Shown here one piece after another: positions 1-64,000 of a stretch of 64,000 nt of DNA. The position numbers and the translations under genes were made by a program. Positions within the stretch are counted from its first letter, which is position 1. Every line of letters begins with the position of its first letter. The DNA comes from Stomorhina lunata (lineage: Eukaryota > Arthropoda > Insecta > Diptera > Rhiniidae): NCBI GenBank assembly GCA_933228675.1, contig OW121743.1, positions 12,577,871-12,641,870 of the forward strand. Reading direction: 5' to 3'. The notes below the pieces were generated by a model, which worked only from the letters and a program-made list of their open reading frames with translations, ran no database searches and had not been told where the DNA came from.

Positions 1-47
1 TTCCAAAACCAGCAGCAACAGCAGTAGACAGTAGCTAAACACTTAAG
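1..47 (+). other. Possible 3' end of an exon with splice donor
   Basis: The window opens with CAG/CAA-rich sequence (one frame reads a short Gln run and then a stop). It reaches a consensus-like donor, AAG followed by GTAAGA, with GT at 48-49. This could be the end of a 5' untranslated exon of a plus-strand gene, because the Gln frame stops 20 nt before the donor. CAG-rich short repeats are common in fly introns, so chance is a serious alternative. Confidence 0.2.
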
Positions 48-950
48 GTAAGAAAAAAAAACGTTATGGCTTTGTCTTCTTCTAAGACTAAAGTTAAGTT
101 TAAAACAGGATTGTGGCGTTTTTTTTTCTGCTGTTTTGCAAGATTAAACAATGACAGCAAATCGTAAATAACAAATAATGAATGAACACGTTTTTACTCC
201 CAAGTAATAATTTTTTTGCAATATTTTTTTAAGTAAAAAGTAATAAAAATTTTCCTAAGGAACTGCAGAAAAGGCAGCTGATTTTGAAAAATATGACTAG
301 ATTTTTTTTAATCTTTTAAAATTGCTTCAAGACGCAGGCGTTGAAAGTTGTAATGATATTTATTTTTAAGATTTCTTTTAATTTATTCAAAAGACACTTT
401 ATTTTGTAGATTAATAATTTCACTTCTAAATTTTCTTATATTAATTTTTATAATTTATGTAATTTTTAAAATTCTTTTTTATTTCTATATTTTCCACAAT
501 TTCATATTTACTTAAATTTTTATTCCCAACTTTTTCTTCACAATTCCCTCGAACGTGTGTGTTTTCTTAAAGCTGTCCCGTTTGAAACTAATTTAAACCG
601 CCAAGCATCTTTGTAAAACGAGCTTAATAAAAACTTACAAAAACATACAAACAACCCCTTCTATTTGTTAAGTTTAGCTTGCAACTCATACAAGTTGGCT
701 TGGAACTTGTCTTGTGTTTGAATTTTATTTATGGCTTTTGGCGGTATTTCTTCATCGTACACAAAAAAACCGCATGCTTTTGCTGATTTTTTCAATATTT
801 TTTTCAAAATAGCTTCAAGGTGTTGTGTATGCAAGATATTTTTCTATATATTTCTATAAAAAACTATAAAATTGTTGGTAATAATAATAAAAATATTTAA
901 GAAAATTTTAAATGTCATCAAACGTTTGAAAAAGAATGACTCAAAAATAA
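48..950. other. AT-rich DNA, no gene seen
   Basis: No reading frame, RNA gene or clear repeat is visible. The stretch is A/T-run rich and would fit intron or intergenic DNA. Confidence 0.5.
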
Positions 951-2790
951 GAAATTTTTCAAAAATTTTCTATTTTTATAGGAAATTTTTCAAAAATTGA
1001 ACTACTTTTATAGGAAATTTTTCAAAAATTTAACTATTTTTATAGGAAATTTGTCAAAAATTGAACTATTTTTATAGGAAATTTTTCAAAAATTGAACTA
1101 TTTTTATAGGAAATTTTTCAAAAATTGAACTATTTTTATAGGAAAATTTTCAAAAATTGAACTATTTTTATAGGAAATTTGTCAAAAATTGAACTATTTT
1201 TATAGGAAATTTTTCAAAAATTGAACTATTTTTATAGGAAATTTTTAAAAAATTGAACTATTCTTATAGGAAATTTTTAAAGAATTGAACTATTTTTATA
1301 GGGAATTTTTCAAAAATTGAACTATTTTTATAGGAAATTTTTCAAAAACTGAACTATTTTTATGGGAAATTTTTCAAAAATTGAACTATTTATATAGGAA
1401 ATTTTTCAAAAATTGAACTATTTTTATAGGAAACTTTTCTCAAATTGAACTATTTTTATAGGAAATTTTTCAAAAATTTCCTATTTTTATAGGAAATTTT
1501 TCAAAAATTTCCTATTTTTATAGGAAATTTTTAAAAATTTCCTATTTTTATAGGAAATTTTTCAAAAATTGAACTATTTTTATAGGAAATTTTTCAAAAA
1601 TTGAACTATTTTTATAGGAAATTTAAAAAAAATGAACTATTTTTATAGGAAATTTTTCAAAAATTGAACTATTTTTATAGGAAATTTTTCAAAAATTTCC
1701 TATTTTTATAGAAAATTTTTCAAAGATTGAACTATTTTTATAGGAAATTTTTCAAAAATTGAACTATTTTTATACGAAATTTTTCAAAAATTGAACTACT
1801 TTTATAGGAAATTTTTCAAAAGTTTAACTATTTTTATAGGAAATTTTTTAAAAAATGAACTATTTTTATAGGAAATTTTTCAAAAATATCCTATTTTTAT
1901 AGGAATTTTTTCAAAAATTTCCTATTTTTTAAGGAAAATTTTCAAAAATTTAGTATTTTTATAGGAGATTTTTTAAAAATTTCCTATTTGTATAAGAAAT
2001 TTTTCAAAAATTTCCTATTTTTATGGGAAATTTTTCAAAAATGTCCTTTTTTATGGGAAATTTTTCAAAAATTTCCTTTTTTTATGGGAAATTTTTCAAA
2101 AATTTCCTTTTTTTATTGGAAATTTTTCAAAAATTTTCTTTTTTTATTCGAAATTTTTCAAAAATTTCTTTTTTTTTATTGGAATTTTTTTCAAAAATTT
2201 CCTTTTTTTATATTAAATTTTTCAAAAATTTCCTATTTTTATTGGAAATATTTCAAAAATTTCCTATTTTTATAGGAAATTTTTCAAAAATTTCCTATTT
2301 TTATAGGAAATTTTACAAAAATTTGCAATTTTTTTAAGGAATTTTTCAAAAATATCCTATTTTTTTAAGGAAAATTTTCAAAAATTTCGTTTTTTAAGGA
2401 AATTTTTCAAAACTTTCCTATTTTTTTAAGGAAAATTTTCAAAAATTTCCTTTTTTTAAGGAAATTTTTCAAAACTTTCCTATTTTTTTAAGGAAAATTT
2501 TCAAAAATTTCTTATTTCTATAGGAAATTTTTCAAAAATTTCTTATTTCTATAGGAAATTTTTCAAAAATTTCTTATTTCTATAGGAAGTTTTTGGAAAA
2601 TTTCTTATTTCTATATAAAATTTTTGAAAAATTTTTTATTTCTGTAGAAAATTTTTCAAAAAATTCTTAGTTCTATAAGAAATTTTTGAAAAATTTCTTT
2701 TTTCTATAGGAAATTTTTGAAAAATTTGTTGTTTCTATAGGAAGTTTTTCAAAAATTTCTTATTTTTATGGAAATTTTTTAAAAAATGTA
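951..2790. repeat. 31/32-bp dyad minisatellite array 1
   Basis: About 58 tandem units built on AGGAAATTTTT-C-AAAAAT. In the 31-bp form the unit continues to TTTCCT, giving a perfect 11-bp inverted repeat around a single C. In the 32-bp form TTTCC is replaced by TTGAAC and the dyad is broken. The 32-bp form dominates to about 1900, the 31-bp form to about 2330, then shorter and TTTCT variants follow, so the array is block-structured. Low-complexity Phe/Lys frames across 1988-2337 are by-products of the repeat. Confidence 0.95.
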
Positions 2791-4120
2791 TTTTTTGTGT
2801 GGACTTTTTCGACGCTTTTGCTTATGTATTATTTTTAATGTGCAATGACTATCCCAAAGTCTAAAGTCTTTTTTTGCCCCTATAATAAAGTAACGTTTTG
2901 TATATCCCCTCTAGTTGCCTTAAATGTCTTTTACTACGTCATTTTGCGAGTTTTGCTACTAAATGGTTTAGGAATTTTTCAGGTTTGTTTTATTTTGTTA
3001 GTTTTTTTTTTGTCGTAAATCCGAAGTGAATTTTTAATAATTGTTTTTCTGGCATAACCACATTCTTGTTGAAATATTTATGGTATTAGAGAAAATCTCG
3101 GGTTTAAGGGGAAATTTTAAGAAAAAAGTTTAAAAGGTAATTGATTGAATTAAAGTGATTTAGAGCAATTTTTTAAATTCGCTGTTTCCAAAAGATTTCA
3201 ATTAAGAATTTAATTCATTATTAATATAAATGACTTCCCATTTTTATAATTGGATGTTATTTCTTTTAATTTATTGTGTTAAACTTGACCCACATTTTAA
3301 AATTCCCTAATAATAATAAATGCAATCAATTTAATATTCATCAGCATCTGCGGTCTCAACGGTTGTAGTCATTTTCTTAATAACAATTGGCTTAAATCCG
3401 TATATTTGTATCTGATTATTTACAAGACAAGGTCGTTTACACGGAACCGGTTAAATAAGAAATTTAAACAACTATCGACCAAATCATAAGCATAACCAGA
3501 CAATTTAGACTGAATAAGGTTTTGCAGTCTTCTTTTTTTCTTTTCTTTTCAAAAATTATTCAAGAAAACAAAATCCTCAAAATTTCCATTGCATAATTTA
3601 AAATATTATTCATAAGCTTGAAAAAAAAACACTTGACAATTGTACAAAAACTAAACTTTTTAAATATTTACTTTTTCAAAACTTGAGATATGTAATCAAA
3701 ATTGGTACAATTCCAAATAATGAATTAAAAATTCGTTACGTTGTTGGAGTTTCAAGTTTTACATGACGTTTACAAAGTAAAAATTGAAAACGAACATAAA
3801 ACTGATTGATAATTGATTAAAGATGATTGATCATAATCAACTATGAATAACTAATCTATTGAAATCTTTCAAAGCTTTTTACTCAAATTTTAAAATTTCT
3901 GATTGAAATCAAGACTTTTCCACAAAATAGATTTATTAGTTTTCTTTGCCACTAGACTTTTGAAATTTATACAGAGTTTGTCTTAAGAAAGTGTGAATGT
4001 GAGTAAAAATTTTAGTGGGAGTCAAGCGGAAATAATGAAGATAAAAATATTGTTTAAGGAAATTGTTTTTGAATGAATAAATAAATTTTTTTATGTAAAA
4101 ATATAAAAAAATATCTTAAT
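2791..4120. other. AT-rich spacer between arrays 1 and 2
   Basis: No gene, RNA or transposon remnant recognised. The two flanking arrays use the same unit, so this is probably a once single-copy stretch bounded by related minisatellites. Confidence 0.5.
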
Positions 4121-5800
4121 TTTATAGGAAAATTTTCAAAAATTTCCTATTTTTATAGGAAATTTTTCAAAAATTTCCTATTTTTATAGGATATTTTTCA
4201 AAAATTGAACTATTTTTATAGGATATTTTTCAAAAATTGAACTATTTTTATAGGAAATTTTTCAGAAATTTCCCTCTTTTAAAGGAAAATTTTCAAAAAT
4301 TGAACTATTTTTATCGGAAATTTTCAAAAATTGAACTATTTTTATAGGAAATTTTTCAAAAATTGAACTATTTCTAAGGAAATTTTTCAAAGATTTAAAA
4401 TTTCCTATTTTTATAGGAAATTTTTCAAAAATTGAACTATTTTTATAGGAAATTTTTCAAAAATTGAACTATTTTTATAGGAAATTTTTCAAAAATTTCC
4501 TACTTTTATAGGAAATTTTTCAAAAATTGAACTATCTTTATAGGAAATTTTTTAAAAATTGAACTATTTTTAAAGGCAATTTTTCAAAAATTGAACTATT
4601 TTTATAGACAATTTTTCAAAAATTGAACTATTTTTATAGGATATTTTTCACAAATTGAACTATTTTTATAGGAAATTTTTCAAAAATTGAACTATTTTTA
4701 TAGGAAATTTTTCAAAAATAGAACTATTTTTATAGGAAATTTTTCAAAAATTTCTTGTTTTTATAGGAAATTTTTCAAAAATTGAACTATTTTTATAGGA
4801 TATTTTTCAAAAATTTAACTATTTTTATAGGAAATTTTTCAAAAATTGATCTATTTTTATAGGAAATTTTTCAATAATTGAACTATTTTTATAGGAAATT
4901 TTTCAAAAATTGAACTATTTTTATAGGAAATTTTTCAAAAATTGAACTATTTTTATAGGAAAATTTTCAAAAATTGAACTATTTTTATAGGAAATTTTTC
5001 AAAAATTGAACTATTTTTATAGGAAATTTTTCAAAAATGTAACTATTTTTATAGCAAATTTTTCAAAAATTGAACTATTTTTATAGGAAATTTTTCAAAA
5101 ATTGAACTATTTTTATAGGAAATTTTTCAAAAATTTAACTATTTTTATAGCAAATTTTTCAAAAATTTAACTATTTTTATAGGAAATTTTCCAAAAATTG
5201 AACTATTTTTATAGGAAATTTTTCAAAAATTGAACTATTTTTATAGGAAAATTTTCAAAAATTGAACTATTTTTATAGGAAATTTTTCAAAAATTGAACT
5301 ATTTTTATAGGAAATTTTTTAAAAATTGAACTATTTTTATAGGAAATTTTTTAAAAATTGAACTATTTTTATAGAAAAATTTTCAAAAATTTCCTATTTT
5401 TATAGGAAATTTTTCAAAAATTTCCTAATTTTATTAGGAAAATTTTCAAAAATTTTTCAAAAATTTCCTATTTTTATAGGAAATTTTTCAAAAATTTCCT
5501 ATTTTTATAGGAAATTTTTCAAAAATTTCCTATTTTTATAGGAAATTTTTTAAAAATTGAACTATTTTTATAGGAAATTTTTCAAAAATTGAACTATTTT
5601 TATAGGAAATTTTTCAAAAATTGAACTATTTTTATAGGAAATTTTTCAAAAATTTCCTATTTTTATAGGAAATTTTTCAAAAATTTCCTATTTTTATAAG
5701 AAAATTTTCAAAAATTTCCTTTTTTTTTTAAATTTTGCTATTTTTATTGAAAATTTTTAATAAATTTCCTATTTTTTTATATAAATTTTTCAAAAATTTG
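4121..5800. repeat. 31/32-bp dyad minisatellite array 2
   Basis: About 53 units of the same 31/32-bp family as array 1, in the same orientation. The 32-bp (TTGAAC) form fills the centre and the self-complementary 31-bp (TTTCC) form sits mainly at the two ends (4121-4200 and 5380-5720). This edge/centre partition of variants is visible by eye. Confidence 0.95.
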
Positions 5801-6567
5801 AAATCATTATAAGATAATTACTATAATATACAATGTTTTTATATACTCATTACAAGACTCATTATGATGAACATTTAAATTTTTTTGGGGAAATTAAAAG
5901 CTTAAAGAAGACAATATAACTAACATGATGACAACATTTAAATTAGTTAATAAAACTAAAATTTTGTTAATAAAAAACTAAATTTCCAAAAATTGACAAC
6001 GCACACATCTTAAGGAAGCATCTTTTATAGTTTTCCCAACTGTGTATTTTATTTTTTTCTTTGGTTATGGGTTTTTTATCAAAGATGTTAAAATTCACTT
6101 GCATGTAAAGTAGTTATTTTATGTAAGTGCAATTGTCTGTTTGTAGCTTTACTTTGTAAAAAGTGATGTGAATATTTTTAAAGTTTCTGGTCTTTGCTGC
6201 TTCTTTCTTAGAGTACTTGTACCCGAAATTTCAAAATCTGTTTGCTATGGAGATGTTAAATAAGTTGACATGGTTTGTGGTTGCTGGCTTCATATCTATT
6301 GTACATACAAATCCTCTTACTAGTGCAGTACGAGTAGTACTAGACTACTCTTTACTTTTGTTAGTATATGCCATGTAAATATTTGATTTTGTTATGGAAA
6401 AATTTGTAAATTGATTTATAAGATTTGAGATACGAGGTCTTTTAAAAGCTTAATACTGCTACTTAGTTAGTGGCATTTCACTAAGATCTTTCCAGAGCAC
6501 TTTGATGAGACTGGCTTACAAATATTTGATTAATTTTTAAAGATTTCCCGAATCTTGAAAGAAGATT
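5801..6567. other. AT-rich spacer, nothing recognised
   Basis: No coding potential or repeat family recognised in this stretch. Confidence 0.45.
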
Positions 6568-6894
6568 AGGGGCCAAATTACCGCATTCAAAATCGATCAA
6601 AATGTATGATATTTAAGAAACATTTGTCTAGCATACTTTTAGCCTTATCTTAATAATATATAACATAAAATGTTTACTACATTGTAACTTATTTGTCAAA
6701 AGTTCCCTGATAGTTAAAGAATTTCATTTAAACTAAATGTTTTGACAAACAAATGATTATGTTTAGATATCAAATTCTATTAAACTTTTTGCAAAATAAA
6801 TTATGATTAAAGATCCTTAAGGTATGTTACACAATATTTGCTTAAAAGTTGGGGTTTTCGATCGATATCGAATGCGGTGATTTGGCTCCAGGTA
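6568..6894. mobile_element. MITE-like element, family 'GCCGCATTCGATATCGATCG', copy 1
   Basis: About 327 bp bounded by inverted ends: GGGGCCAAATTACCGCATTC at the left, and the complement of a GAATGCGGTGATTTGGCTCC end at the right, each followed by an ATCGATC motif. The interior has no reading frame. At least five other full or partial copies are in the window (18233, 19608, 20399, 20821, 35846). Terminal inverted repeats, small size and no ORF fit a non-autonomous DNA transposon. I could not assign the parent superfamily and see no certain target-site duplication. Confidence 0.7.
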
Positions 6895-6948
6895 TTTTTT
6901 ATTCCCAAGCCGCTGTCAAATTGCACAATCTAAGTGATTAGTTTACTT

Positions 6949-8980
6949 TACTTATTTTTGTTCTCAATGTATAAGCCGTAGTTCTCAACAAAATTTAATA
7001 TAATTTGGTACATGTCTGTTAGTTTATCCAACAAAGACCTCTACCAATTTTGGTTAAAATCCGTGGACTCCTAGGGGTACCTGCCTTAGAGTAACACTTA
7101 AATTCAATTTGATTAAAAATACACGCCTAAATGACTGCAACACTTTTTGCTTAAATTATACATAACAATTTAAATTACTTGTTTTTAGAAAATTTTTAAT
7201 TTTTGTTCTATGATCGGTAAATTTCGGTAAATTTTTTTCACTAAATCTAAAGAAGAGACTTTTGCCTTTCATGTGGTTATGGTGGCAGCATCGAGCACAA
7301 CCGAGCCAACTTAGTTTTTGTCTAAAGAAAAACGAAAACACGGAATTTTGTAGAGTTTTTTTTTTTTGATTTCCTGATATTTTCTAAACTATATACGAGA
7401 TTAAGTTATTTTCTTCAGCAGACTAAAAAGGATTCTGTGTCTCCATTAAATCGAAATCAAGACTAAAGCCGTGAAATTAAATTCCAAGACTTTTCTATAG
7501 AAAAATATTTGTAGTGAAAATTTTTCTATAGAAAAATATTTCTTTTGAAAATTTTTCTATTAAAAAATATTTCTAATGAAAATTTTCTTATAGAAAAATA
7601 TTTCTATTGAATATTTTTTTATAGAAAAATATTTCTTTTGAAAATTTTTCTATAGAAAAATATTTCTATTGAAAATTTTCTTATAGAAAAATATTTCTAT
7701 TGAAAATTTTTCTATAGAAAAATATTTCGAATGAAAATTTTTCTATAGAAAAATATTTCGAATGAAAAATTTTCTATAGAAAAATATTTGTAATGAATAT
7801 TTTTCTATAGAAAAACATTTCTATTGAAAATTTTTCTATAGAAAAATATTTATATTGAAAATTTTTCTATAGAAAAATATTTTTATTGAAAATTTTTCTA
7901 TAGAAAAATATTTCTATTGAAAATTTTTCTATAGAAAAATATTTCGAATGAAAATTTTTCTATAGAAAAATATTTCTATTGAAAATTTTTCTATAGAAAA
8001 ATATTTCTATTGAAAATTTTTCTGTAGAAAAATATTTCGAATGAAAATTTTTCTATAGAAAAATATTTCGAATGAAAATTTTTCCATAGAAAAATATTTC
8101 TATTGAAAATTTTTCTATAGAAAAATATTTCTATTGAAAATTTTTCTATAGAAAAATATTTCTATTGAAAATTTTTCTATAGAAAAATATTTCTATTGAA
8201 AATTTTTCTATAGAAAAATATTTCTATTGAAAATTTTCTTATAGAAAAATATTTCTATTGAAAATTTTTCTATAGAAAAATATTTCTTTTGGAAATTTTT
8301 CTATAGAAAAATATTTCTATTGAAAATTTTTCTATAGAAAATATTTCTTTTGGAAATTTTTCTATAGAAAAATATATCTATTGACAATTTTTCTATAGAA
8401 AAATATTTCTATTGAAAATTTTTCGATAGAAATATATTTCTATTGAAAATTTTTCGATAGAAAAATATTTCTATTGAAAAATTTTCTATAGAAAAATATT
8501 CCATAGTCCATCGTTCTGTATGGAATATGGACCCAAAAGCCAAAAATAAGCACCAAACAGGGAAATATATTTCTATAAGGAGCCTCCACTTAAAAGTTAA
8601 GCTCACACGTTTCTTATTTCCTCTAGTTCGTTAACCTATCAATTATATCAATGATGTTATAAACTCGATTAGTGCAAATATATGCAAATGATTTATTCAT
8701 GGTTATAAAGCTGAGACCTATGACTTTTATTTAGAATGTTTTTGGGCTTAGAGGTTTTTTACGTTCAAAGTTATAACTGAAGAAAATTTGGAGGAATTTT
8801 TTTTTTCTTTACAAAACCAAAGCAATTTTGTGAAATTTTATGAATTTTAGGTAAGTTCTTTTTTTAAACGAAAAATTTTTCTTAATTTTTACAAACGTTA
8901 TTACAGTCAGGTCAATATTTTTGGCTTATTTTAAAAATTTTCTTTATCAGAATAAGTTCCTCATTTTTTAAGTTTTGCAC
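6949..8980. repeat. Left arm of a giant imperfect palindrome
   Basis: Read backwards and complemented, this segment matches 10344-13312 in the same order: an outer block with CTCCTAGGGGTA, a block containing CGGAATTTTGTAGAG, a 31-bp minisatellite, a block with CCATAGTCCATCG, a block with AGTTCGTTAACC, and inner blocks with AGGTCTCAGC and CAGTCAGGTCAATATT. The left arm is about 2.0 kb and the right about 3.0 kb. The difference is almost all minisatellite length. The spacer is about 1.36 kb. Confidence 0.85.
7490..8502. repeat. 31-bp CTATAG minisatellite array 3 (left arm)
   Basis: About 32 units of 31 bp whose core is the palindrome TTTTTCTATAGAAAAAT, separated by a variable ATTTCTATTGAAAA-type segment (variants CGAATG, CTTTTG, GTAATG). 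It is the reverse-complement partner of array 4 in the other palindrome arm. Confidence 0.93.
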
Positions 8981-10343
8981 ATAATTTTTTTCAAATTTCG
9001 AAAACATTTTCTTTCGAATCGATATACGGACTAACCCCCCTGATCCTTAACATCTAAACTCTTCACTATAGAACTGCATCATTAGATTGAAAATGCCTTT
9101 TTTGAGGCAGAAATACCATAGTAAACCCCTTAGGGGGATTTTTCGCATGCTTAATCCTTGCGGCCCTATGCTCCTCTAGAAGTCAAGGAAAACAGAAGAA
9201 GATTATGTAATATTTCAAATGACAAATGTCACGTTCCGAAAAAAAATTTTACAATACAAATTTTGCGTTTACATTTCAGCACTCCCTAAAAAAATGTTTC
9301 AATATCAAATTGTTTAGAGCCTTTTTGGTAACAATTATCAAGATTATTTTTGCAAATTGGATATCTAACAAATAATAGATCAACAATAAAACCTGCTAAA
9401 CATATAAATTCACATCTTTAAAACTACAAGAAAAAAAATCGATAAATAAAGTAAAAGATGAAATCGATTACAACATAAATACCGGCATTCAAGCTATGGG
9501 TATCATTCAATCGAACACAAAAAACCGAAAACCCAATAACCTTGACACATTTTTGGTCAAAAATCACAGAAAGCTAACAAATGAAGAAGAAGAAAAAGAC
9601 GATAGTAAATCAGTTAATAAACAAAATAAATAATTTATTTCATTTATATCTACACATGTATAAACATTTGGCTCAGACTCATACAAATGATGTCAAAATG
9701 TTAATGACCAAAACTAAAATTAAAGCAATAGCAACAATTTACGAATAAAATATTCAAAATAAAACAAACTATAAATTTTGGACATTTTCAATATATTTTT
9801 GATTTGGTCTACGTGCTTAAAGTATTTAGGCTTTAAGTACTTTGTGAACTAAAGAGGGACGGACAAAAATTATTGGTACTATTTGAAATATTTTGCTTTA
9901 ATTCATGGCATGACTTTTGTGGAAATTTGTAATATTCGACTATATACAAATATAAGTTGAGTGATTAGTTTAAGTTAACATGAACATGTAAATGCAATTG
10001 GTAAATAGTCATCAATGAAACAAACAAGACATAAAAATAAGGTGGGATTTTATTTGATGACCATTCCAGTCAGTGGCTTGTCTGTCTGTCTAAATGGAGG
10101 CCTACAAATGACTTTTGATTTTGATTTTTTTTTTTCAATTTTTAAGGGGTTTTTACTTATTTCCCAAGTCATTTTGAAAATGCTTAAAATTGGCAGCCAA
10201 ATTTGTTTTTGTGAAGAAAAAAAATTCTTCAATTTTCTTCAGTTATAACTTTTTTCGTAAAAACCTGTTAAGCCCAAAAATATTCTGGATTAAAGTCCTA
10301 GGTCTCAGCTTTATAACAATGAATATATCATTTGCATATATTT
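8981..10343. other. Spacer of the giant palindrome
   Basis: No gene seen. Two details are visible. At 9125-9200 a stretch including CCCTATGCTCC and AAGTCAAGG resembles part of the RTE fragment at 30025-30070, so it may be a small retrotransposon scrap. From about 10205 a 300-bp module (ending in AGTTATAACTTTTTTCG, then AGGTCTCAGCTTTATAA) repeats the module at 10505-10650, a local tandem duplication at the inner edge of the right arm. Confidence 0.5.
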
Positions 10344-13312
10344 GCAATACTCAAAAAATGAGGGACTTGTTCTGATAAAGAAAATTTTTAAAATAAGCCA
10401 AAAATATTGACCTGACTGTAATAACGTTTGTAAAAATTTAGAAAAATTTTTCGTTTAATAAAAGAACTTTCCTAAAATTCATGAAATTATGCTTTGTTTT
10501 TGTAAAGAAAAAAAAAATTACTCAAATTTTTTTCAGTTATAACTTTGAACGTAAAAAAACTTCTAAGCCCAAAAAACATTCTGAATTAAAGTCCTAGGTC
10601 TCAGCTTTATAAAAATGAATAAATCATTTGCATATATTTACAATAATCGAGTTTATAACATCATTGATATGATTGATAGGTTAACGAACTAGAGGAAATA
10701 AGAAACTTGTGAGCTTAACTTTTAAGCGGAGGCTCCTCATAGAAATATATTTTCCTGTTTGGTGCTGATTTATGGCTTTTGGGTCCATATGCCATACAGG
10801 ACGATGGACTATGGAATATTTTTCTATCGAAAAATTTTCAATAGAAATATTTTTCTATAGAAACATTTTCAATAGAAATATTTTTCTATAGAAAAATTTT
10901 CAATAGAAATATTTTTCTAAAGAAAAATTTTCAGTAGAAATATTTTTCTATAGAAAAATTTCGAAAAGAAATATTTTCTATAGAAAAATTTTCAATAGAA
11001 ATATTTTTTTATAGAAAAATTTTCAATAGAAATATTTTTCTATAGAAAAATTTTCAATAGAAATATTTTGCTATAGACAATTTTTCAAAAGAAATATTTC
11101 TCTATATAAAAATTTTCTATAGAAAAATTTTTCTATAGAAAAATTTTCAAAAGAAATATTTTTTGATAGAAAAATTTTCGTTAGAAATATTTATCTATAG
11201 GAAAATTTTTAATAGAAATATTTTTCTATAGAAAAATTTTCAATAGAAATATTTTTCTATAGAAAAATTTTTAATCAAAAAATTTTTCTATAGAAAAATT
11301 TTCAATATAAATATTTTTCTATAGAAAAATTTTTAATTGAAATATTTCTCTATAGAAAAATTTTCAATAGAAATATTTTTCTATAGAAAAATTTTCAATA
11401 AAAATATTTTTCTATAGAAAAATTTTCAATAGAAATATTTTTCTATAGAAAAATTTTCAATAGAAATATTTTTCTATAGAAAATTTTTCAATAGAAATAT
11501 TTTTCTAAAGAAAAATTTTCAATAGAAATATTTTGCTTTAGACAATTTTTCAAAAGAAATATTTTTCTATAGAAAAATTTTCTATAGAAAAATTTTTCTA
11601 TAGAAAAATTTTCAAAAGAAATATTTTTCTGTAGAAAAATTTTCAAAAGAAATATTTTTTGATAGAAAAATTTTCGTTAGAAATATTTATCTATAGAAAA
11701 ATTTTTAATAGAAATATTTTTCTATAGAAAAATTTTCAATAGAAATATTTTTCTATAGAAAAATTTTTAATCAAAAAATTTTTCTATAGAAAAATTTTCA
11801 ATATAAATATTTTTCTATAGAAAAATTTTTAATTGAAATATTTCTCTATAGAAAAATTTTCAATAGAAATATTTTTCTATAGAAAAATTTTCAATAGAAA
11901 TATTTTTCTATAGAAAAATTTTCAATAGAAATATTTTTCTATAGAAAAATTTTCAATAGAAATATTTTTCTATAGAAAAATTTTCAATAAAAATATTTTT
12001 CTATAGAAAAATTTTCTATAGAAAAATTTTCAATGGAAATATTTTTCTATAGAAAAATTTTCAATAAAAATATTTTTCTATAGAAAAATTTTGAATAAAA
12101 ATATTTTTCTATAGAAAAATTTTCAATAGAAATATTTTTCTATAGAAAAATTTTCAATAGAAATATTTTTCTATAGAAAAATTTTCAATAGAAATATTTT
12201 TCTATAGAAAAATTTTCAATAGAAATATTTTTCTATAGAAAAATTTTCAATAGAAATATTTTTCTATAGAAAAATTTTCAATAGAAATATTTTTCTATAG
12301 AAAAATTTTCAATCGAAATATTTTTCTATAGAAAAATTTTCAATAGAAATATTTTTCTATAGAAAAATTTTCAATAGAAATATTTTTCTATAGAAAAATT
12401 TTCAATAGAAATATTTTTCTATAGAAAAATTTTCAATAGAAATATTTTTCTATAGAAAATTTAGAAATAGAAATATTTTTGTATAGAAACATTTTCATTT
12501 GAAATATTTTTCTATAGAAAAATTTTCATTTGAAATATTTTTCTATAGAAAAATTTTCTTTTGAAATATTTTTCTATAGAAAAATTTTCTTTTGAAATAT
12601 TTTTCTATAGAAAAATTTTCACTTGAAATATTTTTCTATAGAAAAATTTTCATTTGAAATATTTTTCTATAGAAAAATTTTCATTTGAAATATTTTTCTA
12701 TAGAAAAATTTTCATTTGAAATATTTTTCTATAGAAAAATTTTCATTTGATATATTTTTCTTTAAAAAATTTTCAATAGAAATTTCTATAGAAAATTCGA
12801 ATTTAATTTCACGGCTTTAGTCTTAAGACACGCAATATATATAAGTTTGTTGAAGAAAAAAACTTAATCTCGTCTATAGTTCAGGAGATATCAAGAAATC
12901 AAAAAAGCTCTACAAAATTCCGTGTTTTCGTTTTTCTTTGGACAAAAACTAAGTTCGCTCGGTTCTGGTCGGTCCTCCCACCATAACCACGTGAAAGTTG
13001 AAAGTCTCTTCTTTAGATTGAGCGAAAAAAATTAACCGAAATTTAACAATCGTAGAACAAAGTTTAAAATTTTCTGAAAAAAGTCACATAAATTGTTACG
13101 CATAATTAAAGCAAAAAGTGTTGCAGTCATTTAGGCTTAACTTTTTAATCAAATAGAATTTAAGTGTAAGTCCAAGGCAGCTACCCCTAGGAGTACATGG
13201 ATTTCAACCAAAATTAGTAGAGCTCTTTTTTGGGTCAACCAATGGACGTGTGACGAATTTCATTAAATTCTGTTGAAAACTGCGGCTTATATTGAGAAGA
13301 AAAATAAGCAGG
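10344..13312. repeat. Right arm of the giant imperfect palindrome
   Basis: Inverted counterpart of 6949-8980, with the blocks in reverse order. The inner edge is near the shared sequence CTCAAAAAATGAGG and the outer edge near AATATAAGCCGCAG. Block-to-block similarity is clear but not perfect, with many single-base differences and small indels, so this is not a fresh duplication or a simple assembly mirror. Confidence 0.85.
10815..12797. repeat. 31-bp CTATAG minisatellite array 4 (right arm)
   Basis: About 64 units of 31 bp with core ATTTTTCTATAGAAAAAT and linker TTTCAATAGAAAT. Linker variants fall in blocks: CAATAG in the first three quarters, then CATTTG or CTTTTG from about 12490. A block of unusual variants (CTATAGACAA, CAAAAG, GATAG, CGTTAG) near 11070-11210 recurs near 11535-11700, evidence for a segmental duplication inside the array. 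Confidence 0.94.
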
Positions 13313-13570
13313 TACCCCAAAAAGTTTATGGATTTCAGCCAAAATTGGTTAAGCTCTTTGTTGGATAAACTAATAGACGAGTGATTAATTTTATCAAATT
13401 TTGTAGAGAATTTTTAAAAGTTTTGATGAGAACTGCGGCTTATATGTTAAAAATGATATGTGAAAAATGAGGATCCAAGGCAGGGACCCAGCCAAAATTA
13501 GTAGGCCTCTTTTTTAGATCGACTTATAGACTTGTGCTGAATTTTATCAAAATCTGTTAAGAATTGCGGA
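13190..13570. repeat. About 130-157 bp tandem repeats, three diverged copies
   Basis: The phrase GGATTTCAACCAAAATTAGT recurs in altered form near 13200, 13330 and 13488, each followed by a GCTCTTTTTTGGAT-like motif and an ACTGCGGCTTAT-like motif. A single inverted copy forms the outer edge of the left palindrome arm (about 6960-7090). Confidence 0.65.
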
Positions 13571-13857
13571 TTACTTAATTCACAAAACGTTTAATAAAAT
13601 TATAGGGTTTTTAGTCATAGTTTTACTGCTTTCGATCATATTAATTATTGTTAATTTTAAGTGAAATATGCAAAAATATGCAATTGATTTAAATGCTGTT
13701 GTAGAGCTAAGGCTACCGCCTTTAATTTAAAATAGACCCTTGCCTCGCAGATTTTTACTTAAAAAGTTTTATATCATTACAGAACTGGTACAATTTCTTA
13801 TATTTTAATATATTCTTAGATTGCCTGAAGTATTTAAGCAAAATAGATATTTGTTTG

Positions 13858-13920
13858 TGAACCGCTGTGGTACAGCAGGTTAGTCATGCGCCTAGCATAA
13901 CAGAGGTCCCAAGTCCAAAA
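13858..13920 (+). repeat. tRNA-like SINE head (degenerate)
   Basis: GTGGTACAGCAGGTTAGTC resembles a tRNA box A. It is followed by a GCGCCTAGCATA anticodon-arm-like stretch and, 20 nt on, CCCAAGTCC as a weak box B remnant. The first 26 nt (from TGTGAACCGC) recur with four or so changes at the window's right edge (63976-64000). A tRNA-derived SINE is likely; a functional tRNA is not, since the T-arm is degraded and no acceptor stem is visible. Confidence 0.4.
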
Positions 13921-15822
13921 AAAGCGGTACACCTCAAAAATAGCTTATAGTTATTTAAGCTTTTATTGCGAATGGGGTTGAAAAAAATTAAGCAAAAACT
14001 AATTATGCTATAACTTCCTGAAAGGTTGTACAAAATAATTGAAACTTTGCCCATGGGTACTTTTTTATATGGAGTTTTCAAAACTTCCCTTGACTTAAAT
14101 TTTGCTTAAGTTGACTTAAGCTCTTTTTCCTTTTTGTCACAGTTTTATAAGAAAGTTTATTCAATTCCATAATTTGTTTTAAATTTTTTTGCAAACGTTT
14201 CATCACCATCAAGTCAATGTTTTCGTTTAGGCATATTTTAAATTTTCTTCATCAGAATAAATCTCTTATTATTGCAAATATATGCAAAGGATTTATATAT
14301 TGTCATAAAGCTGAGACTTAAGTCTTTGATTGGGAATGATTTTGGGCTTAGATGTTGTTTACGAAAAAAGTTATAACTTAAGTAAACGAAAGAAAATTTT
14401 TATTTTTTACAAAAACTATCAAATTTTATGATTTATATCAAATTTTTTTTAATACCATCAAAGAAATTGACTTCATTTAACACTTAATGACATATAAGGT
14501 AGCTTTTAGATCTTGTTTTTTTTTAGCCAATCTTGGCCATATTAACGAAATTAATAACATTTTTTCTGGCGCTATAATAATTAATAACTCTAATGGACTC
14601 ATAAAATGTTACTTTCAAACATTTAAACGACAATGAAGTGAGAATAATTAAAATTTTGTGTTAATGAAAATGAGTCGTTTAATTATTGCAAACGACACTC
14701 GCAGCTGCGAAAGGTAATTTTGAATTTTTTTTATGTTTTTCCTAAAAATATATACAAATTTTGCCTCTGACCATCTGGAGGTTCATTAAGAGTTTAAAAA
14801 CCAAATGCCAAGTACGAGTACTTGAAAATTTTTGTAAATATTGTTATTTGATTGTAATGTTTAACCCTAGAAGCAAAGCGTTTGATATTAACAGAGCTAT
14901 GTTAAGAGGTTAACATAGATCTGTAAAATGAACGGAATCCAAGAAAATACAACAGGAATGCGTAAAGTGGGTGTCGAGTTGTACAGAAAGATATTTTTAA
15001 TGGGAATCCATGGTCAGAAAGAACCCTTTAACGTTGGTTGCCTTCCAACGCCAATAGAACCATTAAAAGCTAATAGAACGATCAAAACGCCAACTAAAAA
15101 CTCTATTACAAATAAAATATTGAAGAAAAATATAAGAAATTTTAAACGTCTGATTAGGTTCCCCTATTACCATCACCTGTTCAAGAAATATATAAAAACC
15201 GCAACCAAAATTATTGAATACTTATGTTAAATATTGAACTATTCACAGCTAAATAACTCCATTAACAAACAAAATACAAAACCATAAAAATTATTCATTT
15301 ATTACAAAATTTTTTGAAATTTTAACAAACAAAACCAAAAAAAATTAAAGTAAAATTTAAAAACTAAAAATCATGCGAATCCGCAAATACAAAAAATGGT
15401 TTTCAACAATTTCTCAATCAATATTTTTTTGTATATGTTTTTCAATTTTAAATTTTTTTTCTTTCTTTCTATACCTACAAAACCATAAAATTTAGGGGAA
15501 CTGAAGTGAAGTTTTATTTCATATTATTTTGGCTTAAAAGTAAATTTTGTTGGTAAAAGACAACAAAACTCACAATTCAGAAACGATGATTATAAATATT
15601 TGTTAACAATATTAAACCAAAACAACTTCAATGTAATAAAAAGCTGAAGTAATAGAAGACAAATGAAATTTGAAAATAAAAGTAAGAAAGTATTAAAATT
15701 GAAATGGTCTTGCCCGATCACATGTTACCCCTAACCTAAGATAGGCAGACCATGCTGCCAGGAGCCGAAAACTTTTTATGATTCTCGTAAATATTACGAT
15801 TATTCAATAAACTGCAAATATA
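13921..15822. other. Mostly unassigned AT-rich DNA with one repeat module
   Basis: A roughly 250-bp module at 14150-14400 (motifs CATCAGAATAAATCTC, GCAAATATATGCAAA, AGCTGAGACTTAAG, AAAGTTATAACTT) is a third copy of the module at the inner ends of the palindrome arms, in plus orientation. At 15700-15822 a leader-like stretch (CCAGGAGCCGAAAAC, CGTAAATATTACGAT) precedes array 5 and is similar to the sequence before array 6. A 100-codon frame at 14928-15230 has no recognisable family and is not called a gene. Confidence 0.5.
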
Positions 15823-17650
15823 AACATTTTTCTAAAGAAAAATTTTCAATAGAAAAATTTTTCTAAAGAAAAATTTTTGATAGAAATATTTTTCTATAGA
15901 AATATTTTTCTATAGAAAAATGTTCTATAGAAATATTTTTCTAGAGCAAAATTTTCCATAGAAATATTTTTCTGGAGAAAAATTTTCCATAGAAATATTT
16001 TTCTAGAGAAAAATTTTCCATAGAAATATTTTTCTAGAGAAAAATTTTCGATAGAAATATTTTTCTAGAGAAAATTTTCGATAGAAATATTTTTCTAGAG
16101 AAAAATTTTTCATAGAAATATTTTTCTATAAAAAAATTTTCGATAGAAATATTTTTCAATAAAAAAATTTTCGATAGAAATATTTTTCTAGAGAAAAATT
16201 TTCCATAGAAATATTTTTCTAGAGAAAAATTTTCGATAGAAATATTTTTCTAGAGAAAAATTTTCGATAGAAATATTTTTCTAGAGAAAAATTTTCCATA
16301 GAAATATTTTTCTAGAGAAAAATTTTCCATAGAAATATTTTTCTAGAGAAAAATTTTCCATAGAAATATTTTTATAGAGAAAAATTTTCCATAGAAATAT
16401 TTTTATAGAGAAAAATTTTCCATAAATTTTTTTATAGAGAAAAATTTTCCATCGAAATATTTTTTTAGAAATATTCTTCTAGAGAAAAATTTTCGATAGA
16501 AATATTTTTCTAGAGAAAAATTTTCGATAGAAATATTTTTCTAGAGAAAAATTTTTGATAGAAATATTTTCCTAGAGAAAAATTTTTAATAGAAATATTT
16601 TTCTAGAGAAAAATTTTCGATAGAAATATTTTTCTAGAGAAAAATTTTTTTTAGAAATTTTTTTCCAGAGAAAAATTTTCGTTAGAAATATTTTTCTATA
16701 GAAAAATTTTCGTTAGAAATATTTTTCTATAGAAAAATTTTCGTTAGAAATATTTTTCTATAGAAAAATTTTCGTTAGAAATATTTTTCTATAGAAAAAT
16801 TTTCGCTAGAAATATTTTTCTATAGAAAAATTTTCGTTAGAAATATTTTTCTATAGAAAAATTTTCGTTAGAAATATTTTTCTATAGAAAAATTTTCGTT
16901 AGAAATATTTTTCTATAGAAAAATTTTCGTTAGAAATATTTTTCTATAGAAAAATTTTCGTTAGAAATATTTTTCTATAGAAAAATTTTCGTTAGAAATA
17001 TTTTTCTATAGAAAAATTTTCGTTAGAAATATTTTTCTATAGAAAAATTTTCGTTAGAAATATTTTTCTATAGAAAAATTTTCGTTAGAAATATTTTTCT
17101 ATAGAAAAATTTTCGTTAGAAATATTTTTCTATAGAAAAATTTTCGTTAGAAATATTTTTCTATAGAAAAATTTTCCTTAGAAATATTTTTCTATAGAAA
17201 AATTTTCCTTAGAAATATTTTTCTATAGAAAAATTTTCTTTAGAAATATTTTTCTATAGAAAAATTTTCGTTAGAAATATTTTTCTATAGAAAAATTTTC
17301 GTTAGAAATATTTTTCTATAGAAAAATTTTCGTTAGAAATATTTTTCTATAGAAAAATTTTCGTTCGAAATATTTTTCTATAGAAAAATTTTCGTTCGAA
17401 ATATTTTTCTATAGAAAAACTTTCGTTCGAAATATTTTTCTATAGAAAAACTTTCGTTCGAAATATTTTTCTATAGAAAAACTTTCGTTCGAAATATTTT
17501 TCTATAGAAAAATTTTCGTTAGAAATATTTTTCTATAGAAAAATTTTCGTTAGAAATATTTTTCTATAGAAAAATTTTCGTTAGAAATATTTTTCTATAG
17601 AAAAACTTTCGTTCGAAATATTTTTCTATAAAAAAACTTTCGTTCGAAAT
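15823..17650. repeat. 31-bp CTATAG minisatellite array 5
   Basis: About 59 units of the same 31-bp family and orientation as array 4. Three successive variant blocks are visible: CTAGAG in place of CTATAG with linker CCATAG/CGATAG (about 15940-16680), CTATAG with linker CGTTAG (about 16680-17350 and 17510-17600), and linker CGTTCG (about 17350-17510 and at the end). The pattern suggests waves of local amplification of single variants. Confidence 0.95.
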
Positions 17651-18232
17651 AAGAAAAATCCATTGTTTAACAATATTAGAGCCATCATTCATTTATTTGT
17701 CTTCACTATTAACCAAAAATTTGATACAAAAATCTGGGTATTGTTTTACAGAAATTTTAATATATTTAGTTTTTGGTGTTCAAAACTTCGTTTTGGCCAA
17801 ACTAAGTCCCCTAACGAATGAATATAGTTTTTTTGCCCCCAAATCTATTAACTGTAGTTGTGCCATTTATCACGTACCTCTTTCTTTTCATTACGTCTTC
17901 CATTGGCTTGTGATCGTGCAGAAGGTGCAAATATTTGTAGTTTTTCGTCTAAATTATATTAATTTATAAAAGCCAAAATTGAGCAAAGCTAACTTTAAGC
18001 TGTAAAGTATTAAATTATCTTACTTTTTTTCGTCTTTATTTGAGTCAGTTGTTATTTATAGCCAGCCTAAGTTTATTAACCCATTTTGGTATTAAAAATA
18101 TCATTTATCACTGTCACACTTGAGAGCATTTTAGATATTTCAGAAAATTAGTGAATTTGAAAAGTGTGAGGTCAACCAAAGGGGAACTATATCAGGGAAA
18201 AGTGCTAAGTTTTCTTCGAATATTCAAAAACC
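17651..18232. other. Unassigned AT-rich DNA
   Basis: No gene or repeat recognised. A 90-codon frame at 17697-17969 shows no family resemblance. Confidence 0.45.
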
Positions 18233-18605
18233 AGGGGCCAAATTGGCAGCATTCTATATCGATCAAAAACTCAGACTTTTAAGTCAATATTGTATAACAT
18301 ACCTTAGGGATTTTCAAAATAATATATTTTGCAAAACGTTTAATAAATTTTGATTTTTAAATATATCCGTTTGTTTGTAAAAACATTTAGTTTAAATGAA
18401 ATTTATTTACTGTCAGGGAACATTTGACAAATAAGTTACAATTTAGTAAACCTTATATGTTAATTATTATCTAGGTAGTCCTAAGAGTATGCTACACAAA
18501 TGTTTCTGACATATCTTATATTTCTAGGTAATCCTAAGAGTATGCTACACAAATGTTTCTGAAATATCTTATATTTCGTTCGATATCGAATGCGGCGATT
18601 TGTTA
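18233..18605. mobile_element. MITE-like element, copy 2, with internal duplication
   Basis: The left end GGGGCCAAATTGGCAGCATT and the right end with ATATCGAATGCGGCGATTTG match the family seen at 6568. The interior also matches (CAAAACGTTTAATAAA, CATTTAGTTTAAATGAAATT). A segment of about 60 bp containing AATCCTAAGAGTATGCTACA is tandemly duplicated near the right end (about 18470-18580), making this copy longer than its siblings. Non-coding. Confidence 0.7.
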
Positions 18606-19607
18606 TAAGTCATTTCATGTGATATTGGAACAGGTAGACCAACGCAACAGCCTCTTCCCTTTGGATTCTAACGAAGCTCTTTTTCAAGCAATATTGATAT
18701 TTGACCTTTGAAGTGTGTGGCCTATCCACTCGATTTTCACTGAGATACCTCTATACTGGCATAAAGAAAAGTGAAGGATAACTTTTCTTTAAAAATCTCT
18801 ACAACAAAGTTTTATGGTTTTATAATCTTGATATTAATCTTAATCGGAAATGTTTAGATATAAGTGGTTATATCTTAAAATCATCTAAGACATTCTCACT
18901 TCATTTTATTCAGTCAGGCATGACTAATAGAAACTATCATTTGAAGTCACTCTAACTTATGGCGCATTTACACCAGAGTGATCTGTTGTTCAACAAAAAC
19001 TTCCTAAGAATAAAAACGGATCCTAACAAATGACTTATAAGACCCCTAGGAATTGCTTTGTTAGTGTTTTTGAGCTATAGCAAACTTTCAAAATGTGTAG
19101 GTGTAAATGAGTTTAAATTACCTTTTAAAATTGTAGCCAGTGTAAATGCTTTATTTATATATTTTTTTACTTTTCTTTAACTTTAGAGGTTTATTTGTGC
19201 TAAAAAACTATCACTAACTGCCCAGGTCTTGTCAGGTTTAATTTCCTTTAAACGATTTGAAACGTTTTGAAGCTTAAAAGTCAAATCTCAGACTGATCTT
19301 GAACGATGAGTTTTCCTTTTCATTTCTTGCTAACAAGATCATAATTAGCGAAATGTAATAAAAAAAGGGTTAAAATAAAAGTGATAAAAAAAAATTGTAA
19401 AAGTTGCAGATATAAGAAGTGAATGATTTAAATTAAGAGTTAAGAAAACAAGGGCACGTTTTCTTTTGGTAAAAGTGGGATTTCCGCATAACAAAATTTA
19501 GTGACAAAAAAAAAAGTTTGCAAAAATACAAAAAAAAAAAAAAATTTAACAAAATCTAAAAAGAAAGAAAAGCTTTCAGATTTTGGTTTTATTGTAAGTA
19601 GAAACCT
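18606..19607. other. Unassigned DNA
   Basis: No gene, RNA or repeat family recognised. Short frames here are of chance length for the composition. Confidence 0.4.
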
Positions 19608-19755
19608 AGGGCCAAATCGCCGCATTCTTTAACGAACAAAAACTCAGACTTTAAAGCAAATAATGTGTAACATACCTTAGGGATTTTTAAAATTATTTAT
19701 TTTTTAGAAAGTTTAATAAAATTTTAGATCTAAACATATTCCTTTGTTAGTCGAT
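19608..19755. mobile_element. MITE-like element, partial copy 3
   Basis: Begins GGGCCAAATCGCCGCATTC and continues through AAACTCAGACTTTAAAGC, CATACCTTAGGGATTTT and AAATTTTAGATCTAAACATA, as in the other copies. It then stops near GTTAGTCGATCG without the right half. It lies next to the dead mariner copy. Confidence 0.6.
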
Positions 19756-19873
19756 CGAATTTTTTATTTCTTCATAAGATTGGAAGTACATGTTTGCCAG
19801 ACCGTGTGCCATTGACTGAAACAAGTGATAGGCCAAGGGAACAATGACTGAAGAACGGGGGGTGGGGTATGAC

Positions 19874-20230
19874 CTAAACTTTTAATGTTTCCGAGTATGT
19901 CTTAAACATTTTCGCAACATGCGGTTGAGCATGGTCATACTGTAAAATCACTCTATTATGTCTCTGGTTATATTGAGGTCGTATGTACTTTAATGGTTGG
20001 GTCAAATGGATTAATTGCATTTGATAGTGATCGCTTGTGATTGTTTCAGTCGGTTTTAGCAACTCATAATACACTAAGCCGAACTTGTCGGTCACTTCAA
20101 CGTCGAAATCACCGTTCTAGAAGCGTTGAAGCCTATCTCGGCACTTGCTTACACTAATAGCGGCCTCACAATAGGTATTTGGGAGCATTCAATGAGCCTC
20201 ACGTAAAGATTTCTTCACATTAAAGCAGAA
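19874..20230 (-). pseudogene. Mariner (DD34D-type) transposase remnant, internally deleted
   Basis: Read on the minus strand, one frame gives an N-terminal helix-turn-helix region (residues resembling KKSLREAH, then CRDRLQRF and NGDFDVE). This joins directly to catalytic-core sequence (FGLVYYELLKPTETIT, then QYNQRHNRVILQYDHAQPHVAK). Mariner transposases normally have well over 100 residues between these parts, including the first catalytic Asp, so an internal deletion has removed them. Two in-frame stop codons interrupt the N-terminal part, and the frame ends before the third catalytic Asp. The second Asp survives (YDHAQPH). No terminal inverted repeats were found. A dead, old insertion. Confidence 0.8.
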
Positions 20231-20398
20231 AATTAAAACCTTCCTTTAAGACGAGAATTTGCCTCGTCAGCTGACGTGTTTAATCGAGAATAACTTTACG
20301 ATACAGACACAAATCGACAAATCCTATAGCTTATTGTATAAAATCTTTGCAGCTACTGCCATCTATTGATAGTGGGTGGTAATGAAATTTTCCGAAAT

Positions 20399-20712
20399 CA
20401 GGGGCCATATTAACGCATTCGATATCGATAGAAAACTTAGACTTTTAAATATTGTGAAGTATACTTTAGGGATGTTCAAAGTTACTTCGATGCAAAAAGT
20501 TTATTGAAATTTGATATCCAATTAGATTTGTTTTTAAAAACATATATTTCAATTAAAACTCTTTTACAATTGGTCATCTTTTGGCAAATAACTACAAAAA
20601 AATATAGTAAACTTTGCATCTTTTAAATAATTTTGATTATCCTTAAAGTATGCTATAGAAATGTTTTGAAAATATCTAAGATTTCGATCGATATCGAATG
20701 CGGTAATTCAAG
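20399..20712. mobile_element. MITE-like element, copy 4
   Basis: Left end GGGGCCATATTAACGCATTC followed by GATATCGATAG; right end GATCGATATCGAATGCGGTA. The interior matches the other copies in order. Non-coding, about 314 bp. The terminal inverted repeats are well preserved for about 30 bp. Confidence 0.7.
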
Positions 20713-20820
20713 AACAGTTCATTACTTTGGTTACCAACTATATTGACTATCTTAAATCCGTATTTTTATCTCTTAGAACCTCAAATTTGAATATGTTAAA
20801 ATATGTGAGGACAAAGACAA

Positions 20821-20905
20821 TGGCCAAATCGCCGTATCCGATATCGATCGAAATGTAAGATATTTTAGAAACATTTGTGTAGCATACTTTTAGGACAATC
20901 TAAAT
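20821..20905. mobile_element. MITE-like element, end fragment (copy 5)
   Basis: Only one terminus remains: GGCCAAATCGCCGTATCCG, ATATCGATCG, then a GTAAGATATTTTAGAAAC stretch and GTAGCATACTTTTAGG. It lies about 110 bp from copy 4. Confidence 0.5.
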
Positions 20906-20974
20906 TACTTATAATGATTCTTGATGGGGCTTCTTTGCAAAAAAAATCGCTTTGAATGTTGTCGTGGAAATTAT

Positions 20975-22380
20975 TATTATATTTTCGGGAAATTCTACGA
21001 TTTCAAATCGCATTTACGGCGAAACGGTTAAAGATATCGATCTTATTAATTTTGTATTTCGTTCTCCCATTTGTTGTTTTATGACACTGGAAACCAAATT
21101 TATTATTTGTAATGTTTGTTGAACAAAATTTTCAAAAACTCCAAAAATATTTTTTGAAAATACCCTCAGAAAAAAATATAATTTTCTAATATGATAAAAA
21201 CTAGGCGAATTTCAGGTCATAGAATTATAAATCGTATCTTACTTTGAAATTTTAATATCATTAAGTAAATTTTTTGCTGCATATTCTTAGGCTTGTCGTC
21301 AAGATCACAAATTTTCGGGCAAAAAATGTCAATAACTCTGAAAGTAGTTCATGGATTTCTAATTTTGATGACTTAAAATAAAGCTACTTTAGTTGTCTTT
21401 TATATGTCATTAAATCTTTTTAAGTAGTTTAGTTCTTAGGGGTTAAAGTTTAGGCAAAATCGAAAATACTCCCATTTTTTCCCTTACAAAAAAGTTGAAC
21501 ACTTTGCAGGCAAATGCGGCAAGTGTTCCCCTTATTTGGACAGCATGTTTTTGTATTATGTAGAACATTAATAGATGGATTTACGGTTCAATTTTGCACT
21601 TGCGTAAAAAAAAACATACATAACCTAAGGCGTGTCGTCAAGGACCCGAATTTTCGCGAACAAATTGCAATAACTCTGAAACTACTTCATAGATTTTTAA
21701 TTTTGATGACATTAAATAAAGCTACTTTAGTTGTCTTTTATATGTCATTAAATCTTTTTAAGTAGTTTAATTCTTAGGGGTTAAAATTTAGGCAAAACCG
21801 AAAATACTCCCATGTTTTTCATACAAAAAAAGTTTAACACTTTGTGGGCAGATGCTGCACGTGTTCCCCTTATGTGGGCAGCATGTTTTTGTGTTATGTA
21901 GAACATTAATAGAGGGATTTACGGTTCAATTTCGCACTTGCGTAAAATAACGTACATAACCTAAGGCATGTCGTCATGGACACAAATTTTGGCGAAAAAA
22001 CTGCAATAACTCTGAAACTACTTCATGGATTTTTAATTTTGATGACTTAAAATAAAGCTACTTTAGTTGTCTTTTATATGTCATTAAATTTAAATGAAAT
22101 TAAATTTTAAGTAGTTTAATTCTTAAAATTTAGGCAAAACCGAAAATACTCCCATGTTTTTCATACAAAAAAATTTAACACTTTGTGGGCAGATGCTGCA
22201 CGTGTTCCCCTTATTTGGGCAGCATGTTTTTGTGTTACGTAGAACATTTATAGAGGGAGTTACTATTAAATTTCGCACTTTCTTAAAGTAAGGTACCTAA
22301 CCTTAGACGTGTCGTCAAGGACCCGAATTTTCGCGAAAAAATTGCAATAACTCTGAAACTACTTTTTGAATAATTTCATT
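20975..22380. repeat. 335-bp tandem satellite with a longer first unit
   Basis: The landmark GTGTCGTCAAGGACCCGAAT (or a variant) recurs at about 21294, 21631, 21966 and 22309, a period of 335-343 bp. Each unit contains CAATAACTCTGAAACTACTT, TAAAGCTACTTTAGTTGTC, AAAATACTCCCAT and GGGCAGCATGTTTTTGTG. The leading part (20975-21290) holds a different block, with TACGGCGAAACGG and ATGACACTGGAAACC, that matches the first half of the 715-bp units at 30715-32135. So the 335-bp repeat is an amplified half of a larger ancestral unit. Not coding. Confidence 0.85.
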
Positions 22381-22572
22381 CTTTCATTGTTAAAATTTAG
22401 GCAAAACCGAAAATACTTCGATTTTTTTTTTCATCCAAAAAAGTTTAACACTTTGTGGACAGATGTGGCACATGTTTTCCTTATGAATATTTTTGTGTTA
22501 CGTAGAATATTTATAGAGAGAACCGTATCAATTCCTAAAATAACTCATCCCATGTGAGCTTAGAATAAATAT

Positions 22573-22798
22573 TCCGGTATGTGATGGAAATCGATCGTTT
22601 TCAAATCGATCGATTTCACATATATTTTTTAGATAATTTTCATTTTTTGCGCAAAAAAATTTAAATCAAATGAAAGATATCAGTCAAAAGGATTAAACCA
22701 AAATTTTAGTTTTTCTTGGGGAAATAACCGAAAATTATCTCAAAAATATAACAGAAATCTAACGATTTGAAAACGATCGATTTCAATCACATACCAGA
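22573..22798. mobile_element. Second MITE family, 226 bp, long terminal inverted repeats
   Basis: The left end starts CCGGTATGTGATGGAAATCG and the complement of the right end starts CTGGTATGTGATTGAAATCG. Similarity continues through ATCGTTTTCAAATCG and further to AGATAATTTTC, an inverted repeat of about 65-70 bp at each end with imperfect matches. No reading frame. A foldback-type non-autonomous DNA element is the likely identity. Only one copy is in this window. Confidence 0.65.
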
Positions 22799-23336
22799 TA
22801 ATTTTTTTTATTAAAAATGTAAAAACTTTTTCGTTTTAATTCTTTTACTAGACCGTTAATCAATATTAAATAAACTTTTTTTGCCTTCTCTTTTCAGGTA
22901 AATTAATTGAACTAAATTGACTTATTTTCCACATTTTCGTGAAAAAGGGTGAGATTTTCATTTTAAAAATTATAAAAATTTTAAATATTTTCAAATTTTT
23001 TAAATTAAAATTTAAAGCTTTAAAATTTTAAAAGAAAGCCCTTAAACCTTTTAAAAACCAAAACTCTTTGAGGTAAAACAAATAAAATGTTTATGGCCTA
23101 AAGTAAAATTTTTAAAATAAAATTTTAATGAAAGTGGGTGAACGAGAAAACGCTCAAATACCGACAATACAGCCACAATTGACTACCGGTACTGTCACAT
23201 GTCAAGGTGACAGCTTAATGACAGGTAAACAAAAAAAAAATTAAAATAAAAAGTAAAATTAATTATTATGGCGACAACATTTTACAATTCAAAAGGCGGG
23301 AGTATTAACAACACTTTTAATAAAAATATGTTAAAA
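22799..23336. other. Unassigned AT-rich DNA
   Basis: Nothing recognised. A short GC-richer segment at 23130-23225 has no coding frame. Confidence 0.45.
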
Positions 23337-23587
23337 CCCAGTAAAACTTTTCATTACCAAATAATGAGTTAAACAGTTAAACTATTGAACACGAACTACT
23401 TACTCATTCGCTGTTTAAGTCATTACATTAACATGGGGATGTCATTGGAGGCAAGTACTTACCAATTGCAGAAAAGTAATGACTTGGGTAAGCAATTTGA
23501 AAGCAACAACAACAACAGCAACAACTTTTTTGTTGTTGTTTTATTAAAAACATATATTTTTAAACGAAATACAAAATTTTTTTTTAT

Positions 23588-23660
23588 GATCCCATGGGGG
23601 CTCGAGAACCCAGACCCTCCGACTGCTAGGCAGAGACTTTTCCACTGAGCTACTTCATAT
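23588..23660 (-). repeat. tRNA-like module in copy A
   Basis: The minus strand reads GAAGTAGCTCAGTGGAAAAG (box A-like D-arm), a CTCTG...CGGAG-type anticodon stem region with CTAGCAG, and GGGTTCTCGAGCCCC (box B interrupted by two extra bases). A Pol III promoter remnant is plausible. The T-arm insertion and poor acceptor pairing argue against a working tRNA. Confidence 0.45.
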
Positions 23661-23869
23661 GTTGAAAACTTGGCAGCTTATAATTAATATAAACAATTTT
23701 TATTTTTAGATCCAAAATCATGTGAAAATAACCTTGTTTTTCCCTGCTTTTTTTGCTTTGTTGTAATTTTTGGAAAAATATTTTTATACGATTTTTTTGT
23801 AATTATTTTAAAACTTTTTTAAAATTATTTTAAAACTTAAACAATTTAAATCTTCTTTTTTGTATAAGT

Positions 23870-24330
23870 TTTTACATAAGATTGACTCTTACTTAATTAA
23901 ATGTTACAACCTGTTAAGGTCAAAGTCCGAGCATATTTTAGAATTCCATGGATTTCGATCTTGTGCGAATATTCTCCAATTTTATAGGCCAAACTTTGAA
24001 AAATGTTCCTCTACTTGGTCTTTCTATCGAAGTTTCGGACATCCTCCTCTAATATTAGGTAGTGGGACATTTCAATTCTAATTTTATCCTCTTCATTGTA
24101 ATTTTTTTTTTCAAGAGAGGGTTACTAGCGCGTAATCCTAACCCATTTTTATCGATCTTATGGGACAACTCTCGGAACATGTTAACTCACAATATTAATG
24201 GGTGTTAAACTAGCTCCCCGGGTGATACCATGAGGAGGTGTGTGTCCACAGTTGAGATGAAGGATGACCCAGATAAGTTGGGCTTACCAAGTTAAGACCA
24301 ATTAGAATCGTGTTTGGTATTCAACATCCC
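23870..24330 (-). mobile_element. Internally deleted RTE derivative in copy A
   Basis: On the minus strand the upstream part contains ACTGTGGACACACACCTCCT and GGGTTAGGATTACGCGC, like the 5' part of the RTE copy at 54360-54510. It then jumps to GGATGTCCGAAACTTCGATA and CTTTGACCTTAACAGGTTG, like that copy's extreme 3' end (57358-57500). The entire reverse transcriptase is missing. The same junction is present in copy B. Confidence 0.65.
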
Positions 24331-24643
24331 CTTCATAATCAAAATTGACTCATGATGGTATTTTTTCATTAACGTGAGTTAGTTTTACAAATTTTTTTTA
24401 CAGAAGATAATATTTAAGTTCTTAAAATTCAAAAATCATTTAAAAAGACTCTTTTAATAAAAAAAAACTAAAAAAAATTGTTGCCCTTGGTGGGATTTGA
24501 ACCGGGGCCATTCAGTTTAAATTACCATCTTAATTACAAATAAGTACTTCTGTAATAACTTATTATTTATTCGGATGGTATGTTGTAGTCGTTACAAGGT
24601 AACCAGTTATCAGAGTACTTGCCATTACCAAAGTTTTGCTGGG

Positions 24644-25721
24644 AAGTAATTGAAAATTGTAAAAAAAAATGTTATCTTAATTTCAAAACATGTTAACATC
24701 AAATACCAACTCAAATCTGTCTAATTACTCAATATATATTTTTTTTTGTGAATATCATGTAATAACTCCCCATCACTTTAACTAGTTATTAACTTTAGTT
24801 TAATTATATTTTCTGCTCAAAAAATATAATTTATTTTCTAATAATACCGGCTTACACATTAATAAACGTCAACATAAATTTTATTTTAAATTTGAATTTC
24901 AATTTTTTACACACCTTATTTACCTCATTACCTACCTATTACTCTTTGGGACCCACCAAATCTTCACACGCTCACAGTTGATGTAATTTTTGTGTAATAT
25001 TTAAGCAATTGTCTCGTTATTTTCACACTTTATCTGGTTATGGCACAATAAACAATAGATGAAGGAGATATTTGCTTATATTTTAAGCTTGATTTGCTTT
25101 AGAAGTGTTTTCTCCCCACTTTTAAAACATTCACTTCCCTGGGATTTCTTCTTTTTTGTTTTAAATTTGGGCTTATTAATAATCACAATTTCAAAAATTG
25201 CCAATGAACATGCAAAATTTTTATGTAAGTTTTCAATGAAATCAAATAAATGTGATCTAATGGTAGGACCAGTACTAGGTTAGGTACTTAATCACGATTT
25301 CTGAACCTGGAAAGCATAACTTTTACTGGAACGCCACAATCGTCCCCCAAACTAGTTCAGCTCAGACTTATAAATCACTAAAAACGATATATAATTGTCA
25401 ATTCCCAACCGATCTGAAGAATCATACAATATGACAAATACTTAGGTCAAGATCTACAAAAAAGCTTTCCAACAAGCATATCCTATCTCTTATAGTTTCA
25501 AAGATATTCAGCTTTAAAAATTAATATATTCAATTTTTGTCCCATACTTCACCGAATTTTTACTAATATCTGATCTATATAAGCAGCCGCAGGCAGTCCA
25601 TACCACCAGAAGCCGATGAACTTTTTGTAATTTTCGTAAATAACACGATCATTAATGAAACTCGTGAAACTGAATATTAAAAGGATTTAGCTGGAATTTA
25701 GATAATTTCGATACAAACCTT
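24644..25721. other. Unassigned DNA ending in an array leader
   Basis: No gene recognised. The last 150 bp (25570-25721, with GGCAGTCCATACCACCAGAA and TTTTCGTAAATAACACGAT) resemble the stretch just before array 5 (15700-15822). Confidence 0.5.
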
Positions 25722-28487
25722 TGTTAAAGAAAAATTTTTGATAGAAATATTTTTCTTTGAAAAACTTTTGGATCAAAATTATTTTTAAAAGAAAATTTTT
25801 TGATAAAAATATTTTTCTTTGGAAAATTTTTCGATAAAAATTTTTTTTTATAGAAAATTTTTCGTTAAAATTATTTTTCTGTGAAAATTAACAAAAAATC
25901 AAAATTTTTCTATCAAAAAATGTTTCTTTCGAAAAATTTTCCGTTAAAATTTTTTCTAAACAAAAGTTTTTAATAAAAATATTTTTCTATAGAACAAAAA
26001 CTTTTGATACAAAAATTTTCTATTTAAAAATTTTTTTATAAAAAAATTTTCCATAGAAAAATTTTTTATAAAAAAATTTTCCATAGAAAAATTTTTGATA
26101 AAAAAAATTTCCATAGAAAAATTTTTGATAAAAAAATTTTTAATAAAATATTTTCTATTAAAAAATTTTTGATAAAAAAAAATTCCTATAAAAAAATTTA
26201 ATAAAAAAAAATTATAAAAAAAATTTCTATAAAAAAATTTTTCATAAAAAAATTTTCTCTAGATAAAATATTTGATATACAGATTTTTGATAAAAAAAAA
26301 TTCTATAAAAAACACTTTTTCTATAGAAAATTTCTTTATGAAAAATTGTTTTATAGAAAATTTTTTTATGAAAAATTGTTTATGAAAAATTTTTTATAGA
26401 AAAATTTTTTAATGGAAAATTTTTTATAGAAAATTTTTCAATAGAAAATATTTTATTTAAGATTTTTCTATAGAAAATTTTTTATTCAAAATTTTTTTAT
26501 ACACATTTTTTTCAAAATTTTTTCATATAAAATTTTTTATGAAAAATTTTTCTATAGAAAATTGTTTTTATCAATTTTTTTTATAGAAAATTTTTTTATC
26601 AAAAATGTTTTTATTCAAAATTTTTTGATATAAAACTTTTTTATGAAAAATTTTTCTAAAATTAAAAATTTTTCTGTAGAAAATTTTTTATTAAAAATTT
26701 TTGATAAAAAAATTTTCTATAAAAAAATTTCTATAAAAAAAAATTTCTGTAGAAAAATTTTTCATAAAAAAATTTTTTATAGAAAAATATTTGATATAAA
26801 AATTTTCTATAAAAAATTTTTGATAAAAAAAATTTTCCATAGAAAATTTTTATATCAAATATTTTTCTATAGAAAATTTTTATATCAAATATTTTTCTAT
26901 AGAAAATTTTTTTATGAAAAATTTTTCTATGGAAATTTTTTTATAATATTTTTATTTATTAAATTTTTTTATAGGATTTTTTTATCAAAAATTTTTATAT
27001 CAAATATTTTTCTATAGAAAATTTTTTTATGAAAAATTTTTTATAGAAATTTTTTAATATAAAATTTTTTATAGAAAATTTTTCAATAGAAAATATTTTA
27101 TTTAAAATTTTTATTCAAAATTTTTTTTATATTATAAAAAATGTTCAAAATTTTTTCATATAAAATTTTTTATGAAAAATTTTTTTATAGAAAATTGTTT
27201 TTATCAATTTTTTTTATAGAAAATTTTTTTATCAAAAATGTTTTTATTCAAAATTTTTTTGATATAAAACTTTTTTATTAAAAATTTTTGATAAAAAAAT
27301 TTTCAATAAAAAATTTCTGTAGAACAATTTTTCATAAAAAATTTTTCTATAGAAAAATATTTGATATAAAAATTTTCTATAAAAAAGTTTTGATAAAAAA
27401 AATTTTCCATAGAAAATTTTTATATCAAATATTTTTCTATTGAAAATTTTTATATCAAATATTTTTCTATAGAAAATTTTTTTATAAAAAATTTTTCTAT
27501 AGAAATTTTTTTATAATATTTTTTTTATTAAATTTTTTTATAGGATTTTTTTTATCAAAAATTTTTATATCAAATATTTTTCTATAGAAAACTTTTTTAT
27601 GAAAAATTTTTCTATAGAAATTTTTTTTATAAATTTTTTTTCTATCAAAAAATTTTTCTTTTGAAAAATTTTAGGTAAAAATTGTTTCATAAAAAAATTT
27701 TCTATAGAAAAATATTTGATATAAAAATTTTTGATAAAAAAAATTCCTATAAAAAAATTTAATAAAAAAAAAATTTATAAAAAAAATTCCTATAGAAAAA
27801 TTTTTCATTCAAAAATTTTCTATAGAAAAATATTTGATATATAAAATTTTCTATAGAAAATTTTTTTATTGAAAATTTTTTATAGAAAATGTTTATATCA
27901 AAAAATTTTCGATAGAAAAATATTTGATATACAAATTTTTGATAAAAAAAAATCAAAAAAATTTTTTAATAGAAAACATTTTATTTAAAATTTTTCTATA
28001 GAAAATTTTCTATTAAAAATTTTTGATAAAAAAATTTAATAAAAAAAATTTATAAAAAAAATTTCTATAGAAAAATTTTTCATTAAAAAATTTTCTATAG
28101 AAAAATATTTGATATAAAAATTTTCTATAGAAAATTTTGTTATCAAAAATATTTTATAGACAATTTTTATATCAAAAAATTTTCTATAGAAAAATATTTG
28201 ATATAAAAATTTTCTATGGAAAATTTTTTTATCAAAAATTTTTTATAGAAAATTTTTATATCAAATATTTTTGTATAGAAAATTTTTTTATGAAAAATTT
28301 TTCTATAGAAAATTTTTTTATAGAAATTTTTTTATAGAAAATTTTTTTATCAAAAATTTTTAATAAAAAATTTTCTATAGAAAAATATTTGATATAAAAA
28401 TTTTCTATAAAAAATATTTAATAAAAACAAATTTCTTTAGAAAAATTTTTAATAAAAAAATTTTATATCAAAAATTTTTGAAAAATT
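25722..28487. repeat. Degenerate AT minisatellite domain (array 6a)
   Basis: Continuous low-complexity sequence built from TTTTTCTATAGAAAA-, TTTTTGATAAAAAA- and ATTTTTATATCAAAT-type pieces with irregular spacing. Blocks of several hundred bp recur: the succession near 26760-27010 resembles 27340-27640. It looks like an old array related to the CTATAG family, scrambled by duplication and point change. The Phe/Ile/Lys-rich frames at 26643-27017, 27759-27956 and 28137-28337 are artefacts of composition. Confidence 0.85.
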
Positions 28488-28812
28488 AGGTTTCATCAGG
28501 CTTGAGTTCATTTAATTTTCAAATTATTAATTTTGAAAATTGGAAAGTAAATTATGGAGAAAAAACTGAAAAAATTATTTTTGAAGGCGGCTAGTGGATT
28601 GCAATTTGTGTTCCGCCACAGGACGTCATCAGCACTTAGCGCCCTCGACCACAGTCGAGTTGTCAAATTGCAGAGATAATCTTCAATTTAACTCATTAAG
28701 TTTGATCGAACATCACTACGTTTTTTTTTCTCCATAATTTACTTTCCAATTTTCAAAATTAATAATTTGAAAATAAAATGAACTCAAGCCTGATGAAATC
28801 TAATTTTTCAAT
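28478..28812. repeat. Foldback: 85-bp inverted repeat around a 165-bp spacer
   Basis: The left arm (28478-28563) contains TTTCATCAGGCTTGAGTTCA and GGAAAGTAAATTATGGAGA. The right arm (28729-28812) is its near-perfect complement. The spacer is distinctly less AT-rich than its surroundings and includes TTCCGCCACAGGACGTCATC and a small CTCGAC/GTCGAG hairpin. The flanking minisatellite is also roughly mirrored. No reading frame of note. Confidence 0.8.
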
Positions 28813-28849
28813 TAATTCTAAAGTTCGAATAATTAATTCCCAAATAATC

Positions 28850-29290
28850 AAAAAATTTTGAATAAAAACATTTTCTATAAAAAAAATGTTTAATAAAATA
28901 TTTTCTATTAAAAAATTTTCTATAAAAAAATTTTTGATAAAAAAATTTTCTATAAAAAAAATTTCTATAAAAAATTTTTTACAAAAACAAAAAAAAATTG
29001 ATAAAAACAATTTTCTATAGAAAAATTTTTCATAATAAAATTTTATATAAAAAAAAATTTATATAAAAATAAATTTTGAATTTCTATAAAAAAGTTTTGA
29101 AAAAACATTTTCTATAAAAAGTTTTGAAAAAAAAAATTTCTATAAAAAATTTTTCATAAAAAAATTTTCTATAAAAAATTTTCTATAAAAAAATTTTTAT
29201 AGAACAATTTTTCATAAAAAAATTTTCTATAGAAAAACTGTTTGATAAAAAAAAATTTTCATAGAAAAAGTTTTGATAAAACTATTTAAA
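28850..29290. repeat. Degenerate AT minisatellite (array 6b)
   Basis: Continuation of the array on the far side of the foldback, made of TTTTCTATAAAAAAAT- and TTTGATAAAAAA-type pieces. No coding meaning. Confidence 0.8.
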
Positions 29291-29309
29291 ACAAATAAGA
29301 AAGAGCTAT

Positions 29310-29410
29310 ATTCGGTCAATCCCGACCATATTAAGGAAATTACAAACGGAATGACAATCTCAATATACCCCCGCATTCTTTTTGATGACGGGTATAATAA
29401 GCGCATTCAT
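29310..29410 (-). repeat. Dispersed 'TATACCC' repeat, end fragment
   Basis: On the minus strand this reads CGTCATCAAAAAGAATGC, GGGGGTATATTGAGATTGTC, then CATTCCGTTTGTAATTTCC. This matches the start of the repeat cluster at 58510 and the fragment at 38290-38395. The repeat family is not named here. Confidence 0.6.
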
Positions 29411-29564
29411 TTGTTTGTGTGCTTGTGTTGAAAAAAAAATACTACAAATAAACGCTTTGCTTTTATTGAAATTAAGTAAAAATGCAAAGCCTACCCTTAG
29501 GCGGTAAAATTAAATAATTATTCATGTACTTGCATTTTATGTATGTTCTTGAATTATTTGTACT

Positions 29565-30430
29565 TTACTTACTTAAATGGCCTATATTTACATACAGGGC
29601 CAAGCAAGTTTTAGAATTCCATGCAGATCGATCTTGTGCACATATGCTCCAATTTCGTAGGCCAAGCTTTGAATGATATTCCTTTTCTTGATCTTTCCAT
29701 CGGATTTTCGGATGTCCTCTTTTACGAGTTCCCTCGGTATCGTTTGCTGAAGTATTTTCATCTATCGCACATCATGTCCCAGACAACGCAGCCGCCGGTG
29801 TTTGATGTGTTTTACGATATCGATGTCTGAGTATAACTCAAACTTACTTGGTTCATTTGATGTCGATATTCATTGTTGATGCCGACTGGTTCAAAGATTT
29901 TTTGTAGAATCTTTCTCTCAAAAACTCCAAGAATAGCTTCATCTGCCTGTGCAAGTGGCCAAGGTTCAGCACCATATAGTAACACGGGTTGTATAAGCGT
30001 TTTGTATAGCATAATTTGAGGTCCTATGCTCCACTGGAAGTCAAGGATAACAGAAGAAGCAGAGCTGCATATACTTAGGAGTGTCTTCAACATCACGAAT
30101 TTTCGGGGACAAATTGCAATAACTCCAAAACTAGTTTGCTTGCTTAGGCAAAATAGCTTCTGTTGGCAAGTATGATTCAATGTTTGATTTCGAAACCTAT
30201 GTCATTATTTGTTGACGGCGGTACCAAGGTAAACAAATTCTTTTACAACCTCGAAGATATAGTTCTCAACTATCACATGTGACCCAATTCTTATGGACTG
30301 TCTACTTACAGAAACTGGCAGTTTTGTTTTTGATTCATTGATAGCTAGACCCATTTTATTAGATTCCTTCTCGACACTTGAAAAGGCATCATTTTTGACC
30401 CCATGTCTAAAAAGGGTTAAAATATTGTTT
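29565..30430 (-). pseudogene. RTE-like non-LTR retrotransposon, 3' fragment
   Basis: The minus strand carries diverged C-terminal reverse-transcriptase sequence of the RTE type: residues like YKTLIQPVLLYGAEPWPLAQ, then FERKILQKIFEPVG, NNEYRHQMN and downstream HIKQ-type remnants. It ends in an AAGTAAGTAAAGTAC tail, the short tandem 3' tail also seen on the other copies. Frame breaks are present, and a stretch at about 30080-30150 (ATCACGAATTTTCGGGGACA) resembles the 335-bp satellite, so satellite-like sequence may have been inserted or converted into it. The ORF at 29812-30180 is its longest intact piece. Non-functional. Confidence 0.75.
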
Positions 30431-30714
30431 TTAATGAAAAAGACTTTATCTTAGTGTAAAATAGTTACTTTTAAGTATATTTATTTAAATTCAGTAATAA
30501 ATCAGTAATATTACGTATTTAAAAAATAAAAAAATAAATACAAAAAATCAAATTTTTCATTTTTGCCTCCGCAAAAAAGTGTTAATTTTACCCAATTTTA
30601 AAAACAAAGAACCTGTTTATATTTTCCTAAGTATGGATAATTTTATACCATATAAACATTATTAAAATTGAGCATAAATAAGATTTATGAAGCATTTACT
30701 CAAATTATGAGCAA
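30431..30714. other. Short unassigned stretch
   Basis: Nothing recognised between the RTE fragment and the satellite. Confidence 0.4.
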
Positions 30715-32242
<1,528 letters not shown>

Positions 32243-32813
32243 AATCAGTTTCGCAAAGAGACAGAATCTTGTTCCTCCATTTCAAACTAAATATTGCTAC
32301 TATGGACAAATGTTGCCTATAAGCAACATTGCGTTTTTACAATTTCTGACATATCAATAAGAAATATTTTGAATATCCAGTTGACTTTGTAGGGAATTGT
32401 GACTAACTAACATTTTCCGGTCCCGGAAACTTTGAACAATTAACATAAATTTAAAAATTTTTATAAAACCTTAAAACTAATTTTGGAGCTGCTTTTAATT
32501 TCATTTAAAGCTAATGACACAAATTTTAACAGGTCGTTTTCTTAAGACCCAAAACTTCTAAGATATCTAATTTTGCTGTCTTTTGACAAAGGGAGTTTAA
32601 AAAAATTTTTAATTTATAGTTTATTTTTATTAAATACAACAAAAATGAAATTAATTCTAAAAATTACAACTTAAACTAGAAATATTTTTAAAGAAAAAAA
32701 TCAATGAATTATATACAGAAATTTTTTAAATATAAATAATAAAATAATAACATTTTCATTAAATAAAATAACAAGTAAAATTTATACAAATATAAATAAT
32801 AAAATAAATAAAA
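32243..32813. other. AT-rich DNA downstream of the GMC gene
   Basis: No gene seen. It lies 3' of the minus-strand gene and could include its more distal 3' untranslated region; another AATAAA (minus strand) occurs near 32620. Confidence 0.4.
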
Positions 32814-32819
32814 TTTATT
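32814..32819 (-). promoter_or_regulatory. Candidate polyadenylation signal AATAAA for the GMC gene
   Basis: AATAAA on the minus strand about 195 nt past the GMC stop codon. The surrounding sequence is A/T-only, so chance matches are frequent. Confidence 0.3.
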
Positions 32820-32969
32820 TATAACAAATAGATAACAATAAAAAAATATTGACTAGTTAGTTTTTTCTTCTTCGAATTTTTTTTGTTAAAATTTCAAAAT
32901 TTCTTTTTAATGGAAGCCTTAGGTCTATAAATGTTAACAACTAAAAAAATGGAACATTGAATTTTCAGC

Positions 32970-33050
32970 TTAGCCCTTGCGGCTTAAGGGTCTTACACCC
33001 CAAATTCTTCTTAGCCCTTACGGTTTAAGGGCCGTACACCCCAATCTTCC
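32970..33050 (-). repeat. 41-bp tandem duplication at the 3' end of the GMC coding region
   Basis: Units 32970-33010 and 33011-33050 share TTAGCCCTT, GG-TTAAGGG and TACACCCCAA and differ at about five positions. The upstream unit (in the minus sense) encodes the last ten residues and the stop. The other lies just beyond the stop in a different frame, where it could read LGCKTLKPQG and a stop. Confidence 0.85.
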
Positions 33051-34908
33051 TTAATCATATCAGAAGCTTTTTCTCCTATCGCTATAACGGGAGCATTGGG
33101 ATTACCATTGACAATTGTGGGCATAATACTAGCATCTACAACACGCAAACCCGAAACACCATAAACCCTAAGGCGAGAGTCAACCACAGCTGTGCTATCC
33201 CAACTGGGACCCATTTTACAGGTACCCGTAGGATGATAAATGGTAAAGGTGAATTGTTTAATGCAACAGGCCCAATAGGCGTCACTGTTGAAATCCAAAT
33301 GCCTACACCCAGGCAGGGGAATGTTGTGGAGCCGAGAACCAAATCTTTGGAAGGCCTGGGTGTTGGAGACATTTACAGCCAACTTAATACCCTCCACCAA
33401 AACATCTATGTCTTCTTGATGGGCAAAATAGTTGGGTATAATTTTAGGCTGCTGCTGGGGATTGCGGGAGTTAAGGCGAACCCAACCAGTAGATTTGGGT
33501 CTTAAAAGCAAAGGCAATATGGACCAAGTTTCAGAATTTTGCAAGGGCTTGTATACAGTATTATAGAAGCCATCTCTTAGATTCAAAATCTTGCGTATCT
33601 GCTCTCCGCCATCCGAGTTAATGGAACTGGGACAGAAATGGAATTGTATATCAGGCCAATCTACCTTAGGATCTTGAAATTTGCTATTAAGAAAAGCTAC
33701 ACCCTCTACACCGGTAAATGTCATGGGACCACGTTCTCTTAAAATGTACTCCATAGAAACAGGTATCGTCTGAAAACGATTACGTGTTACCGTCAAAGGA
33801 GCATCGACCACAAAGGTAAGACCTCCCAGACCCACATGATCTTGCAGGTTATTACCCACAGGCAAATCAGATACCACGGGTATGCCCATTTCCTGCAAAT
33901 GCTCCGCAGGTCCTATACCCGAAAGCATGAGAAGTTGTGGTGAGTTTAAGGCTCCAGCGCTGGAGATTACTTCTCTGCGCACAAACACTAAATTTTTGTG
34001 ACCATTCTTCAGATATTCCACACCTGTAGCTCTTTTATTTTGATCCATTATAATGCGTGTGGCCTGGGCATGTAAAACAACATCCAGGTTCTTACGCAAA
34101 CGTACCGGTCTTATAAAAGCCTTGCCGGTACTGCATCTAGAACCCCTTCTAACCGTCGACTGGGTAAGCATAAAGCCCGTTTGTAGTTCACCATTAATAT
34201 CACGATTTTCATAGCCCATCTCCAGGCCGGCTTGCAGAAAAGCTATAGACAAGGGAGTACGCCAGGGGGATTCTTGTACAGTCAAATAGCCACCAGTTTC
34301 GTGATAGGGCGTTTTGGCCAAATAGGGATTGCGTACATCTTCGGATTTGAGAAAGTATTTTAAAATATCTTCATAGCCCCAGCCTGGATTACCCAGAGAT
34401 TCCCAATGGTTGTAGTCATTCTTGGAGCCTCTAACATAAACCATAGCATTAAGAACACTGGAACCCCCCAGAACCTTGCCTCTGGGCCAAAAACAGCGAT
34501 CACCTTTCATGGCCTGGCAATATTGACGAGTAGCTGAGGGTGTAGTTTGATATTTCCAATCCAAGTCGGTAAGTTGTAGATAGCCAGCCAAGGCAGGAAC
34601 ATCGGATATTTCAGTTTCATCTCCACCAGCCTCCAGAAGTAAGACAGTCCAATTTTTGACCTCCGACAAACGATTGGCCACCACGGCACCCGCCGAACCG
34701 CCACCAATCACAACAAAATCATATTGACGCCTGATCTGTAAAATAAGAATATCAGTAACTCTTTTCGTTATAACTCTAGACCAAAACTCACCACTTGAGG
34801 TTCCTGTACTCTATTTTCGGGATCTACGTTTTGATAACGATAGTAATTCATGCCGATCGCCAGTAAGGGTATCATGCCCAGCAAAGAGGTCATTGTACCA
34901 AATGCCAT
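33011..34908 (-). CDS. GMC oxidoreductase (glucose dehydrogenase-like, FAD)
   Basis: Spliced protein of 613 residues: exon 34908-34792 (39 codons), 56-bp intron, exon 34735-33011. The N-terminus has a hydrophobic stretch (about residues 8-20, [14 protein letters not shown]), a likely signal peptide or anchor. Then come the FAD dinucleotide fold IGGGSAG (49-55) with EAGG (74-77), GMC signature 1 beginning [14 protein letters not shown] (about 123), signature 2 [15 protein letters not shown] (about 300), and the C-terminal catalytic region with His540 in [10 protein letters not shown] and Asn584 in NPNAP, the usual His/Asn pair. Length and motif order are those of insect GMC dehydrogenases. These oxidise alcohols or sugars with FAD and are usually secreted or membrane-facing; the substrate cannot be read from sequence. 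In Drosophila many paralogs form a cluster inside a flotillin-2 intron; whether this locus is syntenic cannot be judged here. Start chosen for its A at -3, the signal sequence and the phase-0 splice. It begins 13 nt after the upstream frame's stop. Confidence 0.95.
34736..34791 (-). other. 56-bp intron in the GMC gene
   Basis: Donor GTGAGT at 34791 and acceptor TTATTTTACAG ending at 34736. Phase 0; removing it joins the codons for EPQV to IRRQYDFVV without a break. Typical short dipteran intron length. Confidence 0.92.
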
Positions 34909-34921
34909 TTTTCAGTAATTG

Positions 34922-35734
34922 TCAAATCCAGGGATCTTCTTTTATTTTAGATTTTTGCTTATTAAAGCCGTTGCTTTCCGGGGCACTAGTCGATAAGGGT
35001 GCTTCTGTTAAGATTTTGGGTGTATAATTGCGTATACCTCCCGGCTTGGCCACCTGATACTGGGCCTTGGCCTTTTGATCTTCTTCCAAAATATCCAAAT
35101 AAGATTTTATATACAAATGATGCTCCAAGTAATCCTTTTGCTTTTGTAAAGATTTGCTGGATTTAGTCGAGACTACAGAAGTGGCTCCCCCACTTGCCAC
35201 CGAGGCAGCCGAGGAAAATCTTGAGGGTGTACAGTGACACGATGAATAGTAAATACCACTATCGGTACTCTGAGAGCTTTTACGTTGATATTTCCCCTTC
35301 AAATCCCGATACACAACTTCGGGATTATCAAAGCCACTCGATTGATAGTCGGATGTAGAAGAATGGCTGTCCAGAGATTTACGGGAACCTAATTGAGATT
35401 TGGATATTTTCGCTTTTTCATAGGTTTGCTTGGTCAAATTATATTTCTGTCTTTGTCGATAGTATTCCTCGTCCGTCGAGGAGCCGTTCGAGATACTGGA
35501 AGATGTATAGATTAATTCCTTGTGCTGCTGCTGTTTGTAGCGTTGTTTGGGTATAGAAAAGCTTGAAGAGTTTTTGGATGTTGGGAAATTTGAGGACTGA
35601 TAGTTTTGTTTATCCTGATGGTGCTGATGATGATAGGTTGGTGGTTGCTGTTGCTGCTGTTGTTGTTGAGGAAGAGGTTGCTGTTGTCGTCTAGAAGTGT
35701 TACATTTATTTTGTTGTGATATCTCTTGTCCCAT
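34922..35734 (-). CDS. Unrecognised Gln/Ser-rich protein, first cistron of a possible dicistronic mRNA
   Basis: Intact 270-residue frame. I do not recognise the family. It starts MGQEIS, fitting the N-myristoylation pattern (Gly2, Ser6), with Cys11 nearby as a possible palmitoylation site. Next come a Gln-rich tract (about 17-32) and His-rich HHQHHQ, a long Ser/Thr/Tyr-rich probably disordered middle with STDSGIYYSS, and a charged helix-prone segment (about 196-228, LQKQKDYLEHH...YLDILEEDQKAKAQ). The C-terminus is basic, ending KIKEDPWI. A membrane-tethered adaptor or regulator is a guess only. The single Met is the initiator (A at -3). On the sense strand only two other ATGs occur in 813 nt, one followed at once by a stop, the other opening an 11-codon frame. 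The stop lies 13 nt before the GMC start, in another frame, inside the same exon. Composition differs sharply from the surrounding AT-rich DNA, supporting a real gene. Confidence 0.85.
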   Translation of the reverse strand: MGQEISQQNKCNTSRRQQQPLPQQQQQQQQPPTYHHQHHQDKQNYQSSNFPTSKNSSSFSIPKQRYKQQQHKELIYTSSSISNGSSTDEEYYRQRQKYNLTKQTYEKAKISKSQLGSRKSLDSHSSTSDYQSSGFDNPEVVYRDLKGKYQRKSSQSTDSGIYYSSCHCTPSRFSSAASVASGGATSVVSTKSSKSLQKQKDYLEHHLYIKSYLDILEEDQKAKAQYQVAKPGGIRNYTPKILTEAPLSTSAPESNGFNKQKSKIKEDPWI

Positions 35735-35762
35735 ATTTTATTCGATTGAAATATAGGAAGCT
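35735..35762 (-). promoter_or_regulatory. 5' untranslated sequence and splice acceptor of the dicistronic exon
   Basis: On the minus strand a strong polypyrimidine tract (CTTTCTTTCCCTCTTTTCC) ends in AG at 35762-35761, leaving 26 nt of 5' UTR before ATG at 35734. So at least one non-coding exon should lie upstream. A consensus-like donor (AA then GTGAGA) at 35993 is one candidate, but not the only one. Confidence 0.7.
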
Positions 35763-35845
35763 GGAAAAGAGGGAAAGAAAGATGAATTGTTAGAATATTT
35801 AAAGCAACTTATATGGAATATTATTATGAGGAAAGAAGTTCTTAA

Positions 35846-35950
35846 AAATACATTGTAAAATAAATTATTTTGAAAATCCCTAAGGTATGCTACACAATAT
35901 TGGCTAAAAAGTCTGAGTTTTCAATCGTTATCGAATGCGGCGATTTGCCC
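35846..35950. mobile_element. MITE-like element, end fragment (copy 6)
   Basis: AAATCCCTAAGGTATGCTAC, then AAAAGTCTGAGTTTTCAATC, and ATCGAATGCGGCGATTTGCC match the right half of the family at 6568. If the upstream donor guess is right, it lies in the 5' intron of the dicistronic gene. Confidence 0.6.
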
Positions 35951-36940
35951 AGGTTTGTTTCGGTTAGCGTAGCAGTCTTTTAGTTAGTCTCACTTAGAAT
36001 TTGTTACGAATTTTTTAGTTAACCGCCCCATTGTGCAAAGATCACTACTTTTAATTCTTCCCCTAAATTTCTTGAATGTTTCTGTTGATCTTGTTGTTAT
36101 TCTGTTTATGTCTATAAGCAGATCAACATGTTTCGCTTATTTGCCGTAAAGAGTATAGCCAGATTTTTCTATTTTTTCTACATTCTCTCTCTCTGTTACT
36201 GTTAACTTCAGATAATTTATTTGTACGGCGTATGTGCGAGCGTGTTCTTGATCATGTGAGAATGTATTGGAACATACATGAACTTTCGTAAGCCAAATTG
36301 TTAGCGTAATCAACGACAGCAGCTCTTTCTTAACGTCTGCAGAAAAGGCTAGAAACTCTTTTCTCTACTATTTAAGGCCGATGAACGAATATTGTGAGAA
36401 TAATTTTAATTGAGACGCGTATAAGAGAACAGTATGACTAAGAATATTTGTAAAGCAGTTTTGAGAAGTTTGTTTACAGTTTTTGTGGAAATATATTTAA
36501 AGTAAATAACTCTAAGGTTAATAAAAATATAACTTTGTGAAACCATATAAAAAGTGTTTTGATTTTGTTTTCGGTTATTTGCATAAAGAATTCCTTCTGC
36601 GTTTTTAAAGGAGAAACGTAACAATATCAAGTCCATTGTCATTTAATTTTTCTTGAACAGGATCGTTCAAAAACCTTTGAAACGTTCGATATCTTAGCCT
36701 TATAAGTCCTCTACCATACGACAGAACAGAACAAATGTAAATAATCTATTGAAGTTTAACGACCCCAAAACGGCGTTAATATATCGCACACAGATCGTAT
36801 ACAAAATTCTAATACTCCCAAGTTAAATTTAGCTTTTGTTTCTGATGTTGTGTTTTTTAACGCTTCTTTCATATTTAGAAAAGCTACCTTGGTATACTTT
36901 TTTATGTCGACTGAGTCATCTTAAATTCCACCATGCCATA
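35951..36940. other. Upstream region of the coding locus, no gene seen
   Basis: More mixed base composition than the arrays and no recognised repeat. It should contain the first exon and promoter of the minus-strand locus if those lie in this window; I could not locate a convincing core promoter. Confidence 0.4.
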
Positions 36941-38210
36941 CAGATACAGACAGACACAGACAGACACAGACAGGCACAGACAGGTACAGACAGGCACAGA
37001 CAGGCACAGACAGGCACAGACAGACACAGACAGACACAGACAGACACAGACAGACACAGACAGACACAGACAGACGCAGACAGACACAGACAGACACAGA
37101 CAGACACAGACAGACACAGACAGACACAGACAGACACAGACAGACACAGACAGACACAGACAGACACAGACAGACACAGACAGACACAGACAGACACAGA
37201 CAGACACAGACAGACACAGACAGACACAGACAGACACAGACAGACACAGACAGACACAGACAGACACAGACAGACACAGACAGACACAGACAGACACAGA
37301 CAGACACAGACAGACACAGACAGACACAGACAGACACAGACAGACACAGACAGACACAGACAGACACAGACAGACACAGACAGACACAGACAGACACAGA
37401 CAGACACAGACAGACACAGACAGACACAGACAGACACAGACAGACACAGACAGACACAGACAGACACAGACAGACACAGACAGACACAGACAGACACAGA
37501 CAGACACAGACAGACACAGACAGACACAGACAGACACAGACAGACACAGACAGACACAGACAGACACAGACAGACACAGACAGACACAGACAGACACAGA
37601 CAGACACAGACAGACACAGACAGACACAGACAGACACAGACAGACACAGACAGACACAGACAGACACAGACAGGCACAGACAGACACAGACAGGCACAGA
37701 CAGACACAGACAGACACAGACAGACACAGACAGACACAGACAGACACAGACAGACACAGACAGACACAGACAGACACAGACAGACACAGACAGACACAGA
37801 CAGACACAGACAGACACAGACAGACACAGACAGACACAGACAGACACAGACAGACACAGACAGACACAGACAGACACAGACAGACACAGACAGACACAGA
37901 CAGACACAGACAGACACAGACAGACACAGACAGACACAGACAGACACAGACAGACACAGACAGACACAGACAGACACAGACAGACACAGACAGACACAGA
38001 CAGACACAGACAGACACAGACAGACACAGACAGACACAGACAGACACAGACAGACACAGACAGACACAGACAGACACAGACAGACACAGACAGACACAGA
38101 CAGACACAGACAGACACAGACAGACACAGACAGACACAGACAGACACAGACAGACACAGACAGACACAGATAGACACAGACAGACACAGACAGACACAGA
38201 CAGACACAGA
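36941..38210. repeat. 10-bp minisatellite (CAGACACAGA)n, 127 units
   Basis: Exactly 1270 bp in strict 10-bp register with no indel. Variant units cluster at the left edge (CAGGCACAGA, CAGGTACAGA, CAGATACAGA) with isolated ones at 37071, 37671, 37691 and 38171. Because 10 is not a multiple of 3, each strand shows long open frames ([10 protein letters not shown] repeats; [10 protein letters not shown] repeats) that are artefacts. The right flank belongs to a dispersed repeat whose sibling at 58640-58695 has only a short GTCTGTCTGTC run here. Confidence 0.98.
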
Positions 38211-38395
38211 CAGACAGAGAGACAGCAGACAGACAGCAAGACAGAGACGGACACCGCTCAATCGACAGACGGACACCGCTCAATCGTCTTAGGATTTCAT
38301 AAGGATTCTAAATATATAGCTCCTTTGCGTTTTGATCCAACAAACGGAATGACATTCTCAATATACCTCTATTCTTTTTGATGTTGGGTAGAAAA
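38211..38395 (-). repeat. Dispersed 'TATACCC' repeat fragment flanking the 10-bp array
   Basis: Read on the minus strand: CATCAAAAAGAATAGAGGTA, TATTGAGAATGTCATTCCG, GAATCCTTATGAAATCC, TAAGACGATTGAGC, GTCCGTCTGTC. This is the same order as 58520-58700. The GATTGAGCGGTGTCCGTC segment is duplicated (38240-38290). Confidence 0.75.
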
Positions 38396-38666
38396 AAATA
38401 ATGGTTAAAAATCACCAGCTACCAACAAAAGGGTTAAAGAGACTGGACAGATATTAATAGAATTTTGGTCTATCCCCACATAGTAGGGTTATATGTCAGG
38501 TCAATACAGCAGAAGTATAGCCTTCTGAGCCATAATATTCTTAATTATTGGACGGATTTAAAAATTTCGAACATCAATAGAAGCGGAGTTAGGTTTTTAG
38601 AGCAATGTTTAAGGAGATATACCTCGTGTTTCCAAATTCGACAAGAGGATTTTATATTTTCGAAAC
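38396..38666. other. Unassigned DNA
   Basis: Nothing recognised. The end (ATCTCTTATAGTTT) begins the hairpin that follows. Confidence 0.4.
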
Positions 38667-38812
38667 CTTATCTCTTATAGTTTAAGAGATATTTGACGCC
38701 AACATTTTTGTTTTTTTTTTTTTTTGCTTTTATTAGCACGAAGTCCAAAAGTCGTGCTAATAAAAGCAAAATAAAATGTTGGCGTCAAAAATCTCTTAAA
38801 CTATAAGAAATA
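38667..38812. repeat. Long hairpin (about 65-bp arms, short loop)
   Basis: The left arm runs from TTATCTCTTATAGTTTAAGA through TTTGACGCCAACATTTT to GCTTTTATTAGCACGA. The right arm is its complement starting TCGTGCTAATAAAAGC after a loop of about 8 nt. The arms differ mainly by a longer T-run on the left. Transcripts would fold into an almost perfect hairpin. Either a recent inverted duplication or a foldback element. Confidence 0.88.
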
Positions 38813-40972
38813 AATTTGATAAGACGGAAAGTCTTTTGAAAAAATACTGAAAATGGCTGATAAATTTCTTAACGAACTAAAAGAAAAGACTTTTTAGTTA
38901 TGTAAACTTTTTAACAAAGAAAAATTCTTCAAAGTTTTTATACCGAAAAAGGCCTGAAAAATTAACTTTTTTAAAAAAATAGTTATATATATTGCTACTC
39001 AATTCCTTTTCAGGAAAAAAATAAAAAACAATTTTAATGTTGGAGGTGAAAGTTTCTCACCAAGTGTCTAACAAAAGGATATCCTCCAGATTTTGTATTC
39101 AATTCCTTTTAGTTTAAACTTTTTAATCTTTCCTGAAAACGTTTAAAGCTCAAACTCTAACAACAAAACAAAAACCTCGTGGAAACATGTCTATTATTAA
39201 TTGGTAAATTTTTCTTAGTTTATTTTATATATTTAACTCTTTTTTATTAAATAACCATGTAAACGTAACCACAATCCGATAAGGCAAAGAAAACTTTAAA
39301 CTCTTTTTAAGACATCCAGCCACCTGGTCGGTCGTTTTAACAAAACCCGGCAAATAAATGATTTTTTCGAACAGCAAAAAGGAAGGAAGGAAATCCCCAT
39401 TTGATGGTACAAAAAAAAAACCTAATCTTGATGATCTATTAAATTATTTACAGTTTTAGACCGTAAAGAAAAGCATTTAACACAGACTATGTATGATCAA
39501 GCCCACAAAGCAATTGTTTCTGTTTTGTGGCAGTTTCAAACAAAAGACTTAAGCAACAAACTTGTTTTTTTTTTTTTATTTTCGCAAGCGTTTATTTTTT
39601 TCTTGTTTATGTTTTTTTCTTAAAACTTTTTTATTTTAAGCATTTAACTAACATAAAATGGTAATTAATAAGCGTGATTTAGAGATAAAAATAAAATAAA
39701 TTTTTTCTTTAAGTTTTTTTTAGCCGTTTGTGTTGGCCTTAAGGCAAAATATGAGAAGAAGTATGAGAGTTTTTTTTTATATAAATTATGTCAAGTGTTG
39801 TTAAACGACAGCGACAATTGATTTTGATAATAAAAAAGTAAACATTTGAAATGATTAAAAACAAATGCTTATATTTAAACTGCGTTATTAATAATAAAAC
39901 TTACGAAATCATGTGAAATGATTACAAAACTGGCTTTAATGTTAGAGTTTTTATTGAGCTAAACGGCTTTTTCATATTGTCATTATGGCCATTATTGTTA
40001 TGGTCTTTCAATATTATTTTATGGTCTTTTTCCAAGCTTTTATAAAAGAGTTTTTCTTAAACCATTTATTTTTCTTTCATTTTCAAATCAAGTTCATTGC
40101 CATTTAATCGGTTTCAAACTGTTTTATACGTCAAGACAACCCAAGTCTTGGCTTAGTGGCTTGATGTTATTGTATGTCCAATGGTTTTTTTTATTTTAAA
40201 CCAATAAACGGAAATTAATTGTAAATCTGGTTTGTTGTGAAAATAAATATGTATATTTTTTTTGAAGATTGGGAAATAACCATTAGCAAAAGTCATAAAA
40301 TTACAAAATAAACCATATATTTATATGTGTATAAACAAAATATTGCCTGAGATTTTATACTTTAAAGAAATACCAAAATTCAAGGATTTTTATAGGGTCC
40401 ATTAAATAACAAACAAATCTAAATTAAAAAATTTTAAATAATAAAATTTGCATATAAAAAATTCCATGATCAAAATATTTCCGCTTACAATTTCCCAAGA
40501 CTCTAACAACAAGCTTTAAAAATTTATAATTTCAAATTCTTCATAAAAATAAAACTTAAATTAAAAACCAAAATTAAATCATCATCTTCACTTTTAATAA
40601 ATCCCCCTTATCACTTTTTAATTTTTCTTCACAACAAATTCCAAAAAAAAATCATCATAAATTATTACCACAATTTTTAAAATATGATCTAATGAACATT
40701 TGCATGTTCCCCAAAAGCTCTGACGTTTTTATCTCTGTTTTTAACCACAATTTAACATCATATATGATCATATGTTGTATGTATTTTGTTGCATATGTAA
40801 TGTCTTCAGCTCTAACATTTAATTTAATTTTATTTATTATTGCACGCAATTGCCGCATTGTCTTTATTTCTGTTGAACAGACATGAAAACCCCAATTTAT
40901 TGTAATGAATTTTTACTTAAAAAGTTATCTTCCGTATTTTTGTTTGATGTAAGATATGGTAAGGCACTGAGA
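38813..40972. other. Unassigned AT-rich DNA
   Basis: About 2.2 kb with no gene, RNA or repeat recognised. The stretch from 40430 on is very AT-rich. Confidence 0.45.
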
Positions 40973-43258
40973 GAAAATTTTCTATAGAAAAAAGTAAATT
41001 TTTCTATAGAAAAAAGTAAATTTTTCTATAGAAAAAAGTAAATTTTTCTATAGAAAAAAGTAAATTTTTCTATAGAAAAAAGTAAATATTTCTATAGAAA
41101 AAAGTAAATATTTCTATAGAAAAAAGTAAATTTTTCTATAGAAAAAAGTAAATTTTTCTATAGAAAAAAGTAAATTTTTCTATAGAAAAAAGTAAATTTT
41201 TCTATAGAAAAAAGTAAATTTTTCTATAGAAAAAAGTAAATTTTTCTATAGAAAAAAGTAAATTTTTCTATAGAAAAAAGTAAATTTTTCTATAGAAAAA
41301 AGTAAATTTTTCTATAGAAAAATGTAAATTTTTCTATAGAAAAATGTAAATTTTTCTATAGAAAAATGTAAATTTTTCTATAGAAAAATGTAAATTTTTC
41401 TATAGAAAAATGTAAATTTTTCTATAGAAAAATGTAAATTTTTCTATAGAAAAATGTAAATTTTTCTATAGAAAAATGTAAATTTTTCTATAGAAAAATG
41501 TAAATTTTTCTATAGAAAAATGTAAATTTTTCTATAGAAAAATGTAAATTTTTCTATAGAAAAATGTAAATTTTTCTATAGAAAAATGTAAATTTTTCTA
41601 TAGAAAAATGTAAATTTTTCTATAGAAAAATGTAAATTTTTCTATAGAAAAATGTAAATTTTTCTATAGAAAAATGTAAATTTTTCTATAGAAAAATGTA
41701 AATTTTTCTATAGAAAAATGTAAATTTTTCTATAGAAAAATGTAAATTTTTCTATAGAAAAATGTAAATTTTTCTATAGAAAAATTTAAATTTTTCTATA
41801 GAAAAATGTAAATTTTTCTATAGAAAAATGTAAATTTTTCTATAGAAAAATGTAAATTTTTCTATAGAAAAATGTAAATTTTTCTATAGAAAAATGTAAA
41901 TTTTTCTATAGAAAAATGTAAATTTTTCTATAGAAAAATGTAAATTTTTCTATAGAAAAATGTAAATTTTTCTATAGAAAAATGTAAATTTTTCTATAGA
42001 AAAATGTAAATTTTTCTATAGAAAAATGTAAATTTTTCTATAGAAAAATGTAAATTTTTCTATAGAAAAATGTAAATTTTTCTATAGAAAAATGTAAATT
42101 TTTCTATAGAAAAATGTAAATTTTTCTATAGAAAAATGTAAATTTTTCTATAGAAAAATGTAAATTTTTCTATAGAAAAATGTAAATTTTTCTATAGAAA
42201 AATGTAAATTTTTCTATAGAAAAATGTAAATTTTTCTATAGAAAAATGTAAATTTTTCTATAGAAAAATGTAAATTTTTCTATAGAAAAATGTAAATTTT
42301 TCTATAGAAAAATGTAAATTTTTCTATAGAAAAATGTAAATTTTTCTATAGAAAAATGTAAATTTTTCTATAGAAAAATGTAAATTTTTCTATAGAAAAA
42401 TGTAAATTTTTCTATAGAAAAATGTAAATTTTTCTATAGAAAAATGTAAATTTTTCTATAGAAAAATGTAAATTTTTCTATAGAAAAATGTAAATTTTTC
42501 TATAGAAAAATGTAAATTTTTCTATAGAAAAATGTAAATTTTTCTATAGAAAAATGTAAATTTTTCTATAGAAAAATGTAAATTTTTCTATAGAAAAATG
42601 TAAATTTTTCTATAGAAAAATGTAAATTTTTCTATAGAAAAATGTAAATTTTTCTATAGAAAAATGTAAATTTTTCTATAGAAAAATGTAAATTTTTCTA
42701 TAGAAAAATGTAAATTTTTCTATAGAAAAATGTAAATTTTTCTATAGAAAAATGTAAATTTTTCTATAGAAAAATGTAAATTTTTCTATAGAAAAATGTA
42801 AATTTTTCTATAGAAAAATGTAAATTTTTCTATAGAAAAATGTAAATTTTTCTATAGAAAAATGTAAATTTTTCTATAGAAAAATGTAAATTTTTCTATA
42901 GAAAAATGTAAATTTTTCTATAGAAAAATGTAAATTTTTCTATAGAAAAATGTAAATTTTTCTATAGAAAAATGTAAATTTTTCTATAGAAAAATGTAAA
43001 TTTTTCTATAGAAAAATGTAAATTTTTCTATAGAAAAATGTAAATTTTTCTATAGAAAAATGTAAATTTTTCTATAGAAAAATGTAAATTTTTCTATAGA
43101 AAAATGTAAATTTTTCTATAGAAAAATGTAAATTTTTCTATAGAAAAATGTTAATTTTTCTATAGAAAAATGTAAATTTTTCTATAGAAAAATGTAAATT
43201 TTTCTATGGAAAAATGTAAATTTTTCTATGGAAAAATGTAAATTTTTCTATGGAAAAA
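40973..43258. repeat. 22-bp palindromic minisatellite array, about 104 units
   Basis: Each unit is the perfect 18-bp palindrome ATTTTTCTATAGAAAAAT plus a four-base linker. The first 16 or so units carry AAAAGTAA-type linkers, then all switch to ATGTAA near 41320, and the last three have CTATGG. The 22-bp register holds without indels for 660-bp stretches and single-base variants are very rare, so this array is young or strongly homogenised. Confidence 0.97.
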
Positions 43259-43633
43259 ACAGTCTTAGAAATAGATAAACTATTTTAAAGATGAATAATC
43301 TAATTTCCTCTTTTTATCATACGGGAATATTCAAAATCATAGACCATTTAATTTTTATTAATAAAAAAGTTTATACGCATTGTTTGCGGTTAAAATGCAA
43401 TTTCCATAGGCTTTACTTGGGTTGAAAGTTTTAAACAATAAAATTAAATAATAATAAACTATAACATATACGAGTATAACAGCAACAATAAACAAATTAA
43501 ACATTGTTATAAAATGCGTTAACAAGTTCATTAACTTAAATTTTAATTTGGTTTTTTTATTTATGAAAAGAAACATTTAAACTGTAATTTACGAGCATTA
43601 ATTTTACATAAAATTGTTATATTATAAATTAAA
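43259..43633. other. Spacer between two young arrays
   Basis: 375 bp of unremarkable AT-rich DNA; no gene seen. Confidence 0.5.
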
Positions 43634-44830
43634 AGGAAATTTTTTAAAAATTTCTTAAAAAAAATTTTAAAAAATTTCCTATTTTTATAGGAAATTTTTC
43701 AAAAATTTCCTATTTTTATAGGAAATTTTTCAAAAATTTCCTATTTTTATAGGAAATTTTTCAAAAATTTCCTATTTTTATAGGAAATTTTTCAAAAATT
43801 TCCTATTTTTATAGGAAATTTTTCAAAAATTTCCTATTTTTATAGGAAATTTTTCAAAAATTTCCTATTTTTATAGGAAATTTTTCAAAAATTTCCTATT
43901 TTTATAGGAAATTTTTCAAAAATTTCCTATTTTTATAGGAAATTTTTCAAAAATTTCCTATTTTTATAGGAAATTTTTCAAAAATTTCCTATTTTTATAG
44001 GAAATTTTTCAAAAATTTCCTATTTTTATAGGAAATTTTTCAAAAATTTCCTATTTTTATAGGAAATTTTTCAAAAATTTTCTATTTTTATAGGAAATTT
44101 TTCAAAAATTTCCTATTTTTATAGGAAATTTTTCAAAAATTTCCTATTTTTATAGGAAATTTTTCAAAAATTTCCTATTTTTATAGGAAATTTTTCAAAA
44201 ATTTCCTATTTTTATAGGAAATTTTTCAAAAATTTCCTATTTTTATAGGAAATTTTTCAAAAATTTCCTATTTTTATAGGAAATTTTTCAAAAATTTCCT
44301 ATTTTTATAGGAAATTTTTCAAAAATTTCCTATTTTTATAGGAAATTTTTCAAAAATTTCCTATTTTTATAGGAAATTTTTCAAAAATTTCCTATTTTTA
44401 TAGGAAATTTTTCAAAAATTTCCTATTTTTATAGGAAATTTTTCAAAAATTTCCTATTTTTATAGGAAATTTTTCAAAAATTTCCTATTTTTATAGGAAA
44501 TTTTTCAAAAATTTCCTATTTTTATAGGAAATTTTTCAAAAATTTCCTATTTTTATAGGAAATTTTTCAAAAATTTCCTATTTTTATAGGAAATTTTCAA
44601 AAATTTCCTATTTTTATAGGAAATTTTTCAAAAATTTCCTATTTTTATAGGAAATTTTTCAAAAATTTCCTATTTTTATAGGAAATTTTTCAAAAATTTC
44701 CTATTTTATAGGAAATTTTTCAAAAATTTCCTATTTTTATAGGAAATTTTTCAAAAATTTCCTATTTTTATAGGAAATTTTTCAAAAATTTCCTATTTTT
44801 TCTAGGAAATTTTTCAAAAATTTCTTTTTT
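43634..44830. repeat. 31-bp dyad minisatellite array 7 (homogeneous)
   Basis: About 38 units of the same self-complementary 31-bp unit as in arrays 1 and 2 (AGGAAATTTTT-C-AAAAATTTCCT plus a TATTTTTAT linker), here almost free of variants. The diverged TTGAAC form is absent. It looks like a recent expansion of one variant. Confidence 0.96.
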
Positions 44831-45959
44831 TTTTTTGTAGTTTATACAACTGTTACGACAATTAGTGAATTGATTTATTGCAAAATTTCACACTTTGATT
44901 TCAGTTTAAGTCTTCAAATATTTTAACACTCTGTCAACGTACAATTTGTAACACTTGGCATTTGCAAATTCATTTTATGGGTTTTTTGAAATATCTCAGT
45001 AGTTTTGAGTTTTGGCGAATAATCGGTCATTTGGAGCAATGGACAAGTGGATATACACATAAAACCGTAACCTAATTAAATTAAATGGTAATTGTCATTA
45101 TTTTCAAAAGTAACGAAAAATCAGAAAACAAATTTTTGAAATCGTTTAAAGAATGACAGTCAGTTGGTGTTTGGGCAAATACATATTAAAATGATAGATG
45201 GCAAGTTTTATTTTTTTTTTTTTTGCTTATTTTAAGGCTTTGATTTTCATTCGGGAGTTTAACTAATTCCTAGTCTAAATCACTTTTTTGCCTTGAATAT
45301 CTAATCACTTTATTTTGGTTTAATTAACTTCATTTAATAAATATTTATACTTCATTTTCTTTTCTTTCTTTAATTTATTACCATTTAGAAATTAAATTTT
45401 TTACTTAAAATTTGTTTTCAAATCAAAAATTTTGAAAATTTTACCGTTAACAATAACTTGTGGACTGAAAGTCTTAATGACAACTAAACTCTTTGATATT
45501 TTACAATAGCCATAAACCAACTGATCATAAGACCATCAATGATGATATGTCAATCAAATAAAAAACAATTTCAGACTCAAAAGAAAAAAAAATACTGTAA
45601 TAAAATTTTAAGTCATTTAATAAATTTTTCAAAGAAATCATCTTTAAACTACTTTAAAAAAAACATCATAAATGACACATGTCATTTAATGCATAAATCT
45701 CTCAAAAAGATGATAATAACTTTAAAATGTGCGAAGGCTAAACGTTTTTTTAGTGTAACAAATTTTTCGAAAAAATTTAAATTTGTTGCAAAATTTTTCT
45801 TTCATTTTTAAGTACTTTTTGAGTCTGGATAGTTTAATTTTTGAATTTTATATTCCTCATGTGTTAGCAATTAAAATCTTCATACAATAGCCGACAAATT
45901 GAGAAAACAAAAGATCTGATCTACAAGCATTTTAAATATCAATATTTAACGTGATACAA
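44831..45959. other. Unassigned AT-rich DNA
   Basis: No gene recognised. A 90-codon Lys-rich frame at 45539-45811 is compositional. Confidence 0.4.
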
Positions 45960-47230
45960 ATTACTAGCAGAACCCGGTACGCTTTGCAGGAGAAGTTAAA
46001 AATTTACAATAAAAGTGCAATAAAATGAAGGTTTTTGTACCTAAACCCCAAATAGTATTAAACACAAATTGAATATTGTCCCTATCATAAGTGGCCGAAA
46101 TTTGAAAAAGTACCAAAATATTCTCTATGCCCTGTCCATTATTGATCGTTTCTCCTACGTGACTTGACAATACAAAAAAATACTTAATTGACAGAATTTT
46201 GAAAAAAGTATCATATACAAGTCTTATTCAAAAAGTCAAATACAAAAAAGTACTTAATTGTCAAAATTTCAAAAAAGTACCATATATAAGTCTCCTTCAA
46301 CACGAATATATTTGTCCCTATCATAAGTGGCCGAAATTTCAAAAAGTGCCAAAATATTCTCTATACCCTGTCCATTAATGATCGTTCCTCCAAAATTAAA
46401 AAATAAAATAATACTTCAATCATAATGTACCTACGTGACTTGACAATACAAAAAAGTACTTAATTGACAGAATTTTGAAAAAGTACCATATATAAGTCTC
46501 ATTCAAAAAGTACCAAAATATTTTCTATGCCCTGTCCATTAATGATTTTTCCTCCTAAACAAATAACTTACAGGATTAAATAATACGTCAATCATAATGT
46601 ACCTACTTGACTTCACAATACAAAAAAGTACCTAATTGTTAGAATTTTGAAAAAAGTACCATATATAAGTCTCATTCAAAAAGTCAAATACAAAAAAGAA
46701 CTTAATTGTCAAAATTTTGAAAAAAGTACCATATATAAGTCAAAACCAATATATTTGTCCCTATCATAAGTGGCCGAAATTTCAAAAAGTACCAAATTAT
46801 TCTCTATGCCCTGTCCATTAATGATCGTTCCTCCGAAATAAGTAACTTATAAGATAAAATAATACTTCAATCATAATCTACCAACGTGACTTGACAATAC
46901 AAAAAAGTACTTAATTGTTAGAATTTTGAAAAAAGTACCATATATAAGTCTCATTCAAAAAGTCAAATACAAAAAAGTACTTAATTGTCAAAATTTTGAA
47001 AAAAGTACCATATATAAGTCTCATTCAAAACGAATATATTTGTCCCTATCATAAGTGGCCGAAATTTCAAAAAGTACCAAATTATTCTCTATACCCTGTC
47101 CATTAATGATCGTTCCTCCAAAACAAATAACTTATATGATAAAATAATACGTCAACCATAATTTATCTACATGACTTGACACTACATAAAAGTACTTAAT
47201 TGACAGAATTTTGAAAAAAGTACCATCTTA
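45960..47230. repeat. AAAAAGTAC satellite, irregular units
   Basis: Two modules alternate. One contains TGTCCCTATCATAAGTGGCC (46077, 46312, 46757, 47040) followed by a TGCCCTGTCCATTAATGATC-like motif. The other contains AAAAAGTACTTAATTG and AGTACCATATATAAGTC. Distances between copies vary (235, 445, 283 bp) because the second module is present once or twice. Confidence 0.85.
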
Positions 47231-47249
47231 TAATTAAAAAAAAGTAGAT

Positions 47250-50060
47250 TGAGTTATATACGAATTTTTTTTCTTTTCTTAGTTTCAAAGAAACATATAA
47301 ATAGAATCAAAAATGTTCGTATGTTATTTGGTACCAAAATATTTCAAAATACCAAAATATTCCAAGCCCCCAAAAGTACCAAACACCTATCCGATATTTT
47401 ACTAATGTTAATCGATCTTAATATAAGTTTTGCGTATTTTTTTATTGGTTCAAAAAAAGTACTTAAAAACTGTTTTACCCTTTTTACCCCTATTCGTTAC
47501 ATGTTTTATGCCTATCCGTCCAATTTTTTCAAAAAGGTACCAAACATGTGTATTTTTTATTCAAATTTATTAAAACGCTATTTAATTTTCTTTCTAGAAC
47601 TTTGGTTTCGAAGACATACTGCATGATTTTTCCCAATTCTACCCCCTAGTGAAAAAAGTTATCCAATAAGTGTTTGATAATTTTTAATGCAATTCGATTT
47701 CTGTAACAATTTTGTTTCTAACTTTTTTCGTTCGAAATAATATTGAACTTTTAATAATGTCCCAATTTTTACCCTTTTTCACAAAAAGACCTTACAATGT
47801 TTAACCGTTGGGATGAAAACCCCAATTTTCCCAAAAATACCGAACACGAGTTTGTTATTTTACTTATGTTAATTGATCTCAATATAGGTTTTGCATATTT
47901 TTTCATTGGTTCAAAAAAAAAAGTACCAAAAAATTGTTTTTCCCTTTTTAACCCTATTCGTCCCATTTTACAAAAAGTACAAAACATGTGTATTTTTTTA
48001 GAAGCTAATAAAAGCTATTTACTTTTTATTTCTAACCCTTTTCAATTTTGAAAATATAGCGTAACTGATTTTTCCCAATTCTACCCCCAAGGGAAAAAAA
48101 ATTACCCAGTACGTGTTTGTTATTATCTCTATCTTTATTTGTTCGTTTCTATATATATTCGTTCAAAAGTTCTATTATTTTATAAATTTTTTCGTTTTTT
48201 TTTTAACTCTTGTCGAAAAACCTATAAACCTTAAAATGTTTACCCATTTTTACCCTTTTTCACACTATAAATCAAAAAGTAGGTAATACGTGCCTGATAT
48301 TTATTCAACAGTAATCAATGGTGGTATATATTTAAGAAAAAGTATAAAAAATGTTTCTTTTTGTTCTTTTTATTCGTTTTGTTTTGGAAAAAGTACCAAA
48401 CAAATTAAAAGACGTTTTGAATGTTTTTGGATTTTTTGTAAAAATTTTGTCTCTAGTTAATTTGGATCGAAAGATCTGTATAGTATATTGTTATGTATAA
48501 TTTTTTGCTATTTTAATTTTTGTCAAAAAATTAGTAAATCTAAAAATATTTAGCCGTTTCTACCCTTTTTCACCCTATGATTCGAAAAGTAGCTAATACG
48601 TGCTGGATATTTGTTCAATACTAATCAATGTTGATATATATTTTAAAAAAGTATAAAAAATGTTTCTTTTACTCCTATTCGTCTGGTTTAGCAAAAAGTA
48701 CCAAAAATTTAAAATACGTGTAAAATTTTTTTTTGATATTTTTCTGTAAACATTTTGTTTCTAGCGTTATTGCCTCGTAAGATCTACATAGTATATTGTT
48801 ATATAACATTTTTCGCTATTTTAATTTTTGTTAAAAACATTTGTGAACCTTGAAATATTTACCCGTTTCTACCCTTTTTCACCCTGTGATTCGAAAAGTG
48901 CCTAATACGTACTGGATATTTGTTCAATACTAATCAATGTTGATATATATTTTAAAAAAGTAGAAAAAATGTTTTTTTTACTCCTATTCGTCTGGTTTAG
49001 CAAAAAGTACCAAAAAATTAAAATACGTATAAAAAATTTTTTGATATTTTTCTGTAAAAATTTTGTTTCTAGCTCTATTGCCTCGTAAGATCTACATAGT
49101 ATATTGTTATATAACATTTTTGGCTCTTTTTATTTGTTGTCAAAAATATTTGTAACCCATGAAATATTTACCCGTTTCTACCCTTTCTCACCCTATGATT
49201 CGAAAAGTGCCTAACACGTGTTTGATATTTGTTCAATACTAATCAATGTTGATATATATTTTAAAAAAGTAGAAAAAATGTTTTTTTTACTCCTACTCGT
49301 CTGGTTTAGCAAAAAGTACCAAAAAATTAAAATACGTATAAAAAATTTTTTGATATTTTTCTGTAAAAATTATGTTTCTAGCTTTATTGGCTCGAAAAAT
49401 CTGCATAGTATATTGTTATATAAGATTTTTGGCTTTTTTAATTTTTGTCAAAAAATTAGTAAATCTAAAAATATTTAGCCATTTCTACCCTTTTTCACCC
49501 TATGATTCGAAAAGTGCCTAATACGTACTGGATATTTGTTCAGTACTAATCAATGTTGATATACATTTTAAAAAAGTATAAAAAATGTTTCTTTTACTCC
49601 TATTAGTCTGGTTTAGCAAAAAGTACCAAAAATTTAAAATACGTGTTAAAAATTTTTTGATATTTTTCTGTAAAAAAAACTCATATTCGTCTTATTTAGC
49701 AAAAAGTACAAAAAAAAATTTAAATACATGTTTGATATTTTTCGATTTCTGTATAAATGTTGTTTCTTGCTTTATTGGCTCGAAAGATCTGCATAGTATA
49801 TTGTTATATAACATTTTTCGCTATTTTAATTTTTGTTAAAAACATTTGTGAACCTTGAAATATTTACCCGCTTCTACCCTTTTTCACTCTATGATTCGAA
49901 AAGTGCCCAAAATGTGCTGGATATTTGTTCAATACTAATCAATGGTGATATAAATTTTGAAAACATTTAAAAAAAATGTTTTTTTTTACCCCTATTCGTC
50001 TTATTTTGCAAAAAGTACCAAAAAAACATTTTTTTTTTGAAAAATCTAAATCCATTTTTC
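47250..50060. repeat. About 307-bp tandem satellite
   Basis: The landmark TTTCTACCCTTTTTCACCCT followed by GATTCGAAAAGTG recurs at about 48250, 48555, 48863, 49170, 49480 and 49868 (periods 306-311, last 388). Units also share CAATACTAATCAATGTTG, TCGTCTGGTTTAGCAAAAAG and a GTATATTGTTATATAACATT motif. The first kilobase (47250-48240) is a more diverged version. Frames inside (47249-47626, 49218-49839) follow the repeat and are not genes. Confidence 0.88.
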
Positions 50061-50593
50061 CATCAATTTCATAAGGTTCCAGAGATATCTTTCCCTTTTT
50101 AGTGGATATATACTAAAGTCATACTCTGCCTTGTTTAGCTCCTCTGGCTTTTACCATTTGGTCTGGGCGATGATTAACCCATCAGTCAGTAACGTTAAAC
50201 TTTTTTACATAAAGAAAATTTCAACTTCAGATATTCAATGAACAAAAACTAAAGTTTGGATTAAATTGAGATTAAAAACATCATGTGGATAAATAAATTT
50301 ACATAATTAATTTTACCCCTCAAACACTTTGTCAAATGTTTGAAGACACTTGAGTTGGTAAACGAACATCAAACTTGTTTCTGAACCATTTAAAAACGTA
50401 CAAAACCTATAGAAAATTTTTCAATTTTATTTTTATTTGTTACTCGTCTGAGACTTGTGCAATTTTTTTTTTGTTCAAATACTTCATTTTATTTCTTTTA
50501 CTTACAAAAAAAAAAGTAATTACTTTTAACTTTGAAAAAATAACTCGTATATTGGTCAAATCAATGCGGAAATTTGTATGATATTCAATAACT
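50061..50593. other. Unassigned AT-rich DNA
   Basis: Nothing recognised between the satellite and the MITE-like element. Confidence 0.4.
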
Positions 50594-50983
50594 ACCCTGC
50601 AGTAAATGCCGTCAGATAAACAATACTGTTTTGCTATTGACAATGTCTCCAGTACTACTTGCCTATTTTGCCCCATCCAATGTTATCTACTATTGACATT
50701 TAACATTTAGAGTTCCTACGAAATCCACCAGTAGACATTACCACTATTTACTTAGTATTGACTTTGTAGTTCTTTTGGTTCAAATGGAGACATTGGGATC
50801 AAATCGGGGCCTATTGATATACATATATGTTGACACATTCGTTGACAATGTCACCAGATATATACTAGAATAGTTGTCTCTATATATTCACTATTTCAGT
50901 ACTGAACTAAAATTGGGGACATTTGAATTGATGTTACACAAAGTGTTGACATGGAGACACATGATCCCAGTTTTACTACAGGG
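50594..50983. mobile_element. Third MITE-like element, 390 bp
   Basis: Left end ACCCTGCAGTAAATG. The complement of the right end reads ACCCTGTAGTAAAACTGGG, so terminal inverted repeats of about 13 bp with one mismatch. The interior is non-coding and holds short repeats around TTGACA. No clear target-site duplication. Only one copy is in this window, hence the moderate confidence. Confidence 0.45.
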
Positions 50984-51322
50984 TAACCATGCGCGTCTGA
51001 TGATCGTGTCGGTAAAAAGAAAAGTTTTCTGTATATTAACGATTTATATGTTATGTTAGTAAATTATGTTTGGAACAAAATTTACTTTATTTATGTGTGT
51101 TATTATTGCTATAGGAAGTACGAATTTTTGGGGCCAAAACGCATAAATTTCCATCCTGAATATTTTGAAGTTTATGAAAGTTTCGTAATACTCGTAACAA
51201 ATAAAATTTACAAAAATTTGAATGATGGCCTGAGCAATGTTTTTGGGACTAGACATAACTGCTTGTTACAAAGAGCAACTGGTCCAAAACAAGTTGGGAC
51301 ATGTGCTTTAGGGTTATGACTT
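50984..51322. other. Unassigned DNA
   Basis: Nothing recognised; it flanks TIR element copy B. Confidence 0.4.
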
Positions 51323-51427
51323 CCCAGCAAAACTTTGGTAATGGCAAGTACTCTGATAACTGGTTACCTTGTAACGACTACAACATACCCTGCGAATAAC
51401 TAATAAGTTATTACAGAAGTCCTTATT

Positions 51428-51487
51428 TGTAATTAAGATGGTAATTTAAACTGAATGGCCCCGGTTCGAATCCCACCAAGACCAAAA
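51428..51487 (+). repeat. Partial tRNA-like module in copy B
   Basis: CCCGGTTCGAATCCCACC is a good box B/T-arm sequence. The 5' half has only a loose box A resemblance (AAGATGGTAATTTAAACTG). Likely a decayed Pol III head. Confidence 0.4.
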
Positions 51488-51639
51488 ATTTTTTTTAATT
51501 TTTTTTATTAAAAGAGTTTTTGAAATGATTTTTGAATTTTAAGAACTTAAATATTATCTTCTGTAAAAAAAAATTTGTAAAACTAACTCACGTTAATGAA
51601 AAAATACCATCATGAGTCAATTTTGATTATGTAGGGGAT

Positions 51640-52085
51640 ATTGAATACCAAACACGATTCTAATTGGTCTTAACTTGGTAAGCCCAACTTATCTGGGTCA
51701 TCCTTCATCTCAACTGTGGACACACACCTCCTCATGGTATCACCCGGGGAGATAGTTTAACACCCATTAATATTGTGAGTTAACATGTTCCGAGAGTTGT
51801 CCCATAAGATCGATAAAAATGGGTTAGGATTACGGGCTAGTAACACTCTCTTGAAAAAAAAAAATACAATGAAGAGGATAAAATTAGAATTGAAATGTCC
51901 CACTACCTAATGTTAGAGAAGGATGTCCGAAACTTCGATAGAAAGACCAAGTAGAGGAACATTTTTCAAAGCTTGGCCTATAAAATTGGAGAATATTCGC
52001 ACAAAATCGAAATCCATGGAATTCTAAAATATGCTCAGACTTTGACCTTAACAGGTTGTAACATTTAAGTAAGTAAGAGTCAATC
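51640..52085 (+). mobile_element. Internally deleted RTE derivative in copy B
   Basis: The 5' part (CAACTGTGGACACACACCTC, GGGTTAGGATTACGGGC, CTACCTAATGTTAGA) parallels 54365-54570. It then passes directly to the 3' end (GATGTCCGAAACTTCGATAG, ACCAAGTAGAGG, TTGACCTTAACAGGTTGTAA, a TTTAAGTAAGTAAG tail), as at 57358-57520. About 2.5 kb of coding sequence is missing. Copy A has the same junction. Confidence 0.7.
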
Positions 52086-52303
52086 TTATGTAAAAACTTA
52101 TACAAAAAAGATTTAAATTGTTTAAGTTTTAAAATAATTTTAAAAAAGTTTTAAAATAATTACAAAAAATCGTATAGAAATATTTTTCTAAAAATTACAA
52201 CAAAGCAAAAAAAGCAGGGAAAACAAAGTTATTTTCACATGATTTTGGATCTAAAAATAAAAATTATATAAATTAATTATAAGCTGCTAAGTTTTCAACA
52301 TAT

Positions 52304-52374
52304 GAAGTAGCTCAGTGGAAGAGTCTCCGCCTAGCAGTCGTAGGGGTCTGGGTTCGAGCCCCCATGGGGTCTTA
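52304..52374 (+). repeat. tRNA-like module in copy B
   Basis: GAAGTAGCTCAGTGGAAGAG forms a proper D-arm (CTC/GAG) with box A. An anticodon-arm region with CCTAGCAG follows, then a box B-like GGGTTCGAGCCCC. The loop could present AGC, but the anticodon stem is imperfect and the acceptor ends do not pair well, so this is tRNA-derived rather than a working tRNA gene. Confidence 0.5.
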
Positions 52375-52616
52375 AAAAAAAATTTTGTATTTCGTTTAAA
52401 AATATATTTTTTTTAAATAAAACAACAACAAAAAAAGTTGTTGTTATTGTTTTCCAATTGCTTACCCAAATCATTACTTTTCTGCAATTGGTAAGTACTT
52501 GCCTCCAATGACATCCCCATGTTAATGTAATGACTTAAACAGTGAATGTGTAAGTAGTTCGTGTTCAATAGTTAAGCTGTTTAACTCATTACTTCGTAAT
52601 GAAATGTTTTGCTGGG

Positions 52617-52990
52617 AATGTCAAACCCGTACTCTTATATGGCCGTGAGACATGGAATATTTCGAGTCGAGAGATAAGTGGACTACAAGCATTTACCAAT
52701 CGATGCCTCGGACGTATTCTAAGAATTTTGCTGCTGGTCCGTTACAATTTCAAATCAAGATTTATGGTTGCGCAGCTATCAAGAACCATTACAAACTACT
52801 ATTCGCACTCGGAAATATGGTTGGCTGGGACATACACTTAGAAAGTCAGCTACTGATATAAATCGTCAAGCCATCGAATATAATGCTCAAGGTTCCAGGG
52901 GGTCTGGTACTGGACTGCAAACATGTGGAGGCGGCAAACTGAGAACGAGTAACGAGAGTTCGGAGTATCGTGGAACGAGATTAAAGTCTT
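52617..52990 (+). pseudogene. Non-LTR retrotransposon, C-terminal reverse-transcriptase fragment
   Basis: The plus strand reads NVKPVLLYGRETWNISSREI, LQAFTNRCLGRILRI, then after a frameshift QDLWLRSYQEPLQTTIRTRK, YGWLGHTLRKSATDINRQAI and EYNAQGSRG. This is the typical tail region of a reverse transcriptase of a LINE lineage different from the RTE copies nearby. Further frame damage follows (SGTGLQTCGGGKLR). 5'-truncated by TIR element B; the 3' end is close to the TA microsatellite. Confidence 0.75.
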
Positions 52991-53009
52991 GACTACCAAT
53001 AAACACACA

Positions 53010-53012
<3 letters not shown>

Positions 53013-53059
<47 letters not shown>
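53013..53059. repeat. (TA)n microsatellite at a mariner insertion site
   Basis: About 23 TA repeats immediately left of the mariner terminal repeat; a shorter TA run (54285-54299) lies immediately to its right. Mariner-type elements insert at TA, so the element probably landed within one TA tract. Confidence 0.9.
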
Positions 53060-53061
<2 letters not shown>

Positions 53062-53062
<1 letters not shown>

Positions 53063-54284
53063 GGTGGTTAAATTGTAAGGGCCGATGTTGAATGTAAACC
53101 ACACCTAAACGCCAAGTTTTTTCCGAATTTTATTTGACATTTTTCTATTTCAGACTTACTCAATTTGAACCATAGAGAGATACATAATTCAACAACGTGT
53201 TAAAGTTATCCAGACTTATTATGAAAATGGGCGTTCAAATCAAAATGCATATCGTGCACTTCGTGATTTTTTTGGTCAATTTGATCCTCCAAATGTGCGT
53301 ACAATCGCAAAAACCGTGGAAAAATTCGAGCAAACCGGGTCTGTAGAAGATGTGAGAACACCAGTGCATGCTCGTACTGCAGAAAATATTGCTGCTGTTC
53401 GCGATAGTGTGGCTGAAGAGTCGTCCACCTCAACTCGTCGTCGTGCCCAACAATTGCACCTCTCACGCTCGTCGTTGATGAAAATTATGCATAAAGACTT
53501 GCATTTACACGCTTACAAGGTGCAATTGGCTCAAGAACTAAAGCCTCTTGACCATTCCAAACGTCGTGAATGGACAGAATGGTGGCAAGAAATGGCAATA
53601 GTGGATGATCAATTTTCGAAGAAAATCATCTTCAGTTATGAGGCACATTTTCACTTCAGTGGATTCGTCAATAAACAGAATTGCCGCGTTTGGGCGAATG
53701 AGAATCCAAGAGTGATTGTCGAAAAATCAATGCACCCACAAAGAGTGACTGTTTGGTGCGGTTTATGGGCTGGCGGCATCATCGGGCCGTATTTTTTCCA
53801 AAATGAGGCCGGTCAGGCAGTTACTGTGAATGGCGTTCGCTATCGTGAGATGATAACGAACTTTTTATGGCCCGAATTGGAAGATATGAATGTGGACGAT
53901 ATGTGGTTTCAGCAGGACGCTGCCACTTGCCACACAGCTAACGAAACAATGGCTCTTTTGCGCAACAAATTCAATGACCGTGTTATCTTACGTAATGGCG
54001 ATGGCGATGTGGACTTTTTTCTTTGCGGTTATTTGATAAGCCTAAGCCAAGAGCTAAAGGATGACATTAACGGCAAAGAACTAGCATTATGCCACAGGGT
54101 CATTGAAAATTTGGACCATCGGATGGAGGTGTGCCGCCGTGGTCGCCTGCCCATTTGGCCGATATTTTGTTCCATACATAATTGAGTAATACCAATATAT
54201 CATAATAAAATAAAATTACAATAATTTCATAAATAGTTTGTGTTTTATTCAAAATCGACATCGGCCCTTGAAATTTAACCACCC
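53062..54284 (+). mobile_element. Mariner-superfamily element (DD41D-like), complete ends, dead
   Basis: The terminal inverted repeats match for about 28 bp with two mismatched pairs: GGGTGGTTAAATT then AAGGGCCGATGT at the left (53062), and the same sequence complemented at the right (54257-54284). Total 1223 bp, flanked by TA sequence on both sides. It contains one damaged transposase gene filling most of the interior. Confidence 0.9.
53169..54185 (+). pseudogene. Transposase of the DD41D-like mariner element, inactivated
   Basis: One frame is open from 53169 to 54185, but no ATG opens it; an in-frame stop precedes it at 53166 and the expected start is lost. It reads QTYYENGRSNQNAYRALRDF (helix-turn-helix region), KKIIFSYEAHFHFSGF, RVTVWCGLWAGGIIGPYFFQ and MWFQQDAATCHTANETMALL. 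In this family the first catalytic Asp sits in IFSDEAHF; here it is Tyr. The second Asp (QQDAATCH) is intact. Around the third, about ten residues are missing, shortening the second-to-third spacing. A further small deletion follows CGYLISL, and the C-terminus shifts frame after CRRGR. The copy cannot encode an active enzyme. Confidence 0.88.
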
Positions 54285-54334
54285 GATATATATATATATT
54301 TGGACTAAATTCGGTTGCTGTAGCTTTACCGTTC

Positions 54335-57300
54335 AGCATTCCAAAGTATCTAGTATCTATCAGTGTCCTCAATTGTGGACACTGAGCTCCTCTTGGTATC
54401 ACCTGGGAAGCTACGTTAACATCCGTTAAAGTAACGAGCCAACATGCGTCGTAAATTCCCCCATAAAAACGATCCAAAAATATGGGTTAGGACTTCGGGC
54501 TAGTAACTCACTCCTAGAAAAAATTACTTACTATGAAAAAGAAAAATGAAAACAAAAACGGCCTCACCTAATGTTGAAGACGACAAAAAGACCATAATTT
54601 AAGAATCAGAACCTGCGACATCCGAACTCTTAACAGAAGAGCTGCTCCGATCCGGTTGATGGATGCCCTGTGGGAATATAAATACGATTTGACTGTTGTC
54701 CAGGAAGTAAGATGGAATGTTAACGACGTCGGCAAGACACCAAAACATGACCTGTATTACAGCTGCCATTAGAGTTGGCATATGAGTTTAGTTAAGGATT
54801 TGTAGTCAGCAAGAAAATGCAAAACCTAATCTCCAGATTCACCCCATTTAACGAAAGACTAGCGATAATACGTCTCAATGCAAAGTAATTCCATCTGAAT
54901 TTAATTTGTGATCACGCTCCCACAGAGTAGAAAGATGAAGATTTAAAAGAGGCCTTTTATGAACAACTCAAGGAAGTTTACGATAGCTTTCCAAATCATG
55001 ACGTTAAAATAATACTGGGTGATTTTAGGGCAAAGATTAGTCGGGAAATTTTCTTTGAGACCATTATTGGTAAATTCAGCCTCCTAACAACCTAACATCT
55101 GACAATGATAAGAGGTTGATCTCATATGCGGGTGCTCGCAATATGGGAGTCAGTAGTACCAGGTTTCAACACCTTGAAATACATAAAGCGACATGGGTGT
55201 CTGCCGAACAAATAACTAAAAATCAACTGAACCATATTTTAGTTGATGGAAGGCACTCATCAAGTGTATTGGATGCATGTAAAATTCGAGGAACGCGTCT
55301 AAGTGTGTCGCGGAACATAGAATTTGACATCACCAAGCTACAATCCCACCAAATTGCCAACGATTACTGGCAACGAACAGCTCAATTACTTGAAGAAACT
55401 GTTTCTAGTTCCGAAATCTGCATGCGATGAGTTCCAAAACCCTCTTCCTTAAAACTCTTGGTATGACAAGGAGTGCCGCAATGCTAGAGTACTGGGCAAC
55501 TCTGCTGTCAGAAGTTACGACGCTGCTGTCAGAAGTTACGACTTTGAAAAGATATCGAGACGGAAGAAGAGAAACACCTATTCCGAAGAAAAAATGAAAT
55601 GGAGAGACATGTGTTCGAGGAAATTGAGATGTAAATATAAGAGTCATAATGAAGTGCTTAGGTTAGGTTAGGTTAGGTAATAAAGGAGGTGTCAAGCGAC
55701 ACCAACACTCGGAGACCCCAGGGGTTCATTGTGATCCTTTACTAGAGGAAGAATAAAAGAATGAAGATAGAGAAAGAGAAAACAGTAGAGAATTGTAGAG
55801 AAGACTACCCTATCTAGGCCAGTTGAGACCAGAGATGAGCCCTACTATATCAATCAGTCTACACTGTTGCAGATCCTGTAGGTCTGCGAGGAATCTGCAG
55901 CCTAAATACTTGAGTCTTAGGTTTTGCAGCCTTGGACAGTGGCAGAGAATGTGTTCTACCGATTCGGACGAATCCTTATCTAGACATAGTCTGCAGAGGT
56001 CTGAAATGATGCCATCCCACCTATGTAACCTCGAATTTAAGGCCCAATGTCCCGTAAGGAACCCTATACATATTCTTAAGCTTGACCTATTTAGACCTAA
56101 TAGAAGCTTAGTTCCAGTTTAGGCCATATAGCTCTAGATATCCTACACGTAACCATGTTACCCCATCGCCTTGATGTTTCCTGGCTAGTCCAGGACTTAA
56201 TGCCCAGATAGAAGTGCTTAAATTTTACCAAAAAGTTAAAAACCAATCGGATGGTTTTGGCAGTCGTATCTTCTATTGTAAGGGCGACCAGAGAAACCTG
56301 ATGACCGATACAGAAAGCGTACAGAAACTATGGAAGGAGCACTTTTGAAAATTTTTGCTATCAAATGAAAACGATCAAGATGACACATCAGAACAAATCA
56401 GTGATGATGGCGTTATATGTCCACCACGAAACTAAAATAAAATTAGAATTGCTATACCTCGACTGAAAAATAACAAAGCCGCGGGTGCCGATGGTTTGCC
56501 AGCAGAGCTATTCAAGGCCCGACGTGATGAGTTCATAAGGCGTATGTCCCAACTTATAAAAACCATATGGTTAGGAGAACGTATGTCAGACAATTAAAGT
56601 CTCAGTGTTCCTTGTCCAGTGCACAAAAAATGAGATAAAACTGTATACCAATTGTATATCGTTGACTACAAAGCTGCTTTTGACAGCCCGAAACGAACGA
56701 AGTTGTTTAAAGCCATGTCTGGGCTTGGAATCCCTATGAAGCTAATAAGTTTAGCTAAGAACCTATTGGAGTTCTACGTAACTAAACGGGGATTCAGGCA
56801 AGGCAATAGTTTATCATGAGATCGCTTCCATATTGCGTAGTGCCGCAGTCAATTTTCAACATCTGGAACAATTTTCAACAGAAAACAGATGCCGCTCGCG
56901 TTTGCCGATGACATTGATATCATGGAACGCACATTGTGCAAAGTGACTAACGATGTTTTAGACATCGAGAATGAATCTAATAAAATGGGCCTAGTTGTCA
57001 GGGAATCAAAAACAAAACTGCTGGTTTCTACAAGCAGACAGTCCAAAAGATTTGGACCACATGTGATCTTTGAGAACTATAGCTTCGAGGTTGTAAAATA
57101 ACTTGTTTATCTTGGTACTGCCGTCAACATAAATCACGAGAGAAAGATTCTACGAAAAATCTTTGGAACGGTCTGCATCAACAATGAATACCGACATCGA
57201 ATGGACCATGAGTTGTATGAGTTATACGCTGATATCGACATAGTCAAACACATCAAACAGCAGCGGCTGCATTGGCTGGGACTTGTTGTGCGAATGAATG

Positions 57301-57530
57301 AAAATACACCAGCCAGAAAAGTATTCAAAAACGATCCCGAGGGAACTCGTAAAAGAGGACGTCCGAAGATTCGTTGAAAAGACCAAGTAGTGGAAAATCT
57401 TTAAAAGCTTAGCCACCAAATTGGAGAATATAAGCTCTAAAACGAAGCGCATGGAATTCCAAAAAAAAATGCTCGGCCTTTGACCTTAACAGGTTGTAAA
57501 TAAAGGCCATTTAAGTAAGTAAATAAGCTT
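54335..57530 (+). pseudogene. RTE-type non-LTR retrotransposon, nearly full length, decayed and interrupted
   Basis: An apurinic-type endonuclease region comes first: LWEYKYDLTVVQEVRWN (about 54660), VYDSFPNHDVKIILGDFRAK (about 54980), NPLP and AVRSYD further on. The reverse transcriptase follows: LKNNKAAGADGLPAELFKA (about 56465), VDYKAAFDSPKRTKLFKAM (about 56660), MPLAFADDIDIME with the FADD catalytic motif (about 56890), and a C-terminal part (LRKIFGTVCINNEYRHRMDH, QRLHWLGLVVRMN, RKRGRPKIR). It ends in CAGGTTG and TTTAAGTAAGTAAATAAG. The order endonuclease-RT without a gag-like ORF and the short tandem 3' tail fit the RTE clade. Many stops and frameshifts are present, and another LINE sits inside it (55661-56210). 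Confidence 0.85.
55661..56210 (-). mobile_element. 5'-truncated LINE inserted in the RTE copy
   Basis: Flanked by a 10-bp direct repeat GAAGTGCTTA (55651-55660 and 56211-56220); removing the insert restores the RTE reading frame (SHNEVLKFYQKV). The minus strand encodes the C-terminal end of a LINE polyprotein of the type with an RNase H and Cys/His tail: GHWALNSRLHRWDGIISDLC, CLDKDSSESVEHILCHCPRL, then a stop near 55815. The 3' end on the minus strand is a run of four CCTAA units (TTAGG on the plus strand) next to the target-site duplication. Confidence 0.85.
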
Positions 57531-57734
57531 TCATTTTATTTCTGTATGGTAGGACTAGGGTTGCCAGACACAAATCCTGAAAAAGCTAGACATAAGGAAA
57601 AAAAGCTTGACAACCAAAAAATTAGCTTGGACAATAATAATAAAAAACTTGCTGTGATAATTTGCTTCGATGAAACTTTTAAGTTTTGATAAACCGAATT
57701 GCGAATACCGTAATTAACCCCAGCGATATCGAGA

Positions 57735-58315
57735 GAAAATAAAATCGTCCGAGATGTTGATGACATTGATATCATGGGACTCACATTGCGCCATTTTACT
57801 GCCGTTTTTTCAAGTATCGAGAGGGAATCTAATAAAATGGGTCTAGTTTTCAATGAATCAAAACAAAACTGCTGTTCTCAACAAGCAGGCAATTCTGAAA
57901 AATTCTTTTAAAAGAATTTGTTTACCTTGGTACCGCCGTCAACAAAAATAACGACATAAGTTTCGAAATCAGGCAGATAAGAAATAAAGCTCTCTTTGTG
58001 TTATTATATGTAAAATCATGGGCACTTACACAGACAGAGGAAGTTATTATTGGAGCTTTTGAGAAGAAGATTCTACAAAAAATCTTTGGACCAGTTCATG
58101 CAAACTGGTCCAAAGATTTTTTTGTAGAATCTTCTTCCCAAAAGAGGACGTCCGAAAATTCGATGGAAAGATCAAGTAGAGGAAAATCTTTCAAAGCTTG
58201 AACTACGAACTGCAGAATATGCGCACGTTATTGAAGCGCATGGAATTCTAAAATATGATCGCCCTTTGACCTTAACAGGCTTGTGATATAGGCCATTTAA
58301 GTAGAGTAAGTACAA
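57735..58315 (+). pseudogene. Second RTE fragment (3' part)
   Basis: DDIDIMGLTLRHFTAVF at its start corresponds to FADDIDIME of the larger copy. Then ESNKMGLVFNESK, a compressed middle, FEKKILQKIFGPVH, and after the hairpin at 58063 RGRPKIRWKDQVEENLSKLE. It ends TTGACCTTAACAGG and AAGTAGAGTAAGTAC. Shorter than the copy upstream through internal deletions; non-functional. The 200 bp before it (57531-57734) are unassigned. Confidence 0.75.
58063..58137. repeat. Short perfect hairpin inside the RTE fragment
   Basis: The left arm (58063-58096) starts GAAGAAGATTCTAC and ends GGACCAGTT. The right arm (58103-58137) is its exact complement apart from one extra T. The loop is CATGCA. The arm is RTE coding sequence (KKILQKIFGPV), so this is a local inverted duplication. 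Confidence 0.92.
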
Positions 58316-58509
58316 TGGGGAAATTTGATAGAGGGTAATTTTATTACAAAATGAACTCGATGAAGCAATTAATTAATCAAGGCATAAATCACTTTAGTAA
58401 CAAAGAAAAAAATACACTTTTGCAAAAGCTGTTATTGCGTTCTTTTTCATAAAAATAGTTTTTGATGGTCGTGAGTTCGAGTCGGGCTTAGGTTCATGTC
58501 ATAAATTAT
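58316..58509. other. Short unassigned stretch
   Basis: Nothing recognised. Confidence 0.35.
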
Positions 58510-60119
58510 TTGTATACCCACCATCAAAAAGAATGGGGGGTATATTGAGATTGTCATTCCGTTTGTAATTTCCTTAATATTGGCTCAAAAATCAAAAACG
58601 ATATATATTCTGAATCCCTATGAAATTCTAAGACGATTGAGCTATGTCCGTCTGTCTGTCCGTCTGCCTGTCTGTCTGTCTGTCCGTCTGTCTGTTGAAA
58701 TCACGATAACGTCTAAACGAAAAGAGCTAGCTAACTGAAACTTAGCCAAAACATTCTTTATCTATGAGAAAATTTTGGTATTGAAATTGGGCAAAATCGG
58801 TTAGCATTTGACCATAGCTCCCGTATAACATCGTCTGGGCTAATCGCTTATTTGCTAATAAATGACAAATTATAACAGTTATGATGACAAAATTTGGTAT
58901 CTAGAAGTTTTACATAAGCCCTAGGCAGCATATACAATTTCATCGAAATCGGTTCACATTTAGCCATAGCTCCCATACAAAAAACTTACGAAAACAGGCT
59001 AAATTTCACCTAAAATACACTTAAATGCCAATAAATCTAAAAGTATAACAGATATAACCACTAAATTTGGCACAAGAAAGTCTTATATCAATGCCAGCCA
59101 GTGTGCAAAATTTTGTCGCAATCGGTCACCATTTGACCTAGCTCCCATATAAAAAACTTACGAAAACACAAAAATTCAAAAAGAAAAGGGGATTTATGTC
59201 CGTTTGTCCGTCAGATAAAATCATGATAGCTCCTTAACTACAAGAGCTAGTAGGACTAAATTAGGCACAAGAGAGTCTTATGTCAATGCCAGCCAGTGTG
59301 CAAAATTTTGTCAGAATCGGTCACCATTTGACCATAGCTCCCATATAAAAAACTTATGGAAACACAAAAATACGTCCGCCTGTCCGTCAGATAAAAGCAC
59401 GATAGCTCCTTTAAAAAATTTTACAAAAGTATTTTGGATATCTTGAAAAAGATGTGCGTTGAAAATGGACAAAATCGGTTCAAATTTAGTTAGAGCTCCC
59501 ATATAACCCCGCCCCGGGAAACACATTAGTGCTGATAAATTGAATACAATTGTAATAGCTATGACGATTAAATTTAAAATAGGGAAGTTTTATGCAATTT
59601 TTGATCAGTTTATCAAATTTTATAGGAATCAGTTCATATTTGACTTTAGCTTTCATGTAAAAAAACACTCACGGAAACCAAAAATTTTAGCAAAGGCCAG
59701 TTAAAAGCTATTAAATTAGAAACTATGATAGCTATGGCCACTAAATTTTGCAAGAATAAACTCTATATATATATACCAGCCAGTGTGTAAAATTTTGTTA
59801 CAATCGGTCAACATTTGGCTATAATTCTTATATATATAACATCCCCTATTTATATCTACAATCAAAAAGATTTGGAGGTACATTCATTATATTAAGATTG
59901 CACCTATGAAATTATATAGGCATCAATCAATGTTCAGCCCAGACTTTAAATATGATGAATGCATTAGGAACTCATAATGAAATTAATGGACCTGCCGTAT
60001 TACTATTAACGTATTTAGCCTAACTACATATTAATCACAACGAAAAGTATTTAATAACTTATTAATATAAAACTATACCCGGTTATGAGACCGAATTTTG
60101 ATCAAAGTAAATACTGGGG
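58510..60119 (+). repeat. Dispersed repeat cluster starting TATACCCACCATC
   Basis: It begins TATACCCACCATCAAAAAG, then GATTGTCATTCCGTTTG, CGATTGAGCTATGTCCG and a GTCTGTCTGTC run (58640-58695). Behind it, about four diverged units of 190 bp repeat CCATAGCTCCCATATAAAAA and GCCAGCCAGTGTGCAAAATT (58968-59870). The family also appears, fragmentary and reversed, at 29310 and 38211. Small frames such as 59311-59526 lie in these repeats and are not genes. Which transposon class it belongs to is unclear. Confidence 0.7.
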
Positions 60120-61771
60120 CAAACCACTAACAACATTTTTAAATGTTGAACTATAAAGCTACGGCAACCGAATTTAGTCCAAAGGTTTTACCAACAATAC
60201 CAATTAGCTTAGCGATTTTTTCAGTTTTGGTCCAGATTTTGAATTAGCTGCACCCTTGTAGATATATCAGATATGTTTCTAAATTTGACACAACTTGATG
60301 GTGGGTATATAAGATTCGGCACAGCCGAATATAACACTCTTACCTGTTTTAATTTATGATTTTTAAATTAGATGAATAAATTTTAGGAATACTGAAAAAA
60401 CTATGTGGCACTTAGCCGTGTGGAATGCTGCATTTTCTGTCCCGCTACGGACTTTACACTGTGTGACCAACTGTTAGATTCGAGTAGTTAAGATCGTCTA
60501 TTAAACTGAATTCTTAAGCGAAATGGAAAACGAGAATTATGTCAAGCCCGACCATGCGATACCCTTCACCACTAAGGTTAAGCTGTTTCCGTCATTTGGA
60601 CTTATATGATAGCTAGGATCAAATGTAAATCGATTATCTCGAAATTTGGCAAATTGATTACAGTTGTTACAAAAATTATGTTTGAAATTCTCATTATCTT
60701 TAGATTTACCAGCGTTTTTGTGAATTTTGTCTCATTTAGTGCGTTTTGATAGAAGAGTTTGTATGGGAGCTATGGTCAAATGTGGACCGATTTCGACGAA
60801 ATTTGGTGCAGTTATTTTGTTTTACATACGAAGTGTTTGTTTTAAATTTCATGAAAAAATATTGATTTTTGTGGACAATATATCAGTTCCGGGAAGTTGG
60901 ACTTATGGGAGGTACCATATATAAAGGACCGATTTTGACAAATTTCAAACCACTAAAAATATTTTTAAATGTTGAACTATAAAGCTACGGCAACCGAATT
61001 CAGTCCAAAGGTTTTACCAACAATACCAATTAGCTTAGCGATTTTTTCAATTTTGGTCCAGATTTTGAATTAGCTGCACCCTTGCAGATATATCAGATAT
61101 GTTTCTAAATTTGACACAACTTGATGGTGGGTATATAAGATTCGGCACAGCCGAATATAACACTCTTACTTGTTTTAATTTATGATTTTTAAATTAGATG
61201 AATAAATTTTAGGAATACTGAAAAAACTATGTGGCACTTAGCCGTGTGGAATGCTGCATTTTCTGTCCCGCTACGGACTTTACACTGTGTCACCAACTGT
61301 TAGATTCGAGTAGTTAAAATCGTCTATTTAACTGAATTCTTAAGCGAAATGGAAAACGAGAATTATGTCAAGCCCGACCATGCGATACCCTTCACCATTA
61401 AGGTTAAGCTGTTTCCGTCGTTTGGACTTATATGATAGCTAGGGTCAAATGTTAATCGATTATCTCGAAATTTGGCAAATTGATTACAGTTGTTACAAAA
61501 ATTATGTTTAAAATTCTCATTATCTTTAGATTTACGATCGTTTTAGTGAATTTTGTCTCATTTAGTGCGTTTTGATAGAAGAGTTTGTATGGGAGCTATG
61601 GTCAAATGTGGACCGATTTCGACGAAATTTGGTGCAGTGATTTTGGTTTACATAAGAAGTGTTTGTTTTAAATTTCATGAAAAAATATTGATTTTTGCGG
61701 ACAATATATCAGTTCCGGGAAGTTGGACTTATGGGAGTTACCATATATAAAGGACCGATTTTGACCAATTT
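60120..61771 (+). repeat. 826-bp tandem duplication
   Basis: Units 60120-60945 and 60946-61771 match along their whole length with only scattered substitutions and no sizeable indel (for example GTGTGACC against GTGTCACC, CCAGCGTTTTTG against CGATCGTTTTAG). Each contains GCTACGGCAACCGAATT, GATTCGGCACAGCCGAATAT, CCGTGTGGAATGCTGCATTT and a 65-codon frame (60727, 61553) that reads MSHLVRFDRRVCMGAMVKCG. The GCTACGGCAACC part also occurs reversed at 54297-54330. Confidence 0.93.
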
Positions 61772-62040
61772 CAATAGCCATGGCCAAAAAAAATGATCTG
61801 TTCCAAATTTCATCAAATTATCTTTAGAATTGCGACCTGTAGTTTGATTACAAGGTTTACATGGGGGTCCAGTCAGCCAGCCAGACGGACGGACGGACGG
61901 GCTGAAATCGACTCAGAAAGTGATTCTAAGCCTATTGGTATACCAAAAGATGGGTCTAAGACAAATATTTCTATGCGTTGCATACATCAGCACAAACTTA
62001 TAATACCCTTTCCCCCTATGGTGGTGAAGGGTATAAAAAA
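61772..62040 (+). repeat. 3' end of the dispersed repeat cluster
   Basis: CAGACGGACGGACGGACGGG is followed by CTGAAATCGACTCAGAAAG and, at the end, AATACCCTTTCCCCC with GGTGGTGAAGGGTATAAA, a terminal palindrome-like ATACCC/GGGTAT. It appears to close the repeat opened near 58510. Confidence 0.55.
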
Positions 62041-62471
62041 CTGGGCAATCCAGTCGAATCCAGTCGGACTGGCAACCCTAGGTAAGACCCAAGATAATTC
62101 TAAGTCTTTGAAAGAAAGTTGGCCTGCCTTAACTAGTAGTAGGTGTTAAAGATTCATATAATTCACTTAGGACATTTTGCAAACCAGGCTTTTACTTATA
62201 AGGTTTTAAACAAATTGTTTGATAGGTATATTTTGAACTTACCTGGATATTTTTTGTTAAAAAATTTCCTAAAGAAATTCCAAATTATCTGCAACGAACA
62301 CAGTTAAATGCTTCCTATACGCAATGGCGGCCATTGTTATGTTTATAGGAGCAATAAAATATCATAGTTTATGGGTTAAAAGCTAAAAAATAATAATTAT
62401 TAAAAAAACAGTGTTGCCGTTGTTGAAAGAAAACAAATTACTTGTTGCACAACAAGATGAGTTAAAACATT
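62041..62471. other. Unassigned DNA upstream of a candidate exon
   Basis: No repeat recognised. A two-codon upstream frame (ATG AGT stop) sits at 62457-62465. The region could hold a promoter and 5' UTR, but I cannot point to elements. Confidence 0.35.
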
Positions 62472-62535
62472 ATGGGGAACATAATATCAAGAGAAGATGA
62501 TTGGGATGATGATAAAATATGTTCATTTGATAGAA
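62472..62535 (+). CDS. Candidate first coding exon (MGNIISREDD...)
   Basis: ATG with A at -3 opens a frame reading MGNIISREDDWDDDKICSFD (residues 1-20), then Arg. It meets a strong donor, A followed by GTGAGTTAT (GT at 62536-62537, phase 1). The N-terminus fits the myristoylation pattern (Gly2, Ser6) and then an acidic Asp-rich stretch, a composition unlike the surrounding A/T-run DNA. The next exon would lie to the right, outside the window or unrecognised in the 1.4 kb that follow. I do not recognise the protein. Chance is possible: only 64 nt of evidence. Confidence 0.35.
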
Positions 62536-63837
62536 GTGAGTTATAAATTTAATTTTTTTTTAATTTTTTAAATTGTTTATATTATGAATTATTGGTAATT
62601 ATTAAGTTTTTTTCTTTGTGATGGTATATTTCTGTAAATATTGCAAATATTTGACTGGCTTATTAACAGGTTTTCTTTTAAACAAATATTTTTTCATACA
62701 TTTTTTTTTTTTTATATATATTTTTTTCTGTATTTTCTTAAAAGTTTATGGTTTTCTTAAAGTGTGATTTATTTCAATTATTATTTATTTGTAATTTAAT
62801 GAACTTTCCTTTTTTTCACACTTGAAATTTTTTTTTTTTAATTTCTTTAGCACTTGCATATTTTTTATAATTAAAAAAAATTTTTATATTTTTCTTATTA
62901 TGGTCTCAAACGTTTAAATCTGTTGCAAAGTTTTCCATTGAAGATTTGAAAAATTTTTACTTTTGTCTTGATAAAAATTTGATGTATGTCTTATTAAGTA
63001 ATTCGAAAAATATTCATCATTACTTCATAATGATTAATATCATTATTATTGTCTTTATAAAACTTTAAAGAAATTAACTTTAATTCAAAAATATCGAAAA
63101 CTTTCTGTTGAAATTTATTTTTAATTTTATTTAAGTTTTTAATACTTTTTTAAATTCATTTTATATTAATATTAACTAAGTTTTTTATTCATTTTTAACT
63201 CGACTTTCTTATTAACTTTTTTTTATAAGCAATTCACTTCTTTTTTGCACCAAAAATTTTTTCAAACCCACTTTTTTTCTTCTTCAAAAAATAACCGCTC
63301 CTTTACCATTAACGTTGTTATCACTGGGCCACCTCTTTAAACAATGACTACTCTTTCTTTAATTTCAAAACCTATTGCCCGTAATAATAATTTCAGTTTT
63401 TTTTTTCCAAGCGAGCGATACGTGTTATTCATTCCACAATCCAGTAGAAATACAAATATTACCCATCAACACCCAAATGATCATCATTCAACTTCATTAT
63501 CTTTATTGTTACCATTATTACCATCATTATTAGCTTCATTATTACCTTCATTGTTTCATTATTACGTTATTTGGTAATAAAAGTTTTAGCGAAAAGAGTT
63601 TAAAATATGAAATTCCTCTGCGTTTTGATAAGAAGAGCGAAAGTTTTCGTTTCATTTTGAAAATTGTTGGTAAATGAGCGTGTGCCAAAAACTTAATAAA
63701 AAGCTTAATTTTCGTATTGAAGCGTTGCCAGATTTGGATTTTTTGATACACACTTTTTATTTGCCCTATGGTAGCCCTCAGTCAGTCAATCAGGCTGAAT
63801 TCTGTAAAATATGTGATTGCTATCCAGTAATAACGCT
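62536..63837. other. AT-rich DNA, possible intron
   Basis: Long T-runs, no gene or repeat recognised. Frames such as 63344-63577 are low-complexity. Confidence 0.4.
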
Positions 63838-63978
63838 AATAACGATTTTGACTTATCATTACCAACATCTCCAGAAATAACTGCCGCAATTAAACGCCTA
63901 AAATCTGGAAAGTCTGCAAGAACTCATGGAATTCCACCTGAATTATTAAAAGCCAATACAGCTCTATCTCTATTGTGA
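63838..63978 (+). pseudogene. LINE reverse-transcriptase scrap
   Basis: NDFDLSLPTSPEITAAIKRL, then KSGKSARTHGIPPELLKANT and a stop. The motif 'IKxLKxGKSAGxDGIPPELLKA' is the conserved start of many LINE reverse transcriptases; here the Gly-Leu/Asp positions are already changed (SARTHG). Nothing of the gene remains on either side within the window. Confidence 0.7.
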
Positions 63979-64000
63979 ACCGCCGTGATATAGCAGGTTA
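63976..64000 (+). repeat. tRNA-like SINE head, cut by the window edge
   Basis: TGTGAACCGCCGTGATATAG with CAGGTTA matches the start of the tRNA-like segment at 13858. Only the first 25 nt are in the window. Confidence 0.4.

Follow-up and report, generated by a model that had tools for sequence, protein, structure and literature searches.

A probable dicistronic mRNA in a fly, with a first cistron nearly free of methionine and a GMC oxidoreductase likely translated by leaky scanning

The stoned and Snapin genes of Drosophila are among the closest precedents for the locus analyzed here. In the available text of the reports that discuss them, the first cistron is poor in AUG codons and the second is translated via leaky scanning in reporters (PMC11892635, PMC3372440; the source study is Wall, Phillips and Kelly 2005, JBC 280:27670, as cited in PMC11892635, PMC3372440 and PMC4528330). 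Bicistronic genes are also described in green algae, where leaky scanning was tested in vivo according to the accessible part of PMC11892635. Dicistronic arrangements are not so rare in flies as a sequence-only reading of the present locus had assumed, since 159 dicistronic pairs are reported in D. melanogaster release 6.04, most of which are said, in the sections available, to fail the requirements of scanning (PMC4528330).

We analyzed a 64-kb stretch of Stomorhina lunata DNA (hereafter the window), in which two complete frames follow each other on the minus strand. The first cistron (34922..35734) encodes 270 amino acids (MGQEISQ...KEDPWI), from an ATG at 35734 to a TGA at 34924-34922, and has no internal methionine. 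After a spacer of 13 nt (34909..34921), the GMC oxidoreductase starts in a different frame with the ATG at 34908, and the N-terminus encoded by the first part of its coding region (34792..34908) agrees with those of its orthologues. A predicted intron of 56 nt (34736..34791), with donor GTGAGT from 34791 and acceptor TTTTACAG ahead of 34735, separates this part from the remaining coding region to the stop codon (33011..34735). Splicing at the predicted sites returns a product of 613 amino acids from two exons. The exon bearing both starts is predicted to open after an acceptor AG at 35762-35761 (35761..35762), with a pyrimidine share of 1.0 and the sequence TTTTCCAG immediately before CTTCC. 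All splice sites at the locus are sequence-based predictions, and by these the upstream acceptor and the donor at 34791 bracket both start codons within one exon, in agreement with the sequence-only reading, whose frame end, GMC start, strand, frames and 13-nt gap are exact to the base. Since an in-frame TGA sits two codons 5' of the GMC ATG, the GMC frame has no 5' extension inside the exon. No Rfam match was found over 32500-36800.

This layout resembles that of stoned and Snapin in that two unrelated proteins follow each other in the order of one mRNA, which is predicted here, and in that the first cistron is AUG-poor. The proteins are different ones, however, and at the present locus the exclusion of methionine can be traced over 104 sequences. 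Moreover, the available text of PMC11892635 describes stoned and Snapin as having first starts that depart from the consensus, whereas by the -3/+4 rule the first start of the window does not count as weak. The green algal genes are alike in their short inter-ORF distance, in the few AUGs before ORF 2 and in the weak context of the remaining ones; they differ in belonging to another kingdom and to other genes, and in the weak start contexts of ORF 1 (accessible part of PMC11892635). The lemmingA/lemmingB pair of Drosophila shares the dicistronic arrangement in a fly and represents the opposite case, with three in-frame AUGs in its first cistron and a second cistron that is inefficiently translated in S2 cells, according to the portion of PMC3372440 available.

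Both frames are more than chance ORFs, because the first has 50 homologues and the second has full-length matches with up to 91% identity. The 50 homologues of the first protein were returned by a protein search at E <= 1e-3, and those named belong to Sarcophaga, Lucilia, Stomoxys, Teleopsis, tephritids, Drosophila and Episyrphus. An alignment of the remotest of these matches then served as the query of a further search, which returned 107 proteins at E <= 0.01 among the 7,988 candidates with most words in common, the only ones scored, and added Condylostylus, Culex, Sergentomyia and Polypedilum. The sole named moth is Diatraea, with a weak match (E = 5e-3). Judged by these matches, the family spans flies, hoverflies, mosquitoes, midges, sandflies and, weakly, a moth. 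In the 58-row family alignment, the invariant positions include M1, G2, E4, S6, G233, R235, N236, Y237 and the final W-I. The pattern MGxxxS fits N-myristoylation, and Gly2 of the first protein may therefore carry this modification. The AlphaFold2 model has a mean pLDDT of 51.1, with one helix at 193-225 and the rest at low confidence, and thus predicts a largely disordered protein; Ser, Lys, Thr, Gln and Asn account for 48% of the residues in the family sequences. Nothing exceeded the cut-off in a Pfam scan of the first cistron. A profile search of the PDB with the family alignment gave two marginal hits in 6hiv (mL80 and mL77, E about 0.002), which we took as low complexity and discarded. 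Three short relatives of 88-92 amino acids (P0224-P0226) lack the MGQE start.

The orthologue of the first cistron in D. melanogaster is X2JKA0 (P0039), an uncharacterized protein of 281 amino acids that starts with MGQEIS, ends with DPWI and has no internal methionine. It may correspond to FlyBase CG45064, paired with CG45065. We refrained from naming the D. melanogaster pair accordingly: CG45064 is listed among the genes of the trichome network (PMC9331688) and CG45065 is described, for the tracheal system, as a putative ecdysone oxidase (PMC10962836), and the available text of these reports ties neither gene to our sequences nor one gene to the other.

The GMC protein of the window shares 91% identity over 100% of its length with that of Musca vetustissima. 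This orthologue (P0051), with which the spliced product of the window aligns over 100%, carries both GMC_oxred_N (PF00732, 187.1 bits) and GMC_oxred_C (PF05199, 142 bits). We used the primers published for GMC-epsilon1 (CG9517) as orthology probes (PMC1891103, in the part available). Both translate into Drosophila orthologues of the window enzyme, as the peptides HWASLGNP and TVTRNRFQ, and these occur in seven and four, respectively, of the nine orthologues checked. By comparison, 15 of the 16 control primers, designed for eight other Drosophila GMC genes, match none of the nine proteins, and the remaining one matches a common GMC motif. The presence of the two primer peptides makes it very likely that the enzyme is GMC-epsilon. 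In the accessible text of PMC1891103, GMC-epsilon1 is a core gene of the GMC cluster within an intron of flotillin-2 (Flo-2), and the passages on it make no mention of the first cistron. No second GMC frame of at least 120 amino acids was found within the 64-kb window.

A ribosome that scans to the GMC start must cross the first cistron without initiating, and we therefore counted the methionines in the first-cistron family. The sample consisted of 110 sequences (109 homologues and the window), of which 104 were counted after leaving out the six without an MG[QN]ExS start. Overall, only two internal methionines are detectable in 21,181 residues (in P0020 and P0221), compared to approximately 302 expected if Met made up the same fraction of all Ile, Leu, Val and Met residues as in 120 GMC proteins. 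The number increases to six when extensions past the usual end are included (one each in P0044, P0045 and P0046, and one in P0213). Ile, Leu and Val together occur 2,773 times in the same 104 sequences. The shortage is present in each third of the protein; in the first third, one Met stands against 673 Ile, Leu and Val. To relate these counts to the phylogeny, we relied on a tree of 102 rows and 173 columns, from which P0009 and P0227 had also been dropped as odd gene models, and simulated sequences from a Met-free root, with the Met frequency set to 0.5, 1 or 2% and 200 runs for each value. The simulated columns with Met were on average 10.7, 19.8 and 33.8, respectively, and never fewer than 4, 8 and 22, as compared to the one observed (the Met of P0020 falls outside the kept columns). 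None of the 600 simulations reached the observed scarcity. Since the simulated columns with Met always exceed the observed one, composition alone is insufficient to explain the exclusion. As a control, some Met-free stretch of 200 residues is found in 9 of the 120 GMC proteins. P0224 and P0225, which are among the six sequences left out because the start motif is missing, each contain a single internal Met.

Both true starts (35734 and 34908) carry A at position -3 together with G at +4. The first start codon is thus not weak by the -3/+4 rule, and its context counts against leaky scanning. Only the T at -1 of the first ATG departs from the fly consensus. Two out-of-frame ATGs lie within the first cistron of the window, both on the minus strand: that at 35703..35705 has T at -3 and is directly followed by TAA, and that at 35419..35421 has C at -3 and opens an ORF of 10 codons. 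Two such ATGs versus 3.6 expected is not a significant shortage (P = 0.16), and we therefore do not use it as support. For the relatives, the bases at -3 were deduced at the protein level from the codon table. The residues that precede the Met in P0020 and P0221, the only exceptions in the core of the family, are Tyr and Phe; they force T at -3, and hence a start context that reads as poor. For the Met in the P0044-P0046 extensions, the preceding Leu forces C or T. The Met of P0224 and P0225 follows a Lys, which forces A at -3, opposite to the trend. Of the three short relatives P0224-P0226, two thus combine A at -3 with an internal Met, and these relatives could represent a lineage where the constraint on Met was lost.

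In four relatives (P0044, P0045, P0046 and P0012), the first frame runs beyond the usual WI end. When shifted by one base, these continuations can encode the N-terminus of the GMC protein, with scores of 54, 45, 44 and 28, respectively; 300 shuffles of each reached no more than 16.2. We also considered P0213 and did not count it, as the signal is weak and six of 300 shuffles were equally good. The overlaps are deduced from protein sequences, and by the same deduction the GMC ATG would follow WI at a distance of 16 nt in P0044-P0046, exactly as in the window. These three proteins also have a Met that would be located 7 nt before the GMC ATG, which is a point against a clean scanning path. P0012 and P0044-P0046 stand apart in the tree, and the group of each also contains a relative with the usual WI end (P0020 and P0171), so that the overlap is derived. 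It occurs in two lineages and argues against reinitiation: a first cistron that finishes inside the GMC frame makes reinitiation a poor account of how the enzyme is translated and favors leaky scanning.

The association of the two frames is detectable also in other species. When 84 first-cistron and 37 GMC entries were compared, five first-cistron entries proved to sit on contigs exactly as long as the contig of a GMC entry, versus a mean of 0.44 and a maximum of 4 at 600 other offsets. Episyrphus, Condylostylus and Teleopsis have first-cistron and GMC proteins from contigs of equal size. Seven joined NCBI gene models, taken up below, place the two frames together as well. In Sergentomyia (P0180) and D. 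madeirensis (P0038), the name of the enzyme was placed on the first protein. The sequence-only reading had proposed two complete, unrelated frames on a probable dicistronic mRNA; our data support this proposal, and given the conservation of the pair, a dicistronic mRNA is the preferred interpretation.

We consider it likely, from the sequence comparisons above, that the locus gives rise to a dicistronic mRNA for a Met-poor, disordered first protein and GMC-epsilon, with the enzyme translated through leaky scanning. A single mRNA would carry the first cistron and then GMC-epsilon; part of the ribosomes would leak past the first start codon, scan the almost AUG-free first cistron and initiate at the GMC ATG. 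The near-absence of internal Met suggests that ribosomes slip past the first start to the enzyme, and the exclusion of Met and the overlapping cistrons of the relatives both point to leaky scanning. We further infer that the exon is spliced at the predicted sites, that a single capped mRNA bears both frames, and that the two products act jointly and would be co-regulated. More tentatively, and with somewhat less than even confidence, the dicistronic mRNA may have been held since the ancestor of mosquitoes and flies, perhaps also of moths. The stretch that codes for a myristoylated, disordered protein would then also serve as an AUG-free leader for GMC-epsilon, with start codons purged along the cistron and the frames overlapping in some lineages, and would set the ratio of membrane-bound partner to enzyme in the same cells.

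Other accounts of the locus have to be weighed against leaky scanning. The enzyme could derive from separate mRNAs, either from a promoter inside the first cistron or through an inner acceptor. A candidate exists at 35497-35496 (35496..35497, minus strand): a CAG with a pyrimidine share of 0.71, the same as that of the acceptor of GMC exon 2, which could yield an mRNA without the first ATG. Because of this match, the earlier claim that any GMC transcript from an upstream promoter must carry the first cistron in full goes too far. Monocistronic forms, moreover, often coexist with dicistronic ones at such loci, as stated in the available text of PMC4528330. Nevertheless, separate mRNAs would leave unexplained the exclusion of Met 5' of the inner site, where the first third of the protein is already depleted, and any longer mRNA would still contain the first cistron; we regard them as unlikely. 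The same dicistronic mRNA might instead be translated by termination at the TGA of the first cistron and reinitiation 13 nt further on. The short gap and the strong second start fit this route. Reinitiation after an ORF of 270 codons is, however, generally held to be inefficient. It would also select for a shortage of AUGs near the first stop (PMC11892635, in the part available), yet the lack of Met extends over all three thirds of the protein, well away from the stop too; and in P0012 and P0044-P0046 the ribosome would have a long way back from the end of the first frame within the GMC frame. Reinitiation therefore seems to us quite improbable.

A fused protein of approximately 700-920 amino acids would form if splicing removed the stop of the first cistron together with the GMC start and joined the two frames. 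Indeed, 7 of the 23 fetched GMC proteins are NCBI models that join both frames (P0056, P0058-P0062 and P0079; six from Drosophila and one from Teleopsis), and five of these seven share a junction from EDP or EEP to VDPE. The remaining two pair the same acceptor with different donors, which is what a program in search of one long frame would do, and the joined models are probably annotation artefacts. By a simple scoring matrix, the window offers 10 GT-AG pairs in frame for the fusion with a donor score of 4 out of 7; no such donor scores above 4, compared to 5 for the true one, and among the acceptors the best one, ahead of 34823, reaches a pyrimidine share of 0.53. A fusion would also lose the conserved WI end and the N-terminus of the enzyme and leave the exclusion of Met unexplained, and both proteins are whole in D. 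grimshawi and others. We consider this outcome very improbable. Finally, Met might be rare simply because the first protein is disordered and of low complexity, so that adjacency would be irrelevant to translation. Its composition and low pLDDT agree with this idea, as do the Met-free stretches in GMC proteins. The plentiful Ile, Leu and Val and the 200 runs at 0.5% Met, none of which fell to the single column observed, make it hardly credible.

The kind of arrangement is already known, as are dicistronic genes in general and the D. melanogaster first protein in UniProt; what is unusual is its evolutionary depth. Our search of the literature, which did not cover FlyBase, found the pair nowhere described as dicistronic; FlyBase may list it. 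If the proposed translation is correct, the locus would offer an unusually clear comparative case of a coding sequence shaped for the translation of a downstream gene, and a protein family without a Pfam model would gain a partner. It would also explain the joined or enzyme-named gene models in public collections of Drosophila and Teleopsis. Leaky scanning would become testable by evolution, as the lineages with an internal Met, with overlapping frames or with lost linkage would act as natural experiments.

The surroundings of the two genes contain several repeats and element-like sequences. An (AT)n repeat of about 53 copies lies downstream of the GMC gene (32136-32242), and further on the minus strand carries ORF pieces that resemble by eye the end of a retroelement (29812-30450), with no match in Pfam. 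On the plus strand, an ORF of 338 amino acids at 53169-54185 contains the Pfam helix-turn-helix DUF4817 and looks transposase-like. Finally, a 10-bp unit (ACAGACACAG on the plus strand) is repeated about 131 times with a 98% match over positions 36940-38253, 1.2 kb upstream of the exon that bears the two cistrons.
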